From: a virus
IMG/VR virus record: IMGVR_UViG_3300044940_000153
Coordinates: 1-48,796 of that record
Length of the DNA stretch: 48,796 bases
Direction: 5' to 3' (one strand)
Shown: in pieces, positions 1 through 48,796 of the stretch
How the letters are laid out: the number at the start of each line of letters is the position of its first letter
Position numbering within the stretch: the stretch's first letter is position 1
The notes under the pieces: generated by a model
What the model was told of the DNA's origin: nothing
The model's database searches: none
What the model saw: the letters and a program-made list of their open reading frames with translations, nothing else
Program-made: the position numbers and the translations under genes

Positions 1-93
1 GACTATTAAAGAAATTATTAAAGCTATTAGATAAAACCATTGATAATCAACAGTTTTCTTTTACTAAGTCTTTAATAATTTGATGAAATTAGT
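1..93. repeat. Terminal direct repeat, left copy
   Basis: These 93 bases are identical to 48704-48796, so the contig ends overlap and the genome closes into a circle of about 48.7 kb. The repeat is A+T rich with several copies of ATTAAAG. It may be the overlap left by assembly of a circular or circularly permuted molecule rather than a true physical end; the sequence cannot separate these. Confidence 0.95.
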
Positions 94-104
94 AAAAGAC
101 TTAG
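64..104. terminator. Imperfect 18-bp hairpin at convergent operon junction
   Basis: The arm at 64-81 (CTAAGTCTTTAATAATTT) pairs with 86-104 around a GATG loop with one bulge. It sits at the stop codon of the last minus-strand gene and, across the closed circle, faces the end of the plus-strand operon. It lacks a clean U tract, so a bidirectional terminator or barrier is inferred. The 13-mer TTAGTAAAAGACT occurs at 89-101 and again at 48695-48707, and in inverted form at 58-69, so the junction is repeat-rich and could also be a replication or packaging element. Confidence 0.45.
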
Positions 105-301
105 CAACACACACCGGAATGATACCAATTCAACCGATGCGTCCTTTGTCTTTTGCACTTCCATTCAATCGTTTTGGTTTTACTATCTTTAGATATAGAA
201 ACGCATTTAAGATCACCTACGGATTCGCCTTTTGCAATCACATCGAAAAGAATTGTTACCAATATTTCGATAGGCATTTCGTTCATTAAAGGATACTTCA
301 T
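101..301 (-). CDS. Small hypothetical protein, last gene of minus operon
   Basis: 66-aa protein of unrecognised function. Its ATG overlaps the stop of the upstream methyltransferase (TAATG), indicating translational coupling. The N-terminal half is hydrophobic to amphipathic (PIEILVTILFDVIAKG); the C-terminal half is Lys/Arg rich and ends in two Cys. No family is recognised. Its stop lies inside the 64-104 hairpin. Confidence 0.6.
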   Translation of the reverse strand: MKYPLMNEMPIEILVTILFDVIAKGESVGDLKCVSISKDSKTKTIEWKCKRQRTHRLNWYHSGVCC

Positions 302-1095
302 TAAAACATCTCTTCTTGCTTAATTTCCGTTACCCCTGTTGCATCATCTTGCGTTTCTGTGAACTTAGGATCAGTGAATAGGTTGCGTGCGGTGGCGAGC
401 CTTTGGCGGGCGATTTTGACGTAAGGCTCGTGCATCTCGAAACCTATGTAATTCCGATTGGTATTCTGGCAGGCAACCGCCGTACTTCCCGAACCCATGA
501 ACGGGTCTAAGATCGTATCGCCTTCATTCGTGTAGCCTTTGAGGATGTATTCCAACATAGCAACAGGCTTTACCGTGCAATGCCCATACCCGGATTCGCG
601 CGAATAATAAAGGACAGTTGTGCCGTGTCGCCAAGTCTGGTTTTTATGATCCGGCGTAATAACTGCTCCGCCACCAATCGACTTAATCCATTCGCCGTCT
701 TTAACACATGAAGCGCGCGAATAGGCCTCATGCCCATACGTCTTTAATTCATCTCGTTTCAATACCGCCGTCGAAACTTTCTCTAAGTCCTTTTGCAGAA
801 ACGCAAAACAATGCTCATGTATTCGATAAGGTCGCATTGCCGATTGACTCATCAAAGCGAAATGGTCCTTTACCCAAACATAATCAAATCTAAATCTAAA
901 ATACTGCATTGCCTTAGCGTACATCTCCAATGTCCCAAACATGAAAAACCAGCCATTAATTTTCAGCACTCGTCGCATTTCAGAGTAGAACAAATCCCAA
1001 TCAATGCGACCCGGCTTGTCGAAATGTAAGCCTGTTGTTTCATAGGGCGGATCAGTAATAACCGCGTCAATACTCCCGTCGGGGATTAGGGGCAA
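301..1095 (-). CDS. Beta-class DNA methyltransferase, N-terminus frameshifted
   Basis: Site-specific DNA methyltransferase (N6-adenine or N4-cytosine) with beta-class motif order: the catalytic DPPY motif near the N-terminus (residues ~16-19) and the SAM-binding motif DPFMGSGST near residue 200. The frame opens only at a TTG (1095). Upstream, 1140-1097 encodes a typical start for the family (MLALNTIHHGNCFDL) in another frame. One extra base between CTT and TGC near 1096 would join them into a 280-aa protein reading ...FDLMPLIPDG. This looks like a one-base deletion, or an assembly error. The truncated protein keeps both key motifs and may still work. It probably protects phage DNA from restriction. 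Confidence 0.85.
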   Translation of the reverse strand: MPLIPDGSIDAVITDPPYETTGLHFDKPGRIDWDLFYSEMRRVLKINGWFFMFGTLEMYAKAMQYFRFRFDYVWVKDHFALMSQSAMRPYRIHEHCFAFLQKDLEKVSTAVLKRDELKTYGHEAYSRASCVKDGEWIKSIGGGAVITPDHKNQTWRHGTTVLYYSRESGYGHCTVKPVAMLEYILKGYTNEGDTILDPFMGSGSTAVACQNTNRNYIGFEMHEPYVKIARQRLATARNLFTDPKFTETQDDATGVTEIKQEEMF

Positions 1096-1127
1096 AGGTC
1101 AAAGCAGTTGCCGTGATGGATTGTGTT

Positions 1128-1253
1128 TAATGCGAGCATTGGGATAAGGATTTAAGTAATTGATTTGCAGTTGCCTGAATTGCAGGCACGGCGACCGAGT
1201 TACCGAACTGCTTATATGCCTGCGAATAGGTCTATAAAGGTAAATTTTCCCAT
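1128..1253 (-). pseudogene. dcm: Internally deleted C5-cytosine methyltransferase (dcm) remnant
   Basis: From the ATG at 1253 the minus strand encodes MGKFTFIDLFAG, the canonical N-terminus and SAM motif I of Dcm-type cytosine-C5 methyltransferases. One codon later the frame shifts directly into AYKQFGNSVAVPAIQA... ending at 1128, the canonical C-terminal motif X. About 300 residues, including the catalytic PC motif and target-recognition domain, are missing. The ATG overlaps the stop of the 1253-1528 gene (TAATG), and the remnant's stop lies just inside the next methyltransferase's ancestral start, so the original operon spacing is preserved around the deletion. Not functional as read. Confidence 0.85.
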
Positions 1254-1528
1254 TAGAATAAACGACTTAGGTAAGATGATAAATAGTATCCCGAAACCCC
1301 ACCGAGCGACGCTGATGTTGCATAGATCACACGATCCCATATTCCACCGAAGGCGATTTTCTTCACGTTCAAAGTCCAAAGGTAGGATATTGCGAAACAT
1401 GCCGGAATGATTAGCATCGGCATGTTATTCGCTACAAAATAGGCATTCGCATTGACAAATAGTATTTGAAAATACGTTGTTAATATCAGGCGAAAGTAGT
1501 TGCGGAGGAATGATCGGATATTTTTCAT
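1253..1528 (-). CDS. Small membrane protein
   Basis: 91 aa. Starts at an ATG overlapping the stop of the upstream methyltransferase (TAATG at 1528). Hydrophobic segments around residues 8-25 (YFRLILTTYFQILFVNANAYF) and 36-52 (MPMLIIPACFAISYLWT), then a conserved-looking stretch NVKKIAFG...DRVIYA and a Gly/Ser-rich third hydrophobic segment. Likely a two- to three-pass inner-membrane protein. Function unknown; it lies between methyltransferase genes, which need not mean a shared role. Confidence 0.7.
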   Translation of the reverse strand: MKNIRSFLRNYFRLILTTYFQILFVNANAYFVANNMPMLIIPACFAISYLWTLNVKKIAFGGIWDRVIYATSASLGGVSGYYLSSYLSRLF

Positions 1529-2250
1529 TAGAACAATTCAGCATTTAAGGGTTCAAAGAAGCGGGTTACATCGGAACATCTTTCGCGTGCCATTTGGCAA
1601 TACTTTTCCGAAATATCAATACCGATATAATCACATCCCAAAGACTTGGCTACCGCACACGTCGTTCCGCTCCCACAGAACGGGTCTAAAACGATTTGGT
1701 TATGCAAGGAAGAGGCAATGCACCGGCGGGGAATTTCGGGCGGGAACGGGCATGGGTGATCTGAATTTCTTTCCTGCGAAATACGCCAAACATCGCCTAT
1801 CCCGCAGGCATCCTGCCTAACCTTGTAAGCCTTTTTGCATATCAAAAATATGTATTCATAAGTAGGTGTAAAAAAAGATGGTTCGTGGTTATGCCCACCA
1901 TCTCGCGCCCAAATAACAATCTGCCTTAGCGGTAACCCATTGACTATACTTGAACGATCGTCCAATAATCCTTTTTGAATACGTGGTTTATGATTGTAGA
2001 ATATTGCGCCTGTTGGCTTTATTAATCGCAAACATTCCGATAATATATCCCTTTGCCATTTGACGTATTTTTCATATGGAATATTATCAGAATAGGAATC
2101 ATACCCAAATGAATGCAGTTTGTTTTTTGAACTTTGCTTCCCTAAATTATAAGGCGGACTCGTAACCACCACGTCCACGGATTCGTCCGGCATAGTGCGC
2201 ATGATTTCTAAGCAGTCTCCGCAAATGATTTGGTTTAGTGGCAAGTTCAT
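1528..2250 (-). CDS. Beta-class DNA methyltransferase (TSPPY)
   Basis: 240-aa DNA amino-methyltransferase, complete. The N-terminus carries the family start LNQIICGDCLEIM, then the catalytic TSPPYNL at about residues 31-37, and the SAM-binding motif DPFCGSGTT near residue 189 followed by GCDYIGIDIS. The S/TSPPY form is common in N4-cytosine enzymes but also occurs in N6-adenine enzymes, so the modified base is not decided. The start overlaps the stop of the upstream gene (2247-2250, ATGA). It is the only methyltransferase in the cluster that looks intact. Confidence 0.9.
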   Translation of the reverse strand: MNLPLNQIICGDCLEIMRTMPDESVDVVVTSPPYNLGKQSSKNKLHSFGYDSYSDNIPYEKYVKWQRDILSECLRLIKPTGAIFYNHKPRIQKGLLDDRSSIVNGLPLRQIVIWARDGGHNHEPSFFTPTYEYIFLICKKAYKVRQDACGIGDVWRISQERNSDHPCPFPPEIPRRCIASSLHNQIVLDPFCGSGTTCAVAKSLGCDYIGIDISEKYCQMARERCSDVTRFFEPLNAELF

Positions 2251-2741
2251 ATCTCAAAGTATCCTTTCATTTGTCCGAAAATGGTTAATACGGGAACACC
2301 TAATAGGTCTTCATCAAAAAGTGAATACCAATTCTTATGATCTACGAGCAAATCATTGTAAATAAACTTTTCCCCATTACCATGCAAAGACCTCAAATAA
2401 TGATCTTCAGATAAATAGAAATTAGACCATTCTATATTATAATGATAATACGTTTTGCCATATTCTTTGTGTTCGCATTCCCCCTCAAAAAAAATCTTAC
2501 CTTTTTCACACATCTTATCAAACCATCCCTTTACCTCCTCGAAAGTGAGTGGGTTTTGGGCAGGGTCTAATAGCGCGCGTTGGCTATCAAACATAGCTTT
2601 CGTATAAACTTCTAAGGCAGGTTTTACGCAGGGGTCTGCATCGAAAATGCCTATTGATTTATATACCTCTTCAATGAAATTATCAGTATATTTTGGTAAT
2701 AGACTCATATTAAAACAATTGGCTTTGTTTAGTTCGAGCAT
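2247..2741 (-). CDS. Hypothetical protein with methyltransferase-like N-terminus
   Basis: 164 aa. The first ~24 residues (LNKANCFNMSLLPKYTDN) resemble the N-termini of the two neighbouring beta-class methyltransferases (LNTIHHGNCFDLMPLIPDG and LNQIICGDCLEIMRTMPDE), but no DPPY or DPFxGSG motif follows. The rest is acidic and rich in Tyr, Phe and Trp, with no recognised domain. A chimera left by recombination or deletion in the cluster is plausible. It overlaps both neighbours by a few bases, so the frame is probably translated. Confidence 0.65.
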   Translation of the reverse strand: MLELNKANCFNMSLLPKYTDNFIEEVYKSIGIFDADPCVKPALEVYTKAMFDSQRALLDPAQNPLTFEEVKGWFDKMCEKGKIFFEGECEHKEYGKTYYHYNIEWSNFYLSEDHYLRSLHGNGEKFIYNDLLVDHKNWYSLFDEDLLGVPVLTIFGQMKGYFEI

Positions 2742-3232
2742 TGTCTTCGAATCTCCTTAATCGTTTCCGCATCAAAGTTACTTAATTCGTAATTCTGCAA
2801 ACGTAGTCCGTTGACATTTATGTCAATAGTAGTGCAATTAATTTTCTCCACGTCGAATGTCCGTGTCGGCGTTTCGGAAATGAGTTGAGACATATCTTGT
2901 TGCATTTGGTCATGCGTTCCGCCGGTAGATTGAATCAGGGAAAACATTTCATTCAAATATCCAACATTGATTTGTGTTAATGCAATCAATTTAGATTCGT
3001 CGGCTTTGGGATAACCTTCGTTTTGAATGTCCCTTATTGCTTGTAGGTTTTGATAAACCAATTTACACCTCACCATAATATCGGCTATTCGTGCCTGTAA
3101 CGTGCCGACTTCAGCATACGCAAGTGTTTCATACATTTGCCGTTCGTCAGACGTGAGGGGTGCAGTGATCGTTACCTTTTTCGGGAACGTATTATGCTTC
3201 GTTTTAATAATCGGTCTGTTCTTGTTGCTCAT
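2729..3232 (-). CDS. Hypothetical protein
   Basis: 167 aa. Start set at the ATG 3232, which yields MSNKNRPIIKTK; an in-frame TTG two codons upstream is less likely. Basic N-terminal tail (~25 residues), then a mostly helical middle (QMYETLAYAEVGTLQARIADI; residues ~40-110) and an acidic C-terminus. No family recognised. Overlaps the preceding HTH gene and the following gene, typical of a tightly packed early operon. Confidence 0.7.
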   Translation of the reverse strand: MSNKNRPIIKTKHNTFPKKVTITAPLTSDERQMYETLAYAEVGTLQARIADIMVRCKLVYQNLQAIRDIQNEGYPKADESKLIALTQINVGYLNEMFSLIQSTGGTHDQMQQDMSQLISETPTRTFDVEKINCTTIDINVNGLRLQNYELSNFDAETIKEIRRQCSN

Positions 3233-3479
3233 ATTCAAAGATTTCTAATTCGCTGGGTGGAGTAGTTAGGTAGTAGATAGGCATGTCTAAGACTTCAGCT
3301 ATTTTAGGGTACATCGTTTGATTACACTTAGTACGTAGATTTATCCAATTATAAACACATCTTGGATTTTTCTTACCTATTCTTATGGAAAATTCGGTTA
3401 ATGTTAATTGTTTCCGGCGTATGCCTTGCTGAATACGAAAGGATAGTATTTCTTCGGGCGTATTGATTCTGCTATTCAT
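3204..3479 (-). CDS. HTH (XRE/Cro-like) DNA-binding protein
   Basis: 91 aa starting at the ATG 3479, which overlaps the last codons of the nuclease gene. Residues ~8-60 fit a helix-turn-helix: LSFRIQQGIRRKQLTLTEFS, then IGKKNPRCVYNWIN (recognition helix), then a hydrophobic helix MYPKIAEVLDM. The C-terminal ~15 residues are acidic (ELEIFEYEQQEQ). Likely a small transcriptional regulator of phage genes; its operator is unknown. Confidence 0.7.
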   Translation of the reverse strand: MNSRINTPEEILSFRIQQGIRRKQLTLTEFSIRIGKKNPRCVYNWINLRTKCNQTMYPKIAEVLDMPIYYLTTPPSELEIFEYEQQEQTDY

Positions 3480-4050
3480 CCTTAAAGTAATTGATAACGG
3501 TTTGCTTAAAGTCTTGATAGGTACGGATGATTTCGACTTTGTAACCTTGCTTGCGTAAAGTTTCATGCGTTGTTAATTGGAGTGGGTCAATGCGCCCCGT
3601 TGGTGTTTTCAGTTCGATAAAGAGACCGCAATGCAGGATCGTTTCTTCTTTCGTTTCAACATCATCAAACAGTCCCTTATGAATGCGTATTTTCCGCTTC
3701 ACGTGGAAAATTGAAATGTCGGGAAAACCTGCATGATAGCCCTTGCGCTTTGCGGATGCTCCGCGATACCCGCCAACTTGGTTGGCTGTGTGGTTTAGGA
3801 TCGTATCCAACCCCATCGCTTCCGTGTATTCATAAAACCAATCCACACATGATTCATGCAATACAGCTTCGTCTTTCGGGAAGGACGCGATACGTGCTAA
3901 CCTATATTCATCTTTCGGGGATTCGTAGGTCGTTGGCTTTGGCATTTCGATTAGGGGTTTGTTGAACAAATCTTCAAACGGTCGTTTGTTTGGCCGTAGT
4001 GCATTAACGCCCTTGATGTTATAAATCTTCCTCCCGTACTTGCCTTTCAT
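3472..4050 (-). CDS. VRR-NUC-type PD-(D/E)XK endonuclease
   Basis: 192 aa. The C-terminal half carries the VRR-NUC signature: a small basic/Gly region (residues ~95-108), GFPDISIF (acidic residue), GLFIELKTPTGRID (E-x-K catalytic pair), then a Gln/Thr-rich helix and LRKQGYKVEIIRTYQDF. These proteins are structure-specific nucleases in phages and eukaryotic FAN1. The N-terminal ~65 residues are a basic extension. Inferred role: processing of branched recombination or replication DNA. Overlaps both neighbours by short stretches. Confidence 0.85.
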   Translation of the reverse strand: MKGKYGRKIYNIKGVNALRPNKRPFEDLFNKPLIEMPKPTTYESPKDEYRLARIASFPKDEAVLHESCVDWFYEYTEAMGLDTILNHTANQVGGYRGASAKRKGYHAGFPDISIFHVKRKIRIHKGLFDDVETKEETILHCGLFIELKTPTGRIDPLQLTTHETLRKQGYKVEIIRTYQDFKQTVINYFKDE

Positions 4051-4645
4051 TTTTCTTAATCCCGTGTCGATAAATAAATGAATTAATTTGATCCTTTGTT
4101 CGCCCTAACTTGGCTGCGATCTGTGATGCCGGGATCCTTCCATACCATTCCTCTATAAACGCAATATCTTCATCTGTATATGGTTTATTGGTTTCATAAG
4201 CCTTTGTTAAGCCAAATTCGCGCGCTTTACTTTTAATTTGGCTTGCCGAAATACCATATTTGATCGCGAGTTCCTTTGTTGTGTAATTCGGATAATCCTT
4301 TTTGAATTGTTCCAATTCGCGAATGTTAAGGTATTTTCGTGTAAGACAGTCCGATCTTCCTTTGCGTAAATCCATTTTTCTAATCATATGTTCAACCTGA
4401 TACCATGTTTTAGCACCGTTTAGCAATGCGGAAATTTTGCGGTAACTCAGGTGTACATTGGCTTTCAGTATAGATATTTCTTCATCTGACCATAGATCGC
4501 GCAATAATCCGAGTTGTCCTATGTATCTTGCAACCGTAGCCTTATGTACCTGTATTTCAACTGCAATGTCGGCAAGTTTGCTACCCTGCAAGTACATTTC
4601 TTTTAGCCGTTCGATTTTTTCCGGCTCTACTGGTTTTCTTGACAT
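4019..4645 (-). CDS. Multi-HTH (Myb/SANT-like) DNA-binding protein
   Basis: 208 aa containing what look like three to four tandem helix-turn-helix repeats: residues ~8-46 (KLADIAVEIQVHKATVARYI), ~52-92 (WSDEEISILKANV...ISALL), ~108-148 (FKKDYPNYTTKELAIKYGIS), and ~156-200 (YTDEDIAFIEEWYG...AAKLGRTKDQI). Alternating W-x-DEE-I and Q-I-x-S motifs resemble phage DNA-binding proteins related to HNH-associated NUMOD or SANT domains, but no HNH motif is present. Probably a regulator or DNA-organising protein. Confidence 0.75.
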   Translation of the reverse strand: MSRKPVEPEKIERLKEMYLQGSKLADIAVEIQVHKATVARYIGQLGLLRDLWSDEEISILKANVHLSYRKISALLNGAKTWYQVEHMIRKMDLRKGRSDCLTRKYLNIRELEQFKKDYPNYTTKELAIKYGISASQIKSKAREFGLTKAYETNKPYTDEDIAFIEEWYGRIPASQIAAKLGRTKDQINSFIYRHGIKKNERQVREEDL

Positions 4646-4696
4646 GTTGTTTAATAGTTAACTTTGTGAATATCGTCTTTGTCGACGTCTTTCTTG

Positions 4697-4804
4697 TCAA
4701 AATCCTTTAGGATTTCTTTCATCGCATGATTGTTTTTCAAAGCTCTTAATTTCATCTGGATTGGCTTTGCGATATTTTTCATGTAAATAATTAACTGCCC
4801 ACAT
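4697..4804 (-). CDS. 35-aa hypothetical protein with strong RBS
   Basis: Small ORF MWAVNYLHEKYRKANPDE... that starts 2 nt after the upstream stop. The minus strand carries a clear Shine-Dalgarno AAGGAG eight bases before the ATG, within the last codons of the upstream gene; this is unusual in this genome and is why a 35-aa gene is called. Charged and predicted helical; function unknown. Confidence 0.6.
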   Translation of the reverse strand: MWAVNYLHEKYRKANPDEIKSFEKQSCDERNPKGF

Positions 4805-4806
4805 AA

Positions 4807-5280
4807 CTATCTCCTTATTAAAGCTAAAATTAACCCCAAGAGCATCAAGAACCCGAATACGCCCGCGCCGATTCCAACCCACTTCACCCACCCGGGCATC
4901 ACTTCGATGCGCTCCGTTTTAACTTGCGTACGCACTTCGATACGATCCTTGCCCTTAATCCGCACCGTATCGCGCGGGCAAATAGATTCAACTTTCAATG
5001 TCGAATCATTCACCCAATAGAAACGAATATCTGTCCCTTTGACTTGTGATTTTCGGTAACGCTCAATGATACGATTAACCGTTAATGTGTCGCGTTGCAT
5101 CACAGGAACAAATGATACTAAGGTGTCGGAATCAGTGATAACAGTTGTATCCCTATATTCAATCGTACGCGTCAACGTATCAATACGTCCGCAATGACCA
5201 TACAGATCGTTGCACTTTTGAAGGGAGGGACGGCAGGCGAAAGCCGTCCCTATGGTTAGGATGAGGAGGAGATGTTTCAT
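4807..5280 (-). CDS. Candidate unimolecular spanin (lipoprotein plus C-terminal TM)
   Basis: 157 aa. N-terminal signal (MKHLLLILTIGTAFAC) ends in a lipobox-like FAC with Cys16. A long extracytoplasmic segment, predicted beta-rich and full of short DT/V repeats (RDTTVITDSDT, QRDTLTV, PRDTVRIKG), spans residues ~17-125. One transmembrane helix (VKWVGIGAGVFGFLMLLGLI) lies at ~132-154 with a short basic tail. This topology matches phage u-spanins such as T1 gp11, which tether outer to inner membrane and fuse them in the last step of lysis. The holin and lysin candidates lie far away, so context is weak. Alternative: another Bacteroidota phage lipoprotein. Confidence 0.6.
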   Translation of the reverse strand: MKHLLLILTIGTAFACRPSLQKCNDLYGHCGRIDTLTRTIEYRDTTVITDSDTLVSFVPVMQRDTLTVNRIIERYRKSQVKGTDIRFYWVNDSTLKVESICPRDTVRIKGKDRIEVRTQVKTERIEVMPGWVKWVGIGAGVFGFLMLLGLILALIRR

Positions 5281-5287
5281 TAGCTTA

Positions 5288-5518
5288 CTAAATCATTTGT
5301 TTAAGTTTTTGGATTCGCTCTTGACAAGTTAATAGACGTTCCTCCCAACGCTTATACCAATAAGCGTTATCGCCCTTGCGCAAAGTTTTAAGACGGTTTT
5401 CTAATTCCGAAAGCATTATCTCCTCCGCTTCCAATTCCGTCGCAAATTTCGGGTCTCGAAGGTCGTGAACGTCGGTTGCTTCGATAGTCCAAGTGTCATA
5501 TCGGATTACGTAAAGCAT
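5288..5518 (-). CDS. Hypothetical protein, coiled-coil
   Basis: 76 aa from the ATG at 5518 (an in-frame TTG 12 nt upstream is less likely). The start overlaps or abuts the preceding stop at 5520. The N-terminus is beta-like (MLYVIRYDTWTIEATDVHD); residues ~25-76 are a charged heptad-like helix (ELEAEEIMLSELENRLKTL). Cytoplasmic; function unknown. Confidence 0.65.
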   Translation of the reverse strand: MLYVIRYDTWTIEATDVHDLRDPKFATELEAEEIMLSELENRLKTLRKGDNAYWYKRWEERLLTCQERIQKLKQMI

Positions 5519-5519
5519 T

Positions 5520-5780
5520 CTACCTATCAATAATCTTGAACGTTCCGCAATGAATCAGCTTACGTTGTGATTCGTTCCCATATTCAGCGTATAGACAGCC
5601 TCCCGATACAGTTAAGGCAAGACAGTAGATACGTTCAACTTTACAGCCTTTGATCTGATAATAGTACCAGCGTTTTTTCGGGGCGGTAAATGCCATCGTT
5701 AGCCACAGCACAAACGCGAATTTAAGTACTGTACCCGTGAGGTAGAAGGCGGTGCGGAGGATGAATTTAGTTTTCGTCAT
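5520..5780 (-). CDS. Single-pass membrane protein
   Basis: 86 aa. Basic N-terminus followed by one hydrophobic helix (LTGTVLKFAFVLWLTMAF, residues ~14-31), then a Tyr/Lys-rich extracytoplasmic or cytoplasmic domain with three Cys. Start overlaps the upstream stop by 4 nt (ATGA). Function unknown; a role in lysis or superinfection exclusion is possible but unsupported. Confidence 0.65.
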   Translation of the reverse strand: MTKTKFILRTAFYLTGTVLKFAFVLWLTMAFTAPKKRWYYYQIKGCKVERIYCLALTVSGGCLYAEYGNESQRKLIHCGTFKIIDR

Positions 5781-5998
5781 TTCTTGTTTCGGTTAGGGTG
5801 GTTGAAAAATTCCTTAAAGCTAATTTTGTCAAGTATCTTATGTACTTCGGTTTGAAGTTTCTCACGTAAAGTAGGCTCGGTTTCCGGTGCGTTCTTGTAG
5901 CCGTCTGATTCTTGCACTTTCGCAAGATAGTTAAGCGGAATGTTATCAAGTAATGCAGATTTCGCTTTATAACTCAAGGCGGGTATTAGTGATGCCAT
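5777..5998 (-). CDS. Small hypothetical protein
   Basis: 73 aa, hydrophilic and largely helical, Lys-rich C-terminus (FKEFFNHPNRNKK). The stop overlaps the next start (ATGA). No family recognised. Most likely an accessory early protein of the small-gene cluster. Confidence 0.6.
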   Translation of the reverse strand: MASLIPALSYKAKSALLDNIPLNYLAKVQESDGYKNAPETEPTLREKLQTEVHKILDKISFKEFFNHPNRNKK

Positions 5999-6011
5999 GT
6001 TTGGTTATTGG

Positions 6012-6242
6012 TTAAGTGGTTGATGGTTCATTTGGTACGATCTCCCAGTCGGTTGCTTTAAGGTCTTCAAGTGAAAAAATAGCGGGTGCAGGCGTTTTCG
6101 TCGGTACGTCTCTTTTGACAAACAAGTACCCTGATTCATTTTTGTAAATCGGATACGGCTCTTCGTTCATTGTGCTTGCGCGGTCAATGCACTTGCCGGC
6201 AGCCAAAGCGTCTATGATTTCGGGTGAGGTTATGTTAGCCAT
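6012..6242 (-). CDS. DUF2829/Tad2-like small protein (candidate anti-defence)
   Basis: 76 aa from the ATG 6242; a longer frame to 6281 runs into the preceding small gene and is not preferred. The pattern is that of DUF2829-type proteins: an N-terminal helix IIDALAAGKCIDRAS, a short beta segment with an aromatic (YLFVKRD), and the C-terminal signature FSLEDLKATDWEIV. Some DUF2829 members (Tad2) bind cyclic ADP-ribose signals and block Thoeris immunity. Membership is judged by eye and binding residues are not verified, so anti-Thoeris activity is an inference only. Confidence 0.55.
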   Translation of the reverse strand: MANITSPEIIDALAAGKCIDRASTMNEEPYPIYKNESGYLFVKRDVPTKTPAPAIFSLEDLKATDWEIVPNEPSTT

Positions 6243-6261
6243 GATTGATTTCCAAAGGTGA

Positions 6262-6411
6262 TTACCTAAGTATACTTTCAAGATGATGTTTACGAATCGT
6301 AATATGTTTCGTTCCGCTTTCGATCAGTGGGAACATTTCAGGGATGGTGAAGTCTATTTTGCCTCCGCGTGGGTTAGTTGGTTTCATATGACCACTTCGG
6401 TAACTTGCCAT
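6262..6411 (-). CDS. Small hypothetical protein
   Basis: 49 aa starting at ATG 6411, 10 nt after the ssb stop, with an A/T-rich leader. Sequence MASYRSGHMKPTNPRGG..., then FTIPEMFPLIESGTKHITIRKHH. Basic and His-rich C-terminus. Longer upstream starts overlap ssb and are not favoured. Function unknown. Confidence 0.5.
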   Translation of the reverse strand: MASYRSGHMKPTNPRGGKIDFTIPEMFPLIESGTKHITIRKHHLESILR

Positions 6412-6421
6412 ATATAAATAT

Positions 6422-6835
6422 CTAAAACGGTAAATCATTATCCCCCGCGTCAGGCTGACCGGTATTTGCCGGCGCGGATGAAGATTCGCCTTTATATTGT
6501 GTTGCACCTTCCCCGCCGTTTGCATTACCACCCCCCAGTAGTTGCACTTCATTTACAGTAATTACCAACCTACTCACAATCGTACCATTTTTATCCGTGT
6601 AGTGTTCGGTTGACGGCTTACCTTCTACGTACACTTGCGTTCCCTTTTTCAAGTATTCAGACACTTTCAACTGATCGGCTTTTCGCCAATATGCACATTT
6701 TACCCATACCGTCCTTTTCTCATCCTTATACTTTTCGGTATGCGCTACATCGAAGTTGATAACCCAGTTGCCGGACGATGCTTCTTTCGTCGTCGCGTCC
6801 TGACCTAAGTATCCTATGATTGTTGTTTTTAGCAT
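6422..6835 (-). CDS. ssb: Single-stranded DNA-binding protein
   Basis: 137 aa. N-terminal OB fold (~1-100) with the SSB hallmarks: a start MLKTTIIGYLGQDATTK, a Trp-containing strand WVINFDVAHTEKYKD, the motif TVWVKCAYWRKADQL and KKGTQVYVEGKPSTEHYTDKNG. A Gly/Ser/Ala-rich linker follows, then the acidic tip DNDLPF that recruits partner proteins. Coats ssDNA in replication and recombination, probably with the SF3 helicase, primase and Sak4-like ATPase encoded upstream. It follows a terminator at 6862-6895, so it may have its own promoter or depend on read-through. Confidence 0.95.
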   Translation of the reverse strand: MLKTTIIGYLGQDATTKEASSGNWVINFDVAHTEKYKDEKRTVWVKCAYWRKADQLKVSEYLKKGTQVYVEGKPSTEHYTDKNGTIVSRLVITVNEVQLLGGGNANGGEGATQYKGESSSAPANTGQPDAGDNDLPF

Positions 6836-6861
6836 GATTCGGGATGTATTGTTTCGTCAAT

Positions 6862-6895
6862 AAAAAGGGGCAGGTCTTTTCCCTGTTCCCGCCCC
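6862..6895 (-). terminator. Rho-independent terminator after tRNA-like genes
   Basis: On the minus strand GGGGC...GCCCC (6895-6867) with additional internal pairing (CAGG/CCTG) is followed by TTTTTA. It ends the transcript that begins before 7995 and carries the tRNA-like genes, separating it from ssb. Confidence 0.7.
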
Positions 6896-6949
6896 GTGTT
6901 TTTGGTTTTGGGCGTTTTAGCCATAAAACTTCGATATTTTTAGTCTTAT

Positions 6950-7034
6950 ACCGCTCCTCTGTCCTCTGAGGTACTCCCGCTTGATAAAAGTTTGCTTTGA
7001 GCAGGAGAGGGGAATCGAACCCCTGACTTTCGGT
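6950..7034 (-). tRNA. tRNA-like gene B, circularly permuted halves
   Basis: Minus strand, 5' to 3': the 3' half comes first. ACCGA (7034-7030, anticodon stem 39-43), variable AAGTC, T-arm AGGGG-TTCGATT-CCCCT (7024-7008), acceptor CTCCTGC (7007-7001), discriminator T. After a 19-nt linker comes the 5' half: acceptor GCGGGAG (6980-6974), TA, a perfect D-arm CCTC-AGAGGACA-GAGG (6971-6956), A, and GCGGT (6954-6950, positions 27-31). Acceptor halves pair 7/7 (one G-U), the anticodon stem 4/5. Flanks pair further: ATATC/GATAT and TTTTA/TAAAA (6924-6937 with 7041-7053). The anticodon loop cannot be read without knowing how the ends are processed. No conventional cloverleaf fits. Confidence 0.6.
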
Positions 7035-7109
7035 TGTAACATATCTGGTTTTAAGGGTGCAACCCGGAATCTAAGTCTTTCAGCACTAAACTAAACCTGT
7101 TTTGTTCCA

Positions 7110-7194
7110 CTGTTTGCGTCAACGTTGCGCCACCTCCACATATGAAAATTTTTACTTTGTGTAGAGGGTAGGAATCGAACCTACATCTTTACAG
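7110..7194 (-). tRNA. tRNA-like gene A, circularly permuted halves
   Basis: Same permuted layout as gene B. The 3' half first: CTGTA (7194-7190, stem 39-43), variable AAGAT, T-arm GTAGG-TTCGATT-CCTAC (7184-7168), acceptor CCTCTAC (7167-7161), discriminator A. After a 20-nt linker: acceptor GTGGAGG (7139-7133), TG, D-arm GCG-CAACGTTGA-CGC (7130-7116), A, AACAG (7114-7110). Acceptor pairs 7/7 (one G-U), anticodon stem 4/5. Outer pairings AAAAC/GTTTT and AAGACTT/AAGTCTT link the flanks; the latter uses the final codons of the 7219-7995 gene. The loop lacks an evident U33, so decoding function is unproven. Confidence 0.6.
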
Positions 7195-7218
7195 TTTCCC
7201 GTAAAACTCAATCTAAAA

Positions 7219-7995
7219 CTAAGACTTGGCTGAAAATAAATCTTTATGTAAATAGTCAAACAAACGATCCATTAATTTGACTTGTACAGCTTCACATTGG
7301 TTTGCCCGAATCCGTGCGTTGTCAACTGCAACAATGATCTTATCAATCCGTTGCAATAACATTGCCTTCGTGTGAACATCAGTTGCACCGGAAAAATATG
7401 TTCTATGTACCTTGCCGATCGGAACATCATCCGTCCACTTCTCAATCTTGAAATCATGCTTTCCTGTAAGGTCGTTGAATTGCTGAAAACGCAACATCTT
7501 TTTCAACTTATCTTTCGATTCGGTATTAGATTGCCAACGTTCTGATCTTTCGTTGGATTGTATTTGCTCCCAACGTTTAGCAGTATCTCGCAAAGGTATT
7601 TTGTCGTAAATCTCACGTAAACGAACCAACATTTTACCCAAAGCTAAAAACGAAATAGCGGAATACGAACCATAATCTTCCCCGTCAATAATTAGGTTTG
7701 CTTTTGCATTCCCGGAAGCGTTCGTTTCTTCTTTCGACAAGGTAATGTTAAATATGTCCCCGATTTGGTCAGCAAGGAATAGTAGTTCTGTCTTTACAGT
7801 TGCCTCTACTTCCTTATCAGTTACATCAACACTTTCCGAATTGCCGTTTTCATCTACCGCCTTAGGTTCAAAGCGTTCTGTGTATCCAACATAGCGTTCG
7901 GGTTTAGAGAAAGATTTAGCGGTGTCCTGAAGCAAAATGTTTATTGCGGATTTTTTATGTTCCTCCGCTCCAATGATTTCGTTTAGCTTTGCCAT
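7219..7995 (-). CDS. Conserved phage protein of the MAKLNEII type
   Basis: 258 aa. The start MAKLNEIIGAEEHKKSAI matches a phage family of unknown function (DUF7873-like) seen in many unrelated phages. The start is set at 7995 because the -7 element TATCTTTG (8022-8015) lies within the longer frame. The middle (residues ~60-150) is helical with a Gly-rich turn; the C-terminus has KVHRTYFSGATDVH and a long helix. No catalytic motif is evident. It is the first gene of the transcript that also carries the tRNA-like genes. Confidence 0.75.
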   Translation of the reverse strand: MAKLNEIIGAEEHKKSAINILLQDTAKSFSKPERYVGYTERFEPKAVDENGNSESVDVTDKEVEATVKTELLFLADQIGDIFNITLSKEETNASGNAKANLIIDGEDYGSYSAISFLALGKMLVRLREIYDKIPLRDTAKRWEQIQSNERSERWQSNTESKDKLKKMLRFQQFNDLTGKHDFKIEKWTDDVPIGKVHRTYFSGATDVHTKAMLLQRIDKIIVAVDNARIRANQCEAVQVKLMDRLFDYLHKDLFSAKS

Positions 7996-8014
7996 TTGTC
8001 TGTGTTTGATTGTA

Positions 8015-8045
8015 CAAAGATATAGCACCGATTTTACCCGCGCAA
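8015..8045 (-). promoter_or_regulatory. Bacteroidota-type promoter for 7995 gene
   Basis: Minus strand TTG (8045-8043), 20-bp spacer, TATCTTTG (8022-8015), fitting the TAnnTTTG -7 consensus. Predicted transcription starts about 15-20 nt before the ATG at 7995. Confidence 0.7.
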
Positions 8046-8092
8046 CTATTTCGATTAAGTTTCACTTAGTTTAACTTATGATGTTATTACAA

Positions 8093-8120
8093 TTAAAAAC
8101 ACCGTCTTTTGAACGGTGTT
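8093..8120 (-). terminator. Rho-independent terminator after 8161 gene
   Basis: Perfect 8-bp stem AACACCGT/ACGGTGTT (8120-8113 with 8105-8098), 7-nt loop, then TTTAATT on the minus strand. Ends the virion-protein transcript. Confidence 0.75.
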
Positions 8121-8160
8121 CATGGCTTAACCCACAAGATTTACGTCGTTTTGGTCATAC

Positions 8161-10176
8161 TTAAAAATTTCCACCATGACCTAAATTAGTTACCCGCTTC
8201 TTTATTCCCAATACCCGATACGTTTTTCGGTAATCCAGTTTCGATACATCTATGTCCATACACGCCACGTTACCCACAAAGTTCTCATCAACGTTTGAAA
8301 GTATATCATTACCAGCAGTCGTTAGGTGGGGTGAATCAAAACTTTCTTCTTCTTTTAAGTTCACTAATCCGTAAGGCTCTCGCTCAATTCCACCTAAGAA
8401 CTTGTATGAATAAGCGTCCGCCTGTTTAGTGAAACAGGCCGTCCATGTACCCTCACCATCGCAAGCAAAGGGTATTTCATTCCCATTTTCATCCGTTAAT
8501 TCAGACGTAAGTTCGCCGGCGGTATTCGGCGGGTCAAAATCTTTTACCTTTATCAGTTGCTCCAAACGATAAACGTCGTCTAAATCCGCGTTCGTATTTG
8601 CGTCTTTGTTTTTCAGTGTGAAGTCAATACGTATGCGTATATCCCGCCTCCGCCAATTCATATTAGATAAAGCGGGTTCAATCGCTGTGCCGTTCAGTGT
8701 ATAGATATTCGGGATGTTATCTTCATACCGCGTCCGATAACCAAACTCCACACGGATAGCATTGCCCGCCGGTTCAGTTACCGACAAACCTAAGTCCGCT
8801 GACCATGCCACTGACTTAGTGGCATTTAGCTCCGTAAATACGTCCAATTTATTAGAATCGTCGGCATTTACGCTATAAAACAGCACTTTTATCGTCCTAA
8901 TTGCCTGCAAAAAGGTCTTTACGCGGTTAACATCATTATCATAAGCCGTTGTATCCAACTGTATTCGAGATAGTAACCGCTCCGCTACTGTAACCCTCAA
9001 ATAAGAACCATATGTTTGTAGGTAATCGGATATAGAGTTTTCAGTCAACGTAACACCTGCAAGGCTCGGCACAACCACAGGGCCAGTACATAGGAACTCC
9101 TGTGATATAAACGAAAAGTCATGTTCATTAACACTCATCCCTGCCGGGTAAACCTCTGTCGGAAAGCCTGCGTTATTCGATCGCCAAACATGAATGATGC
9201 GATACTTTTTCCCGTTAACCAACTGTGAACCGTCTATTGTACATTCGACTTGGTAGATTCCACCCCCGAGATTCGTAATACCCGAATTAGGGAACGTCCA
9301 AACACCGTTTGATAAGCCATAATTCGCGTCCAAAGGGGTGGTTAATGATACCGCTTCAACATATCTCGTTAAATAGTTTTGATCCCGCGTAATATTAGTA
9401 TCGTTATCCGACGTTTGAATCAGGAATAGAAAGACTTGCGCACCGGTGTCCCACCCGGACGGCATGGAAACATCCTTTACTTGAATACGAACTAATGTAG
9501 GTGCGGTCGTAACTAAGTCAGTAACAACTCCACCTCTGTCGAGTTGGAATAGGTTAGTCTGTAAAAGTGGTGTCGCGTTGTTAACGTCTCGCTCATAAAA
9601 TCGCAACCGGTTAGCAACACTGAAGGGCTGTTTGTACAGCTTGTCGCTATCGGCAGTATCCCGTATGAATAGCGTGGCTCGGAAATATCTTGGAGTAGAA
9701 TAAACGTCAGAAGAATTGGCATTATTGTCAAGTATTGATGATGAATTGCGGGAATCCTTTAAGAACTTATCACGATTGTTGTAAAATATATCCTTATACA
9801 CATCTTGAATGTCGTATTGTGCTAAGAAATAGAATCGAATGCTAATCTTAGTCCCCGTTCCACCGCCCAAATCCGTCCACATAACTTGCATCTTGCCCGG
9901 TTGTGCCGACACATTACCAATCCAATCCGTGTCATACCATACCCCCGACGTGGGCGAATTAGGCACAGCCTCAAAGAACGCGGATGACGGGAAAACATTG
10001 CCATCCGTATATGTTGCCTGTACCCATAAGCCTAACTTGATACCTAATAGCAGTTCGTTGATATTGGCGAAATTACGGTCAGTGGTTACCTCCGCGCTGA
10101 AGAAAGCAGGGGACGCAAGCGCACGGTTAATCGAAAGCGTGCCGGGCAGGATAGTAGGGGTGGTCAGGTTAAGCAT
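8161..10176 (-). CDS. Large virion (tail/baseplate-associated) protein
   Basis: 671 aa, probably structural. No enzymatic motif; dominated by predicted beta strands with repeated aromatic/Gly turns, such as FYFLAQYDIQDVYKD (~115), IYQVECTIDGSQLVNGKKYRI (~310) and GEGTWTACFTKQADAYSYKFLGG (~575), suggestive of tandem Ig- or FN3-like domains. It lies with the 616-aa tail protein and lysin candidate, away from the main late block. Likely an adhesin, tail tip or baseplate component. It has its own terminator; a short inverted repeat GTAACT/AGTTAC (10219-10241) lies upstream. Confidence 0.6.
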   Translation of the reverse strand: MLNLTTPTILPGTLSINRALASPAFFSAEVTTDRNFANINELLLGIKLGLWVQATYTDGNVFPSSAFFEAVPNSPTSGVWYDTDWIGNVSAQPGKMQVMWTDLGGGTGTKISIRFYFLAQYDIQDVYKDIFYNNRDKFLKDSRNSSSILDNNANSSDVYSTPRYFRATLFIRDTADSDKLYKQPFSVANRLRFYERDVNNATPLLQTNLFQLDRGGVVTDLVTTAPTLVRIQVKDVSMPSGWDTGAQVFLFLIQTSDNDTNITRDQNYLTRYVEAVSLTTPLDANYGLSNGVWTFPNSGITNLGGGIYQVECTIDGSQLVNGKKYRIIHVWRSNNAGFPTEVYPAGMSVNEHDFSFISQEFLCTGPVVVPSLAGVTLTENSISDYLQTYGSYLRVTVAERLLSRIQLDTTAYDNDVNRVKTFLQAIRTIKVLFYSVNADDSNKLDVFTELNATKSVAWSADLGLSVTEPAGNAIRVEFGYRTRYEDNIPNIYTLNGTAIEPALSNMNWRRRDIRIRIDFTLKNKDANTNADLDDVYRLEQLIKVKDFDPPNTAGELTSELTDENGNEIPFACDGEGTWTACFTKQADAYSYKFLGGIEREPYGLVNLKEEESFDSPHLTTAGNDILSNVDENFVGNVACMDIDVSKLDYRKTYRVLGIKKRVTNLGHGGNF

Positions 10177-10260
10177 AAAATTTAGTCTTGGAACGTATTG
10201 ATAAATTCAGAAGTAACTATTTCTATTGTAGTTACGTGTTTTAAGTCCTTGAATCGTTCG

Positions 10261-10395
10261 TTATTTATTGACTTTAGTCTTTGGTTCTAATAGCCACATA
10301 CTTTCCAAAACCTGATCAGGAATTGAATTGATAAAATCTATCAACTTTTGTTTTGTTGATACGTCTTTGGTTAATCGGATAATAGGTTCTGCCAT
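10261..10395 (-). CDS. 44-aa hypothetical protein
   Basis: Small ORF starting MAEPIIRLTKDVSTKQKL, then IDFINSIPDQVLESMWLL and a Lys-rich end. It fills the gap between two structural genes, has normal composition and is predicted to be two helices. A TAACTTTG lies at 10407-10400, only 4 nt before the ATG, too close to be a useful promoter. Function unknown. Confidence 0.5.
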   Translation of the reverse strand: MAEPIIRLTKDVSTKQKLIDFINSIPDQVLESMWLLEPKTKVNK

Positions 10396-10434
10396 AGTGC
10401 AAAGTTAACTAATTCCGTAATACAATACCCTCCA

Positions 10435-11064
10435 TCATAACACCAAACTCCTTTCTGCCACGACCGCCAACGATATAGGGGTCTTCCAACGATTGATACC
10501 AGATTCGCAGATAGACATAAACCTTTCGTGATCTTTCCGGGTTTGCATATTAAAGCATCCTGCCGATGATCTGCCAACCCGCAAGGCTTTATCCAACGCC
10601 TGTAAATGATCGTGCCACAGCGTCCCCCAGTTCCCCCACTGAATCGTTTTCGGGTCAAGGTCTAACATATCATCACGGTTTTTGTCCCGGTAAACAGCCA
10701 TAGGCTTAACGGGGATAAGTGCTTTCGTACCATGATACCAACCTAATGAATATAAGCCACGATAAAAACCTTCGGCAACAATAGCCGTTCCGCCTATTTT
10801 GGCTTCGGGGAATTGCGGGTTAACAAGGTGATCCCTGCCCGGATCAGCAGTTGCCCAACATTTGAATATCTGAAATTCATTTCCGAAATATCTTGAATCT
10901 TTGTAAACGATATAGGCAACATCGTCGAATAAATCTGCTTTCCGATTCTCCGAACGAATGATACCGAGATTTAGGTTAAAGTCTCCATTTGTAAAGAATG
11001 GATAACCTAACGATTGATAGGTTTTTCTGATGACTTCGGGGGTGATTCTGTCAATAAGTTCCAT
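10435..11064 (-). CDS. L,D-transpeptidase-like protein, candidate lysin
   Basis: 209 aa. The C-terminal half has WGTLWHDHLQ, then VGRSSAGCFN (residues ~165-175). His...S-x-G-C-x-N is the catalytic pattern of YkuD/L,D-transpeptidase folds (usual SHGChN), here with Ala for His. The N-terminal half has N-G-D-F-N-L-N-L-G-I-I-R-S and a segment DPGRDHLVNP. No other muramidase, amidase or peptidase was seen, so this is the best peptidoglycan-hydrolase candidate; an effect on cell-wall crosslinks is inferred. No signal peptide. It lies about 20 kb downstream of the holin. Confidence 0.55.
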   Translation of the reverse strand: MELIDRITPEVIRKTYQSLGYPFFTNGDFNLNLGIIRSENRKADLFDDVAYIVYKDSRYFGNEFQIFKCWATADPGRDHLVNPQFPEAKIGGTAIVAEGFYRGLYSLGWYHGTKALIPVKPMAVYRDKNRDDMLDLDPKTIQWGNWGTLWHDHLQALDKALRVGRSSAGCFNMQTRKDHERFMSICESGINRWKTPISLAVVAERSLVL

Positions 11065-11135
11065 TATGTAAATATATTTAATAACTTAACAAAATAATCC
11101 CTATATTAATCGTCTGTGATTATGGGTTGCATAAA

Positions 11136-12986
11136 TCAATACTTTGCCTTAATAACTAATGTCGTCGGCTTCACCTGTACCTCGTTCACTTGCGCTAAAA
11201 TGTAGTTCCCGCCGGCTTTAATACGAATAGACAGATTAAAATTGATTTGTCCTAACGAATTAAACAATCCTTCAAAAATTTCACATTCTTTATCAATTTC
11301 CAACTCAACACCACGACCTACTAATACAGCTTGATTTATTGGATCAAGGTCGGTAAAGAACTGCCAGAGGTTCGGAAATAAAGATGATCGTTTGATAGAA
11401 TTAGGCTGATTGTCATAACGCCCAAACGGATTATAAGCCGGTAGAGACGCATCAACCCACATCGGATAGTTATAGTTCTTTCCGTCTGATGATGGGAATC
11501 GTACAACATATGCTTGCTTTGGATCGTAATTATTCTCCAAGCAAACTAATTTAGGAACACCTATCTTGCCGGACGACAAAAGCATCACATCTTCCCATTC
11601 AGGCTTAACAATGTCTAAACCAAAGAACCCGAATACATCAAATAAGGGGCTGAATACTTCCAAAGGATCGGGTGCAAGATTATCCCCGCGTCCGCGCATA
11701 GAGGCAAATTGGAAATGAATATCTGTAAACCCGTCTTGATTTGCGCCAGCCGGCTCGAAAGGTACGGTATCATCAAATAAGTATTTCGCGCGGTCAGTGC
11801 AAGTATCGTAATTGTCCGGTTGGTAAGTCAGGCGTGCGCCGACGGGATAGGGTGGGTCTTCAAAGGAGAAGCATTTAGATTTGATGGGCGGAACGTCATC
11901 GCTCGATAAGTCTAACCATAACCGCCGAATGGATGAACGTTTTTCAAATCGTAAGACCGTCCCATCCAAATACCATTCAGCGTTAAAAACGGTTGCTAAT
12001 CTGTCCAATAGTTCCCCTAATGTCCAGTTGGGAGCGTTACGACTGAAATAAACATAAGCATTTCCATTAACATTCGTATAGTCGTGGAAGTCCTCCCTGC
12101 CTTCATCATTCGGCGAATTGAGTAAACATAAGTTATAATAAGCATTCGACGGATTATTAAGTATGCTCGATTCAAACGTAACGGTAGGGTCAACTGCAAA
12201 TATCGCATTGTTAATATACGAACGAACCAATACACCGTAATGTGCATCCCCGCAACCCGTCATCCACTTAGGTAGTTGTTCTGTAAATATGGAACGGAAT
12301 TGATCGAAACCGGAAGTTGCCGAGTCCCAAACATCGTCTAAAGAAATAGGTTCACCGCCAAATAAACTACCGAGAAATGATATAATCGCATTGATTATCC
12401 CAACAATTACCCCAATTATGAAGAATAATGGTTGCATAATGATAAATGTAAGCGATATAAACGAACCTATGACTATTATAAAATACTGAATAGCTGATGG
12501 CTCAAAGAATAGGCAATACGGCACTTCGACGTGCGGGATGTCCCAAAAGCGTCTTCCGTCCCGCGTAATATTGTTCTTTTGAATCAATGACGTTCGCAAC
12601 CTTTTCAGTAAAGTAACGCCGTCTGTGTATTCTTCAGATGAAGTATTGACTACACATTCAGTTCGTTCGTAATCGTCTACTTCGCACCAATCAATCGTCT
12701 TAGCCGTGATTAATCCAACATATATCAACTGCTCCGGCTTACAACAATCGTCGTACACCTTTAATATGATGCCGTTTTCACGAAAGTTAGGCGAATCAAC
12801 CAAATGACGCATGAGATAATCCCGTGCCGATCCATAAAAAGATATGTTAGCGGAAAAGGATGTAGCCAAGTCCCCGTCATCTTCCCGACGGAGAACAATG
12901 TCAGCATCGGACAAATCTGAATATAAACCAGTATCCACTTCCCCGTAATCCGGCAGATTTCCAGCACCCTCAAGAATTAGTCTCAT
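11136..12986 (-). CDS. Tail/baseplate protein with internal hydrophobic hairpin
   Basis: 616 aa. The N-terminus (~1-160) is beta-rich and resembles tail-hub or baseplate proteins of Bacteroidota phages. Residues ~168-212 form two strongly hydrophobic segments (FIIVIGSFISLTFIIMQPLF, FIIGVIVGIINAIISFLGSL), unusual for a virion protein. The C-terminal ~400 residues are again beta-rich with several Cys. The hydrophobic insert could enter the host envelope during DNA ejection; this is inference. It overlaps the preceding small-terminase candidate by 17 nt. Confidence 0.65.
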   Translation of the reverse strand: MRLILEGAGNLPDYGEVDTGLYSDLSDADIVLRREDDGDLATSFSANISFYGSARDYLMRHLVDSPNFRENGIILKVYDDCCKPEQLIYVGLITAKTIDWCEVDDYERTECVVNTSSEEYTDGVTLLKRLRTSLIQKNNITRDGRRFWDIPHVEVPYCLFFEPSAIQYFIIVIGSFISLTFIIMQPLFFIIGVIVGIINAIISFLGSLFGGEPISLDDVWDSATSGFDQFRSIFTEQLPKWMTGCGDAHYGVLVRSYINNAIFAVDPTVTFESSILNNPSNAYYNLCLLNSPNDEGREDFHDYTNVNGNAYVYFSRNAPNWTLGELLDRLATVFNAEWYLDGTVLRFEKRSSIRRLWLDLSSDDVPPIKSKCFSFEDPPYPVGARLTYQPDNYDTCTDRAKYLFDDTVPFEPAGANQDGFTDIHFQFASMRGRGDNLAPDPLEVFSPLFDVFGFFGLDIVKPEWEDVMLLSSGKIGVPKLVCLENNYDPKQAYVVRFPSSDGKNYNYPMWVDASLPAYNPFGRYDNQPNSIKRSSLFPNLWQFFTDLDPINQAVLVGRGVELEIDKECEIFEGLFNSLGQINFNLSIRIKAGGNYILAQVNEVQVKPTTLVIKAKY

Positions 12987-13593
12987 TATTGGTTAATTTA
13001 TTCATACGATTATTATAGACATCACGCGAAATTACATTAAAAGTGGTAACAATTTGCCCACCGTCTTGTGTATCCTTTTCGCTGTATTTGTGCGATCCCT
13101 CAAATTGCTTTATCACCTCCAATACAATCTTAGGATCGGGTTCGATACCTATATATTGTATTTCAGATTCCCATAATTCCATATGAGGTGCGCCGTTCTC
13201 CCGACAGGCGGGCAAACCATTAGCACCAAGCATCCGCTTAAACGTGTCTGTCCGTTTCTCTAAAACCTTACCCTTCAAGATACATTCCAACGCCTGATTA
13301 CTTCTTGCGTTCTTAATATCATTAATCGTATCCTGCCGACATTGCATAATGTCATCCCATTTTTTTTCAAAGTCAGGATCAACCATTTTCCTACTCCTAA
13401 CCGATTGCGATGTCTTCCCACAAATAGCACAAACTTCACCCATAGTTAAATATGGATTCTTATCAAAGTTTGCGCTAACACATTCTAAGAATTTCTCATA
13501 TTCAATTTCCTTCCGATCTATCCGCTTAGCTTTAATATCATATATAACATTTCTGTCATATCTTGCTTTACGTTCTTTTCTTTGTTTGTTCAT
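12970..13593 (-). CDS. Candidate terminase small subunit
   Basis: 207 aa from the ATG at 13593. The frame stays open to 13626, but the -7 element TACATTTG lies at 13621-13614, so the longer start is excluded. Layout fits a small terminase: a basic N-terminus (KQRKERKARYD), an HTH around residues 48-75 (YLTMGEVCAICGKTSQSVRS), a DPDFEKKW motif, then a long helical oligomerisation region. The large subunit is about 11 kb upstream. Alternative: another HTH regulator. The family was assigned by layout, not by a specific motif. Confidence 0.45.
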   Translation of the reverse strand: MNKQRKERKARYDRNVIYDIKAKRIDRKEIEYEKFLECVSANFDKNPYLTMGEVCAICGKTSQSVRSRKMVDPDFEKKWDDIMQCRQDTINDIKNARSNQALECILKGKVLEKRTDTFKRMLGANGLPACRENGAPHMELWESEIQYIGIEPDPKIVLEVIKQFEGSHKYSEKDTQDGGQIVTTFNVISRDVYNNRMNKLTNNETNS

Positions 13594-13613
13594 AAGTACA
13601 TGATTAAATTCGC

Positions 13614-13643
13614 CAAATGTAAGCATTATTTTTGGATTACAAA
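13614..13643 (-). promoter_or_regulatory. Bacteroidota-type promoter for 13593 operon
   Basis: Minus strand TTTG (13643-13640), 18-bp spacer, TACATTTG (13621-13614): a near-consensus -33/-7 pair. Transcription should start near 13608, giving a leader of about 15 nt and deciding the ATG at 13593. Confidence 0.75.
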
Positions 13644-13644
13644 A

Positions 13645-13862
13645 GTGGCTTTACGTAAAAATAACTTTTGAATTATAATTCATAACATAGCCTTTTTCGC
13701 CTTATTTCTTCTATATATATTTATTACGCGAGAAGAGAAATTAAATATGATTTATATTTAATATATATCGTACGGATCAAGTATATGGGACGGAAAAATT
13801 GGGGTCAAAAAATTAAACAAAGTAGTATATTTGTTAAAGTCAAGTTAATGAATCAAGTTCAA
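13645..13862. other. A+T-rich intergenic region with palindromes
   Basis: No credible gene. It holds a perfect hairpin TTAAATAT-GATTT-ATATTTAA (13741-13761), a palindrome GAATTATAATTC near 13671-13682, long TATA runs, and a plus-strand TATATTTG near 13829 without a good -33 partner. It separates the helicase terminator from the 13593 promoter. Candidate unwinding or regulatory region. Confidence 0.4.
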
Positions 13863-13863
13863 T

Positions 13864-13884
13864 AAAAGCCCCTCGAAAGGGGCT
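13864..13884 (-). terminator. Rho-independent terminator after helicase gene
   Basis: AGCCCCT-TTCG-AGGGGCT on the minus strand followed by TTTATT. A 7-bp stem with a stable UUCG tetraloop. Confidence 0.8.
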
Positions 13885-13915
13885 GAAATATTAGTATTTC
13901 TAATAATTGTGTTTC

Positions 13916-15292
13916 TCAGTTGGCGGTTTGGAATTTGCTCATAAAGTCGGTGATCGGTGTTCCGGTTGGTTCGTATTGAAACTTGTAAATTTCGTCAATG
14001 AATTCATCGCGGATGCACATTTCAGGGGAAAGACGGTTCAATAATCGGAGACCGTTAAGCGTTCGGAGACGGGATAGGGCTGTATAGAGTTGACCATGCG
14101 CGAAATAGTATTCACCCAAAAGGTTGGCGGAATCAAGGGACATGCCTTGCGATTTGTGAATGGTGATAGCATAGGCAATAGATAGTGGGTATTGTTTCAT
14201 CCATTCGCATTGCTCGGATATGCCAAGCCCTTTATCATCCCCCTTGCCGGTTTTTTTCAGTATGTATTTCTTGGTCGTGAAAAGATGTTTCGATATAACA
14301 ATAGTTTCGTCTGGGGAGTTTTCGCGTTTGATTTCGATATAAATGCCATCAATCTCACCATCCGTATTAGTCCGAAAACCCTTTACTTCACCCTTAGTTC
14401 CATTGACATATTTACCTCCTTTGTCATTAACCCGCAACATGACCAACGCACCAATTTTGAGGGTAATCGTGTCCATAACGGGCGCATCCCGTTTATTGTA
14501 ACCGTCTGAATACTCCGCTTTGAAGGTGTATTCCTTGCCCTTTAATTGTGCCATTTTAGAGGTGTTGATAGCGTCAACCGTTTTATTGTCGGGGCATAGG
14601 AAAGGCGTTTTTTCAAAAGGTTCTCGGGAATAGCATTTATTGTTGATTCGGCTTAACGCATACTCCAAAGCCCTTACATCTCTAAATGCGATGTGGTTTA
14701 ATAGCTGTGCAAATTCGGGGTCTTTGGCTTGGCGATGGTTGGTAGTCAGTCGAATGATGTTCATCCGATAGCGGGTAAATGGGTAGTGCATAAAGAAATA
14801 GGGACTACCGTACACCTTTTTAATAAAATTCGCATCGGTAGCATTGGCAACCGGTGGGAGTTGATTCAAATCCCCAAACATGATTACTTTCTTTCCACCG
14901 AAAGGTTGCCACGAATCGCATACTGAGCACAAAACATCATCTAAGGCTGAAATAATATCCCTACGAACCATTGAAATTTCATCAATAATTAGGTATGGAC
15001 ATTGGGCAATAAACTCGCCTTGTTCAGATGCTTGTATTTTGGCTTTAGAATCCGCTTCTTCTATCGCATCATAACAAGCGATGGACGTAGGTAGTCGGAA
15101 AAGGCTGTGAATCGTCTGGCTTTGGTTAGCATAGGCAGCCAAGCCGGTTGGAGCACATATCAGACAATTACCATCTAATAGCTCATCCAAGCCCCTTAGT
15201 AAGTGAGATTTGCCCGTCCCCGCGCCTCCGGTTACAAACGTGAAGGGAGTGGGGGACGTGTCTATAAGGTATTTGAGGTCAATGGGTGACAT
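13916..15292 (-). CDS. SF1B DNA helicase (Pif1/RecD2/Dda-like)
   Basis: 458 aa from the ATG 15292, which overlaps the end of the SF3 helicase gene. Walker A GGAGTGKS (residues ~22-29); Walker B LIIDEISMV (~112-120); MFGDLNQLPPV (motif III) near 145; a UvrD_C_2-type motif VI region AYAITIHKSQGMSLD near 383 and YTALSRLR near 410. 5'-3' helicases of this group assist phage replication and recombination. It is the last gene of the replication block, followed by a terminator. Confidence 0.92.
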   Translation of the reverse strand: MSPIDLKYLIDTSPTPFTFVTGGAGTGKSHLLRGLDELLDGNCLICAPTGLAAYANQSQTIHSLFRLPTSIACYDAIEEADSKAKIQASEQGEFIAQCPYLIIDEISMVRRDIISALDDVLCSVCDSWQPFGGKKVIMFGDLNQLPPVANATDANFIKKVYGSPYFFMHYPFTRYRMNIIRLTTNHRQAKDPEFAQLLNHIAFRDVRALEYALSRINNKCYSREPFEKTPFLCPDNKTVDAINTSKMAQLKGKEYTFKAEYSDGYNKRDAPVMDTITLKIGALVMLRVNDKGGKYVNGTKGEVKGFRTNTDGEIDGIYIEIKRENSPDETIVISKHLFTTKKYILKKTGKGDDKGLGISEQCEWMKQYPLSIAYAITIHKSQGMSLDSANLLGEYYFAHGQLYTALSRLRTLNGLRLLNRLSPEMCIRDEFIDEIYKFQYEPTGTPITDFMSKFQTAN

Positions 15293-17003
15293 CGTTTGTT
15301 TTATTATTGATTTGTCTAATAAGCATAAATACACGCCCGGATTTATTGTATTCGACGCTTTTGTAGATAGCTACAAATGAATCTAACCACTTACCGAAAT
15401 CGTCCGGGTCAACCTCTTTTCCGTCGAATCCAATGTATTTAATATATTCTTCCCTTAATGAGTTTTTGCTAAAACTTACAGGTAATTCCTGTGTCGTGAT
15501 AAAATCGGCAAAGTCTTTATTTGACTGTGCAACCAATCGTTTGTAGGGATTCGTCTCCGAAACAACCTGTTTCAAGCCCGTTTTGAGATACTCTTGCATC
15601 CAGCCAATAACCAACCAATAAAAGCAGTTCCATTCGTGAGCGTCCCATTCTGGCCCGAAAAATTCGCGCCCGAACACGTCTTTCGGCTTACGATCTACGC
15701 TAAAATAGTTGCCAAATTCGACTAATGAAAGCCGGTCAAATGTTGAACCCGTATCTCCTTTTATTGGGAAATTGGTACATATTACAAACTTTGGCGAGTC
15801 TTTATAGGGGATGGTGATTTCGGGGCGGTTCTTTTTATTGATTACTAAATCGGTAGTCAAACGGGAAAAGAATTTCCGTAACGGGAAATTTTGCGGTAAT
15901 TCATCATAAACAATGCAACGGGTATCCTCGTTTACTCGTTCATATGGAAACTGTGTCGGCTGTTCCGGTGCTTCCATGACGACCGTTGTAACCAATTCCC
16001 GCAATGCACGATTGAACATTAATCCCTTTCCTGTACGTCCTTCTGATTCATTATTTAGCGCACCGATGGCTTTGTCGGTTGCTACAATCGCTTTTGTAGT
16101 GCTATCCGATTTGTAGTTATGAATTAAGTAACAGAAAGCCGATGTTGCACACGAAATACGTTCGGCGTCTTGATCCATTGCAAGACTTAAAAACCGCGCA
16201 AAATCACAGTTTTGTATATCTTCATCTTTTGGTTTTGGCAATAAATGGCGTTGAATGATCTGCGATTCCCATACAAAACCGTCTAAGTTGAAAATATCTT
16301 TTAATATGATATTATCGCTGTCAGGGGTTATTTCAACGAACCCGTTTTGAAAGAAAAGCCGGCATAAGTTAGCGGTATCTTTGTTTTTGTGAACTATTGT
16401 TTCTTTAATGTTCTTTAATTTGCGCTCCGCAAAATAGTCATCTTTCTTATTGATAAATTTTTCCCTTAAACCGACATCTAATTTCTTACTTAAAAATCTT
16501 CCAACATAAGATATGATATTATCTATTGATACTTTTTTGATTATTTTTGCATTCCTAATTTGCAAAAAAGCTATATTTCGACCCTGCATAAAAGTCCTAA
16601 AACCATGATTTTCGAGCCAATGAATCAGGTCAAATTGTGTAAATTTCATATCACCATCTTTGTCGATCGTCCAAAATTGGTCATCGGACGGCTTTTGACC
16701 CCTAAGACCGACGGATTTAGCATAATACATGATGGTTTCTAAATTTTCAGCAGATTCATATGGCACATAGGTATCTATAACATGTTTAATATCCTGTACT
16801 GCATCCGTTCCCATGATGCTTATTGCCTCGTTTTTGCCAAACTCGTTAGCTAAACATTTGTAAATAAATTCAGCATTCTTTGCATTGATACCAATCGGGC
16901 TAATGCGAATCTCCTTAACTAAGTCAGATAAATTGACATAGTTAGTTTTCTTCTTTGCTGAATGATCGGTTATGGCTTGGGGTGATGGGACAATATCGTT
17001 CAT
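15279..17003 (-). CDS. D5-like SF3 replicative helicase
   Basis: 574 aa. The C-terminal half holds an SF3 ATPase: Walker A EGRTGKGLMF (~321-330), Walker B RCIVYDELPQ (~365-374), motif C PKFVICTNFP (~405-414) and the arginine-finger region FDRLSLVEF. The N-terminal ~300 residues have no recognised primase motif; priming is probably supplied by the neighbouring Toprim protein. Likely the replicative helicase. The start at 17003 follows a 63-nt A+T-rich spacer with only a weak -7-like element. Confidence 0.9.
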   Translation of the reverse strand: MNDIVPSPQAITDHSAKKKTNYVNLSDLVKEIRISPIGINAKNAEFIYKCLANEFGKNEAISIMGTDAVQDIKHVIDTYVPYESAENLETIMYYAKSVGLRGQKPSDDQFWTIDKDGDMKFTQFDLIHWLENHGFRTFMQGRNIAFLQIRNAKIIKKVSIDNIISYVGRFLSKKLDVGLREKFINKKDDYFAERKLKNIKETIVHKNKDTANLCRLFFQNGFVEITPDSDNIILKDIFNLDGFVWESQIIQRHLLPKPKDEDIQNCDFARFLSLAMDQDAERISCATSAFCYLIHNYKSDSTTKAIVATDKAIGALNNESEGRTGKGLMFNRALRELVTTVVMEAPEQPTQFPYERVNEDTRCIVYDELPQNFPLRKFFSRLTTDLVINKKNRPEITIPYKDSPKFVICTNFPIKGDTGSTFDRLSLVEFGNYFSVDRKPKDVFGREFFGPEWDAHEWNCFYWLVIGWMQEYLKTGLKQVVSETNPYKRLVAQSNKDFADFITTQELPVSFSKNSLREEYIKYIGFDGKEVDPDDFGKWLDSFVAIYKSVEYNKSGRVFMLIRQINNKTNDVTH

Positions 17004-17066
17004 GTTTCAAAAATTGGGGACGTAAAGTACAGAAAAGGATTAATGCGAAAGCGTAAAATTAATTAA

Positions 17067-18095
17067 TTAGAAATTAAACAATTCTTCAAACGTTTGTTCT
17101 TTAGTCGTTTCGGGGACATCCCAGTTGGCATCTGGGTTAAAATCATGCTCAAAATCAGCGTTTGGGTACATTTGGCGCATGATATAATAGTCCCCTAAGT
17201 CGAATCCATCTTTATCAAAACCGGGCGGGAGATACCACTTTGCTACTTGCATATTAACCTCCGTTGAAACATACAAATCTAAGTCTGGTAAGTGTCGTTT
17301 GATTCGGTGCATCTGCAAAATCCATGATTCCTCCGCACCAAAATCAGGGAAAAGGATCACTTTTCGGTTAGACAAAGCGATAAGTCGTTCGGGTTGCAGA
17401 TTCGCTTTCCCCCCTGTTGCCAGCCAAAGATAGTTTTGGTTGAACATACTTGCGATTATTGAGGTCTTTTCAGATTCAACAATGCCTATTGCTTTGTCAG
17501 GGTATTGCGCTAAAAGGTGTTCCCCGAAAAGGCATTTGCCTAAATTCCAATCTTCCAAACGGTTTAGCGAATGCAACCATGTAATTCCGCCGTATTTGCC
17601 CTTTTTAGCGCGTTTTCCGGTTTCGGGGATGTATTGCATCACCTTGCCCCCTAAAACCTCACCACGCCCGTTTTTAAGCCAAAAAACACACGCATTATTC
17701 CAGTCCTTAATACGGTCTTTTTTGGACAATAGCCCGCCAACTTGATATAGATTGAAAGCCCTGCGGATTAATGATTCGGCAAATATCGTTTTAAGGAATT
17801 GGTATAGGTTTGTTTGTTCCGCGAATTGTAGGGAATAATCAACCCAGCTTTGTGGATGTGTTGAAATAGGCTTTGGCGGGGGGGGCGGGGGAAGGTCTTT
17901 AGTTGAGACCTTCCCGTTTGGCTTGATCCATTTCCCGCACGATTCTTGCCGGTTACAGCGTCCAAATTCGATCGGCAATAGTTCGCCGGTTTCGTTGTTT
18001 TGGTAGCGTTTCCATGTTTTGGCTTTGGTTTCATGCCCACAATAGGGACATTTGTCCTTAGCACCACCTTTGACAAGAGAATATTTGTAAGGCAT
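17067..18095 (-). CDS. Toprim-type DNA primase with zinc ribbon
   Basis: 342 aa. An N-terminal zinc ribbon CPYCGH...CNRQESCGKW (~16-55), a Pro-rich linker, then a middle domain and Toprim-like motifs GIVESEKTSIIAS (~206-218), VILFPDFGAEES (~246-257) and DGFDLGDYY (~297-305). This is the layout of DUF6371-like primases of Bacteroidota phages and elements. Provides primers with the adjacent SF3 helicase. The start overlaps the upstream stop (TAATG at 18095). Confidence 0.85.
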   Translation of the reverse strand: MPYKYSLVKGGAKDKCPYCGHETKAKTWKRYQNNETGELLPIEFGRCNRQESCGKWIKPNGKVSTKDLPPPPPPKPISTHPQSWVDYSLQFAEQTNLYQFLKTIFAESLIRRAFNLYQVGGLLSKKDRIKDWNNACVFWLKNGRGEVLGGKVMQYIPETGKRAKKGKYGGITWLHSLNRLEDWNLGKCLFGEHLLAQYPDKAIGIVESEKTSIIASMFNQNYLWLATGGKANLQPERLIALSNRKVILFPDFGAEESWILQMHRIKRHLPDLDLYVSTEVNMQVAKWYLPPGFDKDGFDLGDYYIMRQMYPNADFEHDFNPDANWDVPETTKEQTFEELFNF

Positions 18096-18505
18096 TATTT
18101 TTTAACTCCTAAATACTCATGTTTCTTGAAATACGTTGGATCGTAATTCGCATGGAAATAGACCCATGAACGATATTTTTGTGATACATCCCAGACGCAG
18201 GCATAGTCTTGCCATGTGTCTTTTGTTAGTGAATAAACGAAATTATCACGGACGTTGATCTCTCTGTTTAGGGAGTCTTGAACGTATATCAACCTGTGAT
18301 TAAGTTGAGTTGTAAGCTGTTCTAATTCGGCTACCCGGTCTTCCATGATGGCGTTTTTCCGCTCCCAATCCCTCACGATTTGGCTTTTTGGCGGGGCTGG
18401 GTATTCCATGACGAGCGCATCGGTAATGGAATAGCACCCGAAAAGGAATACTCCGACTGATGTTAATGCGATAGCTTTATCGCGGTAATGCTTTGAAATT
18501 GACAT
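18095..18505 (-). CDS. Membrane-anchored coiled-coil protein
   Basis: 136 aa. One hydrophobic segment (AIALTSVGVFLFGCYSITDAL, ~11-31), then a coiled coil (~45-90, ERKNAIMEDRVAELEQLTTQ...) and a Tyr/Trp/His-rich C-terminal domain. Predicted type II membrane protein facing the periplasm. Sandwiched in the replication operon; could anchor replication or alter the envelope. No family recognised. Confidence 0.65.
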   Translation of the reverse strand: MSISKHYRDKAIALTSVGVFLFGCYSITDALVMEYPAPPKSQIVRDWERKNAIMEDRVAELEQLTTQLNHRLIYVQDSLNREINVRDNFVYSLTKDTWQDYACVWDVSQKYRSWVYFHANYDPTYFKKHEYLGVKK

Positions 18506-18920
18506 CTGGTTTGTGGTTTATGGTTTGATAATCAAAGACGATAGGGGCAAGTAGTTTACGATCTTTCTTGAACTTTGCTTTGATGTATTTTTTAAGTAAT
18601 GAATGAAAATATATAACCATAGGTTCTTTTAATTCAATCCTTTGAGCGTATTGCACGATTCCATGAATAATGGTAGCATGTTTTCTATATGATACTTCTT
18701 CAATATCCTTAAGAAGCTTGTTTTCAATCTTTCTGAAATACCAAAAAAGCCCGAACCTGAGTAGTACATATCTTTCATCTTTTGATTTACTCATAAAAAT
18801 TTCAAGGTCAAAATCAGGGATGAATTGTTTACCTATGCCTAAAGCCATGCTTTGATACTTTTGCTTTAGATTTTGAATCTCCGCATTTCGAGCAGTTGAT
18901 CTATTTCTTTTACGTACCAT
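18477..18920 (-). CDS. DnaA domain IV-like DNA-binding protein
   Basis: 147 aa. Residues ~50-115 resemble the C-terminal DNA-binding domain of DnaA: YVLLRFGLFWYFRKIENKLL, then the box-recognition signature SYRKHATIIHGIVQYAQRIE (compare RDHSTVxHAxxKIE in DnaA). No ATPase domain is present. Such proteins occur in Bacteroidota phages and are presumed to bind origin or regulatory DnaA-box-like sites. The TTATTCAAC array at 22813-22986 is a possible target, since DnaA boxes are TTATNCACA. The link is inference. Confidence 0.7.
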   Translation of the reverse strand: MVRKRNRSTARNAEIQNLKQKYQSMALGIGKQFIPDFDLEIFMSKSKDERYVLLRFGLFWYFRKIENKLLKDIEEVSYRKHATIIHGIVQYAQRIELKEPMVIYFHSLLKKYIKAKFKKDRKLLAPIVFDYQTINHKPDVNFKALPR

Positions 18921-19585
18921 AGTTTATATGTTTTAATAGTGCCAGACTTACCGACCGAAAAGATCGTAATTTCATCCGAAACTTCATTGCCATTCACCCG
19001 TAATAAATGAATGTATAACGATACTTGAAGGGCGTATTTTGACGCATAACTGTTATTCATATGCTCAAAAGGGTAGCTCATAAAGTTGCCAAACGGGTTT
19101 TCATCTGTCGGTGCGCGTCCGGTTTTGAGGTCTCCAACGTACCAAATCCCATCTTGATGCCAACACATATCAAGCGTGCCAGCAATCCCTGTTTCAGGAT
19201 CGCATAGCGGAACTTGCAAAAGCATTTCGGGATAGCGGGCTTTAAGGTCGTTAACTTCATTCGTGAAAAAGTGTTGATAGTAAGCCTTTTTGAAGGCTAC
19301 TTTTTCGGGTTCTTTACCTTCGTAAATCGTTTGAAACAAAGCATCTATCCGTGTTCCAAAGTCCCGCGCTTCAGCCGATTTTCGAGGCAAGTCATTCCAA
19401 CTTTCCAAAGCCCGTTCATCATTAGAGAATGGTAGCCGTTTGTAAATCTCAAATGTTAGTTCCGGTATATAAGCATCGCAAATCTTAGTTACCGACTCCA
19501 ATTCAATGCTATGGTCGTTAGGATACGCATAGGTGTGCGTATCCTTATCGAAAGCGACCGGGTATTTACGATTGATTTGTTGCAT
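18866..19585 (-). CDS. PD-(D/E)XK nuclease, RecB/Cas4-like
   Basis: 239 aa. Core motifs: GIAGTLDM (~134-141, acidic metal ligand), WYVGDLKTGR (~148-157, D-x-K), and KYALQVSLYIHLLRV (~183-197, Q-x3-Y motif IV). This is the RecB-like exonuclease layout of phage recombination nucleases. Overlaps the following gene and the upstream Sak4-like ATPase gene, making a likely exonuclease-annealing pair. Confidence 0.85.
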   Translation of the reverse strand: MQQINRKYPVAFDKDTHTYAYPNDHSIELESVTKICDAYIPELTFEIYKRLPFSNDERALESWNDLPRKSAEARDFGTRIDALFQTIYEGKEPEKVAFKKAYYQHFFTNEVNDLKARYPEMLLQVPLCDPETGIAGTLDMCWHQDGIWYVGDLKTGRAPTDENPFGNFMSYPFEHMNNSYASKYALQVSLYIHLLRVNGNEVSDEITIFSVGKSGTIKTYKLWYVKEIDQLLEMRRFKI

Positions 19586-20657
19586 TTTGGCGGGCTTCTA
19601 TGACCGGTTTGAGTTTCGGGTGATCAAGTAATTGCCGTTCCTTAACGTCAAAAGTTGCCATCAATTCGGCAAGGGGTGCATCGGAATTGGTAATCATAAT
19701 AGCGAGACCTTCCGCCTTAACGGCATCATCTTGCATCTTAGTGATACCGGCTTTTAATTTTTGTACCAACGTCTTTTCGTCCGGCATGCTGGTCTTAATC
19801 CAATTATCCGTTTTAGTCCAATACTCACCCCAACAAAGAGACTTAAATTCGTCTATTTTGGCGAGGGTTTCGGGTGAGTATTGACGTTGTGGGGTAGGTA
19901 GTGTGGCAGGAGTACTTGAAGCCGGCTGTTGCTCAATTACTGAAGGCTTAAAGTCTATGCCTTCCTCGCACCATTGCCGTAGTTTTTGCCCGTGTTGTAT
20001 AGTTATACGATCATACAACGTTTCAAATACCCCGGTATTATCTTTTTCGGGGCGGGCAATATGCTCTAAGTCTAAACGCAAATGAACATTTAATTCATAT
20101 TCTATGCCCTCCCTAAAGTCCTCTTTCAACCCAATTTTTTTAGGTGATTTAGTTGCCCGACCTTGTGCATTAATAACATCCTCAATCACATATTCAGACT
20201 TAACGCGGGATGTTAATATTATGTGAATATCTGACTGAATTATAGTGTTGACCAATAATTTCCAATCCGGCGAAACCTTTTTCCATGCGTCAAATGTACC
20301 ACCAAAAGAATCTTTTTTCTCTAAAATACCGCCTTCGCCTGCCCAAAAAACAGTCATCGTATCAAAGATTATTACCTTGAAACCCGCTTTTACACATTCA
20401 TTCACAACCTGCGCAAATCGTTGTGCAGAATAAGGTGCTGGGAATTCCGCATATTTATACTTTCCTTCGTTTCCAAATATATTGGCAGTTATTTCGCCAC
20501 GATTTTCTGTATCTATCAACAGAATTTCCTGTGGTGAATCACACAATCCTCGTGCTATAAGTAGCGCGGATGTCGTTTTGCCACTGCCGGACACGCCAGA
20601 AAGTAGCATTTTGGTTTTTACTTTATGCCGCTGGGCATCACGTATTTGAAGCAACAT
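19566..20657 (-). CDS. AAA_24/Sak4-like RecA-fold ATPase
   Basis: 363 aa. Walker A GVSGSGKTTSALLIARGL (~21-38), Walker B-like VIIFDTMTVFW (~95-105), a sensor segment IHIILTSRVK (~144-153), then a Pro/Ser/Thr-rich linker (~245-265) and a C-terminal helical domain. Resembles Sak4 single-strand annealing proteins that work with phage exonuclease and SSB. Ends overlapping the nuclease gene. The tRNA-like hairpin at 20681-20728 lies in its 5' leader. Confidence 0.85.
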   Translation of the reverse strand: MLLQIRDAQRHKVKTKMLLSGVSGSGKTTSALLIARGLCDSPQEILLIDTENRGEITANIFGNEGKYKYAEFPAPYSAQRFAQVVNECVKAGFKVIIFDTMTVFWAGEGGILEKKDSFGGTFDAWKKVSPDWKLLVNTIIQSDIHIILTSRVKSEYVIEDVINAQGRATKSPKKIGLKEDFREGIEYELNVHLRLDLEHIARPEKDNTGVFETLYDRITIQHGQKLRQWCEEGIDFKPSVIEQQPASSTPATLPTPQRQYSPETLAKIDEFKSLCWGEYWTKTDNWIKTSMPDEKTLVQKLKAGITKMQDDAVKAEGLAIMITNSDAPLAELMATFDVKERQLLDHPKLKPVIEARQNATNQS

Positions 20658-20680
20658 ACTGTTTTTGTTTGAGGTTTAAG

Positions 20681-20728
20681 AAAACGCGTCGGGAGTCGAA
20701 CCCGAAACCGCCCTTTGCGACGCGTCTT
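20681..20728 (-). other. T-arm-like hairpin in 5' leader
   Basis: On the minus strand a perfect T-arm TCGGG-TTCGACT-CCCGA (20705-20689) is enclosed by AAGACGCG...CGCGTTTT, which could pair like an acceptor stem. The 14-nt segment between is too short for D and anticodon arms. The alternative fold AAGACGCGTCG/CGACGCGTTTT is an 11-bp stem ending in TTTTCTT and could attenuate transcription. Either a tRNA remnant or mimic, or a leader terminator for the ATPase gene. Upstream, CATATATG occurs twice (20758-20778). Confidence 0.4.
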
Positions 20729-20834
20729 TATCAAAAATCACTACTCTTTTAATACTTCATATATGATTTCCATATATGCTCCATTTTCAATTTCTACGAA
20801 AGACTAATTATTTGCCACTTTCTACTCCTTTCCG

Positions 20835-20865
20835 TTTGCGTGTCCCGTTTTTTTGACTATCTTTG
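20835..20865 (+). promoter_or_regulatory. Plus-strand Bacteroidota-type promoter
   Basis: TTTG (20835-20838), 19-bp spacer, TATCTTTG (20858-20865): full consensus. It points against the surrounding genes, into 20872-21036, which holds no convincing ORF. Confidence 0.75.
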
Positions 20866-20871
20866 CGCGTT

Positions 20872-21036
20872 GAATGTACCTGCTGTGAAGCAGTGCGATC
20901 TTTAGGTTGAACACCTAAATGGAGATACATAGCCTCCGTAATGGGGGGGGAGAACAATTCCCCGTAAAGATCAGACATTTGTTTTGTTTTTTGCTTTGCT
21001 TTGATGAGTTCATAGGGGCGAAAGCCCCTTTTCTTT
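20872..21036 (+). ncRNA. Structured plus-strand RNA of unknown class
   Basis: About 165 nt between a consensus promoter and an intrinsic terminator. Elements: hairpin CTGCT-GTGA-AGCAG (20880-20893); long-range helix GATCTTTA (20897-20904) with TAAAGATC (20965-20972), enclosing a possible TTTAGGT/ACCTAAA hairpin (20901-20919), GGAG/CTCC (20921-20937) and GGGG/CCCC (20947-20963); then a U-rich stretch. The TTTAGGT hairpin and the long-range helix compete for TTTA, so two states are possible. No known RNA family recognised. Confidence 0.6.
21014..21036 (+). terminator. Intrinsic terminator of plus-strand RNA
   Basis: AGGGGC-GAAA-GCCCCT followed by TTTCTTT on the plus strand: a 6-bp GC stem with a GNRA tetraloop. 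It ends exactly at the stop codon of the convergent minus gene. Confidence 0.8.
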
Positions 21037-21679
21037 AGGCATTGAGCGAATCTAATAAGGTATTCGAGTTAAATGCAATACCGCCTAATAATTCACATTG
21101 CATTTGATCCATTTTCCGACGACGATCTTGCGCGTCCTCATACTCCTTTTTCAGTGCGGTTTCCGTATTCACCGATAATTGTTCCTTTGACTTCAATGCC
21201 CGCCAAACCCAATATAAGCGATGATCGGCAAATTTGCCCCACGATTCGACTGCTTCACGATGATAAATTGACGACGAGTCAATGGATGGGTCATTAATGT
21301 AACTTTCGAGAAATTCGAGATACCATTCCGGTAGCGGATGCATAACCTCTGCTATGCTTGTTTGGAGCGTGTATTTGGAGCAAATAAAGAGGTCATCTAA
21401 CCACATGAATCGCATATCTTGAATATGTAATGCGATTGCATGGAAGTTGAAATGTTCTTTCGATTTTTCACAAGTACCGTTTAGCCAATCCTTACGATAC
21501 TCATTATCTTGAACCGAAAAAACGATTGCAGGACAAAGTGAAAGTAAGCAAGTTTCATAGCGAAAAGGCACTAAGGCAAGGAACATATCTTTTGATTCAA
21601 CGCATCTGAATACATCATCTTGCGTTTTCGGGGTTTTGACAAACGTGTCAAATGACGGTGTATTGAGTCTTGGTTGCAT
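21035..21679 (-). CDS. Hypothetical early protein
   Basis: 214 aa from the ATG at 21679; a GTG 36 nt upstream (21715) gives 226 aa and cannot be excluded. Rich in Cys, Trp and aromatics in the middle (RFMWLDDLFICSKYTLQTS), with a charged helical C-terminal third (EYEDAQDRRRKMDQMQCELL). Predicted cytoplasmic. No family recognised. First cistron after the iteron-linked RHH gene, hence possibly replication-associated. Confidence 0.65.
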   Translation of the reverse strand: MQPRLNTPSFDTFVKTPKTQDDVFRCVESKDMFLALVPFRYETCLLSLCPAIVFSVQDNEYRKDWLNGTCEKSKEHFNFHAIALHIQDMRFMWLDDLFICSKYTLQTSIAEVMHPLPEWYLEFLESYINDPSIDSSSIYHREAVESWGKFADHRLYWVWRALKSKEQLSVNTETALKKEYEDAQDRRRKMDQMQCELLGGIAFNSNTLLDSLNA

Positions 21680-21755
21680 TTGCTTTGCTGATTTGAGGTT
21701 GAAAGTTATTGACACGAAATTACGCTTTTTGTTGAAAACGAATATTTAATGAAAG

Positions 21756-22748
21756 TTAAACTTCATAAGACGGGTCGGTAGATTCCCAATACTTGAACGG
21801 CTTTAGTTCCGGATCATCGTGCCCGGAAACTATAATAGGCTGAAGGTGGTCAGGCTCAAACCTATTTTTGCATGGATAGGGATTCCTGCCCCTGTCAACG
21901 CGCTGGACTACTTCCTCGATTCGGTCAGATGAATAATCGAAAAAGAACGGCATATATTCCTGCAAGCCTAATTCTATGTAGTCTTCTTTGTCAAACCCGT
22001 TCGGGTCGGTTGGTACATATTCAACAAACCAACATTCTTCGCCGAGATCATTCTTTGTTTTATGCTTAAAGAATCGGAAATATATCCAATACCCTTGCAT
22101 TGTTCCGGGAGGGCAGTCAAAAACACGCCAAACATCAAATTGCTTTCCAGACAACAATGCAGGCGCAAAAGGATTAATACCCATCAATGCCGGCGAAGTT
22201 GGGCATATGACATTTTTATTAATGACGTATTCGCGGGAATAGCGCATACATGCTCTCTCTAACTGTTCTTTGAGAAAGTGTCCGGGTACTTTGTCATACT
22301 GTTTAGTCTTAATCTCCCGCTTTTCCAACTTATCAAAAAAGCAGTTGTACATACTTTTGTACCGGAAATCTTCTCTGGTGAAATACGATTTATTGTAGTC
22401 ATCGCCATATGTCCTATCCACCAGCTCCCTTTGGTAAAATTCGTCGACATTCTGCTCTTCAATGGAAGCATATACTTTTTTTACCGGTTCGGGTTCGGGG
22501 GCTTCAATGGTTTCTAAATAAACGAATTTCTCAAGCACTTTAGCCTCAAAATCACGCTTTACAAGCCCGCCATATTGAGGCATACCATTATCAACAAAGA
22601 AGTCGATAATCATTTCAAGGGCAGAAGAAATGTTACGTTCGTTCTGAAAATACTCACTTGCTATAAGCCGTACTAATGCTTCACGATGGGGCTTTATCTG
22701 GATCACTGTCCTCTTAGCCTTATCTTTTGTTAATTGAAAGTTTTTCAT
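21756..22748 (-). CDS. RHH-like DNA-binding protein, candidate iteron binder
   Basis: 330 aa. Residues ~12-55 fit a ribbon-helix-helix: a strand RTVIQIKPH, helix A EALVRLIASEYF, turn, helix B NISSALEMIIDFFVDNG. The remaining ~270 residues are acidic and aromatic with no recognised domain. Directly upstream lies a 16-unit 11-bp repeat array, and the innermost unit overlaps the region where the -33 element should be. RHH proteins (Arc, MetJ, omega, ParG) bind tandem short repeats, so autoregulation, partition or replication initiation are plausible. No ATPase partner is adjacent. Confidence 0.6.
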   Translation of the reverse strand: MKNFQLTKDKAKRTVIQIKPHREALVRLIASEYFQNERNISSALEMIIDFFVDNGMPQYGGLVKRDFEAKVLEKFVYLETIEAPEPEPVKKVYASIEEQNVDEFYQRELVDRTYGDDYNKSYFTREDFRYKSMYNCFFDKLEKREIKTKQYDKVPGHFLKEQLERACMRYSREYVINKNVICPTSPALMGINPFAPALLSGKQFDVWRVFDCPPGTMQGYWIYFRFFKHKTKNDLGEECWFVEYVPTDPNGFDKEDYIELGLQEYMPFFFDYSSDRIEEVVQRVDRGRNPYPCKNRFEPDHLQPIIVSGHDDPELKPFKYWESTDPSYEV

Positions 22749-22799
22749 ATTTGATGCGTTTTTGAGTTATGAAAACATGTTTGTGCGAAAACCGCGTAC

Positions 22800-22807
22800 A
22801 AATATAC
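22800..22807 (-). promoter_or_regulatory. -7 element for RHH gene
   Basis: Minus strand TATATTTG (TAnnTTTG). No clear TTTG at -33; that position is occupied by an iteron unit, consistent with regulator-controlled transcription. Leader about 45 nt. Confidence 0.55.
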
Positions 22808-22812
22808 CACTT

Positions 22813-22986
22813 TTATTAAACAATTGTTGAATAATGGTGGAATAAACATTAAATAAAACCCGAACATTTATTCAATGTATATTCAACAGTTATTCAACTT
22901 TTGTTGAACAATATTGCATACTTTATTCAACACTTATTCAACACTTATTCAACATATATTAAACAATTATTCAACTTTTATTCGGG
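22813..22986 (+). repeat. Phased 11-bp iteron array (TTATTCAAC)
   Basis: Units matching TTATTCAAC start at 22868 (TTATTCAAT), 22879 (one change), 22890, 22923, 22934, 22945, 22967 and, more degenerate, 22813, 22824, 22846, 22901, 22956 and 22978. All fall on one 11-bp grid across 174 bp; the position near 22912 is slipped by one and those at 22835 and 22857 are degenerate. Eleven base pairs is one helical turn, so all sites face the same side. Candidate replication origin, partition site or multimeric operator. A+T rich. Confidence 0.8.
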
Positions 22987-23213
22987 GTATGTTATGAACA
23001 CTCACTTGTGAATATTGCGATTTTTTACCGTTCACGCAAGTTATTAAGTTAGGATTATACATTTCATAAATTTGCATTCATAACTTGCATGAAATGAATT
23101 GCTATTGATTAATTTTTTTTAACTATTTCGCGGTTAACGGTATGAATACATATTTAACAATTATGCAATAAAAGGTGCATAATAGCAGGGGAAATGATAT
23201 GTAGTAGGGGTAA
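22987..23213. other. Intergenic A+T-rich region, inverted repeat
   Basis: No gene seen. It contains the inverted repeat CATTTCAT (23060-23067) and ATGAAATG (about 23089-23096), with TTGCATTCATAACTTGCAT between, and a plus-strand TAAATTTG inside the left arm. Downstream, TTAACTATTTCGCGGTTAA is another near-palindrome (about 23118-23136). Together with the neighbouring iterons this looks like an origin or control region. Confidence 0.4.
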
Positions 23214-23214
23214 T

Positions 23215-23293
23215 AAAAAAGCCATCACTGGGACGGCTCTTGACTGGCTCATGTCGAAATGGAAAGACGTGTATATGGCTTTCGCCGGAGATT
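23215..23293 (-). ncRNA. Isolated small RNA, about 80 nt
   Basis: Minus-strand unit with its own promoter (23328-23299) and intrinsic terminator AGCCGTC-CCAGT-GATGGCT-TTTTTT (23238-23215; 7 bp with one G-U). An internal GGC-GAAA-GCC hairpin lies at 23286-23277. It is insulated upstream by the terminator at 23352-23385. No ORF ends before the terminator. Family unknown. Confidence 0.6.
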
Positions 23294-23298
23294 CAATG

Positions 23299-23328
23299 CA
23301 AAGATAGCAACTATTCTGATTCGTGCAA
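23299..23328 (-). promoter_or_regulatory. Promoter of small RNA
   Basis: Minus strand TTG (23328-23326), 19-bp spacer, TATCTTTG (23306-23299). The context AACTATTGCAC...TGCTATCTTTG is shared with the two plus-strand promoters at 47379 and 47925, suggesting joint control. Confidence 0.75.
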
Positions 23329-23351
23329 TAGTTTTACCGATAAATTACGCC

Positions 23352-23385
23352 AAAAAAAATGCGCTTGTAAACCCCAACAAGCGCA
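23352..23385 (-). terminator. Strong terminator after 23434 gene
   Basis: Minus strand TGCGCTTGT...ACAAGCGCA (9-bp stem) followed by eight T. Ends the late/terminase transcript. Confidence 0.9.
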
Positions 23386-23433
23386 ATTTCAAAAATATCA
23401 ACCTATTGCAGAAGTAAGAATTGGAGCGAATAA

Positions 23434-23682
23434 TCAATGTACAGGTATTGGTTCAGCATCAACGTCAATAACATTTTCGTCCGGATCGGTTTGTTCTAAG
23501 ATGTCTATTGCGCATTCAAGTTCTTCTTCATTACATTTGATTACACGAGAATACGTTATATGCTCATCGTCAAAACATATTAATACAGATACTAATGCTA
23601 TGTCTTCTTGATGTAATCTATTAGCAAGGGACTGCAATACCCCTTCCGCGCGCTTGAATTGTTCTTCCTGTTTTGAGGTCAT
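23434..23682 (-). CDS. Small acidic hypothetical protein
   Basis: 82 aa, strongly acidic (EELECAIDILEQTDPDENVIDVDAE), beginning MTSKQEEQFKRAEGVLQSL. An N-terminal helix, a short beta segment (ALVSVLICFDDEHITYSR) and a disordered tail. Upstream the sequence repeats ATTACTACATT. Last gene of the late operon, followed by a strong terminator. Function unknown. Confidence 0.65.
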   Translation of the reverse strand: MTSKQEEQFKRAEGVLQSLANRLHQEDIALVSVLICFDDEHITYSRVIKCNEEELECAIDILEQTDPDENVIDVDAEPIPVH

Positions 23683-23706
23683 AATGTAGTAGTAATGTAG
23701 TAATAA

Positions 23707-23991
23707 TTATTTATTTTTGTCAATGTGTTTTTTGATGGCTTCCTGTTTACGTATCCATGATTGATACGATTGATAATACTTTTCAACCGTCATAGATTGG
23801 AGTTCTTCTTTGCCTGAAATCGTTTCGGCAATGATTAAACAGGTTTCGTCAAATTCGTCTCGCTTGGTATTGATAGCTTCAAAGAATGATTGAAAGTTGC
23901 TTTGTCTAGCCCCGCTATTTTTAGGGAATAGGTCAGGAAATCGTGCTGTAAGTCTTGCGTAAAAAGTTTGTACCTCTTGAACACATCGTCC
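23707..23991 (-). other. Frame-shifted continuation of 24440 gene
   Basis: After the T9 run at 24000-23992 the minus-strand frame one base back stays open for about 95 codons to a TAA at 23707. It reads GRCVQEVQTFYARLTARFP..., FFEAINTKRDEFDE..., MTVEKYYQSYQSWIRKQE..., a normal-looking soluble helical protein, and it accounts for the otherwise empty 23683-23834 interval. Reached by -1 ribosomal frameshifting, by transcriptional slippage adding one base, or by a miscalled homopolymer. A 28-aa internal start at MTVEKYY is possible but less likely. Confidence 0.6.
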
Positions 23992-24440
23992 AAAAAAAAA
24001 CTTTGCAGATCAGAATCACCCAATACCAATTCCTTTTTCAATAAGTAATGTGCCGGCGAGGGTTCGTCAGGTTCATCATTAATCATGTAATAGGATATGC
24101 AAAAGTGAATCAACGCCTCACGACTCCAATTCATTCTTAACCGTGCTTCTAATTCGGTTTCATGAACGATAGCATCAACGATTTTGCCGGAGTTTAGGCA
24201 TTCATTCATCAAACGGCAATGCTCTAATAACCATTCACGCGTTAGATTCATCGTTAGGAATGCCTCAGAGTCTTCGAGTTCTAACTTGCGTGAAATGTGC
24301 ATTTGCAGGGGGTCGTTATATACGTACCACCGGTTGCCTTTTTTATCGGCATAAACCAACATACGATTTGGGTTAACGACCGTTTTTTTTCTGCTAAAAA
24401 TGCTACTAAATAGGTTAGTAAATAGGTTACGAATTTTCAT
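23835..24440 (-). CDS. Late protein ending at T9 slippery run
   Basis: 201 aa in the zero frame. The N-terminus is basic and Phe/Ser-rich (MKIRNLFTNLFSSIFSRKK); the middle (~27-145) is helical and acidic with Cys. At residues 147-150 (SFFL) the gene crosses nine consecutive T. Zero-frame reading gives 51 more residues; one base back gives 95, making a product of about 245 aa. Expression of a short and a long form would resemble tail-assembly chaperones, but those usually precede the tape-measure gene, whereas this one follows the terminase. Start overlaps the terminase stop. Confidence 0.7.
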   Translation of the reverse strand: MKIRNLFTNLFSSIFSRKKTVVNPNRMLVYADKKGNRWYVYNDPLQMHISRKLELEDSEAFLTMNLTREWLLEHCRLMNECLNSGKIVDAIVHETELEARLRMNWSREALIHFCISYYMINDEPDEPSPAHYLLKKELVLGDSDLQSFFLDDVFKRYKLFTQDLQHDFLTYSLKIAGLDKATFNHSLKLSIPSETNLTKPV

Positions 24441-25728
24441 AAATCCAACTGTTTTTTTTGAGTGCGTCCCTATGATAGGTAGCTATGTAATATCGGAAAC
24501 AATCTAATAAGTGCGATTGATGTTTGTCTTTATTTTTGTTAATTTTTCCGCCATTGTCCGCTTCTACATATAGCAAGTCTTCAATAAGATACTTACATGA
24601 CGGATCAATAAAGAATTTCTTATGATGTGTCAGGACAAAGTTAACGAGGGCGCGGGAATTGGCGTGCGAATCGTTGATTATTGGGGTACGAATCAACTGC
24701 CGGCTGATGCCTAATTCCTTTTCAATAATAACATAGTAATTAATGTTCCCGTCTGAAATAGCTGAACGGGCGTAACCTGTTGCATCACCGGTAACGCCGT
24801 TTATATTTCGGAAATCACTACGGATACGTCGGCAAAGTTCGTGAATATTCGAGTTCATCAACCGGTATTCCTTAATAATCCGTACCTCATTAGGCAATTC
24901 CTGCCCGGCAATACACGTGATCGGTTCAACATTAAAGTCAAATGACAATAACACCGGCAGGCTTGGGTCATATGCACACGGCTTAACGTGTTTTTCACGG
25001 CTGAAAGCGTAAGCAAAGGGATTGGAAATATTGTCAACAAACTGCCCATAAATTTCCTGCTGTGCAATAACGTCCGACATGCTCATTTCCACCTCCTTAA
25101 TCATTTCGGGTTCTACAAATACATTATCGTAGCTTGAATAGTTGTATCCTTTGTAACCCTCTTCCCCTTGCTCGCATCGTTGCCACAGCTCCCAAAAGAC
25201 CCCCTTTTTACCCTTTGGTACACCACCCGCAATCAATTTCGATTCCGGGTAGTCAATCATCATCGGCAAAACAGCATTCTTATACAGGTAGTCGTCATCA
25301 TGCAAGATAATACCTGCCTCGTTTAGAAATATCAAATGGTATCCATAACCTTCCCACGTTTGGGGCTTTTCAGCAGAACGGAAATCACAAACGGAACGAC
25401 CTATTTTCAGTGTTTTAGCAGAGATATTATAGGTAAATTCTTTCCCATCTTTGAACCCGTAATTTTTCCGGAGAATCGGCAGAAACATCCGTTCCACGTA
25501 CTTGCGGATATTGTCATACGTAACATCGCCCCAAAGAACGTCTATTGGTTTACCGGACTGATTTGCCGAAACCATCTTATATATGATGTAATGAGCCATC
25601 CCCTTAGTCAACCCGAAACGCCGTCCTTTCGTTATGATTTTGAAGCGGTAATGTTCATCACTGAATAGGCATTCATATTGAACGTCTGATATTTCTAACG
25701 TGCGTACCTGTTTACTATTTCTTTCCAT
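24427..25728 (-). CDS. terL: Terminase large subunit
   Basis: 433 aa from the ATG 25728, overlapping the end of the tape-measure gene by 14 nt. N-terminal ATPase: Walker A-like GRRFGLTKG (~35-43) and Walker B LIFLNEAG (~132-139, Asn in place of the usual Asp). C-terminal nuclease: LLSFDFNVEP (first catalytic Asp), GVTGDATGY, and a final acidic/His segment DKHQSHLLDCFRY. Cuts and packages genome DNA into proheads via the portal. Its position after the tape measure, rather than before the portal, is unusual. Confidence 0.92.
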   Translation of the reverse strand: MERNSKQVRTLEISDVQYECLFSDEHYRFKIITKGRRFGLTKGMAHYIIYKMVSANQSGKPIDVLWGDVTYDNIRKYVERMFLPILRKNYGFKDGKEFTYNISAKTLKIGRSVCDFRSAEKPQTWEGYGYHLIFLNEAGIILHDDDYLYKNAVLPMMIDYPESKLIAGGVPKGKKGVFWELWQRCEQGEEGYKGYNYSSYDNVFVEPEMIKEVEMSMSDVIAQQEIYGQFVDNISNPFAYAFSREKHVKPCAYDPSLPVLLSFDFNVEPITCIAGQELPNEVRIIKEYRLMNSNIHELCRRIRSDFRNINGVTGDATGYARSAISDGNINYYVIIEKELGISRQLIRTPIINDSHANSRALVNFVLTHHKKFFIDPSCKYLIEDLLYVEADNGGKINKNKDKHQSHLLDCFRYYIATYHRDALKKNSWIYENS

Positions 25729-28700
25729 ACCTTGTCTGATTACGCATACGATCACGTTTGTTCTTACGATCTTGTATTGCCCACACCCCACGCTCATTCA
25801 GGATTGCGGTAACTTGCGGAGCGGACTCTTTCAAGTCTTTTCGCATCCCTTGCATTTCGGTAATCAGTTGCTTGTATTCATGCGAACGACCGGGATGGTT
25901 TTGCCCGAATTGCAGAATAATCGCTTTGTGTGAAACCTCCGGGCGTAATTGTGGCAACGCTAAGTCTAATTTAGGGAATACGCTACCTTTGTTTTTAAGG
26001 ACGTATTCAATGCCTTTGATTTGAGCATCCGAAAGTTTATCCCCGTGAATTTGCTCTAATAGATTTTTGAATTTTAATGTATGCTTTCGGGAAAGGATAG
26101 TTTCCCCGCCCTCCGCTTCGATCAGTACCCCGCCTTGCGAATGCCGTTTACCCTTAATAACACCGCGCGAATCCGTTAACGATGCGTCATTAATATCTAC
26201 AATACCCTTTTCAGCTTTGACGGCTTGGGCTTGTGAACGAATTGCTAAGATAGAAGCAAAGATCGCCGCGCCCTGCAAAGCTGCGATCCCTAATGAAACC
26301 GGGAACGGATATTCAGCAAAGGTTCGGGCAATAGCGATAGCACCATTCAAAGCAATCTGTGCAATGGTGTAAGCTTGTAGCTTTTCCAATTCGGAGGCAC
26401 GCTGGCGTTCTAATTCATCCTGCCGTGCCTGTTCTATTTCCAACTGTTCGACCGAAAAGTTTTGCGCCTCTTTGCCACCCGCTTTTAGTGCGTCTGTAAT
26501 TTTGTTGATACGATCCTCTGAAGATTGGATTTGTGCATCTAAGACTTGAATTAAGGCATCTGAACCTGCTTTGAGCGCATCAAAGACCGCGTTACTTACT
26601 ACTTCCGCGATGTTTGTTGATACGTCCACAACCCGCTTAATGCGTTCTTTGAGTAGCTTATCGATGTCAGAATTGGACGCTTTCAGTAGATTATTCGCAT
26701 CTTCACGCTGTTTTTTGAGGGCTTCGAGTGATTCTTGCGCGCGCTTGCGTTGGTTTTCTTCTAAGTTTTCGCCGGTATCCGTGTCCCTGCCTGTACGTAA
26801 CGCCTCTTGCGTTTTGGCAATATTTTCATCTAACAATTTGATGCGTTCCTGCAATACATTGCGGTCGCCGACTAAGGTTTTACGTTGTTGTTCTAATACG
26901 TCCCTTTGTTTGAGGAATGCATCTAATTGATCTTGCGCCAATTTTTTCAAAGCAGGATCGGCATCCGTGCGGGCTAACTCCCGAATTTGGGCTTTATATT
27001 TCTGTATTTGTTCATTTAATACAGCGATTTCATCGTCAATAGCCCGTGCCGATTCCTGCACCCCTCGCAGGCTGAATTTGATTTTACCAATTTCCCCGAA
27101 TTGATTTATAAATGAACCTAAACTACGGCGTGTGGCAGTAACGAAGCTATTGATAACGAGTAAAGATGTGTCGAATGTTTCCCGTAAGTTGCCGGGTGCG
27201 ATGCGATTGCGGAACTTCTCGTTAAGGTCTGTAATAGTGTCAAATGCTTGATTCGTTCGATTGACGAAGTTTTCGGCTTGGGCAACCTGTCTTTCAAAGC
27301 GTTCTTTACGTAGGTTGAGTTCTTCCTGTGCTATCTTCTTTTGGGCTTCAATCAACCGCCGTTCTTCATCTAATATCTTGTTATTGGATGCTGTGATAAC
27401 GTTTGCGCGTTCGATTTCAAGATTACGTAATATCTGAATATCCTTTTCTAACTGCTCACGTTCACCCTGATTTCGGGGCGTGGCAGTGGCAATTTTGTTG
27501 CGAAAGTCGGCAATGGTTGTATCAATGCGTTGTAAATCGGCGGTGAGTTGCTTTTCGATTTCACCCCTATTAGCAATAGTGATTGATATTTCAAGTTCCC
27601 GCTTTTCTTCAAATAAACGGGTATCGGATAATATGGTTCTAAGGTTGTCGAATTGTTTTTGTTGCTGTGCTTTGAGCGATTCCTCAATACGTTTACGCTG
27701 TTCCTCGATCGTCCGTAACTGCAATAAGGCGACCGCGCGCTGTTGCTCCCGTTCTAATTCAAGTCTCTTTTGATTGTTCAGTTGTTCAATATTCAGTCGG
27801 TCAGTGTCGGCGTTGGCTTGGATTTTCGCCTTTTCGGCTTGGTAGGCTTTCTCCAATTCCGCCCGCTTTTGGTTTTGAAGAACGACCGATTTGAGTTCAG
27901 ATATGGACTTTAGTTGTTCCGCCCGTTGCGTATCCAAGTTTTCGAGTGCCGTTTTGCGCCGAATATCTGCTTCGCGTAACGCGTTTTCGGTAGCAAAGGC
28001 TAATTGAATCGTGGCGATACGCTGTTCTGATTCTAATTTTGCCCGTTCAATGCCTTCCTGTGAACGTCGTAACGTAATTTCATCAACCGCTGTTTGGAAC
28101 TGAATTATCCGTACCTGTTCATTTTCACCGATTAACCGTATTTCATCTTTAGCCTTTTGGACGGCATCGAGAAACGGTTTAATGTCAGCTGTTATTTTGA
28201 TCTGAAACTCCTCTTTGTCGCCACCTTCTTTTGCAATCGGTGTAGCTTGTATTTTCTCCCTTTCTTCATTGATTGATTTTTGCGCATCTTTTGCTACTTT
28301 TTGCGCTTGCTTTTTATCCAGCGTCGGTTTAACCGTTGGAGTTATGAAGAAATTACCTGCTTTCTTTTTGTAATCGGCAAGTTGTTTATTAAACGTATTA
28401 GTAGATAGCTCTGGGTTTATATCAAAGTTAGTGCCTAAGAATTGGTTGGATAGTTTCTTGATTTCATTTCCAAAAACCCGCGTACCTACGACCGCTAATT
28501 GCAGGGTTTCGATGATGGCTTTGAGAGGGGCTTGTAACACATTGTAAACCTTGCCTAATAAGTTACCAGCACTCGCAGCATTTGAAAACGAATCAACAAC
28601 TGAATTAACTACCTTGCGAATAGCATCAAAGCCGGAAAAAATCGCATCAATAACTGGCTTCAAAAATGGCACAAATTCGACAATCTTTGTCCGAATAGTA

Positions 28701-30301
28701 TCAATGATCGAATTAACAAATCCAAATACTTTGACAATGCCGGCGGGGATTTGCGCCAAAAACTTGAATTGAGTCTTAATACCATCAAATATGCCCCCTA
28801 ATAAATTTTTGATTAACTCAAATGCAGGTTTGATAACCCCTTCTATAACGCCGGATGATGCTATAAAATTATCAAAAAATATAGTTACCTGCTCGCCCGC
28901 ATCTGATAAGAAAGCCCCAAATTCCTTAAATCCTTTTATTATAGGGTCAAATATAGGTGCAAGTATTTCGCCGACTTGATTAACGAAATTGATTAATCCA
29001 ATTAGGGACTGTGTAGCAAATGTTTTAACATTCACCAAAAATAATTCGAGCCGGTCTCCTGCATCGTCCACTGCAGGACCAAGTATGGCATATTGTTCCT
29101 GTAATGCTCGATTTGCTTGATTTAATGCAATGTTTTCTTGAACGTTTGCATTGGTTGCCCGCTCATTATCGCCTAATGAACTATTGAAATCGGCAAGGAA
29201 TTTCAATAATTTCTCGCCTTGCTTAACCCCCTTATCTCCAAAAATACCGCTTAATAAGTCCCCGCGTTGTTGTGCCGAAAGGTTAAGTTTTTCGGACTGC
29301 TTCCCAATATCTTGTAATGTTTTTATGCCTAATGTCCCAGTTGTTTGCAGTTCATTTTGGATGCGTTTAGAAAATTCGGGACCTAAAACATCAAGGGATT
29401 TAACTACTTCGGGACCAAAATCGGCTAACTTGATACCGGCGTTGCGGACAGAGGCAAATAATTTATTGAGATTAAAACCAGCGTTTGATGCTTGGCGGGC
29501 AAATTCGATAGTCTCTTGCGAGGTGAAGCCCAAACTCCTAAATGCCTCGTCATATTCTTGAATTGTACCTAATAACTTAGGGTCAAGCCCGTTTTCTAAG
29601 CCTTCCGAAAGCAGGGTACTGGCTTCTTGAAGCGTGATGCCCCTATTCTCCGCTAAAGTTTTGGCGGAATCAAGCAAGTCAGTGGCGTTTAATCCAAACG
29701 TGTCTGCCGATGCTTTAAGGTTTATAGCAACATCCGTTAGCTCATCTTCGGTACTGTTTGAAACTAAGTCAATTTGTTTCTTTAAGTCCTCTAATTCTTG
29801 CGCGCCTTGCTTAGCATTGAGGGCTGTTACGACTAAAGCACCACCCAGCGCGGCGACTCCGGCAGTGGCAAGCGTAATAGGGTTAAGTAGTCCCGTAATC
29901 CCACCACTTATACTTGAAAAAGACTGTCCGATTGCGGAAATGTCTCCCGATGCAAGGGCTTCCTTAAACTCTCCACCTTTTTCAATCAGTTCGTTAAATG
30001 AAGTAACTAAATTCCCAGCCTCTTTTGATGCGCCTGATGTGTCAATATCAAAAGCATTTTCTATTTTCCTGCCGGTTTTTGTGGCTTCATTACCTAAGTC
30101 TTTATAATCATTAGTAAGATCGTTCGTTTCCTTTTGGGCAATATCAAAGGATGAGGCGATCACGCGCCCTGTTTGGCGGATATTAGACTGTGTTTTGTCT
30201 GCCTCTGAATTGACATCCTTTAATTTGTCAATAACCCTATCTAATGAAGCGATGATTTGCTTATCGGACAGGGTTAATTCGTAGGTAACATTTGAAGCCA
30301 T
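25715..30301 (-). CDS. Tail tape-measure protein
   Basis: 1528 aa, the largest gene of the window, which sets tail length. N-terminus ~1-110 helical; hydrophobic GLLNPITLATAGVAALGGAL (~134-153); an alpha-helical core with repeated FGxxxxGxxF patterns (~440-620); then very long charged coiled coils (~700-1290, full of ERE/QR/LEKQ runs); and a C-terminal hydrophobic segment PVSLGIAALQGAAIFASIL (~1360-1378) before a basic tail. Length implies a long non-contractile tail. The hydrophobic segments may enter the host membrane at ejection. Confidence 0.92.
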   Translation of the reverse strand: MASNVTYELTLSDKQIIASLDRVIDKLKDVNSEADKTQSNIRQTGRVIASSFDIAQKETNDLTNDYKDLGNEATKTGRKIENAFDIDTSGASKEAGNLVTSFNELIEKGGEFKEALASGDISAIGQSFSSISGGITGLLNPITLATAGVAALGGALVVTALNAKQGAQELEDLKKQIDLVSNSTEDELTDVAINLKASADTFGLNATDLLDSAKTLAENRGITLQEASTLLSEGLENGLDPKLLGTIQEYDEAFRSLGFTSQETIEFARQASNAGFNLNKLFASVRNAGIKLADFGPEVVKSLDVLGPEFSKRIQNELQTTGTLGIKTLQDIGKQSEKLNLSAQQRGDLLSGIFGDKGVKQGEKLLKFLADFNSSLGDNERATNANVQENIALNQANRALQEQYAILGPAVDDAGDRLELFLVNVKTFATQSLIGLINFVNQVGEILAPIFDPIIKGFKEFGAFLSDAGEQVTIFFDNFIASSGVIEGVIKPAFELIKNLLGGIFDGIKTQFKFLAQIPAGIVKVFGFVNSIIDTIRTKIVEFVPFLKPVIDAIFSGFDAIRKVVNSVVDSFSNAASAGNLLGKVYNVLQAPLKAIIETLQLAVVGTRVFGNEIKKLSNQFLGTNFDINPELSTNTFNKQLADYKKKAGNFFITPTVKPTLDKKQAQKVAKDAQKSINEEREKIQATPIAKEGGDKEEFQIKITADIKPFLDAVQKAKDEIRLIGENEQVRIIQFQTAVDEITLRRSQEGIERAKLESEQRIATIQLAFATENALREADIRRKTALENLDTQRAEQLKSISELKSVVLQNQKRAELEKAYQAEKAKIQANADTDRLNIEQLNNQKRLELEREQQRAVALLQLRTIEEQRKRIEESLKAQQQKQFDNLRTILSDTRLFEEKRELEISITIANRGEIEKQLTADLQRIDTTIADFRNKIATATPRNQGEREQLEKDIQILRNLEIERANVITASNNKILDEERRLIEAQKKIAQEELNLRKERFERQVAQAENFVNRTNQAFDTITDLNEKFRNRIAPGNLRETFDTSLLVINSFVTATRRSLGSFINQFGEIGKIKFSLRGVQESARAIDDEIAVLNEQIQKYKAQIRELARTDADPALKKLAQDQLDAFLKQRDVLEQQRKTLVGDRNVLQERIKLLDENIAKTQEALRTGRDTDTGENLEENQRKRAQESLEALKKQREDANNLLKASNSDIDKLLKERIKRVVDVSTNIAEVVSNAVFDALKAGSDALIQVLDAQIQSSEDRINKITDALKAGGKEAQNFSVEQLEIEQARQDELERQRASELEKLQAYTIAQIALNGAIAIARTFAEYPFPVSLGIAALQGAAIFASILAIRSQAQAVKAEKGIVDINDASLTDSRGVIKGKRHSQGGVLIEAEGGETILSRKHTLKFKNLLEQIHGDKLSDAQIKGIEYVLKNKGSVFPKLDLALPQLRPEVSHKAIILQFGQNHPGRSHEYKQLITEMQGMRKDLKESAPQVTAILNERGVWAIQDRKNKRDRMRNQTRYGKK

Positions 30302-30342
30302 GTTGTTTGGGGAGTTAGTTTATTGGGGCTTGTCTGATAGGG

Positions 30343-30840
30343 TTATTCTTTTTGGTCAGGGGTTTGTGTTTCTGCCTTATCAATCAATTCGCCCTTTTCG
30401 TTAAAATCCGATAAGCGTTTTAATATCCAAACAGGCACAGCATATCCCAATTTCCCCGCATTCGTAAGAATGGATACAGTTTCATTGATAATGAGACTGC
30501 AATAGATACCGTATTTGACGATGCTAAAAACCGTTTGCCCAATGCCTGATATAGGAATATGTTGCAATACGTGGCAAAGGATAATCAAAGCGGAATACAC
30601 GATCATTTTCCCAAACACCCGCTTGTATTCCTGACTGCTGAACTTATGTTTTTTCCATGCAAAGTACATCCCAAGCAGGGTATCGGTTACGGATAACACA
30701 AAAAGGAATCCGAGAAACTCCCAATCCGCGAACACGTATTTCTCAAACAGCGCGAGAAAGAATCCCGCGACCCCGCCAAACGGCGCAACTTCCAAAAGCC
30801 TGTACATTCCTTTCGTTGTTATGTAGTCTAAAGAGATCAT
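30343..30840 (-). CDS. Holin, phage_holin_4-like
   Basis: 165 aa. Four hydrophobic segments: ~20-34 (GGVAGFFLALFEKYV), ~42-62 (FLGFLFVLSVTDTLLGMYFAW), ~77-93 (MIVYSALIILCHVL) and ~103-123, then a charged C-terminus. The motif DTLLGMYFAWKKHKFSS and the late NETVSILTNAGKLGY are typical of the Bacteroidota/Firmicutes holin family (phage_holin_4). Forms inner-membrane pores that trigger lysis. Lies just upstream of the tape measure. Confidence 0.88.
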   Translation of the reverse strand: MISLDYITTKGMYRLLEVAPFGGVAGFFLALFEKYVFADWEFLGFLFVLSVTDTLLGMYFAWKKHKFSSQEYKRVFGKMIVYSALIILCHVLQHIPISGIGQTVFSIVKYGIYCSLIINETVSILTNAGKLGYAVPVWILKRLSDFNEKGELIDKAETQTPDQKE

Positions 30841-30843
30841 ATA

Positions 30844-31326
30844 TTAAGCTGTTACGTAGTTGATTTCACTAAGCCAACGAACCCCACCCTTGAATCGTTT
30901 TGCAGATACCATTGAACCCGCAACCAATCGCACCCAATATTCACTGCCTTTCTTAAGTACATATGACACACCGGAAATAAATTGTGTATCGGATGTCATA
31001 ACAAGCCCGGCGGAGGGTAGGGAAATTATCGTATCACCCGCGTCCGGTATATTGAACACAGGTAAGTATTGATGCCATTCTTCAGGAACAAGGAACTCAC
31101 AACCATTGACCAACATGCCAGCTGTATCGTACTGAATATCGTATTCAATACCGTGTATATGAATATTGCTTACAATAAGTTGCAAACTCCATTTTGAAAA
31201 ATCGGACGGGTCTGCAAACCCAATGCCTGAACCCAAGAAATCAATTTTTAAATCCGCCGGAGTCCCCGCTGTAATTTCGGATTTCACAACCCTACCGCGC
31301 GTTTCAAGTAAAAAATCTAATGCCAT
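30844..31326 (-). CDS. Hypothetical virion protein
   Basis: 160 aa, beta-rich (IHIHGIEYDIQYDTAGMLVNG, VSYVLKKGSEYWVRLVAGSM). The start overlaps the stop of the preceding virion gene (TAATG at 31326). Probably a small structural or tail-associated protein. No family recognised. Confidence 0.6.
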   Translation of the reverse strand: MALDFLLETRGRVVKSEITAGTPADLKIDFLGSGIGFADPSDFSKWSLQLIVSNIHIHGIEYDIQYDTAGMLVNGCEFLVPEEWHQYLPVFNIPDAGDTIISLPSAGLVMTSDTQFISGVSYVLKKGSEYWVRLVAGSMVSAKRFKGGVRWLSEINYVTA

Positions 31327-32138
31327 TATACGATACTTTTATCAATGTAAATATAGTCCGATCTTAGTTCACGCTGTACGGTAGTCCCCGCCGGTTTGCG
31401 GTTCGCAAAAACAAGGTTGAAATTCGGAACGCCGTTCGCAGGGAACGTAATACCCGAACCTGATAACATGGTTTCGGTAATAGTATTGATTAGGGTATAA
31501 TCCTGCACGCCTTCAATGCCTGCATAGATTTCAATGCGTTGATTTCCGGCAAAGGGCGCGCCCGTGTAAATGCGAATCTCAAACGTGTGCCACCGATCCA
31601 CCGACGTTGACCATTCCACGCCCGTATTAAGATCATATGTTCCGCCCGTTCCAATTACCCGAAACCGCCATTGATTTGAGTTGCCGAAACCTGCATAGTC
31701 AAAGTACCAAAACATCGCAAACGCAGGTGTAAATGAATTTGTGTTTGCCCATCCAAAACATGCCATTTGGCTGTTTGTCCCCGAAAACGTGGGGCTTGGA
31801 GCAATCGCTTTCATCTGCCAGACCACCTCTGCAACACAGCGCGAAATGTTAATACCACCCCCGCCAACCGCACCGGCTAGCGAATCAATGCACTGTCCTA
31901 CGTTTATACTACTGCCGGTCAAAAGGCGACGGATGCCATCGTGATTGAATTCCGGCGTGCCTTGTGTGGGGGACGGCGCGCCACCCGTTGCCGTGTTGAA
32001 CATAGGAATATCCGCACCCGTCAAAGAAGTTACAAAGTTTTCTTCAAGTGGGAAACCGGGATAGGATTCTAAACCCAAATCTTTGAGCAATAGTACATCA
32101 CCCGTAATTAAGTCGATATATGATTTACCTTTTCCCAT
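31326..32138 (-). CDS. Virion protein with lectin-like jelly roll
   Basis: 270 aa. Residues ~110-255 show the strand pattern of concanavalin/LamG-like domains: FAMFWYFDYAGFGN, WRFRVIGTGGTYDLNTG, WHTFEIRIYTG and QRIEIYAGIEG. The N-terminus has a Gly/Ser/Thr linker and a Cys. A glycan-binding appendage or head/tail decoration protein is likely. Stop overlaps the next start. Confidence 0.6.
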   Translation of the reverse strand: MGKGKSYIDLITGDVLLLKDLGLESYPGFPLEENFVTSLTGADIPMFNTATGGAPSPTQGTPEFNHDGIRRLLTGSSINVGQCIDSLAGAVGGGGINISRCVAEVVWQMKAIAPSPTFSGTNSQMACFGWANTNSFTPAFAMFWYFDYAGFGNSNQWRFRVIGTGGTYDLNTGVEWSTSVDRWHTFEIRIYTGAPFAGNQRIEIYAGIEGVQDYTLINTITETMLSGSGITFPANGVPNFNLVFANRKPAGTTVQRELRSDYIYIDKSIV

Positions 32139-32140
32139 AA

Positions 32141-32716
32141 CTATGCGTAAGTTAATGATGCTCTATTTGCCCAAACCTGATCGAATAGACCCGTGCCGGC
32201 GTATTCAATCGTTTCACCCGAAACGCCCGAAGTTATGCGCATAATTTGCCAGACGGGCGAACTTTCGTTACTGCCGATTTCGGCTTTTCCAACATATGTT
32301 ACCGTAGCCGACGCGCTATCTGAACGAACCGCGTAAGACGTATTAACAGTTGTTGCCGTAATAGTTCCTGTTACTTGTGTAATCTGATCGCCATTCGTTT
32401 GATTGTCGAGAATGGATTGCAGGGTTGCCTCCGTTGCGATACCTGATGAACTGCCAACCGCCGGAATGATCGCATTTAGAGACGTTTTACGTGCTTCAAT
32501 CGCTACTAAGTCGGTTGATTCGATAATCCATTGCGAATCCCCGCCCGTCATGGTTAACTGAAAGTTCGCACCGGATTCAATGATATTGAGAGATTGCCCC
32601 GCCTCAAAGGGTATCTCAACGTCGGGTTCTCCGGCGCGCGAAATAACAACAGCCTTAGATGTTGCCGATTGTCCCGTTATGTCGCTTTCAAGAATCGTTA
32701 TCGTTTGCCCAGCCAT
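32141..32716 (-). CDS. Virion-associated beta-strand protein
   Basis: 191 aa, Ser/Thr/Ile rich with no Cys. The N-terminus (~1-75) carries repeated short strands (TITILESDITGQ, FQLTMTGGDSQWIIES). The middle segment GIATEATLQSILDNQTNGDQ resembles trimeric fibre linkers. The C-terminal ~60 residues are beta-rich. Likely trimeric tail fibre or decoration protein; abuts the lectin-like gene. Confidence 0.55.
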   Translation of the reverse strand: MAGQTITILESDITGQSATSKAVVISRAGEPDVEIPFEAGQSLNIIESGANFQLTMTGGDSQWIIESTDLVAIEARKTSLNAIIPAVGSSSGIATEATLQSILDNQTNGDQITQVTGTITATTVNTSYAVRSDSASATVTYVGKAEIGSNESSPVWQIMRITSGVSGETIEYAGTGLFDQVWANRASLTYA

Positions 32717-32744
32717 GTTAGTTTAGTTAGAAAATGAATGTAGA

Positions 32745-33158
32745 TTATTGTTTTAGAATCATCTTGACAACTGGTTTTTCAATTTCAGTAAACCCCAATT
32801 TCTTGAAAATAGGATAGGATGTTTCTAAAATAGCGGTACATGTAACGGGACACTGCATTTGTTTAGCAATACTTTTCGCATGTTCAACCATCATAGTTAA
32901 GCATCCTTTTTTGCGCATACTCGGGCATGTATAGCAGTCGGATATATGCACCCCATAATGTTCGTAATCGTCAGGGTTTAAGTAAACAATAATAGAACAT
33001 ACGGAACATAATCGTTCTTTATCATAAACCCCAAAAATGGCAACCGTTTCAAATGCACCATTACCAGGATAATCCGCCCCAAAATATTGGGCAACATCCT
33101 CTTTATTTTCCTCAATAAAGTCGAAAAATGTTTGCGAATCTATACGTTTAAGTTCCAT
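32745..33158 (-). CDS. GNAT-family N-acetyltransferase
   Basis: 137 aa from the ATG 33158, three bases after the upstream stop; a longer frame to 33293 overlaps the membrane protein and is not preferred. GNAT signs: strands IFGVYDKERLCSVCSIIVYL, motif A-like region DCYTCPSMRKKGCLTMMVEHA (the usual Q/RxxGxG/A loop is here R-K-K-G-C), and C-terminal YPIFKKLGFTEIEK. May modify a host or phage molecule; substrate unknown. Confidence 0.7.
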   Translation of the reverse strand: MELKRIDSQTFFDFIEENKEDVAQYFGADYPGNGAFETVAIFGVYDKERLCSVCSIIVYLNPDDYEHYGVHISDCYTCPSMRKKGCLTMMVEHAKSIAKQMQCPVTCTAILETSYPIFKKLGFTEIEKPVVKMILKQ

Positions 33159-33160
33159 GA

Positions 33161-33514
33161 TTAATAATACAAATGATAAAGAATAGCGGTTGAAACAGAT
33201 GCTTGCGCGATCATGTAGAATATGGTTAGGAAGAGTCCAATATCCAATACCCCAAAATATGACAACCCGCAAACGCAAAATATATTTACCCAAACATTAT
33301 TACAGAATACACATAAACCCAATGGCTTTCTAATGAACCTAAGAATAGCCTTGTTATTTTCATCTTTAACGCGGTTAGGGAGGGTATCTAAAAACTTGCC
33401 AATAGGATGAAATATGAAACCTTCCTTCAAAAAGTAATTCCAAGTCATGCTTACACATGCGCAAATCGTCGAAAATGCGAAAATCATTAAGACAGTGTTC
33501 CAAATTGGTGTCAT
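33161..33514 (-). CDS. Membrane protein with CxxC motif
   Basis: 117 aa. Hydrophobic segments at ~4-22 (IWNTVLMIFAFSTICACVS) and ~70-115 in two to three helices; between them RKPLGLCVFCNNVWVN has a C-x2-C pair flanking the membrane. Overlaps the upstream stop by 4 nt. Resembles DUF1360-like small membrane proteins with a CxxC at a membrane interface, but the family is uncertain. Confidence 0.55.
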   Translation of the reverse strand: MTPIWNTVLMIFAFSTICACVSMTWNYFLKEGFIFHPIGKFLDTLPNRVKDENNKAILRFIRKPLGLCVFCNNVWVNIFCVCGLSYFGVLDIGLFLTIFYMIAQASVSTAILYHLYY

Positions 33515-34128
33515 ATTAAGGTTAATGAAACTGTAAATGGTTGAAATAATCCGAAATCCGATAAAGGTTCTACCCTAATTGAGTATGTACCTGCCGGCAA
33601 ATATACAGAAAAACGCCCGTCTTTACCAACAGTTATCCAACTATTTGCAATGTTCACCAAATAGCGGGAGGTGGGATTGCCGGAATGTATGACGGGGTTA
33701 ATTTGAATCGTCCGGTGGGTGTCGTTAGATTCACTTAACACCTGATATAAGAGGCTTGTATCGTTAAATTGTTCCTGTGTATTGAGGTCTTCCGCCGGCA
33801 AATTGCATCCGCTCCCGTATTCCGAAAATCCGTGATTCAGTGTTGGATTTGTTTTCAGTGAAAAGCAATCATATCCCGAAACGTTGTAATAAGTACCGTC
33901 CGGTTGCTTGATTTTCAGTAGAATTGTCGAATGTTCATTCACTGCAAAGGGTAGATATAGCACTTGCCCCGCTATCACATTCCGCAATTCCTGTTTATGT
34001 GTCGTTGCCGGAATGCCATAGGTATATTCAAAGGTATATATTCCATCCTGCTCTGCATCAATGCCTAAATTGAGACATTCACACGAACCATAGCAGGCTA
34101 AATCATATGGGTATTCACAGCAAAACAT
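33511..34128 (-). CDS. Cys-rich virion protein
   Basis: 205 aa. The N-terminus MFCCEYPYDLACYGSCECLN has five Cys in about 18 residues, then beta-rich sequence ending in an Ig-like motif YLPAGTYSIRVEPLSDFG. Likely a structural protein, perhaps tail- or head-associated, in which disulphides or metal binding add stability. Lies between neck candidates and membrane genes. Confidence 0.6.
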   Translation of the reverse strand: MFCCEYPYDLACYGSCECLNLGIDAEQDGIYTFEYTYGIPATTHKQELRNVIAGQVLYLPFAVNEHSTILLKIKQPDGTYYNVSGYDCFSLKTNPTLNHGFSEYGSGCNLPAEDLNTQEQFNDTSLLYQVLSESNDTHRTIQINPVIHSGNPTSRYLVNIANSWITVGKDGRFSVYLPAGTYSIRVEPLSDFGLFQPFTVSLTLI

Positions 34129-34146
34129 GATCTTTTAATGGTTTAG

Positions 34147-34713
34147 TTAACAGTCGGTACAAATTTTAATATCTTCTAAGCAATGATCGGGGACGTGTTC
34201 CGTCTGAATCAAAAACGTTAGGTCATAAGATAATAACGCCAAACCTGTTGGCAGTTTCCGCAAAGGCACACCCAATTCATCTTCAAAAATTCGGCGTGGG
34301 TTCATATTGACAGAATTAATTTTCAGTTCAACAAGGCTACCTAATTCGCGCGCATTGGCGATCAAAAAGCGATTCATCAAATAAAATAGGTTATGAACAT
34401 TCGCTTTTAACGCCCAAAAAATCAGCTTTGCCGGCACGGACATTTGATAACTGTCCATACATGCGTGCGTAAGGTATTCGGCATCTTCAAAAACAATCGC
34501 ATCGTCGCCAAAATATAGGTAAAAATAACTACCCAATCCGTCGGCGTTGAGCATTTCAAGGGGCTTTCCGTTGTGTAGTGCAATAACATACGTACTTCCG
34601 TCCGCTTTTGGCTGTAATTCAGCTAAAAAACCGTGATTGAAATACGGGTATGCTTCTTTAATCTTTGATACAAGGCTTTCGCCGATTGCTTGGAGTGATG
34701 TACTAACTGTCAT
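34147..34713 (-). CDS. Head-tail connector candidate
   Basis: 188 aa, mixed alpha/beta with no clear motif. It lies two genes after the basic head/neck candidate, where head-closure or tail-terminator proteins normally occur. Cys only at the extreme C-terminus (CLEDIKICTDC). Assignment is by position only. Confidence 0.5.
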   Translation of the reverse strand: MTVSTSLQAIGESLVSKIKEAYPYFNHGFLAELQPKADGSTYVIALHNGKPLEMLNADGLGSYFYLYFGDDAIVFEDAEYLTHACMDSYQMSVPAKLIFWALKANVHNLFYLMNRFLIANARELGSLVELKINSVNMNPRRIFEDELGVPLRKLPTGLALLSYDLTFLIQTEHVPDHCLEDIKICTDC

Positions 34714-34736
34714 ATAGGTTGATTTTATGATAAGGT

Positions 34737-35423
34737 TTACCGTGATTTCCTTCTTTTGCTACTACCCGGATTATAGGGGGCTGTACCTTTCGCTTGTATT
34801 TTCGGGATTTTCGCACCACGTCCCAAGATTCCTTCAGCCTTCAAAGCAACATACAAAACGTAAGACTTATCCGATGGAGACCAAGAAAACATATCTCCAT
34901 AAGTGTCAATAAGGCTTTCGATAATGACCTTTTCCCGCCTGAAAGATAGTTGCAAGTCGCCCGAACTACCAACCGTTGTTACTTTGATAGATCGAAATAA
35001 TTGCCCGGAATCATATCGATAGGGTTCGTTTCGCGTTCGTCCTGAACTTGCGTTCTTTTGTTTCGGCTTTCGCATTTGTTGGTCAGCGGAGTTAAGACCT
35101 TCCCGAAACAAACGTTCCTGCACCCGCGAGGTTATATCTTCAATCTGTTTCTTAGTCCATTTGATTTCGATTTTGCGGTTACGGCGACGGGATGCGTTTT
35201 TCGCGTCATCGCTTAACCTTTCAAGGGACGCTTGTAATTGCTTTGGTGTAATGTCTTGCCCCGAAAGCAAATTAACCTGCGCCGTTACCGAACGCAGGTT
35301 GCTTAATTCGTCCGAAACGGAAAAGATACTCTTAGTCGTTCGGACACCGATGCCCAAACGCGTGCCGGCTTTAGAAATCGCTTTCCGCACCCGTTGAAGT
35401 ATGCTTTTTCGTTTCTTTGCCAT
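34737..35423 (-). CDS. Basic neck protein, HK97 gp10-like candidate
   Basis: 228 aa, very basic N-terminus (MAKKRKSILQRVRKAISKAG) and C-terminus (GSSKRRKSR). The middle has RYDSGQLFRSIKVTT, a pattern common to phage gp10-type neck proteins (YDTGxLRxS), then SDKSYVLYVALKAEG. Likely acts in head-tail joining. Its start sits next to a near-copy of the ATGGCAAAG start context found at 35491. Confidence 0.55.
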   Translation of the reverse strand: MAKKRKSILQRVRKAISKAGTRLGIGVRTTKSIFSVSDELSNLRSVTAQVNLLSGQDITPKQLQASLERLSDDAKNASRRRNRKIEIKWTKKQIEDITSRVQERLFREGLNSADQQMRKPKQKNASSGRTRNEPYRYDSGQLFRSIKVTTVGSSGDLQLSFRREKVIIESLIDTYGDMFSWSPSDKSYVLYVALKAEGILGRGAKIPKIQAKGTAPYNPGSSKRRKSR

Positions 35424-35437
35424 GTTAGTTTATGAAT

Positions 35438-35539
35438 TTAAGAACATCCCTTGCAACCTTTGCCGGACGAACTTGATCCTTTCTTTGCCATGTTATTTCT
35501 TAGGTTTGGGTTTGCCTTTTTCTTATCGTCGTAAGACAT
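35438..35539 (-). CDS. 33-aa protein ending KGCKGCS
   Basis: Small ORF from ATG 35539 (MSYDDKKKANPNLRNN...) with an internal ATG at 35491 giving a 17-aa MAKKGSSSSGKGCKGCS. The C-x2-C ending echoes the C-R-T-C-G-G of the next gene upstream. Found among head genes; likely a real minor protein, perhaps metal-binding. Confidence 0.5.
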   Translation of the reverse strand: MSYDDKKKANPNLRNNMAKKGSSSSGKGCKGCS

Positions 35540-35559
35540 AGTTATAAATATTAAAGTGT

Positions 35560-35739
35560 TTATCCGCCACACGTTCTACATGCTTTCGTTTTTGCAGGTC
35601 GTACACGCCGTTCACTGACCGTTAAGGATGTTTTTTGTGTCTGTTCCGTCTGGTATTGCGCCTGCCGTTCCGCTTGTTTCGCTTCGCTGAAGGTTAGCCC
35701 TTCCGCGATTCTGTCCCGTATTTCTCTTAACTTAAACAT
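35560..35739 (-). CDS. 59-aa helical protein with CxxC tail
   Basis: Starts MFKLREIRDRIAEGLTFSEA, a helical amphipathic stretch, then Gln/Thr-rich sequence and a terminal ACRTCGG. Fills the gap between the 333-aa head gene and neck genes in the right orientation. Similar small helix-plus-CxxC proteins occur beside capsid genes of Bacteroidota phages by my recollection. Confidence 0.55.
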   Translation of the reverse strand: MFKLREIRDRIAEGLTFSEAKQAERQAQYQTEQTQKTSLTVSERRVRPAKTKACRTCGG

Positions 35740-35760
35740 AAAACAACATAAAGTAATGCG

Positions 35761-36762
35761 TTAAAAACCAACTGAACTAATCTTTGAGCCGGTGCAACTT
35801 ACGCAAAGTTTGTCATAATTGCGAATGTTTTTTTGCACGGATTCGATGACTACTTTTAGGGCTTTGTCGTACTTATCTTGGTACACATTTTTAATCGTCT
35901 GCCATGCGTCGGGGTCTGCCGTAGAACCATTGATACGTGATGAAAATTGCGCATATTCCGCTATTGCAACTGCTATCCGAAACCGCAATGCCAGCCCAAA
36001 ATGGGCAGACAGGTTGCAAAATAACCGCGTTGCATCGCATCGAACGCCCACATCAGCACTAAGTCCAAACGTTTTAGAGTCGTTTCCCGTCCCGTTCCAG
36101 CCCGCTATTTCAAGATACTTATCATTCGTATAAGCACATCCACCGCAACATGGGACACTGATGTTGTTACGTTCAGCGACCCATGTGTCAGCGGTTTCGA
36201 GTTGGTTATTAGCCATCAATATCTTTATATCCGTGCAATCGGTTTGGTAGTCTAAGTTAATAGTAGCCTCCAAACCCGGAAACACATCAACGGTTTCACT
36301 CAAAACGGAATTATCACGTTCATAGATCGTAACGGTAGCCGTACCGGTGCTGTTAGTCAAAACGTTAATCGTATTAATGTAAATAACTTGCATGGGCGAA
36401 TTGGTGATGCGTTTGCGAATCCTAATCCCACGCATCTTGTTGGCAACGGGATTATAGGTATTACTGTTTAAGTAACCAATATGTGTCGCGTGCAAGTCAT
36501 TATTTATGATCAAGTTAGCCTGACTGCTTAATTTATCCAAAACCTCTGAACACATCTCTAACGTTGCCGATTGGTAGATGTGTTCAAATGTTAGTATTCC
36601 GGTTTCGTTGACATCCCTGTTTGCAATATGCGTGATCGTCTCGAAGGTTATTCCCGCAAGTTCATCAACATATAAGCCTGTTTTCGGTGCAGGTTTCCCC
36701 GCTTCGCAGCGAGCGTGCAATCCGACAAGGTCTTTTAAGCATTCAGGTAGTCTAAGAAACAT
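35761..36762 (-). CDS. Head/connector structural protein
   Basis: 333 aa directly downstream of the major capsid candidate. The N-terminal third (LYVDELAGITFETITHIANRD) and beta-rich middle (TATVTIYERDNSVLSETVDV), then a Cys cluster VPCCGGCAYTN (~208-218) and a helical C-terminus. Likely an adaptor or connector; Cys-rich like other virion proteins here. No family motif. Confidence 0.6.
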   Translation of the reverse strand: MFLRLPECLKDLVGLHARCEAGKPAPKTGLYVDELAGITFETITHIANRDVNETGILTFEHIYQSATLEMCSEVLDKLSSQANLIINNDLHATHIGYLNSNTYNPVANKMRGIRIRKRITNSPMQVIYINTINVLTNSTGTATVTIYERDNSVLSETVDVFPGLEATINLDYQTDCTDIKILMANNQLETADTWVAERNNISVPCCGGCAYTNDKYLEIAGWNGTGNDSKTFGLSADVGVRCDATRLFCNLSAHFGLALRFRIAVAIAEYAQFSSRINGSTADPDAWQTIKNVYQDKYDKALKVVIESVQKNIRNYDKLCVSCTGSKISSVGF

Positions 36763-36767
36763 ATGTG

Positions 36768-37808
36768 TTAGATAACGATTGGACGTAAGAAACCTTTTGT
36801 GCGATAAAGACTATCACCGTTGAAATAAAGGTCTTCAGGTAAGGTAAATAAGAACCAACTTAAAGATATACGAATCTTAACAATAGGCTCGTTGTTTGGT
36901 CCGCAAGATTCTTCTTTGATTTCAACATCGAAAAATTGATTTGTAACGGGGTCAACTACACGTTCGCGTACTAAGTCCCCGCCAAACAAACCTGCATATT
37001 CTCCCATGTTGCGGTAATATGGAAGAATTTGAATTGCTCCATATGCACTGGCAATAGTGTGGTTCATACCAAGCCCCGCATTCATGTAGCTATCGTAATA
37101 GTAAGCGAATGAATCATTCATCTTACTAAGATCAAGCCCATTAATATCGCAACAACCGAGATTCAATTTTGTAACAGCAACGTCTAATTCTTCGGCTTGC
37201 CCTATCCACCCGAATCTAGGGCCGCAAGACATATTTTCAATACCACGACGAACTTTGTTATATTCACGTGTAGCAACTTGTTCAGCTGGCGGAGAGCCTT
37301 GCAATAAGTCAATGGTAAACTGACCAGAACCTTCGTTGTTAGCGAGGAAGGGGGCAATGCCGTTTATGTAGTCAATATTTTTTTTATTGATTTGAACCCA
37401 AACGTCATTAAACATATTGTTAAACGTTTGTGCCTTAAATGCACTTGGCGTTTCACAAAGGATGCGAATATCCTCTAATGAAAATTGTTCAACTGCGTTC
37501 GCCGTCATCAACATATCTTGGGTAATATCAAACCCCAATGCAGTTGAATTTGGCAATGTATCACAAACGCTAATTACGTCCGCACTGCTGTTATAAGAAC
37601 GCGGGCGGTATTTTACACGTAATACTTTTGATCTCCCATCCTGTTCAAAACCGACAGCAATGGGATTGACGTTATTTCTTTGCCCGTCAAGAATAAACTG
37701 GGTAAACCCGATTTTATCGCGGGAATTCACGGCACACGTGTTTTGAATAACCTCCTGAAGGTTAGCACATGCCGCCGAGATTTGAATCCCACTACCGTTG
37801 TAAGACAT
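36768..37808 (-). CDS. Candidate major capsid protein
   Basis: 346 aa, between the scaffold candidate and connector genes, the usual capsid position. Typical capsid composition: mixed alpha/beta, many Asn, QTFNNMFNDVWVQINKKN in a helical spine, and a C-terminal beta segment PIVKIRISLSWFLFTLPEDL. It begins MSYNGSGIQISAACANLQ with scattered Cys. HK97 fold is assumed, not shown. Confidence 0.7.
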   Translation of the reverse strand: MSYNGSGIQISAACANLQEVIQNTCAVNSRDKIGFTQFILDGQRNNVNPIAVGFEQDGRSKVLRVKYRPRSYNSSADVISVCDTLPNSTALGFDITQDMLMTANAVEQFSLEDIRILCETPSAFKAQTFNNMFNDVWVQINKKNIDYINGIAPFLANNEGSGQFTIDLLQGSPPAEQVATREYNKVRRGIENMSCGPRFGWIGQAEELDVAVTKLNLGCCDINGLDLSKMNDSFAYYYDSYMNAGLGMNHTIASAYGAIQILPYYRNMGEYAGLFGGDLVRERVVDPVTNQFFDVEIKEESCGPNNEPIVKIRISLSWFLFTLPEDLYFNGDSLYRTKGFLRPIVI

Positions 37809-37836
37809 AGTTGTTAGTTTATTGTTGTAAAAAAGA

Positions 37837-38676
37837 TTAAGCCCTTGCGAATGCGAATTTTTCTTGTAACCTCCGGTGGTTTTCTAAAACCTCCGGAGAT
37901 ACGTTTTGGTTTCGGGGTTCCGGTGTCGCATTATTTAACCCGCCAAAACCTTGTGTACGTTGTTCCGTCCCTTTATTTTGGTTAGGTTGTTTTTGCAACA
38001 TATTTTCTTGCGAAAGTAAGTATTCAATCGTTTCTTCAAAAGTTAATGGTTGTGGTTTTGTCCATTTTTCCGGGCGGAAACGTTGACCCTTGCTGTTGGA
38101 AACGATAATCGTACTACCTTCACGTGTCAATAAGAAATCACCAGATTCAAGCAATTCCTTGATAACGTGATTTTGGGCAGATTTTAACCCCGAACTTAAA
38201 GGCAGTTTCGAGATTGCGAGTTTAATATCAGCCTTAATATCATTAATAGTACGCTCTTTCTCGTAATTCTGCGTTAACTGTGTGATCTGAGCACGCAAGC
38301 CATCATTTTCCTTTTTAAGGTTCGTGATCTTGTCCTCAAAATCCTTAGATGTTTGCGACATACCAGCCTGCGTTTTCGTCTTAATCATCTTGGCAATTTC
38401 GTCTTCAGACTTATTAACAAGATCACTTTCCTTCACGTCAAAATGTTGCACAAACACTTTGTTGAATTTGCTGTAAGTTTCTTGCCGACCCTGTTCAACA
38501 TAAGGGTTGATAAATTCCGAATCCGTAGATATTAAAGCCCGTTGGTGTGCGATAATTTTAGCGATTACCTCCTGTGGCTTCACGTCTTCCTGTTTGCCAA
38601 AAAGCGGGCTAGGATCATCATATCCTAAGCCGATAAAGATTTCAGCTAAAGGATTAATAGGTGTATTATTTTCCAT
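37837..38676 (-). CDS. Scaffolding protein candidate
   Basis: 279 aa. Central coiled coil (~105-150, MSQTSKDFEDKITNLKKEND..., THEN LTQNYEKERTINDIKADI) and a Gln/Asn/Pro-rich, disordered C-terminus. Position between portal and capsid plus this composition indicates a capsid scaffold; a fused protease is not visible. Confidence 0.65.
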   Translation of the reverse strand: MENNTPINPLAEIFIGLGYDDPSPLFGKQEDVKPQEVIAKIIAHQRALISTDSEFINPYVEQGRQETYSKFNKVFVQHFDVKESDLVNKSEDEIAKMIKTKTQAGMSQTSKDFEDKITNLKKENDGLRAQITQLTQNYEKERTINDIKADIKLAISKLPLSSGLKSAQNHVIKELLESGDFLLTREGSTIIVSNSKGQRFRPEKWTKPQPLTFEETIEYLLSQENMLQKQPNQNKGTEQRTQGFGGLNNATPEPRNQNVSPEVLENHRRLQEKFAFARA

Positions 38677-38947
38677 TTTCTCTTGCTTGTTTTCTAAGGT
38701 CTTTCATGGATAATTTGGTTTCTTCGTTTACTTCGGTAGCATTATCAAGCTGATCTTTCATACTATTTAATGCCATCTCAGATGTCAAATTAGGATCGTC
38801 GTAACTAACTTCGTAAATCGAAGGCTGTGCTTGATACCGTTTCAGCTGTTCCACCGAATTGGCTTTGAAGTACGTCTGCTGTCTCTTGTTCCTTACGCGC
38901 CAATATTGCAGCGATTCTTGCGTCAAGGGCGGTTGCAATGGTGTCAT
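38666..38947 (-). CDS. Small protein overlapping portal gene end
   Basis: 93 aa if started at 38947, overlapping the portal C-terminus by 143 nt in another frame. A downstream ATG at 38776 gives 36 aa (MALNSMKDQLDNATE...) without overlap. The C-terminus is charged and helical. Overlaps the scaffold start by 11 nt. The start is undecided; the 38666-38776 part is the most secure. Confidence 0.45.
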   Translation of the reverse strand: MTPLQPPLTQESLQYWRVRNKRQQTYFKANSVEQLKRYQAQPSIYEVSYDDPNLTSEMALNSMKDQLDNATEVNEETKLSMKDLRKQARENGK

Positions 38948-40520
38948 ATGAGGAGTCTAAAAACCAATTAGTTAAATTATCATCTATTTTTGCCTGCTCT
39001 TCATCAATCAATTTAAGCAGTTCGGAATATGCGTGCGTACTTTTGCCGGCTTCATCTTGCGTCATTACACCGGTATCTACATAAATAGATGTTTCGGCGG
39101 TCGTTTTCAAATACAAAGGATCATAGCGAATCAAGAAATCATTGATCTTGATTTTAATAGGATCATTTGCGTTGATATGTTTTTGCAAACGACTAATGGA
39201 ATCAGCACGTAAAGGATCAAAAGGTGATTGAACAGATTTTAATAAGTCATCCGTTAAGTCGGCTTTTGTTTCAATCGTGAACGTAGTAGGTTTAATCACT
39301 AACACCGGTTCAGCAGTATTGAATCTGCGCATTCGCTCGATATAATTCAAAGCTGAATATTCAACATTACCAAACAGCATGTCGGCAATTTGCATCAGAA
39401 ACGAATAAAATTCTGCTCTATCCCATTCCTTTGCTATCCCCGATTGTGCCTCATCCACGAATTGCAGATTAAGGGACTCCAATGCCTTTGTTAACATCAG
39501 TTGCCAGTCTGCTTTTTGCTCTTGAATAATATCAACGGGTGGTGATATGTATTCGAGCATCGGACGGGTTTTTTCGGGTTCACCGGGATTGCTTTTCCGA
39601 CGAATGAAAATAGTTGCAGGTGAAAAAGCGTAATTATGTATTCCTGTCCCTTTGCACGACCCACACGTATCAAATCCACCATCGTCCAAATATATTTTCC
39701 CATTTCCATGACACGTTGGGCATTCGATTTCTTCCATTTCCTTGATCGGAAATGCACATGAGCTTTTCGTAACCTGCCATTCGGAATAGAACATTAACGC
39801 TTGATTCGCATACTCTACAAAAGGTTGGAAGAAAGACGTAAACACACCGTCCGTCGTCATGTTCCCACCCAAAACAGTATAAGGTATTTCGCCTAACTCG
39901 TGGAAATGTTGATCCGTAATAGTATATCCGTTCGTGTTTTTGACGAATCGCACTACCCTTTCACGATCAATCGCATACCCACTTTCGACGTTCTTATTGA
40001 ACCCGCTATACATTTTGTCTGCAAAAATTATCAAGTCTTCGTCAGCATAAAGCTGATTTTTAGACCAGATAATTTTCATATTAACATCAACAGACTGATT
40101 TGGTGGTGGAGTCGGGAATTTTGGCACAATAACTAACCATGCGTTTGGGTCTTCAATCATGGCTTGTAGGCAGTATTGTTGTATAAATGTATCAAACAAT
40201 AAACCTTTTCCATGACCAAAACGAGCATCTTTAAGATATTGCGTTGTTTCGGTTGAAGCTACCCACCGATGATCTGCCGTTTGGAATATCTTGTAAATCG
40301 AGTTCTTTGCCTTCAGAAAAAGCGGATACGTAATATGTGCGAAATTATTTTTGCGCCAATTGAATACGTGATCATCTTCCGAAGGATGTTGTTTTAACAA
40401 TAGTTTAGCACATGACTTATCCATGCGGGAGTGGCACATCACCTCTTCCGCAATTTCTTTCGCTCTGGAATTATCCCACTGCAAAGCGTGTAGGTTCGTC
40501 AATGCTTGTTCTATTGTCAT
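38805..40520 (-). CDS. Portal protein with inserted DnaJ-like zinc ribbon
   Basis: 571 aa. Portal-like layout: an N-terminal wing (LFLKAKNSIYKIFQTADHRW, EYANQALMFYSEW) and C-terminal crown. An insertion at ~265-300 has two CxxCxGxG motifs, CPTCHGNGKIYL and CGSCKGTGI, spaced like half of a DnaJ zinc-finger domain. Zn-ribbon insertions in portals are seen in some Bacteroidota phages, but the role here is unknown. Forms the dodecameric DNA gate of the capsid. Confidence 0.85.
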   Translation of the reverse strand: MTIEQALTNLHALQWDNSRAKEIAEEVMCHSRMDKSCAKLLLKQHPSEDDHVFNWRKNNFAHITYPLFLKAKNSIYKIFQTADHRWVASTETTQYLKDARFGHGKGLLFDTFIQQYCLQAMIEDPNAWLVIVPKFPTPPPNQSVDVNMKIIWSKNQLYADEDLIIFADKMYSGFNKNVESGYAIDRERVVRFVKNTNGYTITDQHFHELGEIPYTVLGGNMTTDGVFTSFFQPFVEYANQALMFYSEWQVTKSSCAFPIKEMEEIECPTCHGNGKIYLDDGGFDTCGSCKGTGIHNYAFSPATIFIRRKSNPGEPEKTRPMLEYISPPVDIIQEQKADWQLMLTKALESLNLQFVDEAQSGIAKEWDRAEFYSFLMQIADMLFGNVEYSALNYIERMRRFNTAEPVLVIKPTTFTIETKADLTDDLLKSVQSPFDPLRADSISRLQKHINANDPIKIKINDFLIRYDPLYLKTTAETSIYVDTGVMTQDEAGKSTHAYSELLKLIDEEQAKIDDNLTNWFLDSSYDTIATALDARIAAILARKEQETADVLQSQFGGTAETVSSTAFDLRS

Positions 40521-40524
40521 TTTG

Positions 40525-41262
40525 TTACTTATAAATAACCCAAGATTTATGTTCCCGGTAAACGCCTAAAGCGTATTTATGTACGAACGTTTCGACGGCA
40601 CGGGCTACTTCAAATCCGGGATGCGCTCCGGCGATAACGTAATCGTGTCCTGCCAAAACTCCACCTTGACGGACTTTGGGATACCATGCCTCCATATCTG
40701 CCAACACGCTTTCGTATGAATGATGACCATCCACCCAAACCGCAAAGACTGATCCGTCGGCAAATTCTTGGGCAACGGGTACGGAAAATCCTTCAATAGT
40801 TCTAACATAGTCCTTAACGGGTTCAATGTTTTTGAAAAATTCGGTTTTAGCGGAATGCTTTGTACCGGGCGAACTTTCGACCCAACGATAACCGTCAGCA
40901 GTGATAATACAGTCAGCGATGAACGGATCAATATTTACAAAATTGATTTCCTTACCACGTGAGCGGGCAAAGCGTACCAATTCAGCCATATAAACCGTGC
41001 TTTTACCAACCCATGAACCAATCTCCACAATCATATCCCCGTTTTCCGCGCTGTTTACGAATTGCTTATAGAGGTCGTCATAGTCAAAGAAACCGAACGG
41101 GGTACGGATGTTCAAATATTCCGACGGCTCAAAAGCCAACAGTTGCTTTTCAAAGTCTGCTATTTTGTCTACCGACTTAGGTAAGACAGTACCTACTTCT
41201 GTACCATTTATTGTTTCGCTTATTGGATTAGTCTCGGATTCCGACTTTTGTTTTTGAGACAT
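40525..41262 (-). CDS. Class I SAM-dependent methyltransferase
   Basis: 245 aa. SAM motif I MIVEIGSWVGKSTVYMAEL (~77-95), acidic motif II FVNIDPF (~107-113), and a substrate-side motif VWVDGHHSYESVLADMEAW then GGVLAGHDY; this is the Methyltransf_24/CmcI-like layout used on small molecules or glycans. The N-terminal ~30 residues are a Ser/Glu-rich tail. Paired and overlapping with a glycosyltransferase gene, so sugar methylation is plausible. Confidence 0.85.
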   Translation of the reverse strand: MSQKQKSESETNPISETINGTEVGTVLPKSVDKIADFEKQLLAFEPSEYLNIRTPFGFFDYDDLYKQFVNSAENGDMIVEIGSWVGKSTVYMAELVRFARSRGKEINFVNIDPFIADCIITADGYRWVESSPGTKHSAKTEFFKNIEPVKDYVRTIEGFSVPVAQEFADGSVFAVWVDGHHSYESVLADMEAWYPKVRQGGVLAGHDYVIAGAHPGFEVARAVETFVHKYALGVYREHKSWVIYK

Positions 41263-42133
41263 GGTTAAATGGTTCTATTTTGTTAAATGGTCTTACGGTT
41301 TCGTGGTATCGTTTGACTAAGTTATTATAGATCGAAACAATATGATTCGGTGGGTTCAATCCATAAAGCATTGTTCCAATGTGTCGGGTTTGTACCGCCT
41401 CCGCGCCAATCCAGCCGTTATAAGCTACCTTAAATTCATGATCTCCGTATAGAGGTACGAATGGAACGGGGTCAGTTTGAACACCCAAGCGCGCGCCGGC
41501 AATGTGAAAGAAAAACTCGTCCGGGAAATCCTGTCTCCACGTCCGCACCGCGTTAATCCCTTGCGCCCAAAGCCGTTTTACTTCATCAAAAAAGTCTTTC
41601 ATGCGTTCGTTTTTGACAAAGTACATGAAAGAACTATTGATCTGTGGTAATACTTTCCCCTGTAATTCGTAATTTTCGACTAAGCTGTTATTGAGCGGAT
41701 GCCAAAGATTGTCAGGGAAGGTGCTTTCTACGATACGTTTACCGGTATCACAATTCAGAAGGTTGTAAGTTTGTGCGCAATAATCCTTATCAGAATCAAA
41801 AATCGCCATAATCTCTGAACCTTTGCCGGTATGAATGATCGTATCAGCATCCAACCAAAGCGTTTTATCAAAGGGCGTAAAATCATATAAACGTGTTTTC
41901 GCACGGAAATAGGATTTCTTATTGTCATAGATATAATATTCCGTCGGGCAAACACTTTTAGCGTCAAACATGCGCCAGTGTGCCGGCTTTAGGTCAACCA
42001 CCGCCGATTCTTCATATAAGATAGCGGTTTTGAGGTGCGGACAATTAGCCTTAATGCTCAAACAAGCATTGAAAGCCATTCGCCCGTAAATGCGATCACC
42101 TAAAGCTAAGAATACTACTCCCTGACTTGCCAT
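41228..42133 (-). CDS. GT8-like glycosyltransferase
   Basis: 301 aa with the GT-A fold signs: N-terminal VVFLALGDRIYGRMAFNACLSI, metal-binding DxD in LWLDADTII (D95, D97), then FMYFVKNERMKDFF and PDEFFFHIAGARLG. Resembles glycogenin-type GT8 enzymes. It lies in the structural operon, so it may decorate virion proteins or modify host surface glycans after infection. Overlaps the methyltransferase start by 35 nt. Confidence 0.75.
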   Translation of the reverse strand: MASQGVVFLALGDRIYGRMAFNACLSIKANCPHLKTAILYEESAVVDLKPAHWRMFDAKSVCPTEYYIYDNKKSYFRAKTRLYDFTPFDKTLWLDADTIIHTGKGSEIMAIFDSDKDYCAQTYNLLNCDTGKRIVESTFPDNLWHPLNNSLVENYELQGKVLPQINSSFMYFVKNERMKDFFDEVKRLWAQGINAVRTWRQDFPDEFFFHIAGARLGVQTDPVPFVPLYGDHEFKVAYNGWIGAEAVQTRHIGTMLYGLNPPNHIVSIYNNLVKRYHETVRPFNKIEPFNHVSKTKVGIRD

Positions 42134-42135
42134 TC

Positions 42136-42804
42136 TTAACCGAATAAGTCTTCAATATATGTACCAAGAAAACTATCGTATGCGTAACCACCGGTATTGC
42201 AGTCAAAGGTTGCATTACCCAATAACAAAGATGCCAATCCCTTCACTTGCACCGGCTCGATGATTGAATAAGATGTTTCAATCGAAAACACGTTATTCAA
42301 TGTCCATAAACCGGAGCGCGTTGCCTCAATCGGGGACGTTGAAACCAATGTAAATGGGAGGAACGGTATAAATAACTCCTCATGGCAGGCAATAAATCCG
42401 ACTTGCAAATGATTCTGATTATCGGAAATATGACGGTAAAATCGGGCATCCAAAGCCGAAATCGTGCGGTTACGCTGAATGAACGTAAACGTATGTGTAT
42501 AGGCCGTTGGCTGTGGCAAACGACAAGCATAGATTTGCTGTTCATTCGTACCTGCCGTTTCGAGCGAACCCTCGCCCTGCACAGGAGAAATACGAATCTT
42601 ACATGCGTCTAAATAAGGTTGCCAAACAGAAGGGACAACCTTATTTGTAACAGGATCAACGCCATCCGCAAGTAATTCGGCGGTAATATCACACGTTGCA
42701 AAAACCTGATAACCTAATCCACCCCGCCAGAGGTTCGTACCGCAATTTTCAGACGATGAGGGTGGTATATATGTAACACATTGGGAAGCACAACTTACTG
42801 CCAT
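42136..42804 (-). CDS. Virion protein, Cys-rich N-terminus
   Basis: 222 aa from ATG 42804 (the frame stays open to 42882 but its upstream part carries the promoter-like region). MAVSCASQCVTYIPPSSSENC has four Cys in about 21 residues; the rest is beta-rich (FTFIQRNRTISALDARFY). Likely a tail or capsid-associated protein working with the upstream 1411-aa protein. A -7-like TACTTTTG lies at 42835-42828. No family recognised. Confidence 0.6.
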   Translation of the reverse strand: MAVSCASQCVTYIPPSSSENCGTNLWRGGLGYQVFATCDITAELLADGVDPVTNKVVPSVWQPYLDACKIRISPVQGEGSLETAGTNEQQIYACRLPQPTAYTHTFTFIQRNRTISALDARFYRHISDNQNHLQVGFIACHEELFIPFLPFTLVSTSPIEATRSGLWTLNNVFSIETSYSIIEPVQVKGLASLLLGNATFDCNTGGYAYDSFLGTYIEDLFG

Positions 42805-42853
42805 GTTTGTTAGTTTAATTGTTCCCGCAAAAGTAATAACACGCGAAATAATG

Positions 42854-42883
42854 TAACTTTGCTTCTTTGCTATTTGAAGCAAA
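42854..42883. other. Inverted repeat TTTGCTTC...GAAGCAAA
   Basis: Perfect 8-bp inverted repeat at 42858-42865 and 42876-42883, with a further TTTGCT in the loop and a plus-strand TAACTTTG partly inside the left arm. It lies between the 1411-aa gene and the 42804 gene. Candidate operator; no U tract follows, so a terminator is unlikely. Confidence 0.4.
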
Positions 42884-42956
42884 CAATTAGCATTACTTAC
42901 GTTTAATTACGGAAATATAACTTTACGGGTGTTGCGGTTGTGCTATTTGCTAAATA

Positions 42957-45900
42957 TTACTCGCACGTTTCATCATTCACGCATTCGATTCCGGTAAATT
43001 CCGCCGATATTGCCCACATTTGCCCCGTTTCGCGTTCCCGGCTGATTGTCCCGTCAAATTCGACTGGTATCCCATTGATGGTGATGTTTTTACCCCCCAG
43101 AACCGCGTTGATTTTTTGAGCCATGTATGGCGGGAGTAATTCGGTAATAAGTTTATATTTAGTAATGGTCGTGCGTTTCTTATTTTCGGTGGTATATTCG
43201 TAAGATTCTGCACGAAATTCCCCCCTAACGCGGACGCAATTTGAGTAAACGGGTTCGATCACGGCGGGGCAACCGAACTCCGGTAAGCCATATATGTTCC
43301 CTTCACAATCCTTTTTCCCTTCGGTGTATTCAGAACATAGTAGAACAGTTGGTAGGCAGGTCTCTTTTTTATAGCATTCAGAATAATGAACATTACCACG
43401 ATTGTCGTTTATCTTAATCATAAAACAATCAACCGGTATTAGGTCGGGATTGATTTGTATGTTTTGGAAAAACTCTAAATAAGGATTACGGTTTTGCCCT
43501 ACAATCCAGCCTTCTATCGCATCGAATATTGAGAATGGAACGGGCGTACCCGTGCAACAGTCAACCGTAACTGGCGGTTGCTGTACTCCGCCGACATACC
43601 AAATCAATTCAGCACCGCAACAGTCCTCTAAGATAGTGTTCCATGTTAATATCAATTTCATTCCGTCCCGCGATGCTTCAACATCCGGGTTTCCGTTGAT
43701 ATTAATCTGATTCACCCAATCCTGTAATTGCTCTTCAAAGAAACTTTCACCATCAAAGATGTATTCAAATGGCTGTACGGCATAACATAACGCGCTATCT
43801 TCAAGCCCGTTAAGTGATACATAAATATCCGTTAGATCAAAACCTGAAAGGTCAAAAATTGCGCGCGCCTGACCTACGTAATCGCATGGTGGAGTGTATG
43901 TAAGTCCGGTTATTGGGTTACAACAGCAATCAACTAAGGTAACATTGATGAAATAGTCATCACAACAGGCGTTATTTTCAGTGATAATTAACCCTACGCT
44001 TTGCTGTGCGTCCGGCGTTCCCGCGCCTTTACAGCAGTCGTCGGGCTTTAATTGTTGAATAATGCTACCATTTAGAAACACATCAATAAATCTCTCTGTT
44101 TCGGGCGGACAGGCGCATTTAGAGCGTACCCAAACCGTCAAAATTTCCCCGTCGGCTTTCGCAAAAGCATCCCCGTAAATACGTTTATTGATATGATTAG
44201 CTAAGGCTTGGCAGGCAATTTCATTAGAAGCATACCCAACAATCGGCACTAATAAACTCAAAACCGATCCCCCAAAACATCCCCGCCCTTCCTGATTTAA
44301 TACAACTTGGAATGTTGTAAATGTTTTCGTATCAATCCTTACTTTGAAATTCAGATAATCTAACGGGTTGTAACATTCAGTACAACATGAATTATCATTT
44401 GTCAATGTAGCATTAATGATAAAGGGCGTGCCGGATCCCCCGCCAGTTTCTACACATCCTTCATATGAAAATGCACGATTAAGTGCAACATTGGAATATG
44501 GCGCGCCGACCGGCGGATTTGTTTCATCTCCACCTGCACCACCGGCATAAACCTCGATACCTACATTTGTACCTAAGAATCCGCCCGTACATCCACATCC
44601 CAGCCCCGTAAAAAACGGATGATCGCAGGGTATTTGAAAAACAATTTGATTAAAAAACGCCCCTGTGCTTACAATTATTTCAGGGAAGTCTGTATTGAAT
44701 TGCGATATGATGTTTGATACAACCGAAATAAGGTTATCTCCTGGTCCAAACGGAATGTTTACCACAAAGCCCGTTTGATTAATACCGCAAATAAAGTTAA
44801 TGCGTACATCTATTGTTGAAGCGATAGCGGGCGGATTGACTGCATTTACATAGAACGTAACTTGATAATGGCATTTATTTTCCCTTACCAATACTTCATT
44901 GTCATAACATAGTTTCAATCCTTCGCACGGATCGTATCCACCAGTCCCAAAACGGTAGGCAAATCGGTCAATATTGCCAATTATTTGCCAATCAGACCCG
45001 TTTGGTTGAACAAAAAAGCTGTTTTTGCCCCCAAAATCCTCGAAATAATCCAATAACCACTTTTGTAATTGCTCTACATAATCCTGCAAATCCACCGCGT
45101 CGGCAGTGGTTGGGTAGCCGGGAGGTGGCAACCCGCCTTCACAATCCGCTTGGTTGTGTAAAACATATATCCAAGCATGATTATTTGGGTCTCCAAAAAC
45201 GTAGGAAGGATCGTCTAATATATCAATGATGATTTGATGTTGTTCCGGCGGGGCAACACTGCAATCAGTTTGACACCAATGTCTGTTTTCGACTTGAATA
45301 TCAATATTATTCATACCGTCATCCAAGTTGATAGCAAGGTTAAATTCACGATTCGTAACACATGTTACCGCCGGTAGCCCCGAAACAGGGACGCGCATCC
45401 GTATATTTTGCCCAAAAAGCTGAAAATATGTGCCGGAAGGCAACGACATTGCCGAAATGGTGGCCGAATTGTTCAAATGCGATACCATGTTTAGCAAAAA
45501 GTCATTCCAATTTGCTGACGCAGGTATTACAGTTGATAAACCGTAGGCAATAGATGGAACTAAGTTTGCACAATCGTAGAATAATGCGAAGGTGATGGGG
45601 TTGGTAACGTTGATCGTGAAGTTGGCAGGCATGTAGAAGTCAAAGGACGCATACCCGTTTTCATTTTCATTGCACCCCCGATCACAGCAAATTTCGGTTT
45701 CGTACACACGCGGGTATAAAGTCAGGGCAGGATTACCGTAGCCGAATTGCCAGCCGACGCCATCGCAAGCGTCGGGATATTGATCTGTGTCTATGTAAAA
45801 CTTGATACCATTGAATCCGCCTGCATTTATCGTATTCGGCACGCCGGAAAATGGCACAGCATAGCTATCCCCAAGCGCATTCGTATTAAAATCGTCAACT

Positions 45901-47192
45901 ACGTACAGAATTAGGTCATTTAACGACGTTTCGGGGACTGAATTTACAGTATAAGCGAAAGGCGCATCAGTCAGGTAAATAGATACGGTTGTTGTTCCCG
46001 CACCAACCGTAAACCCGTCAAATATGAATGAAATTTCTTTTAACTCTGAATTGAAAACGCATTGCACACCCGCGTTATATCGCACTTCACACAGTTTCAG
46101 CCGGTCAGCGCACACACTCCACCCGTCGTCTTGATGATCTACCTTATGAAAAAATATCTCAAATTCACCCGTCGTGGTATTCGCGGTAATCGTATCATTA
46201 GGCAAAAGTATGTTCGTTTCAATCCATGTTTGCACACGGGTAATATAATTGGCAAAATCCGTAGCACCGGAAAATAAAAGTAATGGATCGATCGCTGTAT
46301 TCCACGATGGGCAGGGTTCGGATTCGCGGATAATGATAAAACCTACGTCCGTAACGCCTGCCGATGCCTGATTTCCCGCTCCAAAAACGTAATTCACGTT
46401 AGGCACGATTTGAAACCGCGCGCGGGCAAAGTCGGACGGGATAGAACACCCTGATTCGTCGCGTGCCAAACCGAAGCATGGCGGGGCTTCGGGGCAACAG
46501 GTGAACGGGAATATCTGTTCTGTTTTAGGTGCATAAGGGTCGTTAGGGTCTGCTTGTATCCAATTAACCCCGTCATCATATCTAAAACAATCCAAGTAAA
46601 CGGAGTTGCATGGGGACACTCCAAAACGTTGCGTGAATGCCTCTATGTCGTATTCAAACTGCAACACATCGTCCGCTATTCTGGTAACGATTGGGTTGGT
46701 TGTCAGTGGGTAAGTAGTCCAAAAAGTGAGCGTACCCTCCTTAAATTCACTGAAATTAGCGTAGTTTTTCGTCTGCAATTCGGCAAAATTACCCGCCCAA
46801 ACAGGTTGCCCAACCGTTCCGCAATTAGAAGGCGGGTCAAATTCATTATTCCAAAGGTAGTTCTTATTCGCATCCCCGTACACGACTAATGGATTATCCA
46901 ATAACCGTAACTGCATAATAGCCTTACCTTCTTTCAAAGGGGGCGGGCAACGAAATTCATCCGGTAAGTTTTGGTAATCAAGAAAACGGGTTTGAATGAT
47001 GATCTTATCACCCGTAACGTAGGGCTGTTGGTAGTCCGAATCATTGATACATTTAACGTTATGCCATAAGTCCGCACAGTCTTTCGCCTGCCATGTGCAA
47101 TGCACTAAGGGGGGTAATTCGAGAATTTCAGTAACCGAAAAGTTATCTTGAAGTGTTAATGTTTCGGGGTCAGGAAAGGTGTAGATTGGCAT
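42957..47192 (-). CDS. Giant Cys-rich virion/adhesin protein
   Basis: 1411 aa, first and largest gene after the divergent promoter region. Beta-rich throughout, with repeated short modules: an N-terminal segment (~1-130), then many blocks with CC or C-x-C pairs (FPFTCCPEAPPC, ICCDRGCNENE, NACCDDYFINVTLVDCCCNP). Motifs such as YVFGDPNNHAWIYV and VYGDANKNYLWNN recur, suggesting duplicated domains. Likely a receptor-binding or whisker-like structure. The Cys density in a virion protein is unusual. No enzyme motif seen. Confidence 0.6.
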   Translation of the reverse strand: MPIYTFPDPETLTLQDNFSVTEILELPPLVHCTWQAKDCADLWHNVKCINDSDYQQPYVTGDKIIIQTRFLDYQNLPDEFRCPPPLKEGKAIMQLRLLDNPLVVYGDANKNYLWNNEFDPPSNCGTVGQPVWAGNFAELQTKNYANFSEFKEGTLTFWTTYPLTTNPIVTRIADDVLQFEYDIEAFTQRFGVSPCNSVYLDCFRYDDGVNWIQADPNDPYAPKTEQIFPFTCCPEAPPCFGLARDESGCSIPSDFARARFQIVPNVNYVFGAGNQASAGVTDVGFIIIRESEPCPSWNTAIDPLLLFSGATDFANYITRVQTWIETNILLPNDTITANTTTGEFEIFFHKVDHQDDGWSVCADRLKLCEVRYNAGVQCVFNSELKEISFIFDGFTVGAGTTTVSIYLTDAPFAYTVNSVPETSLNDLILYVVDDFNTNALGDSYAVPFSGVPNTINAGGFNGIKFYIDTDQYPDACDGVGWQFGYGNPALTLYPRVYETEICCDRGCNENENGYASFDFYMPANFTINVTNPITFALFYDCANLVPSIAYGLSTVIPASANWNDFLLNMVSHLNNSATISAMSLPSGTYFQLFGQNIRMRVPVSGLPAVTCVTNREFNLAINLDDGMNNIDIQVENRHWCQTDCSVAPPEQHQIIIDILDDPSYVFGDPNNHAWIYVLHNQADCEGGLPPPGYPTTADAVDLQDYVEQLQKWLLDYFEDFGGKNSFFVQPNGSDWQIIGNIDRFAYRFGTGGYDPCEGLKLCYDNEVLVRENKCHYQVTFYVNAVNPPAIASTIDVRINFICGINQTGFVVNIPFGPGDNLISVVSNIISQFNTDFPEIIVSTGAFFNQIVFQIPCDHPFFTGLGCGCTGGFLGTNVGIEVYAGGAGGDETNPPVGAPYSNVALNRAFSYEGCVETGGGSGTPFIINATLTNDNSCCTECYNPLDYLNFKVRIDTKTFTTFQVVLNQEGRGCFGGSVLSLLVPIVGYASNEIACQALANHINKRIYGDAFAKADGEILTVWVRSKCACPPETERFIDVFLNGSIIQQLKPDDCCKGAGTPDAQQSVGLIITENNACCDDYFINVTLVDCCCNPITGLTYTPPCDYVGQARAIFDLSGFDLTDIYVSLNGLEDSALCYAVQPFEYIFDGESFFEEQLQDWVNQININGNPDVEASRDGMKLILTWNTILEDCCGAELIWYVGGVQQPPVTVDCCTGTPVPFSIFDAIEGWIVGQNRNPYLEFFQNIQINPDLIPVDCFMIKINDNRGNVHYSECYKKETCLPTVLLCSEYTEGKKDCEGNIYGLPEFGCPAVIEPVYSNCVRVRGEFRAESYEYTTENKKRTTITKYKLITELLPPYMAQKINAVLGGKNITINGIPVEFDGTISRERETGQMWAISAEFTGIECVNDETCE

Positions 47193-47209
47193 AACCTTAG
47201 CATTTTTCG

Positions 47210-47217
47210 CAAAAATA
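47210..47217 (-). promoter_or_regulatory. -7 element for late operon start
   Basis: Minus strand TATTTTTG (TAnnTTTG) 18-25 nt before the ATG at 47192. The position 19 bp upstream lacks TTTG, so an activator or a modified -33 is likely. AAGG lies 3 nt before the ATG. Confidence 0.45.
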
Positions 47218-47253
47218 GGAATATATTTTTGATTATACTAAGGGCGTGGTAAT

Positions 47254-47282
47254 AAAAAAATCCCCGCAACCAATACGGGGAT
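47254..47282 (-). terminator. Strong terminator upstream of late operon
   Basis: Minus strand ATCCCCG-9 nt-CGGGGAT followed by seven T. It has no gene upstream of it on this strand; a -7-like TACCTTTG lies near 47310-47318. It may form a short attenuated leader or simply insulate the divergent region. Confidence 0.75.
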
Positions 47283-47354
47283 CAAATATTTTAGCTCAAA
47301 ACAATGTACGCAAAGGTAAGAAAATCAACGGACTTTATGCCTATCTACTTCTTT

Positions 47355-47464
47355 TAACATTCTTTAACCGTCTAACTATTGCACAGTCCAAACCAACCTG
47401 CTATCTTTGTATTATAATCTTTCACTCAAACAAACAGCAACAATGACAACACAAAACAACACCC
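47355..47464 (+). repeat. Promoter-leader module, copy 1
   Basis: 110-bp module repeated at 47901-48010: shared TAACCGTCTAACTATTGCAC, then TGCTATCTTTG, an A/C-rich leader and the start codon with its first seven or so codons. The ATG is 88 bp into each copy. Only the 13 or so bases between -33 and -7 and scattered single bases differ. Confidence 0.9.
47379..47409 (+). promoter_or_regulatory. Plus-operon promoter 1
   Basis: TTG (47379-47381), 20-bp spacer, TATCTTTG (47402-47409). Drives the 47443 gene. The leader (CACTCAAACAAACAGCAACA) has no Shine-Dalgarno. Confidence 0.8.
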
Positions 47465-47682
47465 AATCAATGAATTACATCGTTTATGTCCCAGCCGTTC
47501 AGCTTCAAGCGAATAATTTTAACGGCAGACAAAACAAGCGCGCGAACCGTCGCGCGCTTGCGCAAATGGACGGTAGCAGAATGATCGCCGGCTTCCATGC
47601 CGGCGCGTACGACCACGAAACGGCTTGTAAGGAGGCACTAAAAGCCCTCCGAAAAGAATTGAAAGAAAGGGGTAAAATCTAA
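47443..47682 (+). CDS. Small basic protein, plus operon gene 1
   Basis: 79 aa from the ATG 47443 within the duplicated leader. The first seven residues MTTQNNT are shared with the 47989 gene. The rest: NYIVYVPAVQLQANNF, a Lys/Arg-rich middle (GRQNKRANRRALAQ), then a helical end AYDHETACKEALKALRKE. Likely nucleic-acid-binding, function unknown. Its stop overlaps the next start (TAATG). Confidence 0.75.
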   Translation: MTTQNNTQSMNYIVYVPAVQLQANNFNGRQNKRANRRALAQMDGSRMIAGFHAGAYDHETACKEALKALRKELKERGKI

Positions 47683-47903
47683 TGCCTAAATACCCCGAAA
47701 CCCAAGCCCGCATAACCCGCCTCATGATCGAGGCGGGTTTTCGTAATGATGACGGGACGTTCGATAAAAAGGGATTTTGCGAAGCCGTAGGGATAAGCCC
47801 ACATACGATTAATAATTATATTGACGGGCGAACGTCTGTTTCGTTGGAAAGACTAAAAACCTACTGCGAAATTCTATCTATAAACCCGTCCACTATATTT
47901 TAA
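47682..47903 (+). CDS. Cro/CI-like HTH regulator
   Basis: 73 aa. A single HTH domain: helices at ~6-15, ~27-36 (KKGFCEAVGIS), recognition helix PHTINNYIDGRTS (~40-52), and SLERLKTYCEIL. XRE/Cro type without a ligand or protease domain. Translationally coupled to gene 1. Its stop TAA (47901-47903) is the first triplet of the second promoter module, so it may bind both modules and the sRNA promoter, which share an upstream sequence. Confidence 0.8.
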   Translation: MPKYPETQARITRLMIEAGFRNDDGTFDKKGFCEAVGISPHTINNYIDGRTSVSLERLKTYCEILSINPSTIF

Positions 47904-48010
47904 CATTTTATAACCGTCTAACTATTGCACAGTATTGAGCAACCTGCTATCTTTGTATCATAATCTTTCACTCAAACAAACAGCAACAATGACAACGCAA
48001 AACAACACCC
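47901..48010 (+). repeat. Promoter-leader module, copy 2
   Basis: Second copy of the 110-bp module at 47355-47464 with the same offset of the ATG (88 bp). The downstream coding sequences are not related. Confidence 0.9.
47925..47955 (+). promoter_or_regulatory. Plus-operon promoter 2
   Basis: TTG (47925-47927), 20-bp spacer, TATCTTTG (47948-47955). Same layout as promoter 1. Confidence 0.8.
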
Positions 48011-48300
48011 CCAAAAAATTCTACGTAATCGCAGCTCTTGGTGAGATAACAATCTCCCAAGAGCCTACTTTTCCCTGCGATGCGCAAATAGAATGCGCAA
48101 CGCAAAGTGAAGCCGAGGCGATCGCCTCGGCTATGAAAAAAGAAAGGTGGTACGTAAGTACCACGTACGGAACGACGTGGCTGGCACCCGTCTCTCGTCT
48201 GAGAGACGACTACTCGTACGATGCGCTTTTTTACGGTACATATCAAGAGGCCTGGCGGGAGTATCGCCGCCGGAGGGACGAGGAATGGGCAAATAGATAG
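47989..48300 (+). CDS. Small protein, plus operon gene 3
   Basis: 103 aa from the ATG 47989 in the duplicated leader. After MTTQNNT comes a short alpha/beta protein: KKFYVIAALGEITIS, then a possible Cys pair (PCDAQIECATQSEAEA), WYVSTTYGTTWLAPVS, and a basic helical tail REYRRRRDEEW. Function unknown. Early expression and position beside a regulator suggest a host-takeover role. Confidence 0.75.
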   Translation: MTTQNNTPKKFYVIAALGEITISQEPTFPCDAQIECATQSEAEAIASAMKKERWYVSTTYGTTWLAPVSRLRDDYSYDALFYGTYQEAWREYRRRRDEEWANR

Positions 48301-48319
48301 AATTCAAAGCAAACAAACT

Positions 48320-48574
48320 ATGCACCAAATAAACTTCGCTCATCCCCCGCACGAGTTGCGGGGGGTGATTCTTGATCCAAGCGGGGGCGTTGAATATGTC
48401 ATCATATTTGACGACCCAGAAATCGGAGTATATTCCAATGATGTTTATAGTTGGAATTATATATATGAAGAATCAGTTAAAGAGACTTTTTGGAGTCTCG
48501 AAAACCGCAACGCACTGCTGTATCAAGCGTCCGGCAGGGATTTGTTTTTTGTAGAAAGGAAAGGTTCGTTATGA
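48320..48574 (+). CDS. Small acidic protein, plus operon gene 4
   Basis: 84 aa from the ATG 48320, 19 nt after the previous stop, preceded by AAACAAACT, an A-rich start context like the leader repeats. Acidic (VEYVIIFDDPEIGVYSNDVY) with a repeated aromatic pattern. Function unknown. Ends 3 nt before an intrinsic terminator. Confidence 0.7.
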   Translation: MHQINFAHPPHELRGVILDPSGGVEYVIIFDDPEIGVYSNDVYSWNYIYEESVKETFWSLENRNALLYQASGRDLFFVERKGSL

Positions 48575-48577
48575 TGC

Positions 48578-48605
48578 AAAGGTCTCTAATTAGAGACCTT
48601 TTTTA
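48578..48605 (+). terminator. Intrinsic terminator of plus operon
   Basis: AAAGGTCTCT-AATT-AGAGACCTTT, a perfect 10-bp stem (7 bp GC-bearing core GGTCTCT/AGAGACC) running into six T. Confidence 0.9.
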
Positions 48606-48703
48606 TTCCCGAAACTGCGCACCATATTCATCCCGTCCGGACGTGTCAATATTCAAAACGCCGTCTATGTCTAAGAATGACTTTCATCAATAACTTAGTA
48701 AAA

Positions 48704-48796
48704 GACTATTAAAGAAATTATTAAAGCTATTAGATAAAACCATTGATAATCAACAGTTTTCTTTTACTAAGTCTTTAATAATTTGATGAAATTAGT
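48704..48796. repeat. Terminal direct repeat, right copy
   Basis: Exact copy of 1-93. See the left copy. Confidence 0.95.

What the first reader, a model, noticed from the sequence alone, without database searches (positions are those of the whole stretch)
6924..7221. Two adjacent circularly permuted tRNA-like genes in a phage
Seen: both units present variable loop, T-arm and 3' acceptor FIRST, then a 19-20 nt linker, then 5' acceptor and D-arm. In each unit the acceptor halves pair 7/7 with one G-U (CCTCTAC/GTGGAGG; CTCCTGC/GCGGGAG) and the anticodon stem halves pair 4/5 with the mismatch at the same place (27-43). Cross-pairing does not work: the acceptor of 5' half A and 3' half B has a mismatch and three wobbles, and their anticodon stems do not pair. 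The flanks of each unit also pair further (ATATC/GATAT and TTTTA/TAAAA in B; AAAAC/GTTTT and AAGACTT/AAGTCTT in A), forming the extended stem expected of a permuted pre-tRNA. Known: permuted tRNA genes exist in some algae and archaea; two-piece tmRNA comes from permuted genes in some bacteria. I know of no established case in a tailed phage. The missing clear U33 leaves open a tRNA mimic or circular RNA with another role.
Basis: partly seen in the sequence, partly recalled or inferred. Interest (0 to 1): 0.92.

Follow-up and report, generated by a model that had tools for sequence, protein, structure and literature searches.

The report
Two phage tRNA-mimic RNAs (YrlA-like)
A small, probably Bacteroidota-infecting phage carries two side-by-side RNAs that look like tRNAs with their halves swapped; comparison with other phages and bacteria shows they are most likely not scrambled tRNA genes but tRNA look-alikes of the known bacterial Y RNA kind, here unusually without the partner protein gene that normally sits beside them.

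Summary
On the minus strand, units A and B (about 7230-7084 and 7053-6924) have perfect 7/7 acceptor pairing, T arms and D arms in swapped order. No dinucleotide shuffle of the window among 400 scored as high. The interpretation changes. The order T arm, acceptor, loop, acceptor, D arm is the tRNA-like module of bacterial Y RNAs (Rfam YrlA), whose acceptor stem is closed by a loop. YrlA is the top Rfam family for unit B (27.6 bits, below the gathering score). The same architecture in other phages, found by a scan that did not use Ro60, lies on contigs with a Ro60/TROVE gene in 10 of 10 cases (4 of 24 control contigs). In Chryseobacterium it forms tandem pairs near Ro60, one unit with an 18-27 nt linker like the 20-21 nt here. 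In both window units position 73 pairs with -1, as expected of a hairpin cap and not of a pre-tRNA. No tRNA-like anticodon loop can be assembled. But this phage genome, probably complete (93-bp end repeat), has no detectable Ro60 gene, and the Ro60-binding foot is not recognisable. I call them YrlA-type tRNA mimics, an atypical variant of a known kind, not permuted tRNA genes.

The parts
7084..7230 (-). Unit A, YrlA-type tRNA mimic (approximate full extent including outer stem; its first bases overlap the 3' end of gene 7219-8028)
7185..7216 (-). Unit A 5' side: UUAC-containing stretch (GAGTTTTACGGGAAACTGT) and variable-loop region
   Evidence: weak resemblance to the UUAC(UUCG/AGCA) stretch at this place in phage and Chryseobacterium Y RNAs
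7168..7184 (-). Unit A T arm (GTAGG-TTCGATT-CCTAC)
7161..7167 (-). Unit A acceptor 3' strand CCTCTAC
   Evidence: Pairs 7/7 with 7139-7133
7140..7160 (-). Unit A 21-nt linker closing the acceptor stem; first and last bases pair (A-T) and a small hairpin forms
7133..7139 (-). Unit A acceptor 5' strand GTGGAGG
7116..7130 (-). Unit A D arm (GCG-CAACGTTGA-CGC, 3 bp, no GG in the loop)
6924..7053 (-). Unit B, YrlA-type tRNA mimic, full extent including outer stem TAAAA/TTTTA and GATAT/ATATC
   Evidence: Rfam YrlA full-length match 7052-6922, 27.6 bits, E 6e-4, below gathering; models R1 45.8 bits and R2 36.6 bits; fold
7008..7024 (-). Unit B T arm (AGGGG-TTCGATT-CCCCT)
7001..7007 (-). Unit B acceptor 3' strand CTCCTGC
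   Evidence: Pairs 7/7 with 6980-6974
6981..7000 (-). Unit B 20-nt linker closing the acceptor stem (T-A eighth pair, small hairpin)
6974..6980 (-). Unit B acceptor 5' strand GCGGGAG
6956..6971 (-). Unit B D arm (CCTC-AGAGGACA-GAGG, GG in the loop)
6861..6895 (-). Putative intrinsic terminator just downstream of unit B (GGGGCGGG...CTGCCCC hairpin followed by TTTTTA)
   Evidence: Fold; its loop is too long for the scan, which did not list it

Best explanation
Units A and B are two small non-coding RNAs of the YrlA (bacterial Y RNA-like) kind. Each mimics the T arm, D arm and acceptor stem of a tRNA, with the acceptor stem closed by a loop, and has a stem formed by its own 5' and 3' ends where a tRNA would have its anticodon arm. 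The 'permuted' order is the normal order of this RNA class, so no splicing or circularisation is needed. Likely working (inferred): the RNAs are transcribed behind gene 7219-8028 and end at the hairpin behind unit B; tRNA enzymes that read T and D arms can bind them; through the outer stem they dock on a Ro60/Rsr-type protein, which must come from the host because this phage has none that I can detect, and so redirect host RNA decay or protect RNA during infection. Shown: the tRNA-mimic module, its predicted capping, the tandem pair, its match to YrlA and to Ro60-linked RNAs elsewhere, and the lack of a detectable Ro60 gene here. Inferred: transcription, the protein partner and the effect. The confidence given is for the identity (YrlA-type mimic); for the host-Ro60 step alone I would say about 0.4.
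For: Rfam's best family for B is YrlA over the full model (27.6 bits, E 6e-4, below gathering). The same swapped units, outside any ARAGORN tRNA, occur in many phages and match YrlA at up to 41 bits. They lie near Ro60/TROVE genes in phage G, Kikimora, Frankenweenie, BRock, CcrColossus, L062 and L099. A scan that did not use Ro60 gave 11 loci, 10 of them swapped units, all 10 on contigs with Ro60; control tRNA-rich contigs 4 of 24. In bacteria the same pattern finds mostly Chryseobacterium, with tandem pairs, one unit usually with an 18-27 nt linker, and Ro60 in 39 of the 49 loci of 8 kb. A model built only from those Flavobacteriales RNAs (R2) retrieves most phage units over its whole length at 40-73 bits, and finds window B at 36.6 bits (E 1e-6) and A at 24.9 bits (E 7e-4). 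Position 73 pairs with -1 in both window units and in 14 of 26 others by Watson-Crick pairing (chance 25%, P 0.0015). About 8% of sampled Bacteroidota genomes have TROVE (24 of 297). Published YrlA anatomy matches: D, T and acceptor arms, stem from the 5' and 3' ends, Rsr and PNPase binding, DusA/TruB substrate (PMC8394870). Y RNAs are reported in mycobacteriophages (PMC12282133).
Against: The window genome has no detectable Ro60/TROVE gene, although it looks complete (93-bp end repeat). R2 matches only the tRNA-like part of B (model positions 42-113) and A only weakly, so the Ro60-binding foot is not recognisable. The YrlA score is below Rfam's gathering cut-off. The models also score ordinary tandem tRNA arrays at 30-60 bits, so their scores alone do not prove membership; the window has no tRNA array, which helps. 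No close relative was found to test covariation of A and B themselves.
Confidence: 0.73

Rival explanations
1. Ro60-independent tRNA mimics: the same kind of capped tRNA-like module, but freed from Ro60, acting as a decoy or dock for tRNA-binding enzymes (tRNA-targeting defence nucleases, PNPase, modification enzymes) during infection. This shares the identity of the best explanation and differs in the partner and effect.
For: No Ro60 gene and no recognisable Ro60 foot in the window, while the tRNA-like module is intact in both copies. Some other viral contigs with such units also lack a detectable Ro60 gene (L049, L206, L207, L210, L211). A decoy role for YrlA against an anticodon nuclease has been suggested in Salmonella (PMC7790460).
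Against: Wherever tested without using Ro60 in the choice, the short-loop module travels with Ro60. The other Ro60-less contigs may be fragments. There is no anticodon loop for an anticodon nuclease to cut. A host Ro60 cannot be excluded.
Confidence: 0.3
2. Genuine circularly permuted tRNA genes: the precursor is cut by RNase P and RNase Z/E at the linker and the anticodon-loop ends are joined by an RNA ligase to give two working tRNAs.
For: 7/7 acceptor pairing, T and D arms and about 4/5 anticodon-side pairing in swapped order; permuted tRNA genes are known in algae and archaea (PMC3978253, PMC3218864, listed).
Against: No U33 and no consistent 7-nt anticodon loop can be assembled in either unit. 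The discriminator base pairs with -1 in both. The layout is that of Y RNAs near Ro60. No RNA ligase or tRNA-splicing endonuclease was found among the window proteins scanned. No paper on permuted tRNA genes in phages turned up in the library searched.
Confidence: 0.08
3. Pseudogene debris: remains of a former tRNA array that happen to pair in swapped order.
For: Unit A has an imperfect D arm without GG in the loop; the phage has no tRNA genes now.
Against: Both acceptors pair 7/7 although the two units differ at three of seven acceptor pairs by changes on both sides; 0 of 400 shuffles score as high; the free fold recovers both modules.
Confidence: 0.05
4. Piece of a permuted (two-piece) tmRNA.
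For: Partial hits to tmRNA_permuted (19.7 and 16.6 bits) and beta_tmRNA (about 22 bits) over the T arm and acceptor.
Against: Only the shared T arm and acceptor match, far below gathering (47 and 84 bits); both units have a D arm of tRNA type, which tmRNA lacks; no tag frame or pseudoknots identified.
Confidence: 0.02

Closest known systems
YrlA / bacterial Y RNA (Rfam RF02553; Salmonella YrlA, PDB 6CU1; Chen et al. 2014; described in PMC8394870)
   Same: Order T arm, acceptor, loop, acceptor, D arm; stem made by the RNA's own ends; similar length (90-150 nt in the literature)
   Different: No Ro60/rsr gene in the phage genome; Ro60-binding foot not recognisable; score below the Rfam gathering cut-off; 20-21 nt hairpin cap
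Chryseobacterium tandem Y RNA pairs near Ro60 (loci L154-L202 here)
   Same: Tandem pair; one member usually has an 18-27 nt A-rich linker closing the acceptor stem; same phylum as the likely host
   Different: They have the foot CAAG(U)GYCGU / RCCUUG and a nearby Ro60 gene; the window units have neither
Phage Y RNAs near Ro60 (phage G, CcrColossus, Kikimora, Frankenweenie, BRock; mycobacteriophages by literature)
   Same: Capped tRNA-like module, often two or more in a row; phage G has a 25-nt linker
   Different: Those are large phages with their own Ro60 and mostly with tRNA genes; the window phage is small (48.8 kb), has no tRNA gene and no detectable Ro60
Circularly permuted tRNA genes of algae and archaea
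   Same: 3' half precedes 5' half
   Different: Those restore an anticodon loop by splicing at a bulge-helix-bulge motif; here no anticodon loop can be restored and the linker looks like a stable cap

Membership tests
YrlA / bacterial Y RNA | tRNA-like module in the order T arm, acceptor strand, loop, acceptor strand, D arm | tested here: met
YrlA / bacterial Y RNA | Acceptor stem closed by a loop, with no tRNA 3' end | tested here: met
   Folds close the linker as a hairpin with an eighth pair 73:-1 in both units; whether it stays uncut in vivo is not testable here
YrlA / bacterial Y RNA | Score at or above the Rfam RF02553 gathering cut-off | tested here: not met
   27.6 bits against 69; a phage unit beside Ro60 also falls below it (L062 contig 30.1 bits), so the cut-off misses phage members
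YrlA / bacterial Y RNA | Long stem made by 5' and 3' ends | tested here: inconclusive
   Predicted in both, but 1-25% of flank shuffles do as well in energy
YrlA / bacterial Y RNA | Ro60-binding foot motif | tested here: not met
   R2 aligns only positions 42-113 for B, and A scores only 24.9 bits
YrlA / bacterial Y RNA | Ro60/Rsr gene in the same genome | tested here: not met
   PF05731, the phage G protein and a 12-protein phage Ro60 profile (E<=10) find nothing in the window; a host gene remains possible (8% of sampled Bacteroidota)
YrlA / bacterial Y RNA | Binding of Rsr and PNPase | not testable with these tools
   Needs biochemistry
Circularly permuted tRNA gene | 3' half precedes 5' half with cloverleaf pairing | tested here: met
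Circularly permuted tRNA gene | Anticodon loop of 7 nt with U33 restored after joining | tested here: not met
   By inspection no junction of the two halves gives it in A or B
Circularly permuted tRNA gene | Mature tRNA with CCA detected | not testable with these tools
   Needs RNA
Permuted tmRNA | Match to RF04321 at gathering score, with a tag frame | tested here: not met
   19.7 and 16.6 bits against 47

The most novel reading that the evidence does not exclude
A small phage carries a pair of Ro60-independent, capped tRNA mimics that keep only the tRNA-like half of a Y RNA and use it on its own, for example to occupy tRNA-targeting defence enzymes or to take over host PNPase.
Probability: 0.28. 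Interest if true: 0.65.

Novelty: new variant of a known kind. Interest (0 to 1): 0.45.

Why it matters
It replaces a startling claim (permuted tRNA genes in a phage) with a testable one. The comparison also suggests that swapped 'tRNA' units in phages are usually Y RNAs travelling with Ro60, that ARAGORN and Rfam's gathering cut-off miss them in the loci examined, and that parts of some are deposited as ordinary tRNAs. If the window pair really works without Ro60, it would separate the tRNA-mimic half of a Y RNA from its Ro60 half and make the function of that half testable.

Tried and rejected
Blastn of the locus against phages: nothing. Protein relatives of two window genes in viral contigs and one in genomes: none close; only remote helicase, primase and terminase relatives. 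First thought of a circularly permuted group I intron around a tRNA: no intron match in the window or in related loci. tmRNA rejected. Ordinary cloverleaf from 5' half A plus 3' half B: the acceptor has a mismatch and three wobbles by inspection. A divergent Ro60 among the large unknown window proteins: the 671 and 616 aa proteins give no Pfam match and no meaningful PDB match, and a search for a MIDAS-like motif in all frames found none. Some swapped hits in tRNA arrays (L088, L067, most of L012) were set aside as likely chance neighbours of ordinary tRNAs. Covariation of the swapped acceptor in 24 relatives is strong, but those units were partly chosen by that pairing, so I do not lean on it.

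Full report
What is there. The window is a whole IMG/VR record of 48,796 bases with an exact 93-base repeat at its two ends, so it is probably a complete phage genome. Gene content points to a phage of Bacteroidota (DUF6371 protein, primase relatives in Bacteroides and Polaribacter phages); this host is an inference. On the minus strand, between gene 7219-8028 (DUF7873) and the single-strand binding protein gene 6422-6835, lie two units of about 130-150 nt.

Check of the observation. Each unit has, in this order, a variable-loop-like stretch, a T arm with the loop TTCGATT, the 3' strand of an acceptor stem, a linker of 21 (A) or 20 (B) nt, the 5' strand of the acceptor stem, and a D arm. Both acceptors pair 7 of 7 with one G-U. 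The unconstrained fold of 6915-7245 recovers both. A finder for this layout gave 36.5 (B) and 35.5 (A); in 400 dinucleotide shuffles of the whole window the best score was 34.0. The two units differ at acceptor pairs 2, 5 and 6 by changes on both sides, and their linkers are alike (CAAAG..AAA..TTTT), so they look like an old duplication that kept pairing (inference). The outer flank pairing is less certain: 1-25% of flank shuffles fold as stably.

What it is. ARAGORN and Rfam at gathering score are silent. At a relaxed threshold the best Rfam family for unit B is RF02553, YrlA, over its whole length (27.6 bits, E 6e-4). YrlA is a bacterial Y RNA: a stem made by its own ends carries a domain like the D, T and acceptor arms of tRNA (PMC8394870). 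Written along the strand, that domain is a 'permuted tRNA' whose acceptor stem is closed by a loop.

Test on other genomes. A scan of viral contigs with a T-arm plus linker pattern brought tRNA-rich phages; among them, units of the same layout lie outside ARAGORN tRNAs, several with linkers of only 4-9 nt, and match YrlA at up to 41 bits. In L062 a 518-aa protein with a TROVE match and a PDB TROVE relative starts about 400 bases after the unit. Its relatives in named phages have such units upstream within about 2.2 kb: phage G, Kikimora, Frankenweenie, BRock, CcrColossus. A second scan, restricted only by pyrimidine and purine runs in the acceptor and a 3-9 nt gap, gave 11 loci; 10 are swapped units (with L125 and L132 by inspection) and all 10 contigs carry Ro60 by a 12-protein profile (the L135 contig only at E 0.001). 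L129, an ordinary tRNA, does not; in 24 control contigs, L129 included, 4 do.

The same pattern in bacterial genomes returned mostly Chryseobacterium, with tandem pairs: one unit usually with an 8-nt loop and one usually with an 18-27 nt linker. A Ro60 gene lies in 39 of the 49 loci of 8 kb. A covariance model made only from these (R2) retrieves most phage units over the full model at 40-73 bits. It finds window B at 36.6 bits but only over the tRNA-like part, and window A at 24.9 bits. The model from phage units (R1) gives B 45.8 and A 29.7 bits; ordinary tRNA arrays can reach 30-60 bits with R1, so these scores support but do not prove.

Mimic or precursor. In both window units the base after the acceptor (73) pairs with the base before it (-1), A-T in one and T-A in the other; 14 of 26 other units do so by Watson-Crick pairing (chance 25%, P 0.0015). 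This lengthens the stem under a loop, and is not what RNase P and RNase Z substrates usually show (general knowledge). By inspection no junction of the halves restores U33 and a 7-nt anticodon loop. I therefore reject permuted tRNA genes as the leading explanation.

What does not fit. The window has no Ro60 gene by PF05731, by the phage G protein, or by the phage profile at E<=10, and no recognisable Ro60 foot. Membership in the Y RNA family is thus not fully met; the claim that it works like the tRNA-mimic half of YrlA stands. Ro60 occurs in 24 of 297 sampled Bacteroidota genomes, so a host protein could serve. The alternative is a Ro60-free mimic; for Salmonella YrlA a decoy role against an anticodon nuclease has been proposed but not shown (PMC7790460).

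Novelty. Y RNAs have been reported in mycobacteriophages and proposed in a Listeria phage (PMC12282133), and Ro60/TROVE in jumbo phages (PMC7824862). The kind is known. A pair in a small phage without Ro60 is a variant I have not found described in the library searched; most subscription papers were not available, including the key 2014 and 2020 Y RNA papers.

Noticed in passing
L117:2673-2763, L116:2886-2960, L119:2128-2195: Deposited tRNA-Pro, tRNA-Ser and tRNA-Gln genes just upstream of phage Ro60 genes (Frankenweenie, Kikimora, CcrColossus) overlap Y RNA units and are probably misannotated pieces of them; CcrColossus has up to five such units in a row by model R2.
   Followed up: partly
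L206:3866-3997(-), L208 about 12260-12450, L210:6372-6500, L211:2339-2459: A second class of capped tRNA mimics in viral contigs with 14-28 nt linkers and a shared foot: near GGUCGAAG on the 5' side and UUAAACGGAGAA on the 3' side. The L206, L210 and L211 contigs show no Ro60 gene.
   Followed up: partly
window 20676-20735 (-): A lone T-arm-like hairpin (TCGGG-TTCGACT-CCCGA) flanked by AAGACGCG / CGCGTTTT, between two genes; perhaps a third tRNA-like fragment or an attachment-site remnant.
   Followed up: no
L009:9827-10147 and L116:6461-6806: Permuted tmRNA (Rfam RF04321) in two phages, each also holding Y-RNA-like units.
   Followed up: no
L049:11497-11566 and L088:10301-10363: Rfam skipping-rope and freshwater-1 RNAs inside phage tRNA arrays.
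   Followed up: no
window 7219-8028 (-): DUF7873 gene directly before the RNA pair; relatives at about 30% identity in large phages of Klebsiella, Vibrio, Rhizobium and Arthrobacter; its last bases overlap the start of unit A.
   Followed up: partly
window 1-93 and 48704-48796: Exact 93-base direct repeat of the record's ends, suggesting a complete genome.
   Followed up: no

Follow-up and report, generated by a model that had tools for sequence, protein, structure and literature searches.

Control of genes by antisense RNA is well described in enterobacterial phages. The precedents include P22 sar, sas and the OOP RNAs of P22 and lambda (PMC12197685, PMC13397905), and for lambda OOP it has been reported that mRNA decay is promoted through RNase III (PMC12197685). 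In Bacteroides, with the promoter consensus TTTG/TAnnTTTG, cis-antisense RNAs of 78-128 nt have been described (PMC7366714), and antisense independent transcripts are known in Flavobacterium (PMC9723704). The phylum has a TAHHTTTG promoter box, does not use Shine-Dalgarno sequences and favours upstream adenines (PMC6847099). Antisense transcription in Bacteroidota may partly be noise arising from chance promoters (PMC7366714), and a caution about noise is also given in PMC9723704. A search covering part of the open-access literature gave nothing on Bacteroides phages combining antisense RNA and RNA-seq.

The locus considered here lies in a stretch of viral DNA of 48,796 nucleotides (IMG/VR record IMGVR_UViG_3300044940_000153), called the window below, and is probably a sense/antisense pair in the recombination operon of a phage whose host group, read only from the style of promoter and leader, is probably Bacteroidota (Table 1). 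According to the best reading, to which slightly better than even confidence is given, the plus strand would encode a cis-antisense RNA which represses a small minus-strand gene and perhaps tunes the Sak4-like gene downstream of it. The predicted RNA would pair without a mismatch with the 5' UTR, the start codon and codons 1-36 (of 56) of the small gene. Because it spans the translation start it is probably a local off-switch, and since the small gene is situated directly upstream of the Sak4-like gene, the latter may be tuned too. The layout has what is expected of a cis-antisense RNA: a predicted promoter of its own opposite the target gene, full complementarity to the target over its translation start, a real gene on the opposite strand and a defined 3' end at an intrinsic terminator predicted in both phages compared. 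No switch of GC skew is seen at the site. The original prediction had proposed a dedicated regulatory or decoy RNA, possibly with two states; a plus-strand unit is indeed supported by a promoter of the phage's own class and by the promoter, terminator and length found in a relative, but nothing speaks for a decoy, and the layout fits a cis-antisense RNA to the small gene better than either a decoy or a two-state switch.

Table 1. Positions of the features of the locus in the window (L002, the relative)
Feature	Position	Strand	Basis or remark
Antisense RNA promoter TTTG-N19-TATCTTTG, Bacteroidota sigma-ABfr type	20835..20865	+	Predicted; one of five phage-class sites
Predicted antisense RNA, ~167 nt, untranslated	20870..21036	+	Promoter-to-terminator span; like arrangement and length in L002 3714-3895
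Intrinsic terminator AGGGGC-GAAA-GCCCCT, then TTTCTTT	21014..21036	+	Sequence; counterpart in relative
Shared hairpin H4 CTGCT-GTGA-AGCAG	20880..20893	.	Identical in L002; GNRA loop on plus strand
Shared hairpin H3 TAGGT-TGAAC-ACCTA	20903..20917	.	7 bp in window, 5 bp in L002
Shared hairpin H2 GGAG-N9-CTCC	20921..20937	.	Closing pair: plus U-G (window)/C-G (L002); minus C-A/C-G
Shared hairpin H1 GGGGA-N7-TCCCC	20947..20963	.	Next inner pair: plus G-U (window)/A-U (L002); minus A-C/A-U
Small protein gene, 56 aa (48 aa in L002), likely target	20808..20978	-	Conserved ORF, A-rich leader
5' UTR of small gene, A-rich, CAAAGCAAAAAACAAAACAA before ATG	20979..21034	-	Wholly covered by predicted antisense RNA
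Sak4-like AAA ATPase / ssDNA-annealing recombinase gene, downstream of small gene	19566..20657	-	PHROG 124, E 6e-14; Pfam AAA_24
Gene upstream of small gene	21035..21715	-	32% identity to a gene of the relative

One relative was found, L002 (IMGVR_UViG_3300045902_000159). Viral contigs were searched with the Sak4 protein and its alignment, the upstream protein, the small-protein alignment and DNA patterns, genome contigs with the Sak4 and small-protein alignments, and phages and plasmids by tblastn of the small protein; these searches yielded nothing but L002, four further pattern matches being due to chance. Conservation is therefore judged from a single comparison, as only one relative was present in the collections searched. 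The promoter, the terminator, their spacing and the length of about 167 nt all recur in it. Elsewhere, positions 30376-32438 of the window are 93% identical to the relative but run the other way round from the remaining shared blocks, which points to mosaic exchange.

By its pattern of substitution the small minus-strand gene is coding. Its protein shares 36 of 48 aligned residues with L002 (75%), the sole internal indel being one of 6 nt, and the 48-codon version occupies the same place before the same Sak4-like gene. Over the 48 codons 12 amino-acid changes are found against a mean of 18.9 under random placement of the substitutions (P=0.0005), and within the first 38 codons the frame of the ORF gives P=0.024, with no significant deficit in any other frame. 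The leader is 75% A, as suits a phylum that favours adenines in this place (PMC6847099) and at a level reached by 0.014% of background 20-mers, and the 5' UTR is poorly conserved except for the terminator hairpin, which starts right after the stop codon of the upstream gene. The small protein has no PHROG, Pfam or NCBIfam match and its structure is poorly predicted (pLDDT 65, pTM 0.27). It is charged and not hydrophobic (Kyte-Doolittle maxima of 0.44 and 0.45 for a span of 19 aa, with net charges of +4 and +2); a type I toxin-antitoxin pair, which calls for a small hydrophobic membrane toxin, was rejected on these values. The claim that the region contains no credible ORF thus holds for the plus strand, where a 39-codon frame has no conserved start, but not for the minus strand with its conserved ORF of 56 codons. 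L002 keeps this opposite-strand ORF and has lost an 8-bp helix of the window, and so goes half of the way towards the homologue with an ORF instead of the helices that had been named beforehand as counter-evidence.

The 39-codon frame (20919-21038) also gives rise to another explanation, in which the plus-strand RNA is translated into a 39-aa peptide, hydrophobic over part of its length, in the manner of a type I toxin pair. In the window MEIHSLRNGGGEQFPVKIRHLFCFLLCFDEFIGAKAPFL is an open frame, but its ATG is absent in L002, where a stop codon cuts the C-terminal part as well; plus-strand frames are without significant coding constraint (lowest P 0.09), this one extends across the terminator, and the small protein of the minus strand is not hydrophobic either. 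The peptide is considered barely credible.

Downstream, the Sak4-like protein has 79% amino-acid identity with that of L002. Between it and the small gene, at 20682-20727(-), a conserved element resembling a tRNA T-arm (TCGGG-TTCGACT-CCCGA) sits on a stem of 7 bp (AGACGCG/CGCGTTT) like that of an acceptor arm; D and anticodon arms are missing. L002 has the element almost unaltered (3934-3985), its predicted minimum-energy fold differs from the tRNA-like one, and it may serve for RNase P-type processing, act as an attenuator (TTTTCTT comes next) or be what is left of a tRNA; for a reading as attP/tRNA, one pattern scan of viral contigs found no other copy.

The plus-strand promoter had been predicted from its two boxes and is present as described; counting as in PMC6847099 and PMC9723704, which place the box at -12 to -5, transcription would start at about 20870. 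The tight motif TTGN19-20TATCTTTG (TTG-N19/20-TATCTTTG) has five sites in the window, where simulated sequence leads one to expect 0.09; the spacing range of 19-20 was picked after looking, and widening it to 17-21 leaves the count at five with an expectation of 0.245. The loose consensus TTTGN17-21TANNTTTG shows no enrichment over chance in the window (3 found, 1.92 expected). Two of the other sites, 47379(+) and 47925(+), lie ahead of plus-strand genes and are almost the same across the promoter region; 23328(-), in a long intergenic region just past a terminator, and 8045(-), with an A-rich leader and ATG behind it, also seem to open transcription units. Since the tight motif is far above chance and the other sites head genes or seem to head units, the promoter at 20836(+) is assigned to the phage's own class. 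In L002 TATCTTTG is kept with TTG 18 nt upstream, the TTGC context being absent there, and an extended promoter, CTATTGCAC-N17-CTATCTTTG, had no match in a scan of viral contigs. At 23306-23215(-) a full phage-type promoter is followed after about 85 nt by a 7-bp terminator with TTTTTT, making a candidate small RNA, and a similar short promoter-terminator unit is found in the genome of the relative (G001 16450-16388(-)). The AT-rich intergenic stretch 22860-23010(-) contains many near-repeats of TTGAATAA/TGTTGAATA, possibly replication-origin iterons or regulator sites.

At the other end the predicted GNRA-capped intrinsic terminator is confirmed as a GAAA-capped GGGGC/GCCCC hairpin with a T-run. 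The relative has in the same place GGAGGGGC-TTGC-GCCCCTTTTTT (L007 14452-14477), that is, the same stem with another loop and a longer T-run. In both phages the T-run comes after the stem when the plus strand is read, and neither has one after it on the minus strand.

These signals bear on the explanation that only the small minus-strand gene matters, the plus-strand signals being coincidental or noise and the constraint coming from hairpins of the sense mRNA that serve operon stability or translation. It is possible, if rather doubtful. Antisense starts are common in Bacteroidota, with 24% of start sites (PMC7366714), and TATCTTTG overlies the conserved codons Arg-Lys-Asp, so that coding could preserve it, which counts against the promoter, as do the spacing of 18 and the missing TTGC context in L002. 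Such a coincidence is harder to reconcile with a promoter that is one of the five sites of so rare a class and with a terminator whose T-run is on the plus strand in both phages.

The nucleotides of the small gene are conserved to a degree that its protein does not explain. Only 2/17 of its fourfold-degenerate sites differ between the window and L002, against 50/89 in the first 240 codons of the Sak4-like gene (Fisher P=0.001) and 30/54 in the exonuclease gene (Fisher P=0.002); in the other shared genes, outside one block of 93% identity, 7 of 457 runs of 17 fourfold sites are as conserved. Recent exchange of a segment does not explain this, because nonsynonymous change is not low (12/48 codons), and low fourfold change without low nonsynonymous change means that something besides coding constrains the nucleotides. 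It can be said that comparison of the two phages shows a conserved small gene, nucleotide constraint beyond coding and a conserved putative promoter and terminator. In a recoding test the codon choice gave more local hairpin stability than random choice, at P 0.013-0.08 depending on strand and genome.

The hairpins H1-H4 form on both strands, as they are near-perfect inverted repeats, and may serve either. In L002 the sense strand also has an unusually stable predicted fold (z -4.06) that includes these four hairpins, which favours the explanation by sense mRNA alone; against it, the two variable stem pairs (H1 inner, H2 outer) stay paired, as G-U, only on the plus strand and become A-C mismatches on the minus strand. 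These G-U pairs, two events only, lean towards the plus-strand RNA as the owner of the hairpins. Substitutions are rarer in stems than elsewhere with P 0.04-0.1 for short-range folds, the value rising up to 0.6 with other settings, and in a genome-wide regression scan the stability of the locus ranks an unremarkable 76 of 2434 stretches. With weak conservation of stems, modest recoding P values and ordinary genome-wide stability, structure carries secondary weight here. In both genomes it is another region, 47940-48625(+), that folds most strongly; it matches the start of the relative's contig with 84% identity and holds overlapping small ORFs with very low synonymous change (2/23 fourfold sites differ in 48221-48574).

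That the plus-strand RNA works in trans, as a structured regulator or decoy with a two-state fold aimed at RNAs or proteins of the host or at others of the phage, is decidedly improbable. The 166 nt of the plus strand have a stable predicted fold (z -3.2, and about -3.2 in both phages), one shared hairpin has a GNRA-type loop and the hairpin sequences are conserved, but the overall predicted folds of the window and L002 differ. The long-range 8-bp helix GATCTTTA (20897-20904)/TAAAGATC (20965-20972) that the original prediction described is present in the window and lost in L002, where GATCT of one arm falls within the 6-nt deletion; the competing TTTAGGT/ACCTAAA hairpin is likewise real in the window but shrinks from 7 to 5 bp in L002. 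The supposed two-state switch finds no evidence, and a riboswitch was rejected as well, since the deletion in L002 removes the larger part of one arm of that helix and the competing folds are not conserved. The suggested Rfam search gave no match in the window, the best sub-threshold hit being a snoRNA with E 0.03 and 20 of 50 bits. No other start region of the phage pairs nearly as well as the cis target, in a comparison made without a shuffle baseline.

In the cis-antisense reading a host-type plus-strand promoter would start the RNA at about 20870 and the intrinsic terminator would end it at about 21036. The short hairpins common to both strands may be the first contact points, after which the RNA would pair with the mRNA of the small gene, ribosome binding would be blocked and the mRNA exposed to double-strand cleavage, so that the small protein is kept low and the downstream recombinase transcript is perhaps lowered too. 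Production of the RNA, repression and its route are steps that we infer from the arrangement of the sequence. A bolder proposal is that a Bacteroidota phage uses a dedicated antisense RNA, whose hairpin array doubles as the coding sequence of a 48-56-aa protein, for timing of a Sak4-like recombinase operon; this is regarded as unlikely. If true, the locus would be a compact test case, with a small gene overlapped over two-thirds of its length and under strong synonymous-site constraint beside a recombinase. The locus also illustrates that a 'noncoding' reading of one strand can conceal a gene on the other.

Among known systems, a type I toxin-antitoxin pair likewise places a small ORF opposite an antisense RNA, but the small protein here is charged and the pair is inside a conserved operon. 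P22 sar, lambda OOP and DonS share the layout of the locus without known sequence kinship. DonS comes from Bacteroidota, where short antisense RNAs (78-128 nt) have a negative effect on the opposite gene (PMC7366714); they lie opposite susC homologues of glycan-use loci and not a phage gene, and the RNA predicted here is longer. P22 sar is, in a like manner, a short phage RNA which pairs with a phage mRNA and hinders translation initiation (PMC12197685, PMC13397905), but it is 68/69 nt long, targets ant in another host, and its action is experimental while that of the present RNA is predicted. Lambda OOP is similarly a short antisense RNA within an early phage operon near replication genes; it differs in being 77 nt long and antisense to cII in another host, whereas the candidate RNA of this locus would cover the whole 5' UTR and the start of its target.
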